From Thermocladium modestius JCM 10088 (GTDB taxonomy: Archaea > Thermoproteota > Thermoprotei > Thermoproteales > Thermocladiaceae): 64,000 bases of DNA. Position 1 is the stretch's first letter. Each line of letters starts with the position of its first letter. Where the stretch lies: positions 62,001 through 126,000 of the forward strand of contig BBBF01000001.1 of NCBI GenBank assembly GCA_001315925.1, written 5' to 3'. The notes beneath the pieces were generated by a model. It was not told the DNA's origin and ran no database searches. It was given only the letters and a program-made list of their open reading frames with translations. Shown here one piece after another: positions 1 to 64,000 of the stretch. The translations under genes were made by a program, and so were the position numbers.

Positions 1-147
1 AATAATGGTATTCCATCCAACGCCCCCATGCATTGCATTAATGGCTTGCATTCTAAGGCATCGCGAAATCAGAGGCAGGTTGACGCTCTCCTCTGCATCA
101 TCAATCAAATCGACTCGGAATAGATATACCGCGTGCTTCGTTGGCAT
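1..147 (-). CDS. Hypothetical protein, N-terminal part, runs off the left edge
   Basis: An open frame starts at an ATG on the minus strand (147) and stays open to base 1, giving 49 residues beginning MPTKHAVYLFRVDL and ending in a Gly-rich GGVGWNTI stretch. I do not recognise the family. The frame avoids stops and has a reasonable mix of residues, but it is short, and an overlapping plus-strand frame also exists. Its tail contains a C5/G5 run (24-28), one of the few runs of exactly five here. Confidence 0.3.
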   Translation of the reverse strand, partial: MPTKHAVYLFRVDLIDDAEESVNLPLISRCLRMQAINAMHGGVGWNTII

Positions 148-388
148 GATGAAACTTCTCAGCCTTAATGAATTAATTCCATTGTATTTAGGCAGTTATT
201 CATAGCTTATCTCCATTTCCATCAAGTCCTTGCATGGACTGTTTTATGGATGGCAAAGGATAGTGGTCCCCTTCCTTCAGGGTAGGGAGGGAGGTCAAAC
301 GAGAGAAGGTGGTAATTCATGATGCTATTAAACCAGATATATGTCAAATATATGTGCGAGTTGATCATTGAATATATCGTTCAATTAA

Positions 389-805
389 TTACTTCTCATC
401 CTCTATGTTATTTGTTGTGTTTTTATCCATTATTATAATGTATGGTATGGAGTCCACCATTAATACCAGGAGCGGTCCATCCCACATTATGAAATCTATC
501 TTTTTCTTAAAATCCTCCAACAAAGCGTACTTCTTCTTTATATAAGCTATGGCCTCGTTTATTATCAACATTTCTGTGTTTTTGCTTGCCTTATAGTAAA
601 TCCTTGCATTGAATATCTCCTGTCCGCTTGAATTCTTGAATACTATCTCCTTAAATGCCTCATTGGAGGGAAGAGGGTCTTCTCCACTGTAATTCTTGGT
701 CACCGCACTCAAACTCATCAATTCACGCCTAAGCGATGCCAATTCCGTATCTACATATGCTCTCAACTCCTTAGAGTTCCTGAAATGCTTGACGATAACG
801 CGCAT
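389..805 (-). CDS. Hypothetical protein (138 aa)
   Basis: The start is the ATG at 805, chosen because a TATA-like TTTTTTAAAC lies about 26 nt upstream, as expected for a leaderless archaeal gene. The product is soluble and mixed alpha/beta, with a Lys/Glu-rich helical middle and a hydrophobic strand pair near the C-terminus (GPLLVLMVDSIPYIIIMD). There is no signal peptide and no metal or nucleotide motif. I recognise no family. It is transcribed in the same direction as tRNA-Arg but as its own unit. The frame is intact and contains no long G/C run. Confidence 0.6.
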   Translation of the reverse strand: MRVIVKHFRNSKELRAYVDTELASLRRELMSLSAVTKNYSGEDPLPSNEAFKEIVFKNSSGQEIFNARIYYKASKNTEMLIINEAIAYIKKKYALLEDFKKKIDFIMWDGPLLVLMVDSIPYIIIMDKNTTNNIEDEK

Positions 806-989
806 TTACCTGTTCAGTTCTATCAATGTTTAAAAAATTTGCCTATACCCTCAAACTTCCCAATAACGCACCACCACATTCAAACAAGATAATTCATTGA
901 ATGCAAATAATAAAGAATTAACATGAATTATCAAAGGAATGGACCAATCCCAGGCCTAAGGCCAGCTCAATTACGGCATTAATGGTTTT

Positions 990-1069
990 TGGCGGACCCG
1001 GTGGGATTTGAACCCACGACCTACGGCTCCGAAGGCCGCCGCTCTGATTCCATACTGAGCTACGGGTCC
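990..1069 (-). tRNA. tRNA-Arg (anticodon TCG), CCA encoded
   Basis: Read on the minus strand, a 7-bp acceptor stem (GGACCCG with CGGGTCC) closes a full cloverleaf. The anticodon stem GCGGC/GCCGT holds the loop CTTCGGA, so the anticodon is TCG. The T arm has the usual GGTTCAAATCC loop. The body spans 993-1069, discriminator G at 993, and bases 990-992 encode CCA. No intron is visible. It sits alone between two unrelated genes. Confidence 0.95.
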
Positions 1070-1127
1070 AGGAGGTTAGCTTCTGGCTCGTATTAAGTTT
1101 TTCCAGGGCTCCTTCGGCATGGCTGGA

Positions 1128-1685
1128 TCACGGCATGGCCCTCCAATGCTGGATTACTAATGGGAGGGCTCGCCTGAAGTACTCCCTGAAGCTCGGCAGC
1201 TCCATGAGGGGGGGACCAACTATCTCGGGCCGGCACTCCCCCCCTAATTGCTTTATGGCCTTATCCATTATTACGCCGGGCGCCAGAATCAAGAGAAGCA
1301 AGCTTTTAGGGCACTTGCTCCTCACGTAACTGGAGAGAAGCGGCTCCCCACTCTCTATAAAGGATACATCTGGCTTTAGACCTCTTAATGTGAGTGGCTT
1401 ATTGGATCCATGAACAGCTACTAGATCAACTCCCAACTCATTAATGAAATCCACGAAGCCAGGCCACTCCATGAGCGGTGGGACGCCGGACGCGCATGCA
1501 GCCTCCGCCCTCTCATAATCGGCTCCCCCCCTGGCCACGTAGAGCGGAATGCCGTAGCCAGGTTCCAAGCATTGAAATGAGTATTGGATTTTAAGGGACT
1601 CGGCGAAATCCGCCACCGCCCTCAAGTACCGAGGATCCCTCGAACCGTGAAGTATTATCCTAACCGAAGAGGCTGGATAAGCCAC
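1128..1685 (-). CDS. CbiX-like / sirohydrochlorin chelatase-family protein
   Basis: Near the N-terminus the motif ILHGSRDP matches the HGSRDP signature of CbiX/SirB chelatases, which insert Co or Fe into sirohydrochlorin. A second half carries LLLLILAPGVIMDKAI, like the PLFLFPGVH region where CbiX has another metal-site His. Here that position reads PGVIMD, so the usual second His is not obvious and the catalytic role is uncertain. Length (185 aa) suits a two-half chelatase. The first 26 nt overlap the end of the P0 gene, so the true start may be slightly downstream. Three G/C runs each add a Gly-Gly or Pro-Pro pair. Confidence 0.5.
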   Translation of the reverse strand: MAYPASSVRIILHGSRDPRYLRAVADFAESLKIQYSFQCLEPGYGIPLYVARGGADYERAEAACASGVPPLMEWPGFVDFINELGVDLVAVHGSNKPLTLRGLKPDVSFIESGEPLLSSYVRSKCPKSLLLLILAPGVIMDKAIKQLGGECRPEIVGPPLMELPSFREYFRRALPLVIQHWRAMP

Positions 1686-2721
1686 CCAAGGCCTCCTCCT
1701 CTCCCTTTTCCTCCTTCTTCTCCTCCGCCTCCTCCTTCTTCTCCTCAGTCGCTGGGTTCGCCGGCTGGGCTTGTTGCGGAGTTGAGACTTGTATGCCGAG
1801 CTCCGGCGCCTTGCTCGCTATTGCGGATGCCAAAGCATTCGCCTGCGCCTCCGCCTTCGCCAGTATCGGCGCCGCGGATTCTTCCGTGAATATCAACGCA
1901 TTCACAGCCAAGTTAATGGACTCCGCCACGGCCTTCCTTATGTAGACCGGCATCAATTCGGGCAGCGGATAGACGGCATTGACGGCTAGGTTATACGCTT
2001 GAGCGGCGGATGCCTCTATTAGCTTTCTATACTCCTCAGCATTCGGCATCAACTCCTCGCCGCGGATCACATACTTGCCCCCCCTCACTATCGCTGCCTT
2101 GATCCTTATCGACTCGAAGACGGGCTTTATGTTGAGCAGCCTTAATATGTCGGCTAGATCTGCGCTTATCTTATCCCCCCCAGCCTTAGCCACGACCGTA
2201 TCCTTGGCAACCCATATCTTGCCATCCTTGATCTGGGTTGGCACCTTCATCTTGCCGAACCTACTGAGCACCGGACCTGGATTAATGCCGGTATTGCCTG
2301 CGGGAATGGTCAGCTCGAATTGCGCTATGTCGCCATCCTTGGCAAACCTCCTAACTCCGTTTCTAGCAATGAATCTATTCAGCTCAAATGGATTCTCATT
2401 GGTGAACAACAAGCCTATCTCGCCCCCCCTTAAAAGCTGAGCCACTTCATCGCTTACACCACCATATGCCTTTTCCATGGCTATCTTAATCAACGTTCCC
2501 TTGACGACCTTTATCTTGGAGTTACCCCCCCTCAACAAGTATCTATACTCCTTGAGAACCCTATTCGGCAACTCCTTCAAATCTATCAACATGATAGTCT
2601 CATACCTTTGAAGGTCCTCCACCAACTCGTTCAGCGTATCTACCTTATGCTTTGGATACGGCTTGCTCCTAACATATCTATGGCCGCTCACTGCAGTGGA
2701 TGAAGCCATAAAATGACCCAT
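1660..2721 (-). CDS. rpl10: Large ribosomal subunit protein uL10 (P0 stalk protein)
   Basis: This is the stalk base that binds rRNA and carries P1 dimers. The N-terminal domain has KVVKGTLIKIAMEKA and LLFTNENPFEL, typical of archaeal P0. The C-terminus has the Ala-rich helix, the acidic EEKKEEAEEKKEE hinge, and the terminal GGLSSLFG factor-binding tail. At 353 aa it is slightly longer than usual. Several C7 runs (minus-strand G7, for example near 2079, 2176 and 2525) read Arg-Gly-Gly or Ala-Gly-Gly where relatives have one Gly. The start may be the internal ATG of MASSTAV, since an AT-rich box lies just ahead. The L1/L11 genes are not adjacent. Confidence 0.93.
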   Translation of the reverse strand: MGHFMASSTAVSGHRYVRSKPYPKHKVDTLNELVEDLQRYETIMLIDLKELPNRVLKEYRYLLRGGNSKIKVVKGTLIKIAMEKAYGGVSDEVAQLLRGGEIGLLFTNENPFELNRFIARNGVRRFAKDGDIAQFELTIPAGNTGINPGPVLSRFGKMKVPTQIKDGKIWVAKDTVVAKAGGDKISADLADILRLLNIKPVFESIRIKAAIVRGGKYVIRGEELMPNAEEYRKLIEASAAQAYNLAVNAVYPLPELMPVYIRKAVAESINLAVNALIFTEESAAPILAKAEAQANALASAIASKAPELGIQVSTPQQAQPANPATEEKKEEAEEKKEEKGEEEALGGLSSLFG

Positions 2722-2802
2722 AACTTACTCCTAATAAAATTTTCCGCAAAGGCATGCCGAGTAAATGAAGATGAATAGCTCCGTTTTTCATAAGGTAAAA
2801 CC

Positions 2803-2911
2803 GTGTCCAATTTTTGGTAACGCATATATAAATCTTATCCTTGTTGTTTTTCAGGTAAAGGAAAGCAAGTTATTAGTCAAGATAAATTGCGTGTCCAAAA
2901 ATTGGTAACGC
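2803..2911. promoter_or_regulatory. Pair of near-palindromic sites flanking a TATA-like box
   Basis: Two 21-nt sites lie exactly 88 nt apart (2803-2823 and 2891-2911). Both begin GTGTCCAA and end TTGGTAACGC or TTTGGTAACGC. They differ only at three central bases (TTT versus AAA). With its preceding GC the second site reads GCGT-gt-CCAA-aaa-TTGG-ta-ACGC, a near-perfect inverted repeat, as expected for a dimeric repressor. An ATATATAAAT box sits just after the first copy (2824-2833). The nearest gene is P0, reading away on the minus strand. No plus-strand gene is visible before 3949. Confidence 0.5.
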
Positions 2912-3146
2912 AATTATTTGCCATTCTATGATTCTGGAGCATCGTGACCCGTGTCTGCAGCGAAGCGTGGTGGTGACCTTAATCGCGGTTCTCTAACGGT
3001 GGAAAATAATGAAATCGTTTAATTGAAGCATTGAAGCGTTGAAGTTTTTGGTTCACCGGTGTGGGAAGGGGGGGTCATGTCTGGGCCAGTTGGTGGGGGG
3101 GGTCCCTCCATTAGGGGGGGGTTGGGTTTTTGGCATTCTATTTTGT

Positions 3147-3605
3147 CTATGTCATCAATTGCCCTATAGCTGATTTGACGATGGAGTTCAACAGTTCCCA
3201 ATTGGCTCCCACGAGCTCTGAGAATGCCGCCATGTAGATGTTCATGGCTATTGTCATGGATGCCGCGGCAATTCTGCCAAGCTCCGCCGCCGCATGGCAA
3301 TTCCTTCGGAACGCAGCCTCTATCAATGAGCTCCACATCCTCAATAGGGATTGCGCCTCCGTGGGATTTGGCGCAAGCATTAATTCGATGTAGGCTATAT
3401 ATCTCCAGTAGTTGGAATCCAGGGGACCTCTGGCGGCTTTTTTCAATGCTTCCTCAAGAAGACCCTTGCAATCCTCGTTGTCCACCCCAGCGCATGCCTC
3501 ACTTGCCAGCTCGGATGTCTGGCCTTCTATGGCTTTTATCGCGTCGCCTTCTATTTCCAGCCTCAGCTGAGAGGCATTCTCCAGCACGCGTAGCAAGTCC
3601 GCCAT
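3147..3605 (-). CDS. Hypothetical helical protein (about 152 aa)
   Basis: The ATG at 3605 is preferred to the TTG at 3623 because an AATAATATT box is centred about 26 nt upstream. The protein is almost entirely helical, with Leu/Ala heptad-like stretches and few charged clusters. It has four Cys but no CxxC pair. I do not recognise a family. It ends just before a C/G-run-rich spacer (3060-3120) holding one G7 and two G8 tracts within 55 nt. Confidence 0.5.
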   Translation of the reverse strand: MADLLRVLENASQLRLEIEGDAIKAIEGQTSELASEACAGVDNEDCKGLLEEALKKAARGPLDSNYWRYIAYIELMLAPNPTEAQSLLRMWSSLIEAAFRRNCHAAAELGRIAAASMTIAMNIYMAAFSELVGANWELLNSIVKSAIGQLMT

Positions 3606-3948
3606 GCGTTCATAGTTTGTCAATATTATTTCCGTTTTTCCATTATTTCGGCAGCTTGGCTAACCAAGGGTAATTTTTTAAACCCAGCAAGGATCGATCC
3701 TATACTTACGAGGTATGTAGATCTCAGCTTCGCCGCATCATCTATTTTTCAGGGCATTGCAGTGCTCCAGCGGAACTGCATGTCATTATGTTAATCCTGG
3801 ATATCGATTTATCAATAAGATCATCATTACTAGTTATCTATCAGTGTAGATTGATGAGGGGGGGGTGTTCTCCTTAATTATCGCGTAGTAGGGCGTCTGG
3901 GGGGGCGGCGGGATCAATGTTTAAATATAGTATCTATTATAAGGCAAT
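3606..3948. other. Intergenic region with divergent promoters
   Basis: No gene is visible. The left side holds the box for the minus-strand hypothetical gene. The right side holds TTTAAATATA (3920-3929), about 25 nt before the GTG at 3949. A G8 (about 3858) and a G7 (about 3899) lie between. Confidence 0.5.
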
Positions 3949-4719
3949 GTGGATATAGAGGTATTCGTCCATCCAACGTGCTCCACGTGCCATGCCCTGC
4001 TTCAACGGTTGCATAGGTGGGGGGGTCTCATCGATAAGGTGCGCATAATCGATACGTCGAAGGACCCATACGTTGCGATTGAGAAGGGCGTTAGATCTGT
4101 TCCCAGCATCTTCATAAATGGAGAACTGGCATTCGCCGGAGTGATGGATTTCGAGGAAGTCAGGAGCGCGTTGCTGGGAAACGCTCCGATGCGTTCCTCA
4201 TCGCCAAGCGAGAACGAGTTGGTGCAAGCATTCATGCGTGGAGTGCTGGACTCGGTCGCCACAGCATTATGGCTTTACGTCAACGAGGATTGCGGCGCGT
4301 TTCTCAGGGATGGGGGGGCGACGCTTAAGGCAATGATGGGAATAGGCGATGAAGAACTCGGCAAATTCGAGGCCATTGTTCAAGGCATGAATTGCGCCCA
4401 ACTGGTATCCAGCAATGAGGAATCATTCTTAAGGGTAATAAGCACCAACTTCGCTAGGGAGATCTACTGGGTTTTAGGCAAGGTGAGTTGGGCAACCGTA
4501 AAAAGTCTATATTCCAGGGAGGCCGTGGCTCATTGGATGATAGTGAGGAGCGCCTTGGGCAGGGTGGGATTGCGGCCCCATAGGTTGAGCGAGCCGGGCT
4601 TTGCTTCCAAAGTAGATAGGGTATACGAGTATTTGGAGCGGAGATTCGATGAATTGATGGATAAGGTGTCAAAGGAGCAAGATGAGATAGCTAAGGACTG
4701 GTCAATTTTGGCAAGATGA
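3949..4719 (+). CDS. Thioredoxin/glutaredoxin-fold protein with C-terminal helical domain
   Basis: Residues 1-75 form a thioredoxin fold: strand IEVFVHP, redox motif CSTC, then VRSVPSIFINGE with the cis-Pro before the next strand. This is the pattern of glutaredoxin-like thiol oxidoreductases. Residues 90-256 form a separate helical domain I cannot assign. The GTG start at 3949 follows a TATA box by about 25 nt, so the mRNA is probably leaderless. The stop codon overlaps the thrB start (ATGA), implying coupled translation. A G7 run adds a Gly in HRWGGLID just after the redox motif. The natural partner is not evident. Confidence 0.75.
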   Translation: MDIEVFVHPTCSTCHALLQRLHRWGGLIDKVRIIDTSKDPYVAIEKGVRSVPSIFINGELAFAGVMDFEEVRSALLGNAPMRSSSPSENELVQAFMRGVLDSVATALWLYVNEDCGAFLRDGGATLKAMMGIGDEELGKFEAIVQGMNCAQLVSSNEESFLRVISTNFAREIYWVLGKVSWATVKSLYSREAVAHWMIVRSALGRVGLRPHRLSEPGFASKVDRVYEYLERRFDELMDKVSKEQDEIAKDWSILAR

Positions 4720-5676
4720 TCTGCGCTAAATCGCCTGCATCAATGGCTAATTTAGGGCCAGGCTTCGACGTGGTGGCCGTGGCCCTTGATGGACCGTTTG
4801 ACGTGGTGTGCCTGGACCTACGGGAAGAGCCGGGCTTGGATGTAGAGGTAATGGGTCCCCCCCACGCATCCCTGGTCCCGCCTCAAGCATCCGAAAACGT
4901 GATTCACCCAGTGTTGACTGGGGCAGCTAGAATCGCCGGGTATGAGGGGGGGGATTCACGGCTAGTATATGGAAGGGAATCCGGCCTGCCAGCGGTTTGG
5001 GGGGGAGCAGCGGCGCGGATGCCGCGGCGTCGGCTTACCTGGCCGCGCGGCTCTTGGGGGGGCTTGGCTTGAGTGATTGGGAGTTGGCTAGGTTAGCGGC
5101 TTTGGGCGAGGTGAAGGCCGCCGGCTCACCGCACTTGGATAACGTGTCCGCATCCTTATTTGGGGGCTTGGTTTTGATCAACGAAGAATTGAAAAGAATA
5201 GATAAAATGGATTTATGGCGATTTCCCATAGTGGTGGTGACCGTCGGGAGCAAGCCCAGCACGAGTTACATGCGCGAGCTATTGCCGGACAAGGTGGATA
5301 TTAGAAGCGCTGTGGAGAATTTGGCTGGATTAGCATCCCTCATCCACGCTGCCCACGTCAGGGATGTAGTGCTCCTCGGGCGAGCGGTCGGCATAGATCA
5401 CTTAGTAACTCCCCCCCACAGGATAAAGGCCTACCCGCACTTCGCGGGCGCCAGGGACGTCCTGCTGCGGCACGGAGCAATTGGGGGTAGGGCTCAGCGG
5501 CGCTGGGCCCTCGATTTTCGGCATATTCAAGGAGGAGCCGTGCCTGGAATGCATTAGGGATGAGATCGAAGGAGCCAATGTGTTTTTAACGCATCCAAGC
5601 AATTCAGGCACATCGTTAATAGACAAGTCGATCATCGACGATAGTCTCCATACGCGGGGGAGAGGCCCAGCGATGA
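4716..5676 (+). CDS. thrB: Homoserine kinase, reading frame broken twice
   Basis: This GHMP-family kinase phosphorylates homoserine before threonine synthase; a thrC gene lies at 11132-12232. The N-terminus reads AKSPASMANLGPGFDVVAVAL, typical of ThrB. The phosphate loop (SGLPA, then GLGGSSGADAAA) is split near 4995-5003: a G is missing before TTT and a G7 stands where relatives need G4. A second shift at about 5483-5487 (G5, G4 expected) separates the last third, which carries the SGAGPSIFGIF motif. If the G5 at 5656 is also read as G4, the gene ends at the TGA at 5674-5676, just before a hairpin repeat. Left as sequenced, no full kinase is made. Confidence 0.85.
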
Positions 5677-5682
5677 AGCGAC

Positions 5683-5710
5683 GACGAGCCTCGCCCTTTA
5701 GGGCGGGGCA
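5683..5710. repeat. Hairpin repeat, copy A (IS200/IS605 end-like)
   Basis: GACGAGCCTCGCCC, then TTTA, then GGGCGGGGCA forms a stem of about nine pairs with one G-T pair. A near copy stands at 62943-62973 (GACAAGCCTCGCC...GGCGGGG). Both lie just behind a gene's stop. The CTTTAGGGCGGGG core resembles the subterminal hairpins of IS200/IS605-type elements, an inference from memory. It could also act as a terminator. Confidence 0.45.
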
Positions 5711-5734
5711 GTTGTATTTGGAGCTTGGACTAAG

Positions 5735-5744
5735 ATTTATATAA
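5735..5744 (+). promoter_or_regulatory. TATA box for the mtrH-like gene
   Basis: TTTATATAAT is centred about 28 nt before the ATG at 5768. That spacing favours the ATG at 5768 over the earlier one at 5744 and implies a leaderless transcript. Confidence 0.55.
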
Positions 5745-5767
5745 TGTGCTCGGGAGCGGATGAGTTA

Positions 5768-6704
5768 ATGCTTGGAAGACGAAGGAGTTTCAAGGATTCG
5801 CCGCTATTGGTGGGCTCGATCTTTTATCCTAAGGATAAGCTAGTGGTGGATAGGGAGAGGGGGGCGAGTTCAAGAAGGGCGAGGCCGAGGCCTTATTGGG
5901 GGGGAGTACGTAGAACTATGCAGCAGCTATGGGCTGAGGTGCACGATAGATGTGGAGGGAGAGACCGTTGAGGCATTTCAGAAATTCCTGGACTTCGTTG
6001 CGGGCATAGTGCCAAGGGATTGGGTCATAATGGCTGACGCCACTGCCAAGGACTTGAGGCTTGGAGTGGCTTACTGGGCATGGCAGGTAGGCCTCAGCGG
6101 TCGATTGATCATAAATTCCATCGACTATAAATCCACAGTTGATGAGTTGGTTCACTATAGGGATTTCGGGGGGGTGGCGGGTCTCGTGGCGGCGGCATTC
6201 GACGTGGATCCCAATAATAAGGTTAAGGTGGCGGATTCCATAATGGCCAGGTTGAGGGAGGCCGGCTTGGGCGGGATTCCCACGCTCATAGATCTATCCG
6301 TGCTGGACGTGCCGGATATGGCCGCCACGGCCGCATTGATTCCCAGCTTCAAGTCGAGAATAGCTGGAAATTACTTGGTGGGCTTCGCGCCAGCCAACGT
6401 TGTTCCCACGTGGAAGAAGGTCGACGCAGTGTTGAGGTCCCTCAAGGAGAGGGGCGTTGTGGATGACTATGCCCAATTCGTGAAGACGTCCATGCGCGCA
6501 TCAATGGCGGTCGTCTCCGCCATGTTTCCATACATAGACTTCATCTTGTTCGGGCCGTTGAGGGAATCGACCATAATAACCACCAACGTGGCCGCCGTGT
6601 TGACGGGCGACTTCAAGGCGGTGGAGTGGAGGGATGATTCACGAGAGCCCGCGGTCAGCCCAATCGTGCGGTTGCCTCGCCCCCTTCTCCGGCATGATAG
6701 ATGA
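5768..6704 (+). CDS. MtrH-family methyltransferase (tetrahydropterin-dependent), one frameshift
   Basis: MtrH-family proteins move a methyl group between a tetrahydro(methano)pterin and a corrinoid protein. Family features seen are LLVGSIFYPKDKLVVD near the N-terminus, the VIMADATAKDLRLGVAY strand-loop, IINSIDYKSTVDEL, and VGFAPANVVPTW. The run at about 5859-5864 is G6 where the protein needs G4, which shifts the frame (+2). A G7 at about 5898 is in frame. The last bases overlap the corrinoid protein start by 11 nt, so the two are probably co-translated. No other Mtr subunit is visible in the window, so a methanogen-type MtrA-H complex is unlikely here. Confidence 0.8.
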
Positions 6705-7427
6705 TTTGAAGGCGGCACTGAACGAGGCGGAGGCCAACATAGATAATGGAAAAATAATCGCTAAGCAAGAATTACCTGGCTTGGATGACTTGAAGTCCAA
6801 GTTCTCCGTAGCGGTTGGCGATTTAGAGGATGATTCGGTGGAATTGGCGAAGCAGCTCTTGGAGAGGGGGGGAGTCTCTCCGCTGGAGTTGATAGAATTG
6901 ATGAAGAAGGGAATGGATGTTGTGGGCGACAGATACGAGAGAGGCGAGTACTTCGTGAGCGAGTTGGTCATGGCGGGGGGGAGATAGGCGAGGGCGTGGT
7001 TAAGTTAATAGAACCCTTCTTCAAGGAAAATAAATCGGCGGAGCGGGTTAAGGTAGTTATAGGAACCGTGGAGGGGGGGGATATTCATAGCATTGGGAAG
7101 AACATAGTCAAGATGATGTTGATGGCCAATGGCTACGACGTTATAGACCTCGGAGTCGACGTCCCCCCCGCCGAGAAGTTCGTGGAGGAAGCGATAAAGG
7201 AAAACGCACAGGTAATAGGGCTGAGCTCCCTATTAAGCACGTCCGCCATAAATATGAGGAAGGTATTGGAGTTATTGGATAAGCGGGGATTGAGGGGAAA
7301 GATAAAGGTAGTGATAGGAGGCGCGGCGGTCACAGAGGAGTACGCCAAAAAGATAGGCGCTGATGGGTATGCCAAGAACGCGGTGGAAACGGTGAGGCTA
7401 TTGGATAAGTGGTTCAAGGGACAATGA
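6694..7427 (+). CDS. B12-binding corrinoid protein (MtbC/MttC-like), one frameshift
   Basis: This is the methyl-carrier partner of the MtrH-like enzyme. Residues 1-95 form the helical cap domain (LLERGGVSPLELIELMKKGMDVVGDRYERGEYFVSELVMAG). The rest is the cobalamin domain with the DIHSIG signature (D-x-H-x2-G, His as the lower Co ligand), then NIVKMMLMANGYDVIDLGVDV and a C-terminal VIGGAAVTEEYAKKIGADGYAKNA. A G7 at 6974-6980, where G5 restores the frame, inserts a stop between cap and B12 domains. A G8 just before DIHSIG adds one Gly in frame. Length fits the family. No methylamine or methanol methyltransferase is next to it. Confidence 0.85.
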
Positions 7428-7602
7428 ATCGGCCTGCCTCAGCGGGGGGCTTATTCAATCATTCTCCGCACTATCGCGCAATAATTCGTGGGAGTTACTT
7501 CCTATTTTTGCATTAATATAAATGAATTCATCATAATATAATATGTAGGCATTAACCTGGGAAATGCCTTTAGTCATGCATGTTCTCAATTAAGCGATTA
7601 AC

Positions 7603-8240
7603 ATGTCATTCGAAAAGAGGAAGGGCGATCCAACGGCGCTGGGCATATTTGCCTATGGCTTCTCCCTATTTTTCCTTTCAATATATGCAATTGGCTTTTA
7701 TCGCTGGTCCGAGAGCATAGTTATGATATCGCCGGCATTGGTGTTCGGCGGCTTGTTCCTTTTAATAGCGGCGAACTGGGAGTATAATAATGGAAACACG
7801 TTTGGTGCCACGGCATTTGGAACTTACTCAGCATTCTTCTTATCGTTCGGGATAGCCCATATTGGAATATTCGCTTGGGGCTTCTCATCGATTGAGGTGG
7901 CTCACTTCGTTGGCTTGATGGCGGTGGCATTCACGATAATGACATTCATCTACTGGTTGGGCAGCTTCAAGATGAATCTAGCCTCAACTTGACTCTTCTC
8001 TTCTTGCTGCTAACCTTCGCTTTATACGCGGTGCCCTTAACCACGCTAGCCCCCCCATCCATGTCCACGGCAATGGGCACATTCCCAAGCGCGTTGAAGC
8101 CTGCGGGGTATGTAGGATTCCTTGACTCCCTCCTCACTATGTGGGTGGGCGCTGCTACCGTGATAAACGATAGGTGGGAGATGGCTGGGCTAAAAGGCCC
8201 CCCCATTCCGGTATTTCCATTGGGGGGGAAAAAGAAGTAA
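7603..8240 (+). CDS. GPR1/FUN34/YaaH (SatP-like) acetate transporter, one frameshift
   Basis: The start DPTALGIFAYGFSLFFLSIYAIGF matches the NPTPLGL-type signature of the acetate/succinate transporter family. The first frame gives four hydrophobic helices and the second frame about two more, for the six-helix fold. A single C is missing near 7982 (GCCTCAAC where GCCCTCAAC restores the frame), so the protein is cut before helix five. The C-terminus ends in a basic GGKKK tail. Such transporters move acetate across the membrane. Nothing in the neighbourhood clearly supplies or uses it. An AT-rich stretch (7515-7545) upstream could hold the promoter. Confidence 0.75.
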
Positions 8241-8516
8241 GATCCAATCATCCAAGCGCTTTAAATTCGCTTGTTTTCCATGTTTTTCCATGTGAATGTT
8301 TCCTCATGCTTCGGTTAGCGTATAGGTAATGGCATTTATTTCATTGAGGATGTAGCCAACCCATGGATATGTGGAGCTGCGTTTAATATTGAGATAAATG
8401 AGATGCGGAAGAGAGTGGGTAAGGCAGGGGGGGATCTAAGTGGAGAGTCCCCTCATTAGGCTGGTCGGTTCACGGCGCGGTGAGGTTTTTAAATAGAGGG
8501 AATCGACGATTTAATA
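8241..8516 (+). promoter_or_regulatory. Intergenic region ending in the rpo3 promoter
   Basis: No gene is visible in the first 240 nt. TTTTTAAATA at 8486-8495 lies about 26 nt before the GTG start of rpo3, consistent with a leaderless mRNA. A G7 run lies at about 8427. Confidence 0.5.
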
Positions 8517-9432
8517 GTGGTTTCGATCAAATTGGTGGAGAGGCGGGATGACTTCGTCAAGTTCGTCATAGATGGAGTGAAGCCGAGTCTAGTGAATGCA
8601 TTGCGCAGGACGTTAATATCGGAGGTACCCATAGTAGCCATAGATAACGTGATAATACTGGACAACACGTCCGTGCTCTACGATGAGGTGATAGCGCATA
8701 GGCTCGCAATGGTGCCTTTGAGGACTAATTTGGAGAAGATGCCCAAGATAGAGGAGTGCGAGGATGAATTGGTGGATCCATCCCTATGCCAAATAAGGTA
8801 TCAATTGAACGTGGAGGCCAAAAAACCAGTCACGGTTTACAGCAAGGATTTAATACCCGACGACCCGGATTTCTCCCCCCCAGTTCATCCAGATATACCC
8901 ATAGTTAAGTTAGATGAGGGGCAGGTCCTTTCCTTGGAGGCATATGCCAAGCTGGGGGGGAGAGGAAGGACTCATGCCAAGTGGCAGCCCTGTCTGGCAT
9001 CGTATGGCTATTACCCCCCCCGCATAACGGTGAGGGGCGGCAGCGATGATTGTGGCAAGTGCGTCGAAATATGCCCGGACGCCATTGCGGTGGAGGACGG
9101 CAAGCCTCGAATATTGGATCCGCTTAAATGCACCTTCGATAAGTGGAAGACATGCGAGGAGGTCTGCGGCGGCGCCATACGTGTGGAATGGGACGAGGAG
9201 AAGTACGTTTTTTGGATCGAGTCGTTCGGTAATCTAGACATGAATAGTCTAATAAACGAAGCATTCAGGATATTGAGGAGGAAGGCGGAGATGCTGCTAG
9301 GTATATCGAGGAGGCCAGCAAGCCGAGGCCCGAATCCATTTCATCGCTGGAGGGAGTGGAAGAGACGGGCGCCGGGGGGAGGTAATGGAGGAGGGACTTG
9401 GAGAGGAGATGGAGGAGGAGCTGGAGGAGTGA
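8517..9432 (+). CDS. rpo3: RNA polymerase subunit Rpo3 (RpoD) with Fe-S domain
   Basis: This subunit pairs with Rpo11 to nucleate polymerase assembly. The N-terminal dimer domain reads GVKPSLVNALRRTLISEVPIVAID. The inserted ferredoxin domain carries CGKCVEICPDAI and a second Cys set (CTFDKW, CEEVC), as in Fe-S forms of crenarchaeal Rpo3. The C-terminal dimer part is FWIESFG. G7 at 8954-8960 and C8 at about 9014 add a Gly in KLGGRGR and a Pro in YYPPRI, where family members have one. Near 9300 a G is missing and at about 9376 a G6 replaces G4, so the acidic C-terminal tail (ending LEE at 9432) is read out of frame. Confidence 0.92.
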
Positions 9433-9447
9433 TTTTTGCCTAAACAT

Positions 9448-10144
9448 TCACGGCGGCAGCTCGATTTTATCGCCGGGCTTCATTATTACTACCTTGACAT
9501 GAGGAGACATCTTAGCCACTAACCCCGCGAACTCGGTGGGGGGGTCTTGCTTTATCGGGGGGGGAAATGTGTTGTAGTGCATGGGCACTGCCATTCTGGG
9601 GTTTATCAGGGAAACAGCGTATGCCGCCTCCCTCGGCCCCCCCATGGTGAAGGTGCTGCCGATGGGTAGAAGAGCTATGTCGGGTTTATACAGCCGACCT
9701 ATCAACTCCATGTCGCTGAACAATCCCGTGTCTCCCGCGTGGTAAATCACAGCCTCGGGCGTCTTGATAACGAAACCCGCGGGGGGGGAGCCGTGGGTGG
9801 AGCTGTGGACCGCGGGCACCATTGTGACCTCTACGTTATCGCCCAGCTTAACCGTGCCGCTCACATTCATTCCAATCGTGTTCTTCACCCCCCTCGCTCT
9901 CCTCCAGGTGAACCATTAATTCGAAAATGCCGACCACGGTGGCTCCAGACTGTTTCGCTATCTGAACTGCATCCCCCCCTAAGTGATCTGAGTGATCGTG
10001 GGTGACCAAGATGAAATCCACCTTCTTGAATTCATCCACTGATGCCGGCGACATAGGGTTGGTTATCCATGGATCTATCAGGATCGTTTTTCCGCTTGCC
10101 CTTAATTCGAACGCCGCGTGGCCCAACCACCTCAGGTAGGACAT
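9448..10144 (-). CDS. UPF0173-type metallo-beta-lactamase hydrolase, one frameshift
   Basis: The zinc site is visible: THDHSDH (HxHxDH), HSSTHGSPPAGF with the third His region, YHAGDTG with the bridging Asp, and MHYNTFP near the end. This arrangement is that of UPF0173/YtkL metal-dependent hydrolases, whose substrate is unknown. The ATG at 10144 is favoured because TTTTTAAAG lies about 26 nt upstream. C6 at about 9888-9893, where five restore the frame, splits the gene into two pieces just after the ESEGG segment. It faces rpo3 tail to tail with 15 nt between. Confidence 0.8.
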
Positions 10145-10277
10145 GTGCCGGGAACGCCGTCTCATCTTTAAAAACATGACGTCGATGGGATTTCGAATTG
10201 CATGGATCCACGCGTCCGATTCCTGTCGCCAACGAAAGGCCTTATCGATGATTTAAAGGCAATCTTTATTACCGGCG

Positions 10278-11086
10278 ATGTGGATTTGTGCAGACATGGT
10301 GGACAGGATTAAATTGCCATTCATGGAATCCATCCTTCCAGAGGGAATACCTCTTTCGTATGTTATATTGATAAGGGGTGGCTTGGGCATGGGAAAGACG
10401 TTCTTCAATCAATTGATCGCGGCCAACATGAGTAAAAACGCCCGGGTTCTCTATGTATGCTTCGATGATGATCCGGCCTCGGTGATGGACTCCGTGGTTA
10501 GGCTGGGAGGCAATGAGGAGAATTTATTGATGATCAACGGCTTCTCTTCCCAGGTTCAATCTAAAGGAGTGACGGATGTGATCTCGGAATACAACATAGA
10601 CTCGCTTAACTCATCGATTCTCAACGTGGCGAGGAAGTTTAATATTAAATTGATAATAATCGATTCAATAAATGATTACTTGATTAACATGGATCCGAGA
10701 GATATGATAAAGTTCATAAAAGGCATGAAAGCCTTTCACGAGAGAAGGGCCTTCTATCGATAATAACGGCCCACACCACGACGGATGATATAACTAACTT
10801 GCTAGATACAATAGAATACACCTTTGATGGAGTTATGGAAGTGGATGTCGATTCCACGCTGCAGCAAATAGGTCTATCAATACGTAGGTTCAGAGTGAAA
10901 AGAATGAAAGGCGTTCCCAGCTCCATTAATTGGGTTCATTACGATATAATAAACGACGAAATAACTATTGTTGATGTGAGCAAGTTAATGACATTGCTGC
11001 GGGGGGGGAGAAGTAAATTTATCAATAATATATCCTTGATTATTGTCAATTATTCAAATATGTATTTTAATCCCAGCAAATCGTAA
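10278..11086 (+). CDS. RecA-superfamily (KaiC-like) ATPase, one frameshift
   Basis: The Walker A motif GGLGMGKT is at about residue 35-42 and a Walker B-like strand KLIIIDSIN follows about 95 residues later. ARVLYVCFDDDPASV between them fits single-domain KaiC/RadA-like ATPases of archaea. One base is missing near 10740 (GAGAGAAG where GAGGAGAAG restores the frame), so KGLLSIITAHTT and the rest fall in another frame. Without the shift the protein is about 268 aa. The C-terminal part is mostly strands with no DNA-binding motif I recognise. Function in signalling or DNA metabolism cannot be decided here. Confidence 0.7.
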
Positions 11087-11131
11087 TCGCATGGATAGTC
11101 GGGAAACAACGGTCTATTCTCCGGATATGTG

Positions 11132-12232
11132 ATGAAATGTCCCGCTGCGGGGGGCCGAGGTCACTCCATCCCCCCCCACCGCCTTCAAGTGTCCCCCCCG
11201 CTGCGGCGAGCTTCTCGATGCGATGCTGGAATCTCCCGTCCTCAATCCAAGCGGTAGGGGCGTGTGGCGGTACTCCTCCCTGCTGCCCAGGCCCAGGAAT
11301 AAGATAACGCTCGGGGAGGGATGCACCCCCCCCTCATACGTATGGGAAGGGATTTGCTGCTTAAATTCGAGGGCGCCAATCCAACTGGGTCATTTAAGGA
11401 TAGGGGCATGACTGTCGGGGGGGTGAGCATTGCTAAGGAGGCCGGTGCCAGCTCTTTGGTGGTCGCATCGACTGGGAATACCGCGGCATCCGCCGCAGCC
11501 TATGGCGCGGCCGCCGGCCTGGAGGTTAAGGTAGCTTTGCCGGATGGCCATGTAGCGATGGGGAAATTGGCCCAAGCAATAATTCACGGAGCTACGATAC
11601 TTAAGGTGAGGGGTGGTTTCGATGAGGCTTTAAATTATGTGTTGGCGAGGGAGGTAGGACGCAGCTACCCGCTTAACTCTTTTAATCCGTGGAGGTTGGA
11701 GGGCCAAAAGACTATTGCGTTAGAGGTGATCGAGGAAGCCAAGGTGGATAACATCATAGTTCCCGTCGGCAATGCGGGCAATATATATGCCATATGGAAG
11801 GGATATGTGGAAGCCATGGAGGCGGGCTTGACGGATAGCATTCCACGATTGATAGGAGTGCAGGCAGAGGGAGCCAGTCCAATAGCGTCGGCCTGGATAA
11901 TGGGGGGGAGGGAGGAACCGATTCCGGTTATACCGGAAACAGTGGCCTCAGCGATACGGATCGGGAAACCAGTTAATTGGTTCCGTGCCTGGAGGGCGGT
12001 TAAGGCCGCTGGCGGCGAGTTCATAACGGTGAGCGATGAGGAAATAATCAACGCGCAAAAGGCACTGGCAAAAATGGGCATATTCGTGGAGCTGGCAAGT
12101 GCGTCCACGTATGCGGCATATCTGAGGCTGGCGAGCGATTTAAGCGGCTCAACAGTTCTAATAGCGACGGGGCATGGCCTAAAGGATCCTGATGCGGCGG
12201 CCAAATATGAGATGCATATAATCGAGGTGTGA
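11132..12232 (+). CDS. thrC: Threonine synthase, N-terminus broken by run-length changes
   Basis: This PLP enzyme converts O-phosphohomoserine to threonine, following thrB at 4716. The N-terminal zinc ribbon has two CPRCG knuckles. Then come LGEGCTPL, the PLP lysine in NPTGSFKDRG, the STGNTAAS phosphate loop, and a C-terminal ATGHGLKDP. Reconstructing from the ATG at 11132 needs four changes: C3 at the first knuckle (C4 expected), G6 after it (G4), C8 at about 11170 (C5), and C7 at the second knuckle (C4). A C8 at about 11326 also disrupts the TPL motif. From about 11335 the frame is intact, apart from an extra Gly in TVGGVSI (G7 at about 11417). Confidence 0.93.
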
Positions 12233-12378
12233 TCCAGAGTTAACGACTCATAACTTGATAACGGACGGCAAACCTTGCTCCTCAAGGCAGCGAAGATAGT
12301 CAAAATTAAAAACTTTTCTATCCAGTTCACTTTCGCTGAACAGCTGGGATAAAAAAGTCCCGCGAGTGTAATTAGGTG

Positions 12379-14082
12379 ATGAGTATGGGTTCCGGATCCA
12401 AGTTTTTGATTGTTATCTCCATTATTGTGATTGTCGCATCGCACTTGCGGTGCTCCTGCCGAGGCTCCCCCCCGCCAGTGGGGCAGTGAGCGACTCCGGT
12501 AATGCAGTGATTAATGAATACATGGTCGTGAATCAAAGCATTACCAGGCCGCCGGCCATCAACGTTCCAGTATATGTTGTTGGTCCATCAACGCTTGCCC
12601 AGGGGCTGGCAAGCATTGGCATTAATCAATCGCTTATCAAACCAATAAGCATAGACCAACTCCCCCCCGAGCTGCCAAGCAATAGCGTCGTCATCATTGA
12701 TTGGTCCTTGATTAGGCCCGGCATCATCAATGATCCTGGCGGCGAAGCGACCATTAACCTAGCGAGCCCAGTAATTCATGGGTTGACCGGCGCCATCATT
12801 AGGGGGGGCGATATTGTCGGCATCTACGCGAATGGAAGCGATGAGAGGATTGTGGAACTCATTCTATCCTACTCATGGGCCGTAGCCACCAATAACACGT
12901 TGAGCTTATTCGAGCATTGCACATCCATATACGCAGAACAAGGACTACCTGCTGGCATACCCAATAATACCAGTGAACATGAGCGAGCCTGTGATAATAA
13001 TCGTGAGCCCCATCAAACCAGTAGGACTGGTCATAGGGCCAGTACACCCAAAACAATTACCAACAGTCATAACGAATATGATGGGACCAACTGCAAGTCC
13101 GAAGGTAGTTGATGGTGTCGTTGATACTGTGGATCCATGCTACTATGAATACGAGCAACTTGGAAGTTACTCAAGTCCAAAACCCGGCATATACACGAAT
13201 GGTAATGGTACATTTGTATGGGCGACGCCAATGTTGATAAATGCCGTTTCATCTAGTGGTATAGTAGCCTATACTGATGGTAATGGGACGTATTATTGGG
13301 ATACATGCTTAGCGATGGATAATATTGCCTATGCTGTGAATCCTCGTGAAAGTAATTGGTATTGGTTGCCTGCTGAGGTCCTTGGTTACGAGGATTACTA
13401 TGAGAGTTCGACAATGTATAACAATAATGGTTATGTTGACTCTCAACTAGGGGCAATTGATTACTACCACGGCTACCAACTATTCAATGAGGGCGTAACC
13501 AATGACCTAATCGGCGATCCAGGTGATGGACTCTTCGGCATTAGCTCGTGGAATCCGCCATCAACGAGCAGCGTAACTAGCTATACGGTATCCGTCGGTG
13601 TTAGTTTAGGGATTCCAACGGTCAGCGTTGGCATATCACTGCCCACCGGTACTAGTGAATCCATTAGCGGTTCAGAAAGCCCACCAGCAGCCACGGGCAT
13701 ACCTGGCGAACCCACTGTGCAGGTACCTAATATTACATGGATATTCAGCATAGGCTATGGCGCTAATGATAAAGGATTCCCAAACTCCTTTGAGGATATA
13801 GCGCCGGCCAACGTGTTTATGCCTATTTTATCGTCGCAGAGCGCTGCGGCATTTAATGTTGATTTTGAGAATAATGTCCTTACGGCTCAGATTCCATGTG
13901 CCTTTGACGTTTTTCAAACCATTTGGGTTGATACCACTTGGGACGTCGTGGTGGTTCCTCAATCGAGCAGCACGGTGAGCCTTTCGCAATCCAACCTACT
14001 CCTAAACAACGTGAACGCACCGCCCAACACCTACATCACGGGAATCACATCATACATTACACCTAATTTCTGCCCTCCATAA
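12379..14082 (+). CDS. Secreted surface protein, two frameshifts
   Basis: The N-terminus (ATG 12379) is a signal peptide: a short polar start, then KFLIVISIIVIVA and more hydrophobic residues once a frameshift near 12438 is bridged. The mature part is rich in Asn, Ser, Thr, Gly and Tyr with many N-x-S/T sequons, as in archaeal S-layer-associated proteins. It has almost no Lys. A second shift lies at about 12945. Late repeats of SVGVSLG and SVGISLP suggest a beta-rich stalk. No enzymatic motif and no C-terminal membrane anchor is seen. The last 1.1 kb (12973-14082) is free of long G/C runs, unlike its neighbours. Confidence 0.6.
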
Positions 14083-14288
14083 GTCCCGATGCCGACCACG
14101 ACGGCTCGGATAGCCCTAAAGGGGGGGAGTAATGCCAAGACTTCAGCGGAACTATCGTCCTTTAAGGCAGGGAAAGAGGAGGGGGGGGTCAGGCATATTT
14201 TGATCGTTGATCGTCATTCTTCGGCAATTCACGAAGATGGAAAAAGGCAGTTATAGATATATATCTTGGGGGGGAGTAGATTAAATCG
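14083..14288. other. Intergenic region with IS605-end-like motif
   Basis: Holds CCTAAAGGGGGGG (about 14116-14128), CCTTTAAGGCAGGG (about 14159-14172) and a G8. The CTTTAAGGCAGGG motif recurs at other gene ends in the window. A GTTATAGATATATA box lies near 14250-14263, upstream of the next gene. Confidence 0.35.
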
Positions 14289-15048
14289 ATGGCATTGAGG
14301 ATCCATGATGACTTCAAGGTTAAAAGCAATGCCTGGATGTATAGAACTGAGAATTCCGCCTCCATAGAGCTGGATGGGGAGGGGGGGCTGAGGATGTGCG
14401 TTGGTCCCTCCGAGGCTCTGTATTACTCAGACGCGGAGATCTCTGACGGCGGCTTCGAGGGCTTGAGGTGGCGGGGCGGTAATGCCGAGTTCAAGGTTAA
14501 ATTTCAATTCGACCACTTCGGGAGCGCTGGGTTTGGCTTTTGGAATTATAGCATGGTTACCGATCTCTCAATGCCCATCTGGTTCATATATCTGAACTCA
14601 AGGGGGCAAGTACCCCCCCTTACGGGGATTCTTCGCCCAGGCTGGAAGAAATTTCTGCCCCCCCTTGATTCTCAAGGAACCCGGCCTCGGCACATCAATT
14701 CTATCTATCATCTCAAGGCTCTTCCCAGATTGGTTGGGGTGAAGGTACTGAGCTCAAGGCCAGCGCTGGAGGGCTTCGATGTGGCATCCCATCATCTGTA
14801 TAAAATAGAGTGGAAGGAAGGTCTAGCCAGGTTCTACGTTGATGGCTTAGAGGTCTGCAGCGTTAGGGATGGGTTCCTGGAGGGCAAGAAGGCAAGACTT
14901 GACGTCTGGATAGATAACTCGGTCTTCATGCCCCCTCAAGAATGATCCTGGAAAGGTTTACAGACATGCAACGCAGGAGCTCAGGGAACGACATTGCCTC
15001 TATCTTAAAAGCATCGACGCAGAAGGCCCCCCCGATCCAGGGCAGTGA
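14289..15048 (+). CDS. Hypothetical beta-rich protein, lectin/glucanase-like, one frameshift
   Basis: The pattern HDDFKVKSNAWMYR at the start, FDHFGSAGFGFWNY in the middle, and HLYKIEWKEGLARFYVDG near the end is what one sees in concanavalin-like (GH16-type) beta-sandwich proteins. No E-x-D-x-x-E catalytic triad is visible, so it may bind rather than cleave glycans. C5 at about 14931 (C4 restores the frame) truncates the protein by about 40 residues. Read through, it ends at the TGA at 15046-15048. C7 runs add Pro pairs in VPPL and LPPL. There is no signal peptide. Confidence 0.5.
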
Positions 15049-15216
15049 GGTTCATGTCCTCAATGGCTTGGGGCGGCTTCATGAAATGGCGAACTAACCG
15101 ATTATGCTGTGGGATAGAACATGTAAAGGAGAAAATAAGTGGGAAATGTCCTTGGACCTCCCGAGAATTAGCGGATTTCTTGCATGGAGAAGCATTTATT
15201 AAGCCGGAAACATTCA

Positions 15217-15522
15217 ATGCCTGTGTCAGATCAATCTACGTCCAGGATAATAGAGATAACGCATTTCAGCAAGGATAAGAAACCCAACAAGTTAACAATC
15301 GACTCACAGCCCCCCCCAAGCCTCAACGAGAACGGGTTCCCTGAGGAGGGCGGGTACTTCCTGAGGATCGGGGGGGACGCGGTTTTCCACCTCAGCGAGG
15401 CGGAGGCGGCCCACCTAGCCCTAACAATACTGGAGGTGCATAGGCAGCACTCGCTTCAATTCATGAAGATAGCGGAGCAGAGGAAGCGAAGGGAGCGCGG
15501 GGGGGAGGGAGAGGATAAGTGA
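15217..15522 (+). CDS. Conserved-looking hypothetical protein (101 aa)
   Basis: The ATG at 15217 follows a CATTTATTAAG box by about 25 nt, so I prefer it to the upstream ATG at 15184. The product has a strand-rich front (IIEITHFSKDKKPNKLTID), a GGYFLRIGGDAVFHLSEAEAAHLAL core resembling a small single-domain nucleic-acid or regulatory fold, and a basic helical tail (EQRKRRERGG). I do not recognise the family. C7 and G7 runs add a Pro and a Gly in frame. Confidence 0.5.
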   Translation: MPVSDQSTSRIIEITHFSKDKKPNKLTIDSQPPPSLNENGFPEEGGYFLRIGGDAVFHLSEAEAAHLALTILEVHRQHSLQFMKIAEQRKRRERGGEGEDK

Positions 15523-15542
15523 GCGCTCAATGCTGCGATTTC

Positions 15543-16301
15543 TCACTGGGGCTTCTCGCCGCCGGTCAGGGCTTGCTCCAGCACGGCGTGAAGTCTATCC
15601 AAGCCGCTCCTATTGAGCGAACTAACCGGAATCGGGGTTGAGGTGGATCCCATCGCCTCTATTATTTGTATTATCCTGAGATTGAGTTCCGCCTCCAGCC
15701 CCCCCTCTGCTTGAAGGCTTATCTCCAATTGCTGTGGTTCCTCCACCCACGATATTATTTCATCTATTAGATCAGGTGATAATAGGTCGGATTTATTCAA
15801 TACATTGTATTGATTCCTTTGAAACCTGTACTGCGTGGAGAGCGATAATAGTAAATTGGAGACCAATCCGGACGGCGATCTAGCTTGGTTCGAATCTATT
15901 GTGAACAGCACCAAGGATCTCTCTCCCGCCAGCTTGTTAACAACCATGGATCCGGAGCCCCCCCTGAACGCGAACAGCTCCATCTGTCCCGGCGTGTCTA
16001 TTATCAAGTACTCAGGCTCAAACGCGTTTACCTGCTCCCGTATCTCCTCCACCTTGGTAACCATCAAATCCATTGCGGCCAACATGGAAGCATTGGGCCC
16101 CAGTTTGTATTTTCTCATCAATTGCCTAGCCGATATTTGATCGCGTATGTCGATGTCGGGCGTATACGGTAGATACTCCGCCGCTGGATCCAGGTTAAGG
16201 GTGGCCACTTCATTGCCTTGATCCTCCAAGTACTGGGAAAGCGATGCAGTTAAGGTGCTCTTCCCGCTTCCCGCCGTCCCTACTATGAATACTGTTAGGA
16301 T
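15543..16301 (-). CDS. GPN-loop GTPase
   Basis: The P-loop GTAGSGKST lies upstream of the first clear start codon. It is followed by NLDPAAEYLPYTPDIDIRD, with GPN-type switch residues: here KLGPNASM holds the Gly-Pro-Asn loop that defines the family. IIDTPGQMELF is the G3 motif and LNKSDLL the N/TKxD G4 motif. GPN GTPases are dimeric and in eukaryotes aid RNA polymerase assembly. No ATG, GTG or TTG precedes the P-loop in this frame before the SRP19 stop, so the start is unresolved or damaged. It overlaps the SRP19 end and follows eS8-SRP19 in an operon. Confidence 0.88.
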   Translation of the reverse strand: MLTVFIVGTAGSGKSTLTASLSQYLEDQGNEVATLNLDPAAEYLPYTPDIDIRDQISARQLMRKYKLGPNASMLAAMDLMVTKVEEIREQVNAFEPEYLIIDTPGQMELFAFRGGSGSMVVNKLAGERSLVLFTIDSNQARSPSGLVSNLLLSLSTQYRFQRNQYNVLNKSDLLSPDLIDEIISWVEEPQQLEISLQAEGGLEAELNLRIIQIIEAMGSTSTPIPVSSLNRSGLDRLHAVLEQALTGGEKPQ

Positions 16302-16604
16302 CTGGCCTCCGCCTCCCTGCTTGTCTTTATTATCCTCGCAATCTCAATTAGAATTCGTCTCCGCTTTACATCTTCGCTCTTCACGGCAGACACGTAACCA
16401 TTGACGGATTCGTCAAACCATAGAGATGGGTATCTCTTTTCAGGATGAGTCTCAGGCTCCAGGCCCAGCCTTCTCATGGCATTGGCTATCTCCTCCAGCG
16501 ATGGATCCTTGATGGCTAGGTTTTTGGGAACCGCCCTGCCCCCCCGCCTCCTGGGGGATTGCAGCGAGGTTGACCCTCCAGACTATTAAGCGGTTCCTCC
16601 TCAT
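16295..16604 (-). CDS. srp19: Signal recognition particle protein SRP19, frame broken
   Basis: SRP19 binds 7S RNA and prepares it for SRP54. The start MRRNRLIVWRVNL matches the RNKVIVWPVNL opening of archaeal SRP19. Further on come GGRAVPKNLAIKDPSLEEIANAMRRLGL and EKRYPSLWF. C5 on the coding strand (C4 expected, near 16552-16556) breaks the frame in the N-terminal third, and a nearby G7 (G4 expected) adds a Gly. The ATG at 16604 stands 11 nt behind the eS8 stop, with a G7 tract in the gap acting as a strong ribosome-binding site (GAGGGGGGG). Confidence 0.85.
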
Positions 16605-16615
16605 TAAGCCCCCCC

Positions 16616-17022
16616 TCACTTCAATAATACAGCGTTCAAAACCCCCCCGTCCTGTCCAGGCCTGGAGGTCACCACTGCCCTGCCTGCCTCCGTCTCTATT
16701 ATGGCCCCCCCTCTAACTATTATTCCCCCCCTCTTCAAGAAGTCCTTGTTGGCCGGCGTATCGACTAGTTTAACTATCTTTGACTTGACGGTCTTTCCAG
16801 TTGCTGCATCAACTACGTTAGCATATTGCGTCCTCAACAGCCTTATCTTTATGACTCCTCCATAGGACTATCCCTCTTCACCGCATTCTCCCCCCCTATT
16901 CTAGTATTTGTTGCCGGTCCTCCGCCCAAGTGCTTGGGTTTCACCTTATACGTCCTAGCCCTATAGCCGCCGCTGATCTTCTTGTTATCGTTTCCCTGGA
17001 AATAGCTAAGTAACTTTGCCAT
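16616..17022 (-). CDS. rps8e: Small ribosomal subunit protein eS8, one frameshift
   Basis: The N-terminus GNDNKKISGGYRARTYKVKPKHLGGGP and the C-terminus KIRLLRTQYANVVD, DFLKRGGIIVRGG and VTSRPGQDG are those of archaeal eS8. A C appears missing near 16870 (AGTCCTATGG where AGTCCCTATGG restores YGGVIKIRLL). G7 tracts add Gly in RIGGEN, LKRGGIIV, IVRGGAI and DGGVLN. It heads the eS8-SRP19-GPN operon. The ATG at 17022 follows an A/T-rich segment. Confidence 0.9.
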
Positions 17023-17123
17023 ATTAATTCATTCATGAAATGCGTCTTTAAATAGATTGCGTGAAGCCCATGGCCTTCCCCCCCTAAATTCCTCAGGGTC
17101 GTGTTGTGCGTTGAAAAATGGAA

Positions 17124-19563
17124 TTAGGCATTTACCACGGTAGTATCTCCTGATGGATTGATTGCCTCGATTCTTATAACATTATCCGCGCTGTTTTCAA
17201 ACGAATCTATGTGGGATGTTATCAATATCACATCTATGTTGGATGAAATGTCCCTCAACCATGATGCTACTTTGGCTCTATGCTCGGAGTCCAGATGCTC
17301 CGTGGGCTCGTCCATCATCATTAAAGGTATGTGCCCCCCCAATATCACCTTTGCCATAGCATACCTGAATATCAATGCCACTAAGTTCTTCTCTCCCATG
17401 GATAATGCATCGAATGGGATCTCCTTTCCATCGCTTCTTCTCACGTAAACATCGTAGTCTCCATCCATTCTAATATCCACGTAGGACTCCTTATGCCTCA
17501 ACGACGTGAATGACTCCCTTAATTCCTCGTTCATGAAATCTATGAATGTCTTCCTGATCAGCGGTTTCGCGCTTTCTATCGAGTTGTTAATCATGTTCAA
17601 TAAATACAGGGATCCCTTAAGCTTGCTTAATTCATTGTTTGCATTGTTTAGTCTTTTCTTCAACTCATCCACCTCCGCGACAGCCTTTTCTTCGGCATCC
17701 ATCAATAGCGTCAGTTTACCCCTCGCCTCGCTCCTTCTCATGTTTGCATTGTTTAGTCTCTCCTTAATCTTCTCTGCCTTAGTCCTTTGACTTGCGAGTT
17801 CATTTAATTTAGCCTTTAATTCGTCAAGTGAGGCAAGGATTGTCCTCTTCTTTACCTCATCATCCTCTAACCTGGATCTAATATCTTCCTCCTTGTTAGT
17901 ACCATACTTGCTTAATTCGCTCGCTAAGTACCTATATTCCTCGCTCAATCTATCGTATTCATCTACGCTGGCCCCAAGTCTATTCATCTCATCCTTGACA
18001 TATAGATATTCTTGTACACCGGGACTCAATTCGTTGATGCGGTTCTCAATGGCCCTTAGCTCCTCGCCTAGGCGTTGTGATTCCTCGCTTAATCGTTTGA
18101 TCCGCCTCTCTCCGTTCTCGATTACTCCCCCTCTTCTCGGATACCTCACGCGATATTTCTCTTAGCTCTTCCTCATTTCTCTTCGCCCTCGTCTCCGCCT
18201 CTCTCCGTGCAGTCATATTTTCTTTCAGTTTACTTCTCAATTCATCAGCTTTTTCGCTAATTCTCCTCATCAATCATCCGCCTCCCCAATCGTCAACGGC
18301 TTGCCGCAGACTGGGCATGTTTGTCCCCCCCCTTTGTTCTGAGCAATTCTATTTCCATCTCAATGTGTTTCAACTCAGCATTTATTCTAGCCCCCCCCTC
18401 CTCCTCAAGCTCCCTCAGCTTATTATTGGCCTTCTCCGCCTCATAATCAGCCTCCAATTCCTTTTCCTCCAGTTCATTTATTGACTTTCTAAGCTCAGCA
18501 ATCTCCTTTTCCTCCCTACTCAGTTCCTCTTTGATTCTCTCTAGCTCCCGTCTCTTGGCGTCCCTATCCCTCTTGAGTACCTCAGCTTCTTCGAACGTTG
18601 CCCTTAACGACTCCTCCCTCCTCCTCAGCGATTCGTATGCTTCCTTCTCCCTTCTCAGCTCATCCAATCTTCTCGAAATCTCCTCCAAGCGACTCCGTTT
18701 TGCCCTCAACTCCGCGCCGCTTTGCTCGGCCTCCCTTAGCTTTATCCGTAAAGCCTTGATTTCCTCCTCAACTTGATCCAGTTGCGCCTCTAAGGTGTGG
18801 GCTTTTCGTTCATATTCCTCTAGGTTGGCTATTTCCTTCTCCGCCTCATTGAGCTCACTCTCTAGGTTGGCTATTTCCTTCTCTATGGTATCCAATTCGT
18901 GGTTGATGCTCTCCTTCTGTTTCCCTATATCCTCCAGTCTCTTATACATGGATGTCAGTTGCCTGTTCATCTCCTTGGCCTCACCTGTAATTGAATCAAT
19001 GCGGCGCTCCACGTCACGACTTACATCCTTTATCACAGTATCTTGGAGTTTATTCAACGCGTCTATCTTTATCACGGCGTCTAATCTATTCTTGCCTGCC
19101 TTATTCGCTTCCAATACATCGCGGACTTCGCCTTGCCTTATATATAGCAATCTAGCGAATAGATCGACATCCACGCCTAGGATGCGCCCCATCAAGGCCG
19201 TTACCTCCTTATCCCTTGCAGCCACCTTATGAGAACCTTTATCGTCTATCAGGTTAACGTATGTCTGATGGGTATCCGACTTGCTCTGAGATATCACTCG
19301 CTGCACCATGTATTTTCCATCCTCGCCCTCTATGATAAGGCTTATCCTAGCGACCCCCCCCTTCCCAGCTTAACGAAGTTTTGTATTTTGACGCCGCTCT
19401 TGCGAGCCCACTCGCTTCCGTATAATGCGAATGCAATCGCATCGAGGAAGGTGCTTTTTCCCGCCCCCCCATTCAATCCATGAATGAAATTAATGCCCTT
19501 GGTTAGCACTGCCCTACCCGTCAAGATGCTCCTGAAATTGCTCAGCTCAACTTCTCGTATCAT
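17124..19563 (-). CDS. rad50: DNA double-strand break repair ATPase Rad50, several frameshifts
   Basis: This SMC-like ATPase works with Mre11. The N-terminal ATPase lobe (MIREVELSNFRSILTG, P-loop at about residue 30) leads into long Glu/Lys/Arg coiled coil. The zinc hook sits in the middle as TCPVCGKP near 18300-18320, then the return coil, then a C-terminal lobe with LSMGEKNLVAL (signature), MMMDEPTEHLD (Walker B) and TSHIDSF (switch His). The P-loop reads GLNGGAGKST, one Gly longer than the invariant GxNGAGKS/T, because of a C7 at 19464-19470. Frame breaks lie near 19355, 18327 and 18125. The start ATG overlaps the mre11 stop (ATGA). Confidence 0.93.
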
Positions 19564-20847
19564 GCGCGTCCCCCCCCAGCCCCCCCTCGTCCAATCCCAC
19601 CCGCCTCCTGATCAATTTGATGGCTTCATCTATCTTGTCCTCCTCCACCAAGGCCAGTGCTCCATAACTGCATTAACTAAATCCTCCTTCCCGGTCGCAT
19701 CGGTCAAACCACTCAACAGTGCGCTCCTTATGATTTCGTTAATACCGTATCGTTGTAATCCTCTTTCCGCTTTTACCGCCCTTCTATGCAAATCCATACG
19801 TACATCTATTTTCAACGCGCCGCTTTGCTCATTTCTTAACTCCTTCAGCGAATAATCCCTCAGCCTAGCCCCCCCATCATGCATGACTCCCACCAATTCC
19901 ACCTCCACGTATGCATCCCGCACCCCCCCTATCTTATGAATGGCCTCCTCCACTTGCTTCCTAACTTCTCCGGGCTCATCTCCGCTTATCCCCACAATTA
20001 ATCTAATCATTCTGCGAGTACCCCTGATCTCCACGCCCTCGGTCTTGACATCTCCATCTACCTCCAATAGAAGGAATCCCTTCTTATCCTGGCCCTTCTT
20101 GAACCTCAACTCAGTGCCGGCCAATTCATACGTCTCGAACTCGCTTGAGTCCCAGATCTCCAGCGATCCGGCGTAGACGGCCTTCAGCTTTGGGTGCCTC
20201 AATCCATGTTCATGTATATGGCCCAAGGCATAGTATGGCTCGCGCGGTAATTCCTCGTTTATGGCAAAGTAATCCAGATCCGGCATAGGATATTTATATG
20301 GAGTGCCCTTAACGTATTGGTGTAACATAACCACCGTTCGTTCTCCCTTGTACATTTCCTTTATCTTCTCAATAACCTCTCCTCCTCGATCCCCCCCTGG
20401 CCTGCATCCAATGCCCACCACCCTTATATCGCCCAGATCCACGTATTCATCATCCAATAACCTAAGCATGCCCGTGTTGCTGAGCACCCTCAATGGATTA
20501 TCGACCGGATTCAAGGGAGATGCGTCGTGGTTTCCCCCCCGTATTGCAAAAACCTCTATATGGCTATCCCTCAGCTTGGCGAATCCCTCTATTGCAGCCA
20601 TGTACATGGAGGGAGTGGGCCTGGGACTATCGAATACATCGCCTGTTACGAGGACGGCCTCCAAGCCTTTTTCCTCCCTTAACTTCACTAAGTCATCTAC
20701 TACTTGCATGAATGCCTTTTCATAATCCTTAGCTCGCGCCTCCAATCCATACTGCCTTCTCCCCCCCAAGTGTATGTCTGACACATGCGCGAGCAACACA
20801 ACGCGTGTTCTGACTTCCCTTTGATAAACATTCCCATGATTTTCCAT
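19560..20847 (-). CDS. mre11: DNA repair nuclease Mre11, one frameshift near the 3' end
   Basis: This Mn-dependent nuclease forms the Mre11-Rad50 complex. Phosphoesterase motifs in order are HVSDIHLGG, LVTGDVFDS, IRGGNHDAS, VVMLHQYV and YYALGHIHEHG. Two of these, HLGGRRQYG and RGGNHD, carry one Gly more than the normal HLGRRQYG and RGNHD, caused by C7 runs at 20761-20767 and 20534-20540. Near 19672 a missing G shifts the C-terminus out of frame; restored, it reads ALALVEEDKIDEAI and ends at 19560, overlapping rad50. The ATG at 20847 is chosen because CATATATTATC lies upstream at a suitable distance; another in-frame ATG at 20877 is too close to it. Confidence 0.93.
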
Positions 20848-20954
20848 GCGTGGCTTTCGGAAAAACTTTCGGAACATTCATAATAGATAATATATGCCTG
20901 CCATAATGCTCACTAAACGAAAGAAATTAATAAATAGATAATGAATTGACTAAC

Positions 20955-21429
20955 ATGATGGAGATGAGCGTTCAAAACTCATTGAAGGAATTCATGAGGA
21001 TGTATCCCCCCCAGGGAGTAACCATAGTTACCACCAGGCATGAAGGCAAGCCCCCCCTCGGGGGTGACCGTTAGTGCATTCACGTCAGTATCAATGGAAC
21101 CTCCGCTGATAATGGTGGCTATATTCAAATCATCGTCGATATCGCAGCCCATAATTAAGAGCGGTACATTTACTGTGAATCTATTATCCGAGGGAGAATC
21201 CAGGACATCGCAGGACTTCGCCTCAAGATCGGAGAAACCGGCATCAATATTCGAGGAAGGCAAATATCCATATATAGTTGAATCAGCGGCATCCCTGGGT
21301 TGCAAGGTATGGAACATCGTAGATGCGGGAGATCATTGGCTATTCCTAGGCCTTGTTGAGGAGGTTAGGATAAAGAGGCATGATAAGCCACTAGTATATT
21401 TCAATAAGGAATACACTACAGTGTGTTGA
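20955..21429 (+). CDS. Flavin reductase-like FMN-binding protein, frame broken
   Basis: The order EFMRMYPQGVTIVTT, then GVTVSAFTSVSMEPPLIMVAI, then FTVNLLSEGE and DHWLFLGLVEEV is that of the flavin reductase domain (HpaC/FMN-binding split-barrel) which reduces FMN or FAD with NAD(P)H. C7 at about 21006-21012 adds a Pro in frame. C7 (21049-21055) next to G5 (about 21058-21064) replaces what should be CCCCTCGGGG and shifts the frame between the first strand pair and the rest. The length after repair (about 157 aa) suits the family. The monooxygenase partner is not evident. Confidence 0.75.
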
Positions 21430-21466
21430 TGAGGTAAACGGAAGCTAAAATTATGGATAACTGGGA

Positions 21467-22279
21467 TCACTGATCATAGTTTATATACCACTCCCCGTTC
21501 CGTGTCCTAACTTCTTTGGCCACTTGGACTAAAATGGATTTTATTGGAATCGAATTTAGATATATATTGGCTGGTTCCTTATTATTGGACAATAAATAGG
21601 CCACCTCCTCTGCCGTGGCTTCTCGGTCCTTTATTAAATCCTTGACCTTATTCACCAACTCATTATCGAAGCGTATGTTGAATTCCACCAACTCCCTTGC
21701 TTTCTTGGAATCCAGGTGAACAGGACCATGGGATACCACTACCTTCTCCACTCCCCCCCCGACCACTTCCCGCAGCTTCTCTAAGGAATCCATTGCAGCC
21801 CAGAAATCGGTGTAGAATGGGACCCCCCCAAACCCCTCCAACACGCGTTGACCGAAGAAAGAGTCGCCAGCGTAGAGCACCGAATCCACTAGATATGCAG
21901 TGTGCCCCGGCGTGTGGCCCGGCAATTTTATCTTCTCCACCTCGATGTCGGAGAAGTCGGGGGGGTCTATGTTTTGTCTCACCAAGTCAAACGTGAAGAA
22001 AGGTGAGTCGCGGGAACTGAATCCATACGTCATGGCTCTTCTTCCAATCATGTTAAGGGTCCAGTAATCCTCGGGCGGCAAGTATTTCCGCTTGGCATTG
22101 CTCAGAAGCCCTGCTATGTGATCGCTGTGACCATGGGTTGCCAGCTGAACCTCTCCGCTCACTTGGAGGGAGGCATTGCGCCCACCCAAGTCTATTACAA
22201 TACGGTCATCATATATAAGCGTATTAGGGCTTCCGGGCACCACCTCTACTTTCTTGGTCAGCCTCACGGGCTTGCTCAT
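21467..22279 (-). CDS. Metallo-beta-lactamase-fold hydrolase
   Basis: The frame is intact (270 aa). Zinc ligands are THGHSDH (about residue 50), the His in KLPGHTPGHTAYL, DSVLYAGDSFF with the bridging Asp, and VVVSHGPVHLDS. The GHTPGHT motif is typical of glyoxalase II-like thioesterases and related hydrolases. The C-terminal third is helical and resembles the LACTB2-like winged segment (REATAEEVAYLL). Substrate unknown. C7 and C6 runs add GGG or PP pairs in loops without harming the frame. Confidence 0.75.
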   Translation of the reverse strand: MSKPVRLTKKVEVVPGSPNTLIYDDRIVIDLGGRNASLQVSGEVQLATHGHSDHIAGLLSNAKRKYLPPEDYWTLNMIGRRAMTYGFSSRDSPFFTFDLVRQNIDPPDFSDIEVEKIKLPGHTPGHTAYLVDSVLYAGDSFFGQRVLEGFGGVPFYTDFWAAMDSLEKLREVVGGGVEKVVVSHGPVHLDSKKARELVEFNIRFDNELVNKVKDLIKDREATAEEVAYLLSNNKEPANIYLNSIPIKSILVQVAKEVRTRNGEWYINYDQ

Positions 22280-22587
22280 TTAATGGATAGTAAGCCATAG
22301 CATAAAAGCGTTCTGCGTAATTACCTCCAGCTCGACGATGCTCCTTCAAGATCCATTATGAAAGGTACCTAAAGCCCCCCATCCGTTAGGGCGGAGATAG
22401 TTTCACAGACTATGAGCTGCCCGCAGCTGACGGGATCTGATCCGTGATGCCGTCTCCACGAGGGGGGGCACCGGAACCATTATGGCAAGCCCCCAGTGGA
22501 AGGCGGAAAGAACTCTCGTCCCTTGGGCGGCAGCTCGTCAGCTAAGATCTAGATAGATATATTAGTATGCTTGGTCTCGGCTAATGC
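22280..22587. other. Gene-free region with degenerate IS605-end-like sequence
   Basis: No coding frame is supported in these 308 nt. CCGTTAGGGCGGAGATAG (about 22381-22398) and CGTCCCTTGGGCGGCAG (about 22518-22534) recall IS200/IS605 element ends. The segment 22400-22480 holds several short inverted repeats (CTGACGGGATC / GATCCGTGATGCCGTC), so an RNA or a decayed element is possible. Confidence 0.3.
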
Positions 22588-23195
22588 ATGCAGATAGTTG
22601 ATCTATCCATGCCGATACGGAATGGAATGTCATATTACCCCGGCGATCCGGAGCCTAAGGTGAGGGGGGGCTATAAGACAATAGAAAAGGATGGATACAA
22701 CATGCATGAACTAATAATGGGAACCCACACGGAACGCATGTTGATGCTCCTGATCATTTTCTGATTGGAGGGAAAACTGTAGATGAATTGGATCCCCCCC
22801 TTGCCTTTAGCGGCAAGGCGATTGCGGTGTTATCAAGGGAGAGAATAGTTCATTCTACTGATTTAACAGGCGTGGAAAACCACGACGTTGTCTTGATATA
22901 TACGGGCACCGGGGATGAGTTGCTGGGAGGGCCTGTGGATGTAAGCAGGATAGGTTTGTTGGATGAGGGAGCGGCGAAGGCGTTGGTGGGCAAGGTAAAG
23001 GCGGTGGGAATAGATTCTCCCTCAGTAGGATCTCCCGAGGTTCATAGAATACTGCTATCCAATGGCATAGTGATAATAGAGAACGTATCGAGTCAATTAA
23101 AGACATTGGTGGGAAAATCATTTCAACTATACTGCTTGCCCTTACTTATAGCAGGCGTAGACGGAGCTCCGGCGAGATGCGTGGCAATTCTTTGA
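22588..23195 (+). CDS. Cyclase-family (kynurenine formamidase-like) metal hydrolase, one frameshift
   Basis: The start MQIVDLSMPIRNGMSYYPGDPEPKV and the metal motif HTGTHVDAPDHF (H-x-G-T-H-x-D-x-P-x-H) are diagnostic of the cyclase/KFase family. The frame breaks inside this motif: ACACGGAACG lacks a G relative to ACACGGGAACG near 22729. The second frame runs VDELDPPLAFSGKAIAVL to PLLIAGVDGAPARCVAIL, the typical end. Such enzymes hydrolyse N-formylkynurenine or related cyclic amides. Substrate here is unknown. Confidence 0.8.
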
Positions 23196-23300
23196 TGCAG
23201 TCAGCAGGCTCATAAGGCATCATGGGCTCAGTCGGCTCAGCATCATCATGAATAGATCGGGAGGCAATGCTTTTAAAGATTTTACTCGGCTATTCTTCCA

Positions 23301-25321
23301 ATGAATAATTTACAGGTATGCTATGTAGAATACTATGGTTTGCCACGGTCTCCATCTATGATAGCCGTATATGGATTAGCCGTTCTATCCGTGGTTTTGT
23401 TTTTTATATTCTACAAGTGAGACTAAGAAAATATGAAATAGGATTGTGGGAATTCATATCAATAGTATTAAAGGGATATCAGGCATGGATTCCGTTTCTA
23501 AAGGACTTACTAAGCCATAGGAAGTTCCTGAAAGAGGAGAAGCTGGGCGGAGCGGCGCATTTAATGATATTCTACTCGCTCGTCGCGTCACTAATAGGGA
23601 CCATATTGGTGGCCATAAATCAATACTCCGGTATATTTTTCTCTAAGCAAGTATACTGCGGCCCGCTTTTCCTTGCCTATAGTGGCTTCGTGATGGATGT
23701 GACGGCTTGGGTGATGGTGCTGGGCTCCATATTGGGCATATATAGGGTTGTAAAGAGGCGGGAACTGTATACGGGCATGGAGTACTATAGTAACATAGGT
23801 TTCCTGCTGGGCTTGATATACTTGGCCATAAGCGGTGCATTCATAGAATCCTATAGATTCACGGGAAGGAATCTCACTCAATACGCGGTATTCATGCCCA
23901 ATGCCTACATGCTCTCATTCCTGCACATATCCAGGGATGGCTATTACGCGCTCTACTACTCCCACTTCCCCCCCATTGCCTTCCTCTTGATAGCTATCCT
24001 CCCCCCCGCCACAGCTATATTCCACTCAATATTAGGGCTATATAACTACATTCTAAGCTATGGCCGTCCCCTCGGCGAGTTGAGGAAGCCCTTCGATCTA
24101 AGGGAGATCTTGGAGAAGGAAAACCCGGAGATGCCCAAAGTAGGATATACATCCGCATCCGAGATCCCCAAGCTGGATAAATTAGAGGCATTGGCATGCA
24201 CGGATTGCTTCAGGTGCCAAGATAATTGCCCAGCCTATGCGGTGGGCCGTCCTCTCTCTCCAATGATGATAATCACCAAGGTGAAGCAAGGACTTGAGGT
24301 GGCCGGCAAGAATCAGTTAATTGATGGTTCAATTGCAGATGATGAATTATGGGCATGTACACTTGTGGTGCATGCATGGAGGCCTGCCCCCCCGTCTATA
24401 TACGGCACGTCGATTACATAGTAGACATGAGGAGGAACTTAGTTATGAATATGAGAATGGATCAAAAGAAAAGCGGTCTTCTTCTCAATCTCTCGCAATC
24501 CAATAACTCCCTTGGCATGAGCAATGCAGGTAGGCATGATTGGTTGAAGGAGCTTGGGGGGGTCAAGACAGTTCAAGAAAATCCCAGCTTTGAGTACCTG
24601 TTCTGGGTGGGCTGCATGGGTAGCTTTGATGCGAAGGCCAAGGAGATAGTCAAGTCATTGATTGAAATACTGAGGGGGGGGCTGGCATGCTTGATAAAAT
24701 AGCAATTCTAGGCGATGAGGAGACCTGTTGTGGAGATCCCGCAAGGAGGTTGGGCGAGGAGGGACGGTTCCAGGAAATAGCCATGACCAACATAGATTTA
24801 TTCAAGAAATATGGAGTCAAGAAGATATTGACGATTTGCCCCCCCATGGATTCAACACGTTTAGAAATGAGTATCCCAAACTTGGATTGGCGGGCGTCCA
24901 AGTCATTCATCATGTGGAGTTGATAAATGAATTGATCAAAGGTGGTACGTTAAAATTGAAGATAAACGTCGATAAGCTGACGATACACGATCCATGTTAT
25001 TTGGCTAGAAACAACGATGTGGTGAAGCCCCCCCAACGCGAAGTGGCCAGCGCGCTGGGCAATTTGGTGGAGGTGGATAGGTATGGTAAAAACACTTTCT
25101 GTTGCGGCGCCGGCGGCGCCAATTACTGGTACGACGTTCCTGAGAGGAAAAGGATAAGCCATGAAAGATTCGAGCAACTCCAGGCTACGGGCGCAAACAC
25201 CATAATAACGCTTTGCCCATTCTGTAATGCCATGTTGGATGAGGCATCGAGGGCAAAAGGATCTCAAGTCAAGGTACTGGATATATCCCAAGTGGTTAAA
25301 TCATCGATTAATGATAAATAA
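23301..25321 (+). CDS. Fused HdrDE-like membrane Fe-S oxidoreductase, several frameshifts
   Basis: The N-terminal third is a b-type cytochrome-like membrane domain with about five helices (for example [17 protein letters not shown] and the [16 protein letters not shown] segment, with His spaced in helices). Then come two ferredoxin motifs, [13 protein letters not shown] and CGACMEACP, followed by two CCG domains ([17 protein letters not shown]) that hold the catalytic cluster in HdrD and DsrK. Together this is an HdrDE or DsrMK arrangement in one chain. Frame breaks lie near 23420 (one G missing), 24361 (one base missing between the ferredoxin motifs), 24674-24681 (G8) and 24839-24845 (C7, C5 restores CPHGFN). 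Physiological partner unknown; menaquinol to thiol/disulfide transfer is plausible. Confidence 0.8.
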
Positions 25322-25415
25322 CATGTGGTATTCCAAGCCCGTTTTCTTTTCTTCCATCCAATAAAAATTTAAAGCATCATTAATCTACGGAGGACTGGTC
25401 TTAGCCGGGATCCAC

Positions 25416-26180
25416 GTGGATGCATTCAAGGATTTGGGGGGGAATGAGGATTACAGAGCATTGATGAGGAGGATAGCCGGGCTGCCCGAGGAAACCATGC
25501 GTACGGTGTGCAAATATTTGGAACTAGGCATGGTTGTTGATTCGAAGGGGGGGAAGGCTTATGTCACGTTGAATGGAACATTGATGCTCCAAGGATCCCA
25601 ATTGGGCCGAGATCTGGTGGAGGCCGGGATTGGAATGGAGGTGAGTGGGTTGGTGGTTCTGCCCGGCTTCTTCTCGTGGACTTACTGGGTGAGGCCCATA
25701 TGTCCTGATCTGGAGGGGGAGGAGTTCATCAATGTACTGCCCATGCAAGTGTTCGGCGTCGGCGTCATCCCATACGCAGAGCTAGGCGGTGTGGAGCAGG
25801 GATTCGCGGAGCTTGTTAAGGGCGTCGGCTTCTATATGGTGGGCCCTATAAAGGATGTATTGATGCGGACATGGATAATGGATGGAATGACCTTTGACGA
25901 AAACGTGGATCTATTGGTTATAGCTGACAATGAGACAATAGCCCATAAATACGTCGATGCGAGGCGCAGCGTTCACATGGGATTATCATCGCTTGAGCGA
26001 TACGCACAATATGGATTCGATAGATTGGTCCTAATGCATCCCTTCGTCTCTAGGCAGTATCATGATGAGGTAGTCGCCAAGCTGGCTTCGCGTAGCGTGA
26101 TTTCCACCGCCGGCTACCTTGTATTGTCAATGGATGAATACGAGATAAACGGGGGGTCACAATATATAAATGGCCATTGA
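25416..26180 (+). CDS. Hypothetical protein (254 aa)
   Basis: The GTG start at 25416 lies about 45 nt after an AAAATTTAAAG box. The sequence shows a helical front (EDYRALMRRIAGLPEETMRTVCKYLELG), then a strand-rich body with a FFSWTYWVRP segment and VVLPGFF. There is no membrane segment and no known motif. I do not recognise a family. G7 runs at about 25437 and 25546 add Gly in DLGGNED and DSKGGKAY. It follows the Hdr-like gene with about 95 nt between, so a separate unit is likely. Confidence 0.5.
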   Translation: MDAFKDLGGNEDYRALMRRIAGLPEETMRTVCKYLELGMVVDSKGGKAYVTLNGTLMLQGSQLGRDLVEAGIGMEVSGLVVLPGFFSWTYWVRPICPDLEGEEFINVLPMQVFGVGVIPYAELGGVEQGFAELVKGVGFYMVGPIKDVLMRTWIMDGMTFDENVDLLVIADNETIAHKYVDARRSVHMGLSSLERYAQYGFDRLVLMHPFVSRQYHDEVVAKLASRSVISTAGYLVLSMDEYEINGGSQYINGH

Positions 26181-26351
26181 TTAACTACATGTTGTCCAGG
26201 AGCCTTAACGTGATGCAGAGAAACATGGAACTCAAGAGGTTCATTTCAATGTAGCCACCTCAGATCGGCCTCTATAGATTGCCTGGAAATACTTAATTCC
26301 AGACCTAGGCCGGTTCTATTGAGTGATGAATTATATTTGATGATGCGTGAT

Positions 26352-27340
26352 TTACGATCCAGGCTGCTGACCAATATGTGCCCTAACTAAGCCCAGCCTT
26401 AACGCATTGCTCACTCCCCGCTTATAGCCCAGCACCCCGAATATCACTACTACGACAATTACCAGGAAAAATCCCACTCCCAGGGAATGCAGGTTATGTA
26501 CTTTTATGGGAGTTATTATATTATAATTAAGCAGTTGAGGCCACTCCAGTATTGCGGCTCCTGCTATGATGAATGCCAGCCCCCCCCGTACTCCAGCACC
26601 ATGGTGGTTATCGTCTTTCCCACCACGGCTATTCCGGCCATTGTTAGATTCTTCATCCTGGTTAACCAAGTTGCAAATAACGTGCCAAACATTATCTGAG
26701 CCGTCATTGTGCCTAAGCCGAAGAGCAGGCCGGGCACGAAGCCTAGGTAGGGAGATGGCATCGATGGAGCTAACACGGTGTATATTATCAATGCAAATGC
26801 GCCGAAGCCGAAGCCAGCTATGAAGCCGTGGAGGAGAGCCAGCTTCACAGGAACGGGTTTCGTGAGGTCCCTTTCATTTACTACCGCTGGGTTTATTTTG
26901 TGCTTTAATTCCTCCTCCTGTATTTGGCTCCCCCCCTTCTTATGTATCCCCCCCGTTAATATGCCCAGCTTCCTCTCTAGATAATGCCAGTGAAGGTATT
27001 CCCCATGCCTTGATATGTAGAGGCCAGCCGCCGCCATGGCTATGCCCACCATTATGTATGTAATGCCAAATGCAGTGGTGGTCATGAATAGGCCGGCCAA
27101 TGCTAGGTAGGCCAGCTCCGATAATATTGCCCTCTGGGCGGTGAATCCAGCCGAAAATGTGAGCCCGGTCTTTGCTCCTCCCTTAGCGCTGAATGTGCCC
27201 ACCGAATAGGAGAAGGTTATTGGCCACGTATGTTCGTCTGGGGTAACTCCATGCACTATTCCCAGCAAGTATGAAATTATCAACGCGCTTATGAAATCCA
27301 CGTTTTGCGGGTTCCATAGGTTTATGGTAACCATATTCAT
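26352..27340 (-). CDS. NicO-like nickel/cobalt or TauE-type membrane transporter, one frameshift
   Basis: The first helix contains HGVTPDEHTWPITFSYS, close to the H-x4-D-H-type motif of NicO/RcnA Ni-Co transporters. There are about seven hydrophobic helices, with a charged cytoplasmic loop in the middle (GSQIQEEELKHKINP). A coding-strand G8 at 26580-26587 replaces a G4 in LEYGAGLAF and shifts the frame, cutting off the last two helices. Read through, the gene ends at 26352. The ATG at 27340 has a TATATAAT box about 25 nt upstream. The gene is single. Confidence 0.65.
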
Positions 27341-27511
27341 TAGGGTTGCCCTAATTATTATATAAGCCTTTCTCCCATGCTTAAGAAAAATGGCCGAGCG
27401 CCATTTGTAGGAGGATAGATTCCACAGCGTCTGATAACCTAGGCGGGAAGTCCATGGAGCGATCTTTGTCGAGGAAGAGAATGCTTAAATATAAATATAG
27501 GAACCTTTCCC

Positions 27512-30070
27512 ATGCGTTACTTAATTTTGGCGTTAATAGCAGTAGCATGGCCGTTACTTTGCATGCTGCGCAGTTCAACGTGACCTACTCCGTGCTATTC
27601 AATGAATCTCTCTACTCGTATCCTGGATTAAATGTGCTTGCAATAAATCCATACTTGGGGTACATCTATGCCCTGAATCCGCAAGGATATTATCAAATAA
27701 GCTTGAGCGGGAGACCCGTGGCCAACGTCACGTTGTGCGCATCGCCGTCCGATGTTGCCGTCGATACATCAACTGGGACATTATATGTAACTTGCCCTCA
27801 ACAGAATGAGTTAATCGAGGTGAGCCCAAGTGGCTCCACCACTGTGGTGCCGCTTCCCTGGACCCCCCCTATTTCCGTGGCCGTTAACCCCCTCACTCAC
27901 GTGGCGTATGTCGCGGCAGTCACCAGCAATAAATTGGCCGTGGTGAGGGGGGGCACAAATGTTCAATTGATAATAATGGGATCATCGCCAACCATTGACT
28001 GGTCGCCCTCATCCGTGGCCGTTAACCCATCGAATAACTTAGTCTATGTATTATCGCAGGGAGCAAGCACCGTCACCATAATAAACGCCACATCAAGGCA
28101 AGTAGTATATGTGATCCACTTGCCGAGCGCACCCGTGGCGGCCGCTATAAATAATTATACTGGAACGGTTTACATCTTGACGTCGTCTGCCACGTATGTT
28201 GTGGAGGGCTTTGACGTGGTGGGCACAATACCCATAGGCGGTTCCAGCCTGGCGTTGGACCCCCCCTTCAACAACATCCTCTACATAGTTCAAGGCCAAT
28301 CGCTGTACGCCGTGTTCCTGTCAATGGGCTACGATACGGCGGTGCAAATACCGGTTCAAAACAAACCAACCTCGGTGGCAATAAATCCATACTCCCAACG
28401 CATATATTTATCCCTCTCCGGCTCGCCCTCCGGCGGCTCATTGGATATAATCAATTACCTGCCCAGCTCCACAGGCACTTATCCAGTCACCATTGTGACG
28501 GGCAGCAATTCCACGTGGGGGGGTTTATCATTGAACGGTGCACGTCCCACTTGGTTCACGGGTCCGAACGCTACTATTTACTTGGGCAATGGAATATATA
28601 GTGCATCGCTTTACCTTCCATCCAATACATCGTATCCAATCAATATAGGAAGCTTTGTCGTCCACTACTCCACGGTAACCATAACGATACCCACCTACCA
28701 GCTCTCGGTGGGAATAGGGCCGTGGCTGGGTTTAAGTGGAGCATTCACTTATCTAATGGGGGGGAATCCATAACCACCTCCAACTCATCTATCATGCTTT
28801 ACCTTCCAATCGGGGGGGAGTACGGCTATGTCGTCGATTTCCCCAACTTCACGGCTCCAGTGGTTTCCGGAAGCATAGTGTTGAGCGGTCCCTCCTCAAT
28901 ATTCATACCCACCGAATCATTGACATTCGGCGAGGAGGGATTGGGCCTTAACTTCACGTGGGGGGGACTCAACGTATATGGCACCTCCTTCTCCGGCAAT
29001 GGGATTAGCATAATAACGTTTTTAGGACCGGGGGGGCAGGTAATTAAACTATATGTTCCTCAAGGATCATATCTATACAGCGCGACCGTGCCCTTCGGTT
29101 ATAAATCCACGACGGCATCAGGCCATGCGGGCCCCATCAACGTAATTCGGTATGCTCTTCAGACATACCCGGTCTACATCTCGGTGAACTCATCTACCTT
29201 AACGTACCCGATCTCCATAACTGGCTCCATCATAAATGGATCCAGCGTGAATATGGTGGAAACCGTGACCGGCTCCCTCTCCCTTTCCCTGCCAGATGGT
29301 AGATATAGCATATCGTTTGGCCCGGCATCCCAGGGAAGTTACTCTAATGTGGCAACTCCAATTAAGGGGGGGGAATTCAAGCATCCGTTTGGGGAAGCGG
29401 CGTTAACATCACCGATCAATACGTGGTGAATAGGTATCCATTAAAGATAAGCACAAATGGCTTGAGCGGGGGGGCTTCTGCGGCAATTTCATTAAGCGGA
29501 AAGGATTTCAACGGCTCTGCAATAACGAGCAGCATATCGATTAAGTTGCCCAACTCGACCACTCTTTACATGCCCGACGGCTCCTACTCTATATCTGCAT
29601 CGCCGGCCCAGTACGGCTCGTACAGCAAGGCTTTGACTCCGGCTCCCACAAGCGCTAACGTCGTTGTTAACGGTTCATCGGCCAGCGCTAACTTCACCTA
29701 CAATACCGCCTATTACGATGTGTATATAACTGTGAATCACATTGGTTTATTGGGATCCAAGGAATGGAGCATAACGGTGAGCGGAGGCGAGTTTAATGGT
29801 CAATACCTAGATCAAACCTTCACGGAAGTCGGGCCAACAGCCGTGATATCTTTGCCGGATGGCGATTATCAATATAAGATAGGGGGGGCCAGCCTATATA
29901 TAATAACCGGCTCATCGGGCCACCTATTCATAGATGCCGTGCCGGCCACCGTTGTCGCATCAGTCTACTCGATAATATTAATAGCTATAATAGTGGCCAT
30001 AATAGCCGTAGTTGCTTTCTTCGTGGTTTGGCGTAGAGGCTACCTGAGCAGGGGGGGAGAGCTTTCGTGA
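27512..30070 (+). CDS. Large beta-propeller surface protein with C-terminal anchor, three frameshifts
   Basis: An ATG at 27512 about 20 nt behind AAATATAAATATAG starts a signal peptide (MRYLILALIAVA) and the frame breaks near 27550 (AA to A). The body is a series of NHL/YVTN-like blades with repeated AVNP.....VYV phrases (SVAVNPLTHVAYV, SVAVNPSNNLVYV, SVAINPYSQRIYL). After a break near 28735 and another near 29370, three related domains follow, each closing with a PDGxY phrase (LPDGRYSIS, MPDGSYSIS, LPDGDYQYK). The last 35 residues are one hydrophobic helix (IILIAIIVAIIAVVAFFVVW) and basic residues, anchoring it in the cytoplasmic membrane. Ligand or adhesion target unknown. Confidence 0.75.
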
Positions 30071-30551
30071 AGGGACCAAGCGATCTGGAGAGCTTCATTA
30101 AAAGGAATGGTATAATGGCCACGCTGATGGTAGTCGGAGATGCAGCCACATCTATGAAGGCCGCCGCCTCCCTTGGCATAGATATTGATAGAATCATGAA
30201 GACCGTGATCTTCCTGGATGATTTGGAAAGGCCGCTTGCCGTTATGTTGAGAGGATCAAGGAAGGTGAATCAAAACGCGTTGGCCAAACAATTGGGGGGG
30301 GCTAGGAAGATTAGATTAGCTGCTAGGGAGGAGGTAGTCAAGTTAACCGGGTATGAGGCTGGCGGGGGGGTCCCTCCAATAGATCTGCCCCCCTAGACTC
30401 CGTGTTGGATTCGGAGTTAGCCTCAATGGGGGGAGTAGTGTACGCTGGGGGTGGAGACTCAAGAACCTTGCTTGAGATAAGCATTGAAGATATAATTAGA
30501 TTACAACATCCCAGGATATTGTCTGTATCTATCCCTCAACAATTGCAATGA
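30067..30551 (+). CDS. YbaK/ProX-type aminoacyl-tRNA deacylase domain protein, one frameshift
   Basis: AAASLGIDIDRIMKTVIFLDD, PLAVMLRGSRKVNQNALAKQLG and KLTGYEAGGVPPI match the YbaK/EbsC editing fold, where the Lys in KTV and the GGVPP loop form the pocket that removes mischarged amino acids. The GTG start overlaps the previous stop (GTGA), so it is translated with the surface-protein gene, an odd pairing. C6 at 30390-30395 (C4 needed) truncates it at 30396; read through it continues LDSVLDSELASMGG to the TGA at 30549-30551. G7 and G8 runs add extra Gly. Confidence 0.75.
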
Positions 30552-30761
30552 GTTTTACAATAAAAGGCGAGACTTATCAGTGATTATCTATGAGAAATGC
30601 AGTTATTCCCTCATAAAGGATCCATTAAGGACTTGATGAAGCATCGCTTAGAGGGTCTATTTATCGTCCTTGACAGCATAATGCATGCCCGTCCTCTCCG
30701 TCAATAAAGTAATGTTGGCGGCATCGTGTCTCTTCCGTTCACTATTTATGGAATTTGGCGT
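30552..30761. other. Convergent intergenic region
   Basis: No gene is supported in these 210 nt between converging genes. Short T-rich stretches (for example near 30755) may end transcription. No repeat or RNA is recognised. Confidence 0.3.
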
Positions 30762-31798
30762 TCACGGACTTGCATCCTCTTTCCCATAAATATATACAAG
30801 GACGGCTATTAAGATTGAGATCAACGACGATGCTTGAACGGCTACTATGGGTTCATTTAAGACAGCGGACGATATGTAGCCGGATAACCATCCTAGTTGC
30901 TGCATGGAATTTATCACTGCATAATCCCGTGGACTACTGGCCTTAACCCCCCCCTCAAGTGATAGCGGTATTATGGATTCCCAAAAGCCATAAAAGACCG
31001 CGAATATATAATTAATGCTCAATAATCCTATTAATGAAAATAGACCTATATTCACTGCTAGGAAGGAGTTCCTCTTTATCCTAGAACCAATCAGCGCAGA
31101 GATCATTCCCATTAACTCAGCTATTGTGGCTATGATCCCAATTGAGGAGTAGCTCAACTTGTAAATGATCTTATCCACCAAATATACATAGGGGGGAAGC
31201 CAACGCTATTGGCAGTATCACCAGGAAAGGGATCAAGCTGGAGGTCTTTGAGGATTCATTGTGATTAGATGCAATATCATTTATCGTAATTAATGGCGCG
31301 GCGGAGATCAGCACGGCCGCCCCCCCGCTTAGCAGGAAATCCATCTTTAAGGAAAGCGCTGTGGCCACGTACCCTCCGATGGTTGGCATTATTATCGAAG
31401 GAAGAATCGATATTCCCCAAATCCTCGCTATGGTTCCTCTTCCCATGCTGCTCATGTACGCGTAGAAGTGGGGAGAGATAAGAAGAATAGATAGTAGAGT
31501 ACCAAGGAAAATAATGCTGATGTCATGGAATTGGCAAAGCCTAGGGTCATTAGGCCAAGGCTGATAATGTCATGCCTAGGGTCATTGTGCGTTTTATTCC
31601 GATCACTTTGCCCAACACAGCCCCCCCTAAAATGGGTATAGGTACCGCGGCGGCAGTTAGGATGGTATAGAACAGTCCCAATTGGGTCTCCGGCATGAAC
31701 TTCACAAGAAATATGGAGAGAAAGGGATAGTATGTGTAATAGCCCACTCCCCCCCACAAGGTCCAACTCACGGCTATGGCCAACTCATCCCTCCTCAT
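30762..31798 (-). CDS. MFS transporter, several frameshifts
   Basis: Twelve-helix-type hydrophobicity is spread over three frames. The front reads ISWTLWGGVGYYTYYPFLSIF with LGKVIGIKRTMTLG (the loop 2-3 region of MFS). The middle is GTIARIWGISILPSIIMPTIGGYVAT. The C-terminal half is VDKIIYKLSYSSIGIIATIAELMGM, with the loop GSRIKR. Breaks lie near 31570, 31460 and 31190 (for example a G6 where SPLYVY should be read). Length near 345 aa is short for an MFS protein. Substrate unknown. The ATG at 31798 has TTTTTAAAA about 25 nt upstream. Confidence 0.7.
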
Positions 31799-31839
31799 GA
31801 TGTGCCCACTTTTCGTTTTAAAAAGGGTAAGGATTCGGG

Positions 31840-33069
31840 CTAGACTTCCTTGCCTATCTTATTCCTCGCCACTATCAGTCTCATTATGTTGGCGGCCCCC
31901 CCCTCCGCGCCCACGTAGTAGCTGAGGGCGGAGAGAAGAACCCTGGCCTCGGGCAATTCCTTGAAGTAACTCATGCCTCCAAACCACTTCATTACCTCCA
32001 GCGCAGCATCGACGGCCAACTCCACAGCGGTCATCTTGGCCATAGCGCCTAGGGTGGCCACCTCCAGTATATCGACGTTATCCCCCTCAGAAACGCCTTG
32101 TCAGCTGCCCATACCGCCTTGAACATTAGCAGCTCGGCCGCTTCCAATCGTGTGGCAAGCTCCGCGTACTTGAAGCTTATTCCCTCATATGATGCGATGG
32201 GTTTCCCGAACACTTGCCTCTCCTTTATCCATTTCCGCCCCTCATCCAATAACCATTTGGTTGCTCCTATCGATGCTGCGGCTATCATGGTTCTCGCCAG
32301 ATCGAATCCCTCCATGGCTATCTTGAATCCACCATTTACTTCCCCCATTACTTGGGAATCCTCCACCTCGAAGTCCTTGAACCGCAATAGGCCGGTGGGA
32401 AGCCCTCTCCTACCTATTTCCTCGTAGTCGCTATACTCGAATCCCTCCATGGTCTTCCCATGTCTCTTTATGAGCGGGAGGAAAACCGTTAATCCTCTAT
32501 GCTTTGCCTCAATGGGCCCGGTTCTGCCGATCGTGACGAAACCCCCCCTCCTCCAAATAATTAGTTATCAGCGATATGCCCGTCACTATGTTCTTCTCCC
32601 CCCCGTTCAATATCCATTTACTTCCCCCCCCTCTTGGCCTCCAGCTTGAATGATGCTACGTCGCTTCCCCCCCTTGGGTTCTGTGCTCGCTATGCCTATG
32701 AAGGCCTTTCCACTGGCCACCAATGGAAGCACTTCCTCCTTAATTGAATCGGAGCCGTGTCGTTGAACCATGAAAGGCCAAGCATTGTTTAGAAGATAAT
32801 ATACTGCAGTGGCGAGCGATGGATCGCCATATGCTAATTCCTCCGTCGCCAAGGCCACCATGGTGAAGGAACCATCGCCTCCCCCCCATACCTGGAGCTG
32901 AACGGTATGCCCAGCAACCCCCCCACCTCCCCCCCATTCGCTGGATTATATCTATCAATTTATACTTTCCATCATCTAATTCAATCCAATTCGGTTTCAC
33001 GTATCTATCCACGAACTCCCGCGCGGATTTTCGGAATAGCTCCTCTTCCTGAGTGAAGGAGAACTCCAT
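31840..33069 (-). CDS. Acyl-CoA dehydrogenase, several frameshifts
   Basis: The N-terminal helical domain reads FSFTQEEELFRKSAREFVD, the middle has YGDPSLATAVYYLL and GIASTEPKGGSD (the FAD/substrate strand), and the C-terminal part includes RTMIAAASIGATKWLLDEG, RQVFGKPIASYEGISFKYAEL (the RxxFGxxI/L motif) and MKWFGGMSYFKE. This is a complete ACAD oxidising acyl-CoA with FAD. At least four breaks coincide with C-runs (near 32890, 32665, 32540 and 32080). The ATG at 33069 is about 25 nt from a CTTAAATAAT box inside the end of the next gene. No ETF or thiolase genes are seen nearby. Confidence 0.85.
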
Positions 33070-33083
33070 GTAGATTCAGCTGC

Positions 33084-33541
33084 CTAGCCATTATTTAAGC
33101 ATTGCATTAATTTATCCAACCCTATTGCCAGCATAGCGATACCGCCCACGTTAAATTGAGTGGAGTGGGCCTCTATTGAGTTGGGTAACTTCAGTTCTTG
33201 ATCGGAGCCATCTACTATTATCATTATTTTTCCTCCCCCCCCTCAACCGCCCGTGCTAAATCGACTGTTCCTCCCCCCCCAATCCTCCGCAACACTACCA
33301 CCCTATCCGGTGCAAGCAGGTTTATGGCATCCAGCGCATCTGGGAGAACCAGGAGCGAGGCCGAGTGCCTTACTGCTATCTTAAATGCCTCCCCCCCCAC
33401 TCCTTGCTGTGCAGCTGCTCCATACACCCTAGTCAACACCAAATTCTTCACTCCAAATCCATAAACCATTCTGACGAAGTCCAACATCCTGGTTATGCTG
33501 GATACATTGTTCACCACCACGATCAAATCATTGCAATTCAT
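33084..33541 (-). CDS. DUF2122/RecB-family nuclease-like (SPOUT-type) protein, one frameshift
   Basis: VVVNNVSSITRMLDFVRMVYGFGVKNLVLTRVYGAAAQQGV, then LLVLPDALDAINLLAPDRVVVL, matches the archaeal family called RecB-family nuclease or DUF2122, related in fold to SPOUT RNA methylases. The activity is not established. A G8 at about 33235-33242 moves the frame; in the alternative frame the protein ends KMIIVDG, LPNSIEAHSTQFNVGGIAMLAIG and the TAG at 33084. That tail (SIEAHSTQFNVG) is typical of SPOUT-like C-termini. C7 and C8 runs add Gly in two further places. Confidence 0.7.
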
Positions 33542-33715
33542 GTATTGCCTCCCCCCCTGCCTCCCCCCCTTTTAATCGGATGCGTTTCCACGCATCATAC
33601 AATTCATGTCGTATTAATCGAGTCACTGCCGTAAAATGCGCCTTCGGAGCAGGGAGATCAATTGCAGGGCGTAGTGGTCAAAGGCTTTAAATATTGCGAA
33701 AAATAATTACATGAA

Positions 33716-34013
33716 ATGACAAGGGATATTTTCTGGCCAGCATGGAGGCTAAAATTGCTGAATCGAGGATAAGGTAGGCAACGAGAAGGCTCAAGAAATA
33801 GCCGATAAATTAGTGGGTGGCTATTATACGCATGATTACCCAATCACGGTTGAGCAATTAAGGGATATGGGTATTAAGGTATCCACCAATGTGCCGCCTG
33901 AGGCATATCAATTAATGTCATTGTATCCACAAGCCAGGACCAATAGGCCCGGGATAGAGTATTTGCCGTATCCTGCAATTCCGAGGCCTAATGTTAAGGA
34001 GGTCAATAGATGA
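33716..34013 (+). pseudogene. C-terminal fragment of an SDH/ClpP-fold membrane serine protease (PF01972-like)
   Basis: The segment GGYYTHDYPITVEQLRDMGIKVST, then VPPEAYQLMSLYPQ, resembles the C-terminus of archaeal SDH-family proteases (former DUF114). Only about 95 residues exist: the membrane segment and the catalytic Ser domain are missing. A TTTAAATATT box about 26 nt before the ATG at 33716 suggests it is still transcribed. The frame breaks near 33773 (AAA to AA). It may be a decayed gene or a truncated paralogue; the family assignment is from memory of the motif. Confidence 0.45.
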
Positions 34014-34113
34014 AATTAATATATTGGCTTTTTTGCTAAAATTAATGTTGGACTTTCGCAATTGCGGAGAAGTAACTAGAAAATTTTAAATAAATTATTT
34101 TGCTTTTAATTAA

Positions 34114-35342
34114 ATGGATAATAATCGCATAGATTACTTGATAATTGGAGGAGGGTTGGCTGGACATAGTGCTGCGAAACAATTAATTAATGCTGGATCC
34201 GTCGTGATGGTAACCGAGGAAGGGTTTACCCCCCCTTACGATAGACCGCCTCTTTCCAAGACATATCTGAGGGGAGAGGTGGATGAGTCATCAATATTTT
34301 TCGAGCCGGAAATATATAAGCATGGAGTTAAGGTGATTCTGAGGAAAAAAGTGGAATCCCTCGATTCCAGGGAAGGAATAGCTATATTAAGTGATGGAAC
34401 TACAATTGAGTTCAGCAAGGCATTGATTGCGACAGGAGGAAGGCCTAGAAAGCTGGGAGTGCCCGGCGAGGCTGAGGTCGGCGTGACGTATTTTAGGACA
34501 TTAGATGATGCTCGCTCCATACGGGAAAGGGCGAGGGGGAAGCAAGGCCCCCCCATTAGTTGTGGGCGCTGGGTTTCTTGGAATGGAATTAGCGGCCAGC
34601 TTGGCATGATGGGATTAAGGCCTACGGTTGTGGAGGCCAAGCCCCCCCAAATATGGAGTGGATTCATGGATGAGAAAACTGCAATGGTAATGCAGCAATA
34701 CTTTGAGGCCAGGGGGGGGTTTCCTTCATATTGGGCGAAACCATAAGGGAGTTCCAACGAAACCTAGCGGTGGTTGGAGATGGCAGAGAAATAGAGACCG
34801 ATCTAGTTGTTGCATCAATCGGAATAATACCCAACTCGGAGGTGGCGCAGAGGAGCGGCATATCAACTGGGAATGGAATTATTGTTAATGAATACTTGGA
34901 GACCAATTCCCCCGGAGTGTATGCGGCTGGCGATGTGGCCAATATACTGGATCCAGTAACCGGCGATAGGCGTAGGATAGAGCATTGGAACAATGCGGAG
35001 TACACAGGCAAATTAGCGGCGGCAAATATGAGAGGATCTAGATCGCGATATGACTTCTTATCCACAATATGGTCCGACGTATTCGATCTGCACTTGGAGT
35101 CCGCCGGTGATGCTGTTAATAGGGACGAGGAATTGGTGAGAGGCAACGTGAATAAACCATCGTTTGTCACCATTTACCTGAGGCGGGGGGGGATCATAAT
35201 CGGATACTTGGCTGTTAATAGGGATTACGGAGAGCTGGAGGTACTCAATAAATTGATAATTAATAAATTCGACGCATCCAGCCATCGCAAGCAGTTGGTA
35301 AGCGAGGAGTTCGATTTAAGGAGCTTGGTTGCTTCAAATTAG
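34114..35342 (+). CDS. FAD/NAD(P)-dependent ferredoxin/rubredoxin reductase-like oxidoreductase, three frameshifts
   Basis: The N-terminal FAD motif is IIGGGLAGHSAAKQL. PPYDRPPLSKTYLRGE is the conserved loop of the AIF/ferredoxin reductase branch. ALIATGGRPRKL follows. The NAD motif (VVGAGFLGMELA) and the next helix are out of frame after C7 at 34549-34555 and a lost A near 34605. GVYAAGDVA is the second FAD site. The C-terminal domain reads GIIIGYLAVNRDYGELEVLNKLI. A G8 near 34711 opens the third frame. A TTTTAAATAAATT box precedes the ATG. It would pass electrons from NAD(P)H to a small carrier. Confidence 0.85.
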
Positions 35343-35508
35343 CTTCTTCCAGTTTAATGTTGGCTGATCAACCAAGTTATCATTAAACTCCCCCCCTTTA
35401 TAACTTGCTTTGTGTCAGCAATACTGGAGCTTGTCATCGATTATAGATGATGCCTGATCGCTATCCTTTAAGGCTGTCCAGTTTACATCAGCGATTCAAG
35501 GGATTCCT
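35343..35508. other. Convergent intergenic region
   Basis: No gene. It contains CTATCCTTTAAGGCTGTCCAG (35461-35481), another loose match to the CTTTAAGGC motif seen at other gene ends, and a C7 run at about 35391. Confidence 0.3.
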
Positions 35509-35760
35509 CTATTTTTTCAATTCATCAATAGTATATTCTATTTTCTTTCCATTAGGTAGACTGCGCACCACTATGAACGGCAATTTGCCGGCCTTAAATT
35601 CCTCTATTGCTATTTGAATCGGGTCTTGAAGGCCCATGGCTCTTGCATCAATTAGGGGGGGAGCAGCCCCCATTGCCAATTGCTTGGCTCGTATGGCTAC
35701 CATCTTGGCTACTTCATATTTGGTCAGGCGGGGGGGAGGATAGGGTAATCCATTCTCCAT
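35509..35760 (-). CDS. rpo6: RNA polymerase subunit Rpo6 (RpoK)
   Basis: The 83-aa sequence is the standard omega homologue: PPRLTKYEVAKMVAIRAKQLAMGA, DPIQIAIEEFKAGKLPFIVVRSLPNG, and a KIEYTIDEL end. Rpo6 clamps the large subunits during polymerase assembly. A C7/G-run pair adds Ala-Pro in GAAPPLIDA, where GAPPLI or GAPLI is usual, but the frame survives. The ATG at 35760 has TTTTAAAATAAT about 25 nt upstream. It follows the thermosome gene in the same direction with about 43 nt between. Confidence 0.93.
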   Translation of the reverse strand: MENGLPYPPPRLTKYEVAKMVAIRAKQLAMGAAPPLIDARAMGLQDPIQIAIEEFKAGKLPFIVVRSLPNGKKIEYTIDELKK

Positions 35761-35803
35761 AATTAAAAAGCAATGAAATAGATTATTTTAAAAATGTTTC
35801 TGC

Positions 35804-37492
35804 TTAATCCTCCTTAGAACCCTCGCTTCCCTCGCCGCCCTCGCTCTTCTTGCTTCCTCCACCCACCTTGCTCTGGGACGCCGCTATTATATCATCTATC
35901 CTAAGCACCATTATTGAAGCCTCCACTGCGCTCTTTATCACTTGCTCCTTAACTATCAATGGATCGTATACGTTCATCTGGCCCATCCTGGCTATCTTTC
36001 CGCTCAATACATCCACGCCGGCATCTATTTCGCCGGCATCATGCCTCTTCCTGAGCTCTGCTATTGCATCCACGGGATCCAATCCAGCAGTCAACGCTAA
36101 TATAACCGGTATTTGCTCAACGGCTTCTGCGAACTTCAGTACGGCCAACTGCTCCTTACCGGGCAGCTTCCTACCGTACTCCCTTATTCTCCTGGATATC
36201 TCCATCTCGAACGCGCCGCCGCCGGGGGACTATCTTGGCCTCCCTGAACAGGTCTCTGGCCACGTGCAGCGCATCCTGAAGGCTCCTCTCAGTTTCGTCA
36301 ACTATCCTATCTGCTGCTCCTCTGACCAGTATGGTAACCGCCTTGGGATTGGGGGGGCATTGCTCCACGAACACCATCTTCTCCTCTCCAACCTTTCTCT
36401 CCTCAACCAATCCAGCAGTTCCCAAGTCCTCGGGCTTTATGTCCTTTATGCTGGTCACTATCTTGGCGCCGGTTGCTTGGCCAGCTTCTCTATGTCGCTC
36501 CTCTTAACTCTCCTGACCGCCATTATTCCTGCTTTGGCGAGGAAGTGCTGAGCAGTGTCATCTATGCCCTTCTGGGCTATCACCACATTGACCCCAATCG
36601 ACTTGAGCTTATCAACGTATGATTTCAATATGCTTGTCTCCTCCTCCAAGTATCCCTTTATTTGTTGGGGGGGAGACGATACGGATATCTTAGTGGTCCA
36701 CTCCGGCTTCTCTATCTCCAATGGAGTATCCAGCAGGGCTATTTTGGCATTGGTCACCATCTTGGGCATATCCGGGTGCACGACCTCCTTATCCAGTACT
36801 ATTCCCTGTATCAATTGAGTCTCATAGAGCTCTTGCCCTTTTTCTTCTCTACCTTTATCCAGTCAAGATCTAGATTATATCCTCCGTTTACCTTATCAGC
36901 AGCTATTAGAGCCGCCTCAACTGCCTTCTGGCTAGGTAATCCCTGGCCTCAGCAACTACCTTGCTGCTAAGCTATTGGCCACCACTTTTACCAATTCCTC
37001 CTTCTTGGTTATATCTATGGGAATTGCAACTCCCTTGGCTGCCTCTAAGGCATAATCCATAGCCTTCTTATATCCATCAATTATTATGGAGGGGGGGTGT
37101 ATGCCTTCGTCGAGCAGGCTCTCAGCGCTCTCCAACATTTTGCCAGCCAAGACAACCACAGTGGTGGTTCCATCGCCCACCTCGGCGTCTTGGGCCTTAG
37201 CTATTTCAACTAAGAGCTTTGCGGCAGGGTGCTGTATCTCCATTTCCTTGAGGATCGTTGCGCCATCTCCCGTTATTGTTACGTCCCCCCCAAACGCATC
37301 TATTAGCAATTTATCCATTCCCCTCGGTCCTAGGCTAGTTTGAAGTATCTCGGAGACAACCTTCGCTGCCATTATGTTGCTCCTCCGTGCATCCGCTCCA
37401 ACGGTTCTTTGGCTACCCTCCTTTAATATTGAGACAGGAACGCCTTGAGCTCCCGTCTTAGGTTGCGATTGCTGAGCTGACATAGCTAACAT
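35804..37492 (-). CDS. thsA: Thermosome (group II chaperonin) subunit, five or more frameshifts
   Basis: Hallmarks include [52 protein letters not shown], the apical [15 protein letters not shown] and C-terminal [25 protein letters not shown]. It folds proteins in a double ring. Lesions seen: C7 at 37285-37291 turns FGDV into FGGDV at the ATP site; single losses near 36961 (A), 36926 (A), 36835 (C) and 36472 (G); C5 near 36225 (C4 needed for VPGGGAFE). C6-C7 runs add Pro in GIHPPSI and CPPNPK. The ATG at 37492 has a TTTATATAG box about 25 nt upstream. The Gly/Glu/Ser-rich tail ([12 protein letters not shown]) is normal. Confidence 0.95.
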
Positions 37493-37619
37493 CGTCCAGA
37501 AACGGTTCTATATAAACTTTTCTGGTATGTATTTCCCCATTCTGGCCCCTTGGATGGATTACGACGTGGCGCTCCATCTTAAAGGCTAGTTTTAATTAAC
37601 TGGGTCAAGAGCAACCGAA

Positions 37620-39083
37620 ATGGGAACATTGTTTCCCAAGGACTTCAAGTTCGGTTGGTCTCAAGCTGGCTTTCAATCCGAAATGGGACTTCCAGGAGAT
37701 GAGGATCCAAACAGCGATTGGTTCGTCTGGGTTCATGATAGAGATAATATAACGGCAGGGCTCGTCAGTGGTGATTTGCCAGAGAATGGACCTGCGTATT
37801 GGAGCCTCTACAGGGCATTTCATGATGATGCCGTGAAAATGGGATTAAACGCCGCCAGGATAAACATTGAATGGTCCAGGATATTTCCTAAAGGGATGCC
37901 GAGGCCAGTTGAGAGCAATGTTAATATGGAGAGAGACGAAGTAATTCACGTCGATATTGATGGGCACGATCTCGAGGAATTGGATGGGGGGGCTGTAAAT
38001 AAGGCGGCCGTGGATCGCTATAGGAATATACTTGAAGATTTGAAGTCGAGAGGGATATTCATCGTTTTGAACATGTACCATTGGTCCCTTCCCCTTTGGA
38101 TACATGATCCAATAAGGGTCAGAAATGGCGATCTAAGAGGGCCATCAGGATGGATTGATGCGAGGACGGTCGTGGATTTCGCCAGGTTCGCTGGATACGT
38201 ATCCTGGAAATTCGACGACTTGGTGGATATGTACTCAACCATGAATGAGCCAAATGTAGTTGCTTGGAGTGGTTATATCGGTATAAAGTCCGGGTTCCCG
38301 CCTGGCCGCTTGGATTCCAGCTTGGCCAAGAAAGCCACTTCAAATTTGATCCGAGCGCATGCGCGTGCATATGATGCGATTAAGTTGATGACCAAGAAGC
38401 CCGTCGGCATAATATATGCCAATAATTCGTACACGCCGTTGACGGAGAAGGATGCCGCTGCCGTGGAGTTAGCGGAAAGGGATTCCAGGTGGTCGTTTCT
38501 GGATGCGGTGGCGAGGGATGGGGATAGAGATGACTTGAGAAACAGGTTAGATTGGATCGGGGTCAATTATTATTCCAGGTTAATGATTAGATCGACGGGC
38601 AATGATTCATACGCCGTGGTGCCTGGCTACGGTCATGTTTGCAACGGTTCCATTAGTAGAGATGGCAGGCCATGCAGTGACTTCGGCTGGGAGATCTATC
38701 CTGAGGGCATTTATGATGTATTGATTAAATACTGGAGTAGATATGGCATTCCCATATACGTAACCGAGAATGGAATAGCGGATTCCCTTGATTTTTGGAG
38801 GCCACATTACTTGGTCAGCCACATCCATCAAGTGCATAAGGCAATGAGTGAGGGAGTCGATGTACGGGGGGGATACATGCATTGGTCGCTGGCCGACAAC
38901 TATGAATGGGCCTCCGGCTTCAAGATGAGGTTTGGACTGCTGCAAGTTGATTACGCTAGTAAAAGGCGACTATGGAGGCCATCGGCATTAATTTACAGGG
39001 AAATAGCAATTAGCAAGGCAATACCAGATGAATTTGAGCACTTGACCACGTTCCGCTTGGCAAGTCGTTTAACTCCTAAATAA
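37620..39083 (+). CDS. lacS: Family 1 beta-glycosidase (LacS-type)
   Basis: A full-length 487-aa GH1 enzyme. The opening [19 protein letters not shown] is that of archaeal LacS. The acid/base Glu is in STMNEPN (about residue 207) and the nucleophile Glu in YVTENGIAD (about 382). [13 protein letters not shown] closes the sugar pocket. It hydrolyses beta-gluco- and galactosides with retention, in the cytoplasm (no signal peptide). The frame is intact. G7 at about 38866-38871 adds a Gly in VRGGYMHWS, which normally reads VRGYMHWS or similar. It is divergent from the thermosome gene. Confidence 0.95.
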
Positions 39084-39142
39084 TTATGATGTGCCTCCCC
39101 CTCAAGTTTGGGTAACTCGTATTGTAGTGAGGATACCACATC

Positions 39143-40148
39143 TTAAGAAATAGAGAAGATTAGATACCACCTGGTAAAGAGGAAGTGTTCGAGCCTTAAA
39201 ATTATGTAGGTGAATTTAGATATGGGGGGGTACTTGGTCTTTGTATTATGCGGAATGAATTGTTGAGGCCAGAGGGCAGTTACGTTCCAGTTGGTCACGT
39301 ATAATGGGATGCCCTCCGCCGCGGCTAGCCTTTCAGAGAAATTGAAAAAAGCATCGCCAGGCCGTTCTGCATAGGCCAGAGCGAGAAGCGTTACATTGAG
39401 TTCCCTTATTTTTGAGGTCTCTTGAATTATATAATCCTCATTGCCCACGAAGCTTACCTTGCCTTGAGATACGACTTGAGTACCATAGTCCTCATACATG
39501 ACGAAATCAATGTATTTAGTTATGTTGGGCAGTATATCGAATCCCCTGTTCACTCCTATTATTATTCCAGGGTAAGAATTCTTGGTCTCGTTCAATATAT
39601 GTATTATGCCTCCACCCACGCTGGGGGGGTATTCGTCCACTACATCCAAGTCATCGAAAAGAACCCCATTAAAGCCCTCGTTGAGCACGTACTTAACTTC
39701 ACACATTATGTAGTCCTGCCACAGCGGGCTTGATGCATTTACTATGACTTGATCCCAGAAAGCATCATAGCCCAACGATATCTCAGTAGCATTTATATAG
39801 CACGATCCTAAGGAGGAGTTATCGTATTCCCCCGAGATCTATATAGGCTATTTTTATCCCCCGTATTTCGGCGAGCGTAGATGAATTGAAAGCCCACGGC
39901 TCCAAGATTACCATGCTGAAGTTATTCAAGTATTTAATCACGGATTCATTGACGGCGTCTCCGTAGTAGACTGCGAACGTTATATTGCTTTCCTTGATTC
40001 CCGCCGGATCTCTTGCAATCGAAAAATTAGAGTACATTAATTGATTTTTTTGAAGATTACCCACGTTTATTTTGAGGACCAAAATAGTTGAAATGAATAA
40101 TATCATTACAGCCAAGAATGCAAATTCCACTATTAGCTTGGATTTCAT
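39143..40148 (-). CDS. Secreted GH114/TM1410-like glycosidase, one frameshift
   Basis: The N-terminus is a membrane anchor or signal (VEFAFLAVMILFISTILVL). The fold matches endo-galactosaminidase-like proteins: FAVYYGD, IAYIDLGEY, SLGYDAFWD, EGFNGVLFDDLDVVDEY with the Asp pair, GVNRGFDIL, FVMYEDYG and YVTNWN. N-x-S/T sequons are common, as expected outside the cell. G5 near 39829-39833 (G4 expected in DLGEYDNSS) breaks the frame. The ATG at 40148 has AGTTTATAATAAT about 25 nt upstream. It likely trims exopolysaccharide or glycan. Confidence 0.65.
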
Positions 40149-40435
40149 TGAAAAATCAGCATCCCTGCATTATTATAAACTTAAATTCTAGATTGAAATT
40201 AAATTGAGGCCATTAATTCGGAGAGGAGATCCTAACGATCAAGCAATAGAGAGTCTTGGTGGTCAGGAGAATGAGGTCTCCTCACGAATTATTTTTCTAT
40301 TAATTCTAATCTCTAATAATTGCACTTGCCGCTGGAGAAACCCGGGCCCGCGCTTTATCGAGGAAATAGAAAGGTAATCTGGTTTTATGGATTAATGGAG
40401 AAAGATATATTAATGGAAACATGAGAGTATGATTC
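40149..40435. other. Intergenic region
   Basis: It holds the promoter of the GH114-like gene on the left and AT-rich sequence before the pilin gene. A GC-rich island (CCCGGGCCCGCG, about 40339-40350) stands out. No gene or RNA is recognised. Confidence 0.3.
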
Positions 40436-40914
40436 ATGAGAAGAGAGGGGGATCTGGATGATGGTTGGATCCGTAATGCTCGTATTAATAACTATGATAG
40501 CCGCTGTGCTCTTGTATCTATGGTTCACCGGATACCAGTCCAGGGTTCAGACGGGCGCCGCTTCAATAAACTTATTGCCAGCCGCTTCGATAACCGAGGC
40601 GACATTGATGATAAATAATCACACCAGCGTTACTTTATCTGTTGAGAATGTAGGAGATACAAGCATATACATAACGGAAGCATCTATTTTAACAATCAAT
40701 GGAGAGACTATATGCACGGCCACTCCCAGCGGTGATGGAAATGGCGAGGCATCCCCCCCATCTAAGCTAAACGAAACGGTTGTGGGCAACATATTGATAG
40801 CGTCATTCACTTGCAGTCAGCCCCCTATCTGATGGGACCTATACAGTTCAGGCAGTGACGAATTCAGGTCTCACACTACAATCAACAATAATGGATCAAC
40901 TATCCCCAAGTTGA
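40436..40914 (+). CDS. Archaeal type IV pilin/archaellin-like protein, two frameshifts
   Basis: The start MRREGIWMMVGSVMLVLITMIAAVLLYLWF has the short basic class III leader and hydrophobic helix of archaeal pilins, cleaved by a PibD-type peptidase. Reading this requires G4 at about 40447, where G5 is present. The head domain is strand-rich (SVTLSVENVGDTSIYITEASILTI). C5 near 40823 (C4 needed) truncates it; read through, it ends at the TGA at 40912-40914 after DGTYTVQAVTNSG. One Cys pair (TICTAT, SFTCSQ) may form a disulfide. No pilus assembly ATPase is visible. Confidence 0.7.
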
Positions 40915-41119
40915 TAGTGGCGTAATCCCTGAGGTCTCGGGAAGCCCTCTTTCCTTAAAGGCTGGAAGTAAGTTGGAAACAATCAACAAAATAGCCTTCA
41001 AGGTAAGGAGGTCGGATGAGGCCTCACGACCTTCCTTAACCATAGTCCATAGACATCCAATCGGCGGTAAATATAGGGAGGACTAACACCTTTAAAAATG
41101 CGTTCATGATGGCGACGGC
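40915..41119. other. Intergenic region with repeated end motif
   Basis: Contains CCCTCTTTCCTTAAAGGCTGGAAG (about 40948-40971), another variant of the CTTTAAGGC motif, and a TTTAAAAATG box (41091-41100) about 26 nt before the GTG at 41120. Confidence 0.35.
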
Positions 41120-41904
41120 GTGTTCGATTCAGTAATTATCAGCCGTTCATTGAGGAGCGATGGGTTTGGAGATGCGTTGCTTAGGGGGGGATTCGTGGAT
41201 TCAATGCTGGGACTTAAGGCAGCGGCAGTGGTGCCCTCCTTTGAATTAAAGGATTGGGAAGCAATGGTTATGCCAATCCGCGGCTCTCTATTGATAATTG
41301 TCATGGGCGATGCAGAGTGCCCTGGAGGTACCATATGTATTAGACCTAATGGTATGGAACAAGTTAGAATAGCGGCTCAGGAAGCCGCTGACTATAGCGA
41401 GGTGGTTCAATTGCCATACGTGATCGTAATCGATGAATCGTTGGATTGGACGATGGCAGTTAGAATGCAGAGAAGGAGGCGAGCCGTTTTTAATAAGAAC
41501 TGGATAAGCGGGTATAGATGGTTGGGGCTGTCATTCACTGCATCCGTGGAAAGACCAGAATGGGGAATAAGAAGATTAAGATCATTAGGGCTTGACGCCT
41601 CATATGTGGAACCAAGGCCTAGGAACAATACTGTGAGATCTAGGGATCCAGTAGATATAGTAGACTTTGCCTTGTATTGTCTCTATAAAGCGCTCTATGA
41701 CCCCCCCATGGTGGAGGTTGGGTACCCATAGTGGTTGTTGGGAGGGATATGGTCGTTAACGTCAGCGGTAGGGGGGGCAATTTCAATCCAAGGCCCACGG
41801 CTTTCCTGCCCAGGCTGTCATCTGAGGTTCCAGACGTGGCCGTGAACAAACCCTTAATAGCTGTCCACGAGATAATCAGGATGGGTTATGAATATGGACC
41901 GTGA
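41120..41904 (+). CDS. Diverged 2-oxoacid:ferredoxin oxidoreductase (IorA-like) protein, one frameshift
   Basis: The piece MLGLKAAAVVPSFELKDWEA, then SLLIIVMGDAECPGG, then GMEQVRIAAQEAADYSEVVQLPYVIVIDES parallels the pyrimidine-binding and domain II order of IorA, in diverged form. No N-terminal GYPGTPSSEI and no TPP domain (GCPHR) are seen. C7 at 41701-41707 (C5 needed) shifts the frame; the rest (TAFLPRLSSEVPDVAVNKPLIAVHEIIRM) ends at the TGA at 41902-41904, overlapping the ferredoxin gene. It could be a remnant or a specialised subunit. The assignment rests largely on the downstream gene. Confidence 0.4.
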
Positions 41905-42248
41905 TAGGCATTACAAGGGAGGAGGACGTAGATGAATCTCTCTTAGCGGAAGTAAGCAATAAGGCTGCAGTACTGATCATTGGGAATTCTGGATCGGAGT
42001 CGTGTGATTCCATAATATCCGCTGTGAAGGAACTGGGCATTGCGAGGCTGGGAAGGATAATCCCAACTGAAAATAAGGCCATAATTAACGTGGAGCAATG
42101 CGATGCTTGTGGCGACTGCGTTAGATTGGGATGTAATGCAATAAAGATGAAGGGTGGTTATCCTGCCGTGATTGTGGATTTCTGCATTGGATGCGGGCTA
42201 TGCACGGCTACTTGCACGAGGAACGCAATAGCCATGGGTAAGCCATAG
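41901..42248 (+). CDS. IorA C-terminal-like two-cluster ferredoxin
   Basis: CDACGDCVRLGCNAI and CIGCGLCTATCTRNAI give two [4Fe-4S] sites. The VRLGC phrase between is characteristic of the IorA C-terminal ferredoxin domain. The first 70 residues (AAVLIIGNSGSESCDSIISAVKELGI) form a Rossmann-like segment. The GTG start overlaps the stop of the preceding gene (GTGA), so both are co-translated, in keeping with one IorA-like complex. The frame is intact. Four Cys per cluster are present. Confidence 0.7.
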   Translation: MIGITREEDVDESLLAEVSNKAAVLIIGNSGSESCDSIISAVKELGIARLGRIIPTENKAIINVEQCDACGDCVRLGCNAIKMKGGYPAVIVDFCIGCGLCTATCTRNAIAMGKP

Positions 42249-42370
42249 CTGGAAATAAAACTGAGATAGGGATAAAATAAAATAATAATGATTTAGAGCG
42301 CATTACTTGCTTGGATGGGTTTAGCTTAGTTCTCAAAGTTTATAAACCGCTATTGAATACCAACGCATAC

Positions 42371-43533
42371 ATGTCTACCTATTTATCCACTGAGGAAATA
42401 AAGGCTAAGGTGGAGAAGCTTAGGGCTATTGTCCCGCCCAAGCTATTGGATGAATTTTTAGCCAAGGCCGAGGCCGTCAATCTAACCGAGGAGCAATTCG
42501 AGGAGGCCTTGAAATTCTTGGTTCAAGAATATGTGAAGGCAATGATAGATCCCGGAGAGGCTATAGGGGTTGTCACCGCGCAGAGCGTGGGAGAACCATC
42601 GACTCAGATGATTCTCAGATCGTTTCACTTCGCAGGATTGAGGGAGTTCTCCATGGCTCTCGGCTTGCCCAGATTGATAGAGGTGATAGATGCTAGGAAG
42701 AAGCCTGAGAGGCCCATGATGACTGTTTACTTGGATGACTCAATAAAGCAGGACAAGGAAAAGGCATTGGAGGTGGCTAAGCAGCTCCAGGCTACCACGA
42801 TAGAGAACATAGCGAAGGCGGTCAGCATAGATTACATAGCCTCCACCATAATAATTGAGCTCAACGAGGATCAATTGAAGTATAAGGGAATAAGCGTGAA
42901 TGACGTGAAAAAGGTGCTGGATAGGGCTAAGGGCAAGGGCGGCGAGATAGAGGTGAATGGTTTCACTATAATGGTTAAGGTGGATACTACGGAGTTGAGC
43001 AAATTGAAGAAGATACGGGATAGAATATTGCAAACCAAGGTTAAGGGAATAAAGGGAATAAAGAAGGCGGTAGTGATAGAGGAAAAGGGCGAATTCATAA
43101 TACAAACCGAGGGAACGAACCTGGAGGCGGTTTTATTAACGGAGGGCGTTGATCATAGGAGAACCATCACTAACGACATCCATGAGATAGCTGAGGTTCT
43201 CGGCATAGAGGCGGCCAGAAGCGCCATAATAAATGAGATACAGAAGATACTCCAGAGCCAGTCGCTGGAGGTGGATGTGAGGCACTTGATGATGGTGGCT
43301 GATGTGATGACTTGGGACGGAGTTGTCAGGCAAGTCGGTAGGCATGGAGTCGCCGGCATGAAAGAGAGCCCGTTAGCCAAGGCTGCATTCGAGGTGACGG
43401 TTAAGAACTTGGTGGAGGCATCGTTGAGGGGGGAGAGACTGAGCGATTCAAGGGAGTCGTGGAGAACGTAATAGCTGGGAAGTATATACCGATAGGGACG
43501 GGCTTCGTGGAATTGCTCATGGAGATGAAGTAG
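42371..43533 (+). CDS. rpo1C: RNA polymerase subunit Rpo1C (RpoA2), frame broken near the end
   Basis: This is the C-terminal half of the beta' homologue split in archaea. GEAIGVVTAQSVGEPSTQMILRSFHFAG is the trigger-loop-adjacent block, GLPRLIEVIDARKKP follows, and VDVRHLMMVADVMTWDG with RHGVAGMKESPLAKAAFEV is the jaw/switch region. The ATG at 42371 (MSTYLSTEE) is chosen for its distance to a TTTATAAACC box. G6 at about 43427-43432 (G4 needed in LRGETERF) diverts the last 35 residues. Restored, the gene ends in FVELLMEMK at 43533 and overlaps the convergent EamA gene by 17 nt. Rpo1N and Rpo2 are not in this window. Confidence 0.95.
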
Positions 43534-44400
43534 CAGCATTGGTCAAGGCTGGCCGTTGGCTTACATAAATTCCAATGAACATCACGACAGCTCCAATCAG
43601 CTCCAGCGGCGTGGGTATCATGCCCAGCAATAGATAATCCATTGCTATCGTCAATGCAGGAACCAGGAAAACCAATGCAACAGCCCTTGATACTCCCATG
43701 GAATTTATCAATAAGTTCCATAAAAGGAAGAGCATGGAGCCCCCCCATCAATCCCGTCCCCCCCAGTAAGTCAATGATGAATTTATCTCTCATCAGCAAG
43801 CGATCGCCAAATATAAAGGATGGAATCAACAACATAGCTGCGCTGATCAGCATCTGAAGCGAAACCACTGTTAGGGGGGGGTCCCTCGATCCTAGCTTTC
43901 TGAAGTAAGTACTATACATTGCCCAGAAGAATGCATTGATCACTGTCAGGATGGCCCCGATCAACTTCATGCTTCCCAGGAACGAGAGGTAGTAAATTAC
44001 GACGCCTAAAAATCCTATTATGATGCCAATTATGTTGCTCCTGCCAGGTCTTTCCCCCCAAAATAAGCATGGATAAAGGCAAGGCAAAGAGGGGGGGCAT
44101 TGTATAACTGAGCACTGCCGATGTGCCTGGATCAATGTAGAGCAATCCAAACGACCAGAAACCAGTGCTGAGGGTCGTGAAGAGGGATAGAAGAAATAGA
44201 TCCAGATTCATGAATGGCTTAAATCTGCGAAGTGCAATCAAGGGAATCAAAAGCGATGCGCCAGCTATGGCGTATCGTAATGACATGAAGATGAGCGGGG
44301 GGGGCGAGTACGATAGGCCATCCTTAACGAAGAAATAATTGCTGGATGCACCAACTGTATAGGCCGCTAAATATATGCCTGTCTTCTTGCTGCCATTCAT
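43517..44400 (-). CDS. EamA/DMT-type transporter, several frameshifts
   Basis: Two EamA repeats are visible: YLAAYTVGASSNYFFVKDGL with FMSLRYAIAGASLLIPL in the first half, and AILTVINAFFWAMYSTYFRKLG with LISAAMLLIPS in the second. The final helix is GAVVMFIGIYVSQRP. That is the ten-helix DMT topology of metabolite exporters. Breaks lie near 44050-44090, 43740 and 43700. G8 and G7 runs add Pro in SPPP. The ATG at 44400 follows TAATTTAAAATC by about 26 nt. Substrate unknown. Confidence 0.7.
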
Positions 44401-44609
44401 GAAATCATGGTTCTTTTACCTGGATTTTAAATTATTAATACGAGTTCAAGAACCTTTCAATGCAGGAGCTAGAGATGACGTGACGCTTCGCGGCCTTAAT
44501 TCAGTTAACCATGTGACTAAGGAAGCGGTAAGCTGTTGCTCCCTCGTTAGGCATTGACCAAGGCGAATTGCTTACCCAACATGCTTCTGGCATTCATTGA
44601 ATCTGCGGT

Positions 44610-45023
44610 TTGTTTGCGAAATGGCCTTATGTGGGTGCACTGTTTAGTAAATCCATGAATGCGTCGGTGAAGGATGCGGTGCTTGGGATCAAGCCTGGCA
44701 TGTGTTCCAACGAATATTGCATACAGCGGTATTTGGCCCGTCGATTGATGGCCCGTTATCATGTAGTGATTGATGGCATAGAGGTTGATGTGTTGGGAAA
44801 TGGATGGGCAGCCGAGGTTAAGATGGGCTCGCATTTCTATGATGGAATAGGCCAGGCACTGGCCTATAGAAGAATATTGGGGGGGATTGAAGAAGTATGG
44901 TTGATCCACGTAGTTGATGGGGGGGATCCCTCCCAGCACTTAAACAAGCTTCCACTATTGATTGCGGGGGGGCTTGGAATAATGGCTGCGATAGTGCATC
45001 GTGGCGGCGTTGAATTCATTTAG
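44610..45023 (+). CDS. Putative PD-(D/E)XK nuclease-like protein
   Basis: The core VVIDGIEVDVLGNGWAAEVKMG places an E/D-x-D-V strand before an E-V-K strand, the layout of PD-(D/E)XK nucleases. DGIGQALAYRRILGG is the following helix. The front part (YCIQRYLARRL) is helical. The start is uncertain: the TTG at 44610 is the earliest, an ATG at 44655 (MNASVKDAVL) is possible, and a frame change upstream cannot be excluded. G7 and G8 runs add GG in three places. It is next to, and convergent with, a ParA-like ATPase gene. Confidence 0.5.
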   Translation: MFAKWPYVGALFSKSMNASVKDAVLGIKPGMCSNEYCIQRYLARRLMARYHVVIDGIEVDVLGNGWAAEVKMGSHFYDGIGQALAYRRILGGIEEVWLIHVVDGGDPSQHLNKLPLLIAGGLGIMAAIVHRGGVEFI

Positions 45024-45042
45024 GGGGGGAATTAATAGGTCA

Positions 45043-46011
45043 CTAATCATCTTCTACGTCAAATGGACACTTTATGTTTTTTCCATGGAATCTCAATGCG
45101 TCCTGAACCGGTCGGCAAGCCGCGCCATAACTGTTCCCCCCCGGCAGTTTCTTTTTCGGGAATGATTCGTCGCTATAATCCTTATAATAACTCAATGCCG
45201 ATTCTAGAATGTTAAGGGAGCTTCTATTTGATTTAACAAGGTCGTTTAATGCGTTTCTCAATTCCATATCTGGCTTCGCCCTTCCAGCGGTCCCTCCACC
45301 CTTGGATGATATTGAAATCCTCATATCAATAAGCGTGGCCGCCTCCTTCACAAGAAGGCTTTGATTCACATTAAAGAGAAGCGAATAATTGACGTTTCTT
45401 CCATAGAGCCTTAAATTGCTATTTATTGCGTTAATCATTCTTTTAGTCCTGAATAGATCGGTTAGAGTGGGCCTGGCCACCACGATGCTTTTGTCAGAAC
45501 CATGCACTGCGGCCAGTGTGTATCTCATGTCGAAGAAGGGCGCCGTGTCGACTATTATTGAATCGAATTTATCTATATTGGAGTTTCTCAATAATCCCCA
45601 CAGCGCTTCTGGTATTCCTATTCCGGTGGTGGAGAAGTCGGTGAACTGATCCATTAAGTCCTCGCCGGGAGGCAGTAGATATACATCATATAGATCCTCC
45701 ACTACCTCCAAGTCCGCGAAATGGGCCTTTGCTTCCTTTATTTGTATTGCGTATTGGCTTATATCGATCGTTTTGTTCTGTTTGTAATCGGTGAACATCT
45801 TCGATAAGGTCTTTCCATTATTATCATAATAGTAATAGGCTTTATCTCCCATTAATCTAATCGAGAGACCGGCAGTGGGGTCTAGGTCTATCATTAAAAT
45901 AGGTCGGTAATTCGAATTGGATAGGAAAAGTGAGAGAAGGAGAGCTATGGTTGTCTTGCCCGTGCCTCCTGCCGCGGATATTATGGGCATTATCGTTGCC
46001 TTATCGTACAT
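45043..46011 (-). CDS. ParA/MinD-type ATPase
   Basis: The deviant Walker A AAGGTGKTTIALLL is at about residue 13, LMIDLDPTAGLSIRLMG follows, then DSIIVDTAPFFDMRY (Walker B region). This is the ParA/Soj fold. The frame is intact (322 aa). The second half (residues 190-322) holds a helical part with a FPKKKLPGGNSYG basic loop instead of a typical ParA end. No centromere-binding partner or parS repeat is visible. Its role could be partition, polar positioning, or another process. The ATG at 46011 has an ATATTTAAAATTC box about 26 nt upstream. Confidence 0.8.
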   Translation of the reverse strand: MYDKATIMPIISAAGGTGKTTIALLLSLFLSNSNYRPILMIDLDPTAGLSIRLMGDKAYYYYDNNGKTLSKMFTDYKQNKTIDISQYAIQIKEAKAHFADLEVVEDLYDVYLLPPGEDLMDQFTDFSTTGIGIPEALWGLLRNSNIDKFDSIIVDTAPFFDMRYTLAAVHGSDKSIVVARPTLTDLFRTKRMINAINSNLRLYGRNVNYSLLFNVNQSLLVKEAATLIDMRISISSKGGGTAGRAKPDMELRNALNDLVKSNRSSLNILESALSYYKDYSDESFPKKKLPGGNSYGAACRPVQDALRFHGKNIKCPFDVEDD

Positions 46012-46466
46012 TGACTAGCATTAATAATTATTGAATTTTAAATATTTAACTATGTTAATAACATTTAATGATTCATTATAATAAATATTTGGAAGGCAGG
46101 CCTTCCCTGCCTTTAGTTAAGCGCAGTCGCGGCCCACCGAGCCGTTCACCCGGCGCCACGTTTTGCCTCCGCCGTCGGCAATACATAAATTTTATCGCTC
46201 GTATCAATGAAGATCATTTCATAAATTACCGTAAAACCGTAAATCCGCCTCTTACGGTAAGGGGAGCAATTGCTTTCTTGATTAGGAACAAATTAGCGGT
46301 AATGGTCGCTTTCGATGTAATTCATGAATCCACATTACGCTGCCACTTTGGTAATTGTAAGAGTAATTAATTGCTGGATTCCATGGTTCTCTAATGATAA
46401 ATAAGAAGCTGTGATTCTTAGCCGGAAATATTTATAATGCTTGGTTTATGCCTAACGTGAAAATTG
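46012..46466. other. Intergenic region with GC-rich island and inverted repeat
   Basis: No gene is supported, although an open frame of about 100 codons exists. A GC-rich block (about 46120-46180) interrupts AT-rich sequence. It is preceded by GGCCTTCCCTGCCTTTAG (46100-46117), a reverse copy of the repeated CTTTAAGGCAGGG-type motif. A perfect 9-bp inverted repeat TTACCGTAA/TTACGGTAA lies at 46226-46234 and 46252-46260. A further ACCGTAAA lies between. ATATTTATAAT near 46428 is the phoH promoter. Confidence 0.4.
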
Positions 46467-47578
46467 ATGAAGATAAAGCCATTGACCATAGGTCAAGAAA
46501 GACTTGTGAATTTATTGAGCGATGATGATAATGAGATAGTTGGGGTATTTGGGCCCAGCGGCACGGGCAAGAGTCTCTTGGTTCTATCTTATGGACTGGA
46601 ATCCATTTTATCAGGTAAATATAAGAGGTTGGTGGTGGTAAGGCCCCTCATAGACGTGACGACGGGGGGGAAGTCCGTGGCTCCTGAGCTTTTAGGCGAG
46701 CTCTTCTATAAATTATCGTCAAATTATATGCTGGATATCATGGGAACTATAGAGGACCCAGCGAAGATCAAGCAATTGATGGATGAGGGCAAGATAATGG
46801 TGACCGACATAGATTACTTGAGGGGGGGACGTACATTTGATAATTGCATGATCTTTCTAGATGATGCTCAGAATGTTCCTCCTGAGAATGCCGCGGAGGT
46901 GCTGATTAGAACCGGTAATAACTCCAGGCTAGTGATAGCCGGCGACTCAATTCTTCAGAAGCCCATGAACTTGGAAAGAGATGGAGCCACGTTGATGAGA
47001 GAAGTTCTATTAAACGAGGAGAAGGCAGCCGTGGTGGATCTTGGCATAAAGGATATAGTCAGGCCTGGAGCGCGGAGGGGTCTTAAGTTGGTTTTGGAAT
47101 TAAGGCTTAGAAAGAGAGGGCTATCCGGAGAGGAAAGCAAGCTGTTGGATGCGATTAGGTCGGCGGCGCCTGATGCCGATATAGTCACTGCCGTTGTGTT
47201 CAATGATATTAAGCGAAGGTTAAGCATAAAGCGGAGGCGCCGGATGCATTGGTGATAGCCAAGGAAGGAAACTTGGGGGGGAGGGTTATTGGAAAAGGAG
47301 GAGAGAGGGTGAAGGAGATAGAGAAGGAGACAAACTTAAAGATAAGAACCGTTGAGATGTCCCTGGATTTCAAGCAATGGATAAAAGTCCTTCATCCATT
47401 AGGTTGGGCTGGAAAGCATATAACAGACGTCGACTTTGCAGGCCCTGATCTGCAAATAACACTGAGGGAGGAATTCGGCGCGTTCATAGGACCGCGAGGA
47501 ATATACGTCAAGTTCTTGGACGGGATATTCAGGAGATTAATGAACATAGGAGTTACCGTGGTTGAGGAGGAACGGTAA
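46467..47578 (+). CDS. PhoH-like ATPase with C-terminal KH RNA-binding domain, one frameshift
   Basis: The Walker A GVFGPSGTGKSLLV is near residue 27, then LVVVRPLIDVTTGG, Walker B CMIFLDDAQN and LVIAGDSILQKP. The C-terminal part is a KH domain (LGGRVIGKGGERVKEIEKETNLKI) with a final helical region. This archaeal PhoH-KH fusion is thought to act on RNA. One A is lost near 47225 (ATAAAGCGG where ATAAAAGCGG gives KAEAPDALVIA), splitting the domains. G7 adds a Gly just before the GKGG loop. The ATG at 46467 is the best start, because TATTTATAAT precedes it by about 38 nt. Confidence 0.85.
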
Positions 47579-47654
47579 GTCTATTGCCGACCGCCGATTA
47601 ATGGCCTAATCCATTTTTGTATTCCATATATCTATGATTTCTCCACTCTTGTGT

Positions 47655-48290
47655 TCACGGTACCTCCACATTTGCATGCATTTTTTCCATATCTTCCTCC
47701 GTCTTATTTAGCCTCTTCATTAACTCGGCCACCACGGAATCCAGGAATACCATTGTTGTATCCTCGAATAACGTGCCTAACGGCGCTAATGGTTCATGAA
47801 GCCCCCCCAGTATCTGTCTAGCGAAGTAGTCATCAACTCGCGATACCTTTGTCCTGCCAGGAACGACCACTAATGAGTCAGCTGTCTTGGCCAGCGGCGA
47901 ATCGCTGTAGCTGGTGATGGCGATTATGGTGGACTTCATCTTCTTGGCTGCTGCTGCAGCCTCTATTACTAGGCTTGTAGTTCCACTGCCGCTTATCGCC
48001 ACTACTATATCCCCCCCCTCTCCGATGCTAGGGGGGGTTATTGTCTCGCCCAGCACATATGATCTAAAGCCCAAATGCATAAGCCTCATAGCGAATCCAC
48101 GTGCTACCAAGCCGGATCTTCCCATTCCCACCACAACTACCTTATGATTGCTCACATAGGCCTCTATTAATTCATCAATGAAGTTATTGACTTCCTCCGG
48201 CTTCAATTTATCTAGCACGGTTTCTATGAAGCCGGATATCTCCTTGTACGCCTCTAGAAAATATTTGGGAAGCGCCTCCTTTTGGCTCAC
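47655..48290 (-). CDS. hxlB: 6-phospho-3-hexuloisomerase (SIS domain)
   Basis: The frame is intact (211 aa). The SIS signature reads [25 protein letters not shown] and [18 protein letters not shown]. The C-terminal [27 protein letters not shown] is typical of PHI. It isomerises arabino-3-hexulose-6-phosphate and fructose-6-phosphate, used in archaea to make ribulose-5-phosphate for nucleotides when paired with hexulose-phosphate synthase. That synthase is not in the window. The GTG start has CTTAAAAAC about 23 nt upstream. G7 and C7 runs add Pro-Pro and Gly-Gly in [12 protein letters not shown]. Confidence 0.85.
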
Positions 48291-48550
48291 TTGTCGTAGC
48301 GCTAGGATTAGTTTTTAAGTCTTGCCCACGGAGGGCATCGATAAAAGAGCGACGCGCCTCACCCCCCCTTAGGCTTTAGGGGTCAGTGGCATTTATCATT
48401 ATCTAGAGACGGGATCGAGTTTTCATGCTAGGTCGATTCGCAGCCCAAGCGGGGACATTAATTGACGTAGATGAGAAGGCAAAAAGGAAGAGGATGTTTT
48501 TAATACTAGATACTTATACGGAATTGCGGTCTGCTTTAACATGCATTGAA

Positions 48551-49297
48551 TCAGCGGTCGATATACGAGATAGTGTTAAGTTTATAATGGCATACATCTC
48601 GCAATATGCATTCATGGCATTTTGGCTTCTTCCTGTTGCAGTAAGCTTTTCCAACTGAGATCAATCCGGCATGCATTAATTTCAATTCATATATATCGCT
48701 CAAGGCTTCGGCCACCGCTTTGCTCGCCTCTTCCTGGCTCACATGCCTTCCAATCACCCGTCCAAGGACTATTGCGGAGTAGGAGGATGGAGGAAAAACC
48801 CGTGCATTGGATATGAATAGCAACAGTGATTTCGCGGTCTCCTTGCCTATTCCCTCTATTTCCAATAATTTTTCCTCGTTGATAGGGGGGGATACCAGCG
48901 CGGTCACTCCTCCTAGCTTAACTGCCTCCATTGAGAAGGCCTTTAGCCTACGTGCCTTGGTTTTGTGGAAGTTAACTTTACTTATCTCCTTGTCTATATC
49001 ATCTATATCCATCTTGCTCAGCTCTTCAACGTTTGAAATGCCGTTTTCCCTCAACTTCATCATGACCTCTCTAACCACTTCCCATTTTGTTAATTGGACC
49101 AAGAATGCCGATATGGCTATCTCGTCAGGAGTCCTCATTCCTCCCCCCCACCAAGAATAGGAGTATGGATCGCCGACCACCCATCCTTGACTCGATAATA
49201 GTTCCTTATTGGATTGAAATATATGGATCAGCCTTCTAAGCGTGTATGTGAATGATCCATTTATAGATCCCTCCATTTCACTTAGCTTTTTAAGCAT
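48551..49297 (-). CDS. Endonuclease III-related HhH-GPD protein with Fe-S cluster
   Basis: The order is an N-terminal TPDEIAISAFLVQLTKWEVV helix region, a helix-hairpin-helix LLEIEGIGKETAKSLLL, and a C-terminal cluster CNRKKPKCHECILRDVC with the four Cys of endonuclease III relatives. The glycosylase/lyase residues are altered: the Lys usual in GxGxKTA is here Glu (GIGKETA), and where family members carry a catalytic Asp (VDSY or VDTH) this protein reads PPSSYSAIV. It is thus closer to the endonuclease III-related COG2231 branch, or catalytically changed. The ATG at 49297 shares a short divergent promoter with SOD. Confidence 0.7.
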   Translation of the reverse strand: MLKKLSEMEGSINGSFTYTLRRLIHIFQSNKELLSSQGWVVGDPYSYSWWGGGMRTPDEIAISAFLVQLTKWEVVREVMMKLRENGISNVEELSKMDIDDIDKEISKVNFHKTKARRLKAFSMEAVKLGGVTALVSPPINEEKLLEIEGIGKETAKSLLLFISNARVFPPSSYSAIVLGRVIGRHVSQEEASKAVAEALSDIYELKLMHAGLISVGKAYCNRKKPKCHECILRDVCHYKLNTISYIDR

Positions 49298-49360
49298 TGC
49301 CGTACTCTATAATGTGGGTTTAGAAAAAACATTTTTAAATAATAACTGGTGGACAAAACC
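49298..49360. promoter_or_regulatory. Compact divergent promoter, endonuclease-like gene and SOD
   Basis: Only 63 nt separate the two ATG codons. ATTTTTAAATAATAA (49331-49345) serves SOD (ATG at 49361). TTTTTTCTAAAC on the minus strand (about 49318-49329) serves the gene at 49297. The boxes lie side by side, so both promoters may be mutually exclusive. Confidence 0.5.
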
Positions 49361-49984
49361 ATGTCTAGCGCAAACCTCTTCAAGAGATACGAACTACCTC
49401 CGCTTCCATATAAAACAAGCGACTTGGAGCCGCACATAAGTGCGCAGGTAATAGACGTTCATTATAATGGACATCACAAAGGTTATGTAAATGGTGCCAA
49501 TGCAACTGTTGATAGGTTGGAGAAGATATTGAAAGGTGATGTGACGAGCTACGATATACAAGGATTGCTGAGAAATCTATTTTTCAACATAAACGGCCAT
49601 AAACTGCATGCAATTTATTGGCACAGCATGGCGCCCAGCGGCAAGGGCGGAGGAAAACCGGGAGGCAAGCTAGCTGATCTAATAACGAAGCAATATGGAG
49701 GGTACGATAAATTCAGGAAGATATTTGACGAGGTGATGAGGTCTCTTCCCGGCTCTGGATGGGCAACGCTATACTATGACCCGGAGACCGGCAATTTGGT
49801 TTTCACCACATTCGAGAACCACTACAATCAACACATAGCCGAGTTACCAGTTTTGCTGATAGTTGACGAGTTCGAGCATGCATATTATCTACAATATAAG
49901 AACAATAGGAATGCATATCTAGATGCCATTTGGAACGTATTGAATTGGGAGGAGGCCGAGAAGAGGCTCTCGAAATATCTATAA
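49361..49984 (+). CDS. sodF: Iron/manganese superoxide dismutase
   Basis: A complete Fe/Mn SOD of 207 aa. Metal ligands are in [19 protein letters not shown] and the [11 protein letters not shown] block (Asp and His). [14 protein letters not shown] opens the sequence as in other crenarchaeal SODs. It dismutates superoxide in the cytoplasm. The start at 49361 ([15 protein letters not shown]) fits the TATA box about 26 nt upstream; an in-frame start codon 12 nt earlier is too close to it. It is one of the few genes here with no run of four or more G or C, and the frame is untouched. Confidence 0.95.
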
Positions 49985-50849
49985 ATTAAGAAAAATAGAA
50001 ATAATAAATAATATAATTGTTTTTATTTAAAGCTGAATTAAGGGAGAATTTAGGAGATCCCATTGGTAGAACGAATATAGGTATATTTTTCGCCCTGACT
50101 TCCTCTCTCCTTTGAAGAAGGCAGTCTCTTCTTCTGACCTCTTCCCTGCTCTAAAGGGGTGGGGTTCCTGGTGTCTTGGGGGGACACCCCCCCTTTACTG
50201 TCGCTACTCCGTTGCTAGTCATTACGGTGGTAGATCCTGCTCCCCCCCACCTTATGGAATTAATCTAGGGCGAGGCTTGCATGCTCTGAAAATTATAGCA
50301 ATGAGGCATAGTCCAGCAACAAAAGCATTCAAGTATTGGAGGGCTCAGCATGCAATATATTTTTCTATTACTAAAGCGGTTTACTTATTTAGCATTTATT
50401 GTGTCTTAGCAACGGCTTTGGTTATCATTTATACTGACCATAGGTCTGCTCAATTTGATGGTGTTTTTCTACGATAGTTATAGCAGAAAAAACACGGTTA
50501 TAGGTTGTATATTAATTAATAGGATCCTCAATAAAAATGGGAAAAAGAGTTTTTTCTCACTTAAAAATAAAGTAAAAATAGTTATCGATACATTTAATAT
50601 GAGGAGATCCCACTCTATAGTTGGGTGATTTGGGTGGCGAAGAAGAAGAAGGAGGAAGGGACTCAGGAGAAAAAGAAACAGTAAGTCAAGGTAAAATTAA
50701 GGTAAAATAAAATAAGGTATTTTTATCTTTCATGTTTTCCTTTATGAACGTTAATTCAAAAATGGCTGCTTTAAGTAGATGGTAATTCTATTAGGACTTC
50801 TCGTCCTTTTCTGGAAAATATTTAATTTCTCCAGCGTTTCGTCATAGTC
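49985..50849. other. Gene-poor island with hairpins, direct repeats and a tiny Lys-rich ORF
   Basis: No convincing gene exists in about 860 nt. An 11-bp direct repeat AGGAGATCCCA occurs at 50052-50062 and 50602-50612 and brackets a 539-nt interval. Within it, CTTCCCTGCTCTAAAGGGG (50141-50159) resembles the end motif found elsewhere, and GGTGTCTTGGGGGGACACC is a hairpin (near 50169-50187). A 16-codon Lys-rich frame (50634-50684, GTG start) reads MAKKKKEEGTQEKKKQ. It looks like the basic N-terminus of a ribosomal protein, but no continuation is visible. Confidence 0.35.
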
Positions 50850-52277
50850 GTGAACGTAAGATTTGGCACGGATGGTGTTAGGGGAATAATAGATTCTACA
50901 TTTAATGAATTGGTGGTGGCCACCATAGTTGAGGCTGCGTTGCGGCATTGGAGTAGGCAGTATGGAGCGACTCGCTTGTTGGTGGGATACGATACCAGGC
51001 GTAAATCGAAGGAGTACGCGAGGTAGCCGCGGTGATAGCTGCTAGTCATGGATTTGATGCGTTGGTGGTGGACTCGCCCACCCCCCCACCCCCCCACCGT
51101 TGCTTGGGCTGTTAAATCGATGGGCTTTCACCTAGGCTTTCAAATAACTGCCAGCCATAATCCGCCTCAATATAACGGCATCAAGATAATAACTATGGCC
51201 GGTTCCTCAGCTTTTCCCAATGACACTGATGAGGTAGAGAAGATAATACGTGACGAGGGGGGGGATGATATAATTAAGTCGATAAGGGATGTGCCTAGCA
51301 AATCAATGCCTACCGTATCGTTAAAGGATCCATATATTGATTACATTCTATCATGGCTTGAAAGCAGGGTTGACATCAATAAATCCCTCAACGTAATAGT
51401 GGATCCAATGCATGGGGGGGCAGCTGTTGGATATACATCCAAGATACTGGAATCCCTGGGCATGAGGGTAAAGGAGATACATGGCTTTCACGATTCGTCT
51501 TTTGGAGCTTAGAGCCGGAGCCTGAGGAGAGGAACTTGGGTGAGATGATAAATGCAGTGGCAAGTGGTGATTTTGACTTAGGCATCGCCCATGATGGTGA
51601 TGCAGATAGATTGGCAGTTGCTGTGAAGGGGGGGCTTGGTTTTCTCGGTGCAAATAGAATCATACCGATCATGATTAACAAGTTGAACGATTTAGGATTA
51701 ATAAGGAGGGGATTAGGAAGGACTGTTGCCACAACTCACTTGGTAGATTGCTTAGCGTCCCGGTTTGGGGGTTCCGCTCTATGAGACACCAGTTGGAATA
51801 AAATACATATCTGAGCTAATAATAGATGGAAAAATAGATATTGGAGGAGAAGAGAGCGGTGGTTTGGCGTATTCGTGGCATGTACCCGAGAAAGATGGGA
51901 TATACAGTGGTTCTTTGTTTGCATCGTTGATAGATGGCAATGCAAGCGTGGAGTTGGATAGGATCACCTCGATATGCGGGACCATGTATTCGTCCAGGAT
52001 AGATATGGCTATGCAGAACTCAAAGGAATTCGTTGCATCAAATGGAGATGCCATCATTGATTCACTGTCTAGTCTCGGCGAGGTAAGCAAGGTAGTTAGA
52101 ATGGATGGGATAAAGGTGATTTACGCGGATGGAAGTTGGTTATTGATCAGGGGAAGCGGAACCGAGCCGAAGCTGAGGATATACGCGGAGACCAAGAGCC
52201 GCGAATCAACGGAGGAACTGCTCAAACGGGCAATCTCCATTATATCAAAGCTGGGTTCTGTGAAGGGGATCAAATAA
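50850..52277 (+). CDS. Phosphohexomutase (phosphoglucomutase/phosphomannomutase), several frameshifts
   Basis: Motifs in order: RFGTDGVRG at the start, the phosphoserine loop TASHNPPQYNGIK, the metal loop IAHDGDADRLAV, the sugar loop GGEESGGLA, and the phosphate clamp RGSGTEPKLRIY. That is the full four-domain enzyme making hexose-1-phosphates for glycosylation. The GTG at 50850 is the probable start. Breaks lie near 51025, 51080-51100 (C7 pair in SPTPTPTVAW), 51508 and 51762-51780. G7 and G8 runs add Gly in DEGGDD, MHGGAA and VKGGLG. It is divergent from the unknown gene at 52278. Confidence 0.88.
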
Positions 52278-52607
52278 TTACTTGTAATTGACAGCGGATT
52301 GCATGAATAATACATTGAATTTATCTCTTCTCTTTATTGTTGCAAATGTGAATATGTGCTCCACGTTAGGCATGTTACCCATAGCGACCGCTCTCACGTA
52401 CTTGACCGCGTTAGGTTCATTTGTTTGATTTCCATCTAAATCCAGCATGCGTATATCCTTCACCTCCAATCCGGCTCCCCTCAGCTTCTCGGAGACGCAA
52501 TTGATTATATCCGTGAATTCCAGCCCGGAGCAATCCTTCATGAATTCCATCATTACCTCTGAATGTATCTTCTGTATTGCCTTGCTTACCTCATCTCCTG
52601 CATCCAT
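52278..52607 (-). CDS. Hypothetical protein (109 aa)
   Basis: A small soluble protein with a helix-rich front (AIQKIHSEVMMEFMKDC) and a strand-rich back ending in DKFNVLFMQSAVNYK. It carries two Cys but no CxxC pair and no known motif. The frame is clean and has no long G/C run. It is adjacent to, and convergent with, the phosphohexomutase gene. Confidence 0.45.
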   Translation of the reverse strand: MDAGDEVSKAIQKIHSEVMMEFMKDCSGLEFTDIINCVSEKLRGAGLEVKDIRMLDLDGNQTNEPNAVKYVRAVAMGNMPNVEHIFTFATIKRRDKFNVLFMQSAVNYK

Positions 52608-52836
52608 TGGAGCATGGCTATTACATACTATTAAATTTTTCCTATAATTATTTTGATCAAGCTATATCTCGCTTGGGAGACATGGCCTGATGCGAGTAAT
52701 AAGGCTTTTGATGGCATGCTTAGAATAATAGTCCTTTAGGATTGGCATGGTCTCCATGCTTTGCCCGTAACTCAATGTATTAACACTTGCCTATTTGCTA
52801 ACGTTTTTTAAATAATAAGGCATTATCCCGAACGAA
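52608..52836. promoter_or_regulatory. Divergent intergenic region with ABC-operon promoter
   Basis: TTTTTTAAATAATAA (52804-52818) lies about 26 nt before the ATG at 52837. No further element is recognised in the left part. Confidence 0.45.
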
Positions 52837-53578
52837 ATGGATGGTTTGAGCGTTGATGGATTGAGGGTGTCAATAGGCGGCACATACATAATAAAGGATA
52901 TATCGTTCAACGTCAAGAGAGGAAGGATAGCCTGCCTTTGGGCCCAAATGGCGCTGGCAAGACCACGATTATAAAATCGATAATGGGATTAATGCCTTTC
53001 AGCGGTGTTATTAAAATAGATGGGGGGGTACCAATGGATCCCGGCAGTAATGAATTCAAGAAAATAGTAGGATACGTTCCTGAGTCTCCTCTATTATTTG
53101 ACTCGTTGACTGTTGAAGAGACAATTCAATTCATTTCGTCGGTAAGAGGCTTGGGCTCTGAGCATAGCGACTGGATTAAGTGGTTATTGAATGCTTTTGG
53201 ATTAGATGCGCAGGCACGTAAATTGATTTCATCGTTATCAATAGGTACTAGGCAAAAGATTTCCATAGTAACGGCATTGATGCATAGGCCTGAAGTTCTG
53301 TTATTGGATGAGCCTTTCAATTGGTTGGATATAGCTCCATCGTTATATTGCGGGAATTATTAAATAAATACAAGGATAATGGAAGGTCCATTCTGATGGC
53401 TACTCACATGTTAGACGTGGCCGAGAGATTATGCAGCGAGGTGATTCTAATCAATAATGGCGCAGTGCTTAATATAGTGGATTCCTCAGAATTAAGCAAG
53501 GATAAACTGGAGAAATTAGTTCTGGAGGAGACTGAAATGGATAAATACGTTAAGGCAGTCCTAAGCGGAAATCAATAA
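52837..53578 (+). CDS. ABC transporter ATP-binding protein, two frameshifts
   Basis: The order is a Walker A LGPNGAGKTTIIKS, Q-loop YVPESP, signature LSIGTRQKISIV, Walker B VLLLDEPFNWLD and H-loop MATHMLD. Its relatives are the ABC-2-type exporters (CcmA-like). The frame breaks near 52936 (TGCCTTTGGGCCC, two bases short or one long around the P-loop) and near 53325 just after Walker B (DIAPS to GYSSIVILREL). G7 adds a Gly in KIDGGVP. It is followed by a large membrane gene, its presumed permease, about 96 nt downstream. Confidence 0.88.
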
Positions 53579-53674
53579 CTTAAGCCTTTTGATGAGTCCC
53601 GCAAAATGGCGGTGATTGTTGACTATAAGTTCACGTAGGTTCGCCGCTGGAACATTTATTTATGCCGTGATTCT

Positions 53675-55279
53675 ATGCGGGAAATCACGGGAAAACTGGG
53701 CATAAGAGAATTAATGTATAGGGAATTGTTATTTCAGGGTGTTGTAGGCTCTAGACTTCATGGGTTGCCAACCATTATTGAAGGCAGCGCATTGAGGAGG
53801 GTGATGAAGATATCCTATATCCAGAAGGCCTTCATATCGCTTTTCATAATATTCATGTATGTAGTGGATGTTGCGCTGATAAAGCTATCGGCCACGTTCG
53901 TGAAGGGATTGGGATCCACCGCCTCAATGCCGGGGGGGCAATCCATTGCCCATATAGTAGGTCAGTTAAATCCAGTGGCCCTCTCCGCTTCATATCCATT
54001 GACTGTGTTCTCGTATACGTTCTCCATTCTCTTAATAGACACTCTTCAATTGCTATATTCCATTAGAGGTACATATTTGATGGATTTCTTCTTGGTGCTT
54101 CCCATCGATAGAGAGTCAATTCAACGTGGCCTGATAGGATCTACCTTGAGGGTAATGGATGCGCCGCTCGCCGCCAATGTTGTGGTCGGTATTGCATTAT
54201 CATTCTTTTTATCTCCTTTATCGCCATTGATAACTGCAGCTGCAATAATCTATGCATTTGCGTGTTTCTCAATAATGATGATGGTGCTGACCAAGGGCTC
54301 ATCTTCCATGATGCAGATGATGCTTGTCTCGGCGGTGATGATAGCCTTCTTAATGATAGGCAGCTTCCTTCCTCTTATAATGATGGAATACTCCACATCC
54401 ACTGCGATCTTCACATCAGTTGAGCTGCCATTGTCCTTGATTAGATATGTCCCAATAATAAACTTAGTGTCGGCTGAGTTATCTCCAGCTTCCCCTGTTA
54501 TAGCATCGGTCGTGCTATACTCAGCAGCAGCCCTTGCAATCATATCATTGCTGGCGAGGATAGATTATAGATCGCTGTTCATGGAGGGAGGTTTGGCTTC
54601 GCGCGTTGGTTCTATTAGGTTAAGGAAGAGAAATTTGGTTGTTTCCATGATATTAAAGGAACTGAAGGCAATATATAGATCCAGCAGATTGTTGATGATG
54701 ACTATGGTTCCTATAGCCTATGGTATCATATCCCTGATAATGGTGCTAATAGTTCCATATAAATACCTTAGTCCTAGGCTTGTGTTGATAAGCATCATGC
54801 CGTTTGAATTGATGATGAGCATAGTCACCGTGATGATTGTTTATCTATCCTATATGGTGGACCTGGGAGGGTATTACTTGCTCAAGATGCTGCCGTTAGG
54901 CAGGAAGAAGATATTGGAATCAAAGGTGTTATTATCATTTATCCTATACTTAGCATTTTCCTCACCGTTGCTGTTAGTGCTTGGAATAAATGCATTGTTG
55001 AATCTACTTCCAATAATGATATTGGAGGTTATGCCCATAATGGTGGGGGTTGGATTGCTGGATACCACAATAAATTCGTTTATGAAGCAGATAACCATGG
55101 GTACGCTGCCATTATTCATGATAATATTGATAGGGTTAGCCGTTTTAGTGGCGGTCTTGCCGTTAATTTCAGCCGCGGTGTTATTCTACGTATCCAGCGA
55201 GCGGGCTGCATTAATGGGCATGGGCGTCTTATCCCTCATTGAGCTAGCCGTCGTACTGATAGTGAATATATTGGAATGA
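53675..55279 (+). CDS. ABC-2 type transporter permease
   Basis: A 534-aa membrane protein with at least ten hydrophobic segments (for example SLFIIFMYVVDVALIKL, MLVSAVMIAFLMIGSFLPLIM, LLSFILYLAFSSPLLLVLGINALL). It has a cytoplasmic charged loop (RLRKRNLVVSMILKELKAI). It pairs with the preceding ATPase. Substrate unknown. The true N-terminus may lie upstream: a frame at 53606 (MAVIVDYKFT, then RFAAGTFIYAVIL) reads like another helix but is cut by stops. The frame itself is intact. The end overlaps the next minus-strand gene by 44 nt. Confidence 0.75.
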   Translation: MREITGKLGIRELMYRELLFQGVVGSRLHGLPTIIEGSALRRVMKISYIQKAFISLFIIFMYVVDVALIKLSATFVKGLGSTASMPGGQSIAHIVGQLNPVALSASYPLTVFSYTFSILLIDTLQLLYSIRGTYLMDFFLVLPIDRESIQRGLIGSTLRVMDAPLAANVVVGIALSFFLSPLSPLITAAAIIYAFACFSIMMMVLTKGSSSMMQMMLVSAVMIAFLMIGSFLPLIMMEYSTSTAIFTSVELPLSLIRYVPIINLVSAELSPASPVIASVVLYSAAALAIISLLARIDYRSLFMEGGLASRVGSIRLRKRNLVVSMILKELKAIYRSSRLLMMTMVPIAYGIISLIMVLIVPYKYLSPRLVLISIMPFELMMSIVTVMIVYLSYMVDLGGYYLLKMLPLGRKKILESKVLLSFILYLAFSSPLLLVLGINALLNLLPIMILEVMPIMVGVGLLDTTINSFMKQITMGTLPLFMIILIGLAVLVAVLPLISAAVLFYVSSERAALMGMGVLSLIELAVVLIVNILE

Positions 55280-56081
55280 AATGGTCTATTATTGGAAGCA
55301 ATTGATCGGTGAACCTATTTATGACTGTGACTATGAACCTATCCCCCCCATCTTGCTCAAACGGTATTCCATGAACGCTCAACAGTCTGCTTAATGACTT
55401 TAGATCGCCCTCCGCAGTCACCTCTGCCTTATAGGGAGTAAATGCCTCTCCTTCTAGCGCGACCTTCAATGTATCGTGTATATGCCTGGCCAACCTATAC
55501 GCTACATCATATGGAGGTAAGCCTTGTGGGAGCGTCATTAAATGCACATTAAATCCCTCCATTAGAAAATGCGCATGGGGGGGCTTGTACATCTCATCCC
55601 CCCCCTCCTCGTTTAGGGTCACTATTAATGTGAGCTTCGGTTTTAGTCTCCACATAAGCTCATGTATGTAGGAGGAGTACTTGGAATTCAGCAATAGGAA
55701 GTCGTTGAATACATCTATTCCATCCTCATCCAATCGTCCCCCCCTATCCATTGTTATGTCGGAGAACGCCCCCCCACCATTTGCATATGGTACATATACA
55801 GCGTCATCTACATGAGGAAACAATTGCCTCTTTATGTTGGTGGGGGGGCAAGACGATGATGCCATTAACGTCAAGGAATTCGATATTAAATATTCATTGA
55901 AATTAAACCCGCTCATTATCATTATCTCCGGTTCCCTGCCCGTCCTTATCACTGGGGGGGTGATTGAATCATCGACATTACATCCAACAGTTTTCAAAAA
56001 TGATGATGCGTAGGATAGATTAACGGGTCTCGTCTGTAGAGCTATCATTGGATTGGCAGGTATGCTCATTAAATCACGCAA
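55236..56081 (-). CDS. Hypothetical protein (281 aa)
   Basis: A soluble protein with two halves. The first is PEIMIMSGFNFNEYLISNS and DDAVYVPYANGGGAFSDIT. The second is LKPKLTLIVTLNEEGGDEMYKPPHAHFLMEGFNVHLMTLPQGLPPYDVAYRLARHIHDTL, then a ferredoxin-like tail (KAEVTAEGDLKSLSRLL). The YDVAYRLARHIHDTL helix recurs in archaeal proteins acting on nucleotides, but I cannot name a family. C6-C8 runs add Gly pairs in several loops. The frame is intact. It overlaps the permease end by 44 nt, tail to tail. Confidence 0.45.
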   Translation of the reverse strand: MRDLMSIPANPMIALQTRPVNLSYASSFLKTVGCNVDDSITPPVIRTGREPEIMIMSGFNFNEYLISNSLTLMASSSCPPTNIKRQLFPHVDDAVYVPYANGGGAFSDITMDRGGRLDEDGIDVFNDFLLLNSKYSSYIHELMWRLKPKLTLIVTLNEEGGDEMYKPPHAHFLMEGFNVHLMTLPQGLPPYDVAYRLARHIHDTLKVALEGEAFTPYKAEVTAEGDLKSLSRLLSVHGIPFEQDGGDRFIVTVINRFTDQLLPIIDHFIPIYSLSVRRLAQ

Positions 56082-56232
56082 GCATCTGCCTTTTTAAATC
56101 CAACACCTCCAGTTTAAGGGGGGGAGTCCTAGCACTTCAATAATTTAATATTAATTATTGATTAACGATAACTTCATTATTAATGAGTGATGCACCAAGC
56201 ATTATGGAAATATCTGCGTATTTGAGCGGGAC

Positions 56233-58174
56233 CTAGGTAGAACTCGTGCTTTTCAACATGGGAAGGCGAAGTCGCAACGAACGCCTAACGTCCCACATCT
56301 CTATGTTATCGTAGGGACAAGCCTCTACGCACTCGCCGACGCCCACACAAGTAATGCTCTTATAATACCCCCCCTTGGCTATGAAGCTGCCAGGCATGCT
56401 TGAGTTACCCGTGGGACATGCTCTAATGCAGTCCTTGCTTTTACATGATATGCATGCATTGGGGGGGTTCCTCGCCACCAACTTGAAAAAGCCGAGCCTG
56501 CCTATCAATTGATTGAACGCTCCCCAATGACACCATCCATACGTGACGCAATTATAAGTGCCCAGCAACGGCGATAATGCGAACATCACATACCAAATAA
56601 CTCCAAAGGAGATCAAGTAAAGCAACACCAATGGATCGACTCCCCCCATGCGGTCACGTTTAAGTACTTTGTTTGGTCCATGTAAGAGATTACAGCCAGC
56701 GCTATTAGAAGAGGCATTATTGATGTAATCAATGCATCATGTATCTTACGTATAACTCCCCCCCGCGGTACTTGGCGATTTCCAGCATTGAATCGTATTT
56801 GTTTGAGATCATCATAGAATGTGCCTTGCCACATATAAGCTGCGGAACACGTTAGGGAACAGACCTGTCTTGATCCGAAAAGGAATGACAGGATGCCATT
56901 TATGGCATAGGTGCCCAACACAGCTATTAAAAGCGAGGGAGCAAGGGGGGGTCCAGCAGTGCCAAGACCCATGCTCCAATCCAAATAAGGATATTTTACC
57001 AACAGTTGGGAGGAAACTTGGAATATAAATGCTATAGAGTACATAGGCCATCATCATCATGATCATCCTTACCTTATTCTCTAGATTACGCGATTCACTC
57101 ATCTTTGCAGCAACTAACCATCCCATTTCTATCCCCCCCATCATAATTAAGAAACCCGGGCTCAAGGATAATGACGAAATGAACTCTATTGAACCGATCA
57201 CGCTAATGGGGGGGTTAAGCAATGACTTGAGCTGGATTACGTCAAGCCATCCTGCTTCCATTGAAATCACTCCACCCATGGCCGCCTCAGCTACAAATAT
57301 AGCTGAAAGGGATAATGCCAAGATAACGGGCTTTGTCAGCCATGAAGTTCGCCCACCCATTAAATCATCGTTGAGGTACACCACGAAGTACCAAGCCATG
57401 TCCACAAGCACGGCTGCTCCGTAGGAGATCCATGGAATGAATCCAATATATGCAAGTAATTGAACCAGCATCATAATTGCCATAACTATGCTTGCGCCTA
57501 CGAATACATGTATGTCATGATCATGGATGACCTTGTGCCTATGAAGATAATCCAGCATGATAATTATTGTAATGGTCATTATGATGGCGGAAGCAGAGAG
57601 CGAGAGCTCGAACCAATAGCTCCCCATCATTATGGGGGGGTTAAACAACATATTGATTATCCATAGAGGAGCTATTTTGCTCAATAATCCTCCATTTCTC
57701 TTATTTAATGCATAGCTTATGCCCGCCTCCACGGTCATGGGCACTATGAACCAAGGACTATTGAGGGACCTGAGCAATAGATCGTTACTTGCGCCGTTGA
57801 AGTATAATGTGTAGGTTATCCCCCCCATCAAGATCTCGCCTATTAATGCCCCCCCAACCGCCACGGCAACAGTGGAAAGCTTACGATCAATTACGCGGTC
57901 GCTGCCAGTATTGCCGCTCAGGAATACAAGCCAAGCGATCATGGATACATTAGCTATAAGTATGGCGGTGAATAGATTATCGGTATTGGGACTAGCTAAG
58001 TAGTAGGCAGCTGCCCCCGAACATTATAGACATTGCCGCCAGGATGTAGAGCAACCATAACAATGATTTTATTGATAATTCCTTAGTTGCCTTGTAGCGC
58101 CATATTACGAGAACCACGGCCGCCACCATTCCGGCGGCGCCGCCATAAACGAAGTATATCGACCATGGATTCAT
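56233..58174 (-). CDS. FixG/NapH-like membrane ferredoxin protein of the respiratory operon, several frameshifts
   Basis: The first 430 residues give about ten helices (MNPWSIYFVYGGAAG to MAYVLYSIYIPSF). The C-terminal part has CVTYGWCHWGAF, as in FixG/NapH (CRYLCPLGA type), then ferredoxin motifs CISCKSKDCIRACP and CVGVGECVEACP. In the second motif the usual CxxC reads C-V-G-V, so only three Cys are present, which may give a [3Fe-4S] or altered cluster. Frame breaks lie near 58015 (C5, C4 needed), 57010 and 56645. The start overlaps the cytochrome b stop (ATGA), so it belongs to the operon. Confidence 0.65.
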
Positions 58175-59678
58175 TTACTTCGCCCAGGCTTGGGCGGGTA
58201 TGCTATATACCTATATAGTGCTATTATTTCGCCGAATACAACCAAACCGGCTCCAACCAATACTCCTATCATGGGCTCGAACGAACCATCAGGCAATACT
58301 TTCCACAGTGCGGCGGTTATTATGACCTCCACTGCCACTAAGAAAGCTAGAACCAGGGTAGCGTATGCCCGCTTCACAGCGATTTCCCTCAGCGTAGGTT
58401 GCTTCATGTTGCCGGGCTTAGGTCCTTTCCACGTTGCATATACGAACGCCATTCCTGCCAATATTATTGCTGTGGGAATTAGCGTCACCTCGGCCACCCT
58501 GATGGGCGGTATGGGAAGTCCAGGCGTCAAGGCTCCCCCCCAAATAGCATATATTATCAACCATACCGTTATCAGCCATATTATTATAACCGTGTGAACC
58601 ATCCTATCCAACGGGTGCAATTTATCGCTGCGGTCCAAGAAGGGCAATAACAATAGGTATAGCAGCGGTATTATTCCTCCCACCGTTACTGCTATGAATG
58701 GTCCGGAGCCGCCTTGGAATAGTGGTAATTGAAAATCAACTATTTTATAAACATTCAAGAAGAACCACAATGGGTAAGGCGGTATGCTGGCCGCGGCTGC
58801 ACTGGTAGGAGATGGTCCTGGTAATGGAGATAGCAAAATGGGTATGGAGCCTTGCGGGAGCATCAAGAGTATGGACGGTATTATCAATATGAACCCCCCA
58901 GACCCAGAAGAGTATTGCAGCAGTGTAAAGGAAGTTGTTGGGCCACCACTTTGGCGCTTCCTTTCTATCCAATTCGGCCGGCGATTTATAATTAAATAGC
59001 TTGGGACTAGGCATGACTCCATTCTGCTCAGCCAATCCCAAGTGCAGTGCAAATAATAACGCCACCAATGCGGCAAGCGTTATGTGCCATGCCAATACCC
59101 TGGTGAATTGAGCGGTCTCTCCTCCGGGCCCGAAGAATATATTGAGCAGCAAGCTTCCCAGCGGCGCGCCTTGAAGGAGGCCCTTCGCTACGTCAGCGCC
59201 ATCCACTGACAAGGTATCTCCTACCAAGGAGTACCCGAAGAATGCTGTGCCGAGAACGGCAGCGCCCATGATAACCCCCCCGAGCACCCATTGGAGCTCC
59301 CTGGGCTTCTTATAGGCGCCCACGAAGTAATTCCTGAATAGATGGACGAATGCCAAGAATATCATGCATAAGCCCCATATAAGTGTGATGCCAGCAATAT
59401 CTTGCCGAAGGCCACATTATTAACTATGTATTCTGTTGATGAATATGCATTGCCGGGCTCATAATACATCAATAATAACAATCCGCTTATCACTTGCCAG
59501 AAAAATGCGGCAGCAGTCATTCCCCCCCCGTCCAGTAGCCAAGCTTGAACATGTAATCCGGCGTTCCCACCAGCGGTAGCTCGCTTAATTTAGCCCGCTC
59601 ATCCAGCCATGCCCAGAAATCGAAGCTCTTGGCCTTATCAATTGCCTGGCCAACTTTCTTTCTTATGTTGACCTCCAT
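58171..59678 (-). CDS. Cytochrome b (SoxN/SoxG-like), two frameshifts
   Basis: The front EVNIRKKVGQAIDKAKSFDFWAWLDERAKLSELPLVGTPDYMF is a cytochrome b N-terminus. Heme ligands are ASHLYGAYAMIFLAFVHLFRNY (His pair 13 apart) and LAWHITLAALVALLFALHLGL (second pair). Its C-terminal half adds four more helices (PLLYLLLLPFLDRSD, VIIIWLITVWLIIYAIWGG). It partners the Rieske protein 7 nt upstream as a quinol-oxidising bc-type unit. The coding-strand G7-G8 at about 59521-59528 shifts the frame after helix one. C6 near 58896 shifts it before the C-terminal part. The ATG is at 59678. Confidence 0.88.
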
Positions 59679-59684
59679 TCCTCA

Positions 59685-60479
59685 TCACCCGCATTGAGAC
59701 AGCTTTCCTAGGTTATTTACAACTGCTTGGGTTACTGGGGAGCCTCCTTGTAAGTCACCCATCGGGTTGTTTACTACGGAATCGGTCGGATTCCCGAAGC
59801 CAGGGTGTCCATATATCACTGGACCAACCATCTTCTCCGCATATAATTCATCAGTGCTTGGATCGTATTTGAGCGATACGTAGGGCAATGGTCTAACGGT
59901 TGGGCCCGTCACCACCGCACCGCCCTTGGCCGGGTCATATGTGCTTCCATGGCATAAGCAATGGATTACTCCCTTAAGGGATCCAGCGCTGGTCTGGGCT
60001 GGTTGGCATGAGGGTATATTGGGGGGGTAGAAGGATATCAAGGGAGTTTGACAACCTAGATGCTGGCATATACCGCTATATGCCACTATTGAATTATTCG
60101 GCCCCACGCCGCCGGGAAAGTCGTATGTAGCTCCGGTTTGAGGCACCGTTACTGTAGTGGGCGGCACGTTCACTGGATTTCCCTGTTGATCGCCTATGTT
60201 TATCAACATGTTGGGTTCATTGGATAATGGATAGTTGAACACATATAGGTAAGACGTATTTGGAGGTATGCTGCTTGCCTTTATTGGGTTGCCGCTGGGA
60301 TCCAACAACTTCAACGTGGGAAAGCTTGTCAAGCCGCTCACCGGCGGTATTATCTCCTCTATTATGGGCGGCACCGCGCTAATTATCATGGCGGCGCCGG
60401 CCAGCGTTACCAGCGCCTTTAGCGTGCGCCTCCTCACCAAGTCTACCTCCTCCTTCTTCTCTCCTTCTTTCTCAGGCAT
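59685..60479 (-). CDS. Rieske iron-sulfur protein (SoxL/SoxF-like)
   Basis: Intact at 264 aa. The N-terminal RRRTLKALVTLAGAAMII is a twin-Arg-like leader plus membrane anchor. The [2Fe-2S] motifs are CQHLGC and CLCHGS, with two Cys and two His plus the bracketing Cys pair. The sequence outside the cluster is Pro/Asn/Gly-rich, as in acidophile Rieske proteins, and lies outside the membrane. It passes electrons from quinol to cytochrome or copper carriers. It overlaps the oxidase subunit I stop by 8 nt, so the operon is translationally linked. Confidence 0.93.
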   Translation of the reverse strand: MPEKEGEKKEEVDLVRRRTLKALVTLAGAAMIISAVPPIIEEIIPPVSGLTSFPTLKLLDPSGNPIKASSIPPNTSYLYVFNYPLSNEPNMLINIGDQQGNPVNVPPTTVTVPQTGATYDFPGGVGPNNSIVAYSGICQHLGCQTPLISFYPPNIPSCQPAQTSAGSLKGVIHCLCHGSTYDPAKGGAVVTGPTVRPLPYVSLKYDPSTDELYAEKMVGPVIYGHPGFGNPTDSVVNNPMGDLQGGSPVTQAVVNNLGKLSQCG

Positions 60480-62036
60480 ATTGTTCCACCTCTACTCCGA
60501 TCTTCTTTATTCTCTTGATTACCAATTCATTGAATAGTTTTAATGCGAATATGCCTTGGCCTATTCCCAATATGGTGGCGAATATTACGCCCAGCAAGTC
60601 TAGGTTAGGGACAGGTATGTTGTATACGCTTAACAAATAATGATATGCGTACCTCCTCGGGACGCCCAGCAATCCTTCTGCCATCCATACATTGACGAAG
60701 CCGTAACCTCCTATTAAGCTCATCCAGAAATGCACCTTGCTCCATTTATCGTATAGGTTAACTCCTTGATATATTCGGGGCACTATATAATAGATCATTG
60801 CTATTGCAGTCATTGCGACCACCATTAAGGCAAACAGGTGGAAGTGGCCGACTATCCAGAGGGTATTATGTAGGTATAGGTTCCATCCTATCATGGCTTG
60901 AGCTATTCCGCTGAATCCCCCCCCTCTAGCCATGCAAATATCCCCCCCATATAGGTGAAAAGCATTGGGGGATCCCATTTTATCCCGCCCTTCCAAGTCA
61001 TTGATAGCAGGAATAGATGGATACCGCGGATACTATTGAGATGCCCATTGTGGAGAGTTGGGCAAGGAAGTTCACCGGCAGCGGCTGAAACGGGTATAGG
61101 TATAAGTGATGACCCCCCCATACCAGTAGATTGGTTAGTGCAGCTAGGACCCATATGCCCCCCCCGTCGTTGCATAGCCCACCCACTTTCTATTAGAGTA
61201 TGATTGGAAAACGAGATACATGCCTGCACTGCCGGGAATAGCAATTGATACACTATTGGATGGCCGAAGTACCAGAACATATTGTCTGCAAGGCCAACGT
61301 TTAATCCAAAGTTTTGATCGATAGTGGATCCTATGAACATCACTACCAACAGCGCTGCCAACGGAATAGTGGCTATCAACATATCCAATGCGTCCGCTAC
61401 TAATGGGAAGATCGATACATCGAACTTATCTGTGCTCTTCATCACACCATCAAAGCCAAGCCCCCCCTGACTATAGCGCTTAATGAATTCTTTATGCCTC
61501 TGCCGCCTCGCCGGGCCACCACAATTAATACCTCAATTGTATATAGTATTATTCCCAGTCCAATTAATAATTCTCCGAGCGAAAACGTGGCAACTCCCCA
61601 TAGAGTCCATTGATCTTGCGCAGCATATAAGGGGGGGAGGGGGGGATAAAGGAAGTACCAACCAGCGGCAAATTCCCCATATAAACCGCTTATGCCAACC
61701 AGCGCAAATCCCATCACAAGCACCCAGAAAATTGCGTCGACTAGCTTGTAATCCAGGTCCACGTGAAGAACCTTCACCAAGACATACCAAGTAACGCCCA
61801 TCATGCCGAAGGTCCCCCCCAGTCCTATGAACATGAATTGACCATGCATTGTCATCAATATATAGAAGGGAGATGTACCTATGCTAATCAAATCGGCTTG
61901 CTGGGATCTCATGGTTAACCCCATCAATCCCCCCTGCAAGGAATATGCCAAACCAAGTAAAAAGATACTTGAGAGCAATACGGCCAGCCTTTTTCTCCAA
62001 GGAATCGTAGGACTCGCTTCTCAGGGCCATATCCAT
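60472..62036 (-). CDS. B-type heme-copper oxidase subunit I (SoxB-like), several frameshifts
   Basis: The low-spin heme His is in MTMHGQFMFIGLGG. The CuB/Tyr block is FGHPIVYQLLFPAV (GHPIVY is the B-family form). The later His pair is WIVGHFHLFALM. About twelve helices are spread over three frames. Breaks lie near 61980-61990 (A-run), 61445-61465 (G7), 61195-61225 and 60920-60950 (adjacent C7/C6-C7 runs). It reduces O2 to water using quinol or sulfocyanin electrons. The ATG at 62036 or 62030 sits 22-28 nt behind a CTTATTTAAACC box. Confidence 0.9.
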
Positions 62037-62184
62037 GCTTTTAATATGGTTTAAATAAGCTATAACCGGTTGTTATTTATTTGTAATTTTAAACGAATAT
62101 TTTTTATATCATTTTTAAAAATAATTTGTTTGAGTTAATTATCTATGAACATATACCCTCCATTTATAAAGATCGGTAATAACA
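62037..62184. promoter_or_regulatory. Divergent promoter of the oxidase operons
   Basis: TTTAAATAAG (62050-62059, serving the minus strand) and ATTTATAAAG (62162-62171, serving the plus strand) face away from each other in 148 nt. The space between is almost entirely A/T (TTTTTTATATCATTTTTAAAAATAATTTG), leaving room for a regulator. Confidence 0.55.
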
Positions 62185-62909
62185 ATGATGGTTATGGCCA
62201 TACCATATGCAGCAAATATAGGGTTGGGCCCTCTTACTTTGGCTGACATATTCACAATTTTATTGATAATAAGTGCGGGTATATTGATATGGGTGGCCAC
62301 GAGGGCCAAGCATAATATGGACGATTCATCTCAAGATCGCTATAGGCATAAAATGGAACGATTTGAAAAATATTGGATATTAGTTGCGATAGTATCAATA
62401 ATAATATTAAATATTGCATTGGTGGGCACGACGCCGCAGACCGTGACCGCCAATACGCTTAACTCGCTCGGAGTATCCAATCTACAGACTCAATGTCCAT
62501 ATGCAGCCCCGGGCCATTATGCCGCGGCTTGTAACAACGTAATACAGCAAGATGTTAACGAGTTATTGCCTCTCCAGAATCAAGGCAAGATAAAAATAGT
62601 GGTGGTATATGCTGGTCAATGGTATTGGGATTTCTATACCGTGGCATCTAACGGAACATTAATGGCTGCCAAGAATCTAACCGTGTCTCCGAATGTTCCT
62701 ATAGTTTTCTTGTTAACGTCAGTGACGTAAATCATGACTTCGGTCTATATAGCCCTGATGGAACGCTTGAATTTCAGACACAAGTTAGTCCAGATTACGT
62801 CTCTGTCTTCGTTTATCAATTCTCTCACGTAGGTCCTCGCTTGGTTAGGTGCCTAGAGTACTGCGGCCCTGGTCATTGGACCATGATGGCAGAAATATAT
62901 ATAGAATGA
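62185..62909 (+). CDS. Heme-copper oxidase subunit II with CuA site, one frameshift
   Basis: Two N-terminal helices (FTILLIISAGILIWVA and YWILVAIVSIIILNIAL) hold the protein in the membrane. AGQWYWDFY is the aromatic electron entry. The cupredoxin end reads DVNHDFGLYSPDG and CLEYCGPGHWTM, with His, two Cys, His and Met, a complete CuA site. The frame breaks near 62708 (TTCTTGTTAACGTCAG), between the two parts. Ends at the TGA at 62907-62909. It is divergent from subunit I, which is unusual for the pair. Confidence 0.9.
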
Positions 62910-62942
62910 ACAATTATTGAATGAGTAGAATTATAAAAGGAA

Positions 62943-62973
62943 GACAAGCCTCGCCAATTAAGGCGGGGGGGCA
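62943..62973. repeat. Hairpin repeat, copy B (IS200/IS605 end-like)
   Basis: GACAAGCCTCGCC, AATTAA, GGCGGGGGGGC matches copy A at 5683-5710 except for the loop and one base (and a G7 instead of G4). It follows the subunit II stop by 33 nt and forms a GCCTCGCC/GGCGGGG stem. Confidence 0.45.
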
Positions 62974-63107
62974 TCAATTTGGCTTTACATTTGTTTCGTT
63001 GATAGCTAACAATGTTAATGATGCTTTGAGGGGATCGAAGTTAATATCGCTTATTCATATTGTTTGACTAGCGATGGATAGTTTATAAAGCATCCGCATC
63101 GTTTGCC

Positions 63108-63834
63108 ATGATGGATAGGCACCTCGTCTACGTAACTATGGTTGTGATTGTAGCTCTAATAGCCGGGATCGGCACATTGATATACCTATATCCTCCCCGC
63201 AGTCAAGTAACACCATCTACCTCCTCTAATTCCACCCAAGTCGTTAACTCCACATCTACTCAAGCAGTCAATTCTACATCAAGCGCATCCACTTCAACGC
63301 AGTCCCCCCATTGAGTTGCTCAGCTCGCTTAGCGGTGCATTCACGGTGAACTCGGCGGAATTAGAGTCATTGGTGTCCTATAGACCGTCAGGGATCTCCA
63401 TAAATAAATCGGCTGATATTATTACTTTCACAAACAAGACCGTCTACTTAATTATTTTGGCCGGTCCTCCAAATAATATATTAACATTTCAATTATTTAA
63501 TTTAACCAATCCCACAATAGAGGTGCCGTTGGACTCCACAGTGATAATAGCTGTGATAGATGACGGTTATCTCAACCATAGTTTCGGCATCACATCCACT
63601 CCACCACCGTACCCAGCCTCCGTGTCGCCCAACCAGGATCAACCAGCCTTTCCAGGCTCCGAAATGCCGCCCACCCTACTTATAAACGGCCTATCCCCCC
63701 CTGCATCGTCCAATACCTACAGCGGCTATTTGCTGAAATTCAACGCAACTAAACCAGGTACCTATTGGTATCTGTGCTTTGTTCCAGGGCATGCATCATC
63801 GGGCATGTATGGAAAGTTCGTAGTATATGGCTGA
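63108..63834 (+). CDS. soxE: Sulfocyanin-like blue copper protein, one frameshift
   Basis: An N-terminal anchor helix (YVTMVVIVALIAGIGTLIYL) is followed by a Ser/Thr/Asn-rich linker full of sequons (NSTQVVNSTST) and a cupredoxin domain. Copper ligands are His in NHSFGI, then Cys in YWYLCFVPGHASSGM with His and Met. This is the plan of sulfocyanin, which shuttles electrons to the terminal oxidase on the outer face. C6 at 63304-63309 (C5 gives QSPIELL) breaks the linker. It stops at 63834, where the next gene starts within ATGGCTGA. Confidence 0.88.
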
Positions 63835-64000
63835 TCCAATGAATTCCGAGGAATATGCAGCAATAGCCATTATAATCATTATGCCCATAATATCGTATAT
63901 GTATGGCAAGGTATTGGATAGAAAGGATTGTAGGTTCATATTGGCATCCCTTGCCTCAATGCTTCCAGTCACACTTATCCCAGTCAATCCATTAATTGCC
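63827..64000 (+). CDS. Membrane protein, N-terminal part, runs off the right edge
   Basis: Starting at the ATG at 63827, overlapping the sulfocyanin stop by 8 nt, the frame stays open to the window end: MADPMNSEEYAAIAIIIIMP, then ISYMYGKVLDRKDCRFILAS and further hydrophobic residues. At least one helix and part of another are present. The overlap says it is co-translated with sulfocyanin, so it is probably another oxidase or supercomplex component. Family unrecognised. Confidence 0.55.
   Translation, partial: MADPMNSEEYAAIAIIIIMPIISYMYGKVLDRKDCRFILASLASMLPVTLIPVNPLIA

Follow-up and report, generated by a model that had tools for sequence, protein, structure and literature searches.

The locus described here can be set beside two kinds of described system: the archaeal Mre11-Rad50 pair of the Thermoproteales and the homopolymer indels of flow-based sequencing (Ion Torrent PGM, Roche 454). 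With the former, the two genes of Thermocladium modestius JCM 10088 agree in their pairing, their order, their Pfam domains and the motifs outside G runs, and the only differences are insertions and frameshifts, mostly at G/C runs. With the latter, they share changes that are confined to homopolymer runs and that leave the genes of a draft genome frameshifted; however, only G/C runs of four or more are affected here, mostly by three added nucleotides and with a ceiling of eight. T. modestius JCM 10088 has also appeared in print in two related connections: it was listed among archaea with high G4 density (PMC7565180), and GnNiGn repeats were reported from its genome and from those of Methanogenium cariaci JCM 10550 and Thermogymnomonas acidicola JCM 13583 (PMC8044849).

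A first-pass annotation of the window, by which we mean the whole 64,000-nucleotide stretch analysed here, had drawn attention to an extra glycine in three catalytic motifs, and every coordinate that it gave is exact. All three motifs are encoded on the minus strand, and each extra Gly lies within a run of exactly seven G, which appears as C7 on the plus strand: the P-loop GLNGGAGKST of Rad50 at 19464-19470, IRGGNHD of Mre11 at 20534-20540 and HLGGRRQYG of Mre11 at 20761-20767. In another genome of the same genus (G001), the Mre11 of which is 66% identical, GGGG and the normal motif are found at all three sites, with AATGGGGCTGGG encoding GLNGAGKS, ATTCGGGGCAAT encoding IRGNHD and CTGGGGCGG encoding HLGRRQY. 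Wherever the motifs were located in further unaffected genomes of the family, they have the normal form as well, and among the relatives searched there was neither NGGAGK nor HLGG.

Judged by their sequences, these genes are true Mre11 and Rad50, since relatives carry the same adjacent pair with normal motifs. The Mre11 open reading frame (19630-20877, minus strand) encodes 415 residues as printed and matches the metallophosphoesterase domain (Pfam PF00149, Metallophos) above the cut-off; its DxH, GD, GNHD, H and GHxH motifs all align, two of them with a false Gly. Alignment with nine relatives revealed five single-Gly insertions, all at G7 runs. Besides the two catalytic sites, these are CRPGGDRGG (20391-20397, minus strand; CRPGEK in G001), HKIGGVRD (19923-19929, minus strand; GKIGIS in G001) and HDGGARLRDY (19869-19875, minus strand; HDGYKLRDY in G001).

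Damage to Rad50 goes beyond the single Gly that had been noticed, as the list of open reading frames and the comparison with G001 place the gene in several frames. It spans 17124-19563 on the minus strand and corresponds collinearly to a single open frame of 810 codons, counted from stop to stop, in G001. The N-terminal piece matches Pfam AAA_23 and the C-terminal piece matches SMC_N and includes Walker B; these parts line up in order with the protein of G001 but do not share one frame in this assembly. By comparison with G001, the frame is lost by a +2 change at a G8 run (19354-19361, minus strand), where the P-loop fragment ends, and changes a second time at another G8 run (18325-18332, minus strand).

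To see the wider pattern we relied on a frameshift-aware protein comparison of 13 genes with G001, which was preferred because aligning the window with that genome at the DNA level placed too few runs by itself. Of the 46 one-codon insertions detected in these genes, 39 fall no more than 8 nt from a G/C run of six or more, a neighbourhood that takes up 8.2% of the sequence (binomial p ~1e-35). The same neighbourhood accounts for each of the seven +2 frameshifts and for one +1 frameshift, but for none of the six deletions. Away from the runs, protein identity to G001 is high (54-88%), without sign of decay, and the reading frames outside the runs are conserved. Another nine frameshifts, most of them -1, separate the window from G001 at places off long G/C runs (window positions 5481, 6643, 7983, 10733, 18122, 18273, 22731, 23402 and 24361); they are probably other errors of the draft, with true differences being possible. 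At the gathering threshold, Rfam gives one match in the window, a single tRNA-Arg gene (anticodon TCG) at 990-1069 on the minus strand.

The 16S rRNA gene of the assembly (L043) is affected in the same way. It is 1,580 nt long, compared with 1,506-1,512 nt in three relatives; in a fourth (L042) the gene is 1,679 nt. The 20 four-nucleotide G/C runs of the G001 gene are written here as four (10), seven (8), six (1) and three (1), and its six runs of five as five (2) and seven (4), whereas runs of three stay three in 44 of 44 cases and A/T runs are unchanged. The gene is therefore some 70 nt too long because its G/C runs are expanded, and a phylogeny built from this sequence would mislead.

These results bear directly on the choice that the first-pass annotation had offered, namely that either the consensus is wrong or the break-repair complex is dead in this lineage. 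One reading is that the expansions are real and Mre11-Rad50 is inactivated, and the printed sequence does have insertions at catalytic motifs and a frameshifted Rad50. Yet nearly every gene compared has such insertions, as does the 16S rRNA; a cell with a 16S rRNA so swollen and many core genes disrupted would be unlikely to live, and no decay is seen away from the runs. We consider a real inactivation vanishingly improbable and have rejected a dead Mre11-Rad50 on the ground that such insertions recur in almost every other gene that was compared. The first of the two options stands, in the sense that it is the assembled sequence that is wrong, while the second finds no support.

The three motif sites are ordinary members of a class of long G/C runs that extends across the window. 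There are 207 G/C runs of seven or eight in the 64 kb (76 G7, 93 C7, 17 G8 and 21 C8) and none of nine or more. Runs of length seven number 169 and those of length eight 38, against 103, 29 and 17 for lengths four, five and six, such that runs of four to six are depleted; A/T runs fall off normally with length. The same shape is seen over 464 kb from 21 contigs of this assembly. In the whole assembly there are 7,958 isolated G7 runs on both strands, compared with 43 in G001 and 0-340 per genome in the 299 other genomes of a sample of 300 Thermoproteota that included this assembly and left out G021 and G022 (see below). The distribution of run lengths is thus distorted beyond that of close relatives, in an assembly in which protein genes (13 compared) and the 16S rRNA gene alike are affected. 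No rule of sequence context was found that decides which GGGG is expanded, base frequencies over 12 nt on each side being near-identical for runs of four and of seven.

Homopolymer slippage has been described in other organisms, and the expansions could in principle be real but tolerated, or corrected by, for example, slippage at G tracts in transcription or translation, leaving functional proteins. Such an account would accord with the conservation of the frames outside the runs. However, it requires about 8,000 changes of nearly equal size, restricted to G/C runs, with a ceiling of eight and extending to rRNA, and the signature is found in a few assemblies of two genera, the closest relatives of which lack it. 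We therefore regard this account as very unlikely, and it is hard to credit that the organism lives with thousands of genuine G/C-run expansions by means of tolerance or slippage.

The second genus is Vulcanisaeta, which together with Caldivirga is a sister genus in the source family. The assemblies of V. distributa JCM 11216 (G021, NZ_BBBI01) and V. distributa JCM 11217 (G022, NZ_BBBJ01) contain 4,803 and 3,857 G7 runs, respectively, and the complete genomes G005 and G008 of the same genus contain two and five. The 92 four-nucleotide G/C runs of G005 are written in G021/G022 as seven or eight in 58 cases and as four in 27; of 413 runs of three, 398 keep their length, and A/T runs do not change except in isolated cases. 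Since the signature is present in the T. modestius assembly, G021 and G022 and absent from their sister genomes, it tracks the assembly or data source and not the lineage. The T. modestius assembly (1.92 Mb) has an estimated completeness of 47.6%, and G021 and G022 each of 67%; such low values are to be expected because genes are broken. Two other assemblies, of Vulcanisaeta sp. JCM 14467 (L051) and JCM 16159 (L054), have completeness values of 81% and 63%, are near full-size and lack the G7 signature; in the stretch tested, their runs of two to four match the reference, which implies a cause of low completeness other than G/C-run expansion. The Mre11 genes of V. distributa JCM 11216 and JCM 11217 (L030, L035, L060 and L061) are split or carry a false Gly.

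It had been proposed that the insertion would count as tolerated if functional relatives shared the extra Gly, and the extra residues might then be natural variants in an otherwise correct sequence. G022 does read RGGNHD, and a few order-level relatives (L033 and L036) read VGGNHD. However, G022 belongs to the affected assemblies and has G7 at a position where its sister genomes read AGGGGTAAT, such that its RGGNHD reflects the same artefact and not tolerance; the VGGNHD of L033 and L036, judged by eye, looks like Gly replacing Arg (VVGGNHD for xxRGNHD) and not like an insertion; and the other two altered motifs are absent from the relatives searched. The probability that these are genuine motif variants is in our view negligible, and we rejected a tolerated insertion because, among relatives, an inserted Gly at one of the sites occurs only in another affected assembly.

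We are left with an artefact of assembly, which, judged from the sequences of relatives, is as good as certain to be the source of the extra Gly residues in both Mre11 and Rad50. What was observed is a run-length anomaly that relatives lack and that recurs in rRNA and in two Vulcanisaeta assemblies, and a mapping of +3 and +2 changes to the runs; together with G4 at three of three sites in G001 and the same +3 insertions in other genes, these observations bear out the wrong consensus that had been suspected. From these we infer a technical cause, and one common sequencing or assembly pipeline. G/C runs of four or more are often written too long, mainly four as seven (+3) and five as seven (+2). 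An addition of three within a run of glycine codons gives one extra Gly, or Pro if read on the other strand, whereas an addition of two shifts the reading frame. Any conserved glycine motif that is encoded with GGGG, as are NGAGKS, RGNHD and HLGRRQY, is a natural target. A false Gly or a frameshift is found in nearly every gene compared in this draft assembly.

As to the source of the error, the only one of these records documented as an Ion Torrent PGM product is V. souniana BBBK01 (PMC9872577), the prefix of which adjoins those of the affected BBBI01 and BBBJ01. Since this neighbour was sequenced in that way, BBBI01 and BBBJ01 may plausibly come from the same project and platform, and, by the likeness of the signature, so may the T. 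modestius assembly. However, Ion Torrent PGM under-calls long homopolymers, and its high-frequency indels are mostly single-base (PMC3623719). As the published errors are of that kind, an over-call of three is no textbook error of the platform, and we did not accept a plain Ion Torrent PGM error, the mode here being +3. The over-call and the ceiling of eight may come from assembly or later processing. A search of the literature found no published description of this exact error.

The published reports of G runs may belong to the same phenomenon. As in the present assembly, the GnNiGn repeats are long G runs, up to several hundred of them, scattered in distant archaea that are all JCM strains; in contrast to our reading, the authors called the G-run sequences repeats and set them aside, and the words 'homopolymer' and 'sequencing error' are absent from their paper (PMC8044849). 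By analogy, both these repeats and the G4 density previously reported (PMC7565180) may reflect the same artefact.

At least three archaeal species-representative assemblies carry thousands of false G/C insertions. The consequences will be false motif insertions, false pseudogenes, low completeness, a swollen 16S rRNA and inflated G-quadruplex counts. Our finding is a warning about data, without bearing on DNA repair. Conclusions on break repair in this lineage are not warranted, and, as far as sequence can tell, the organism almost certainly has an intact Mre11-Rad50.
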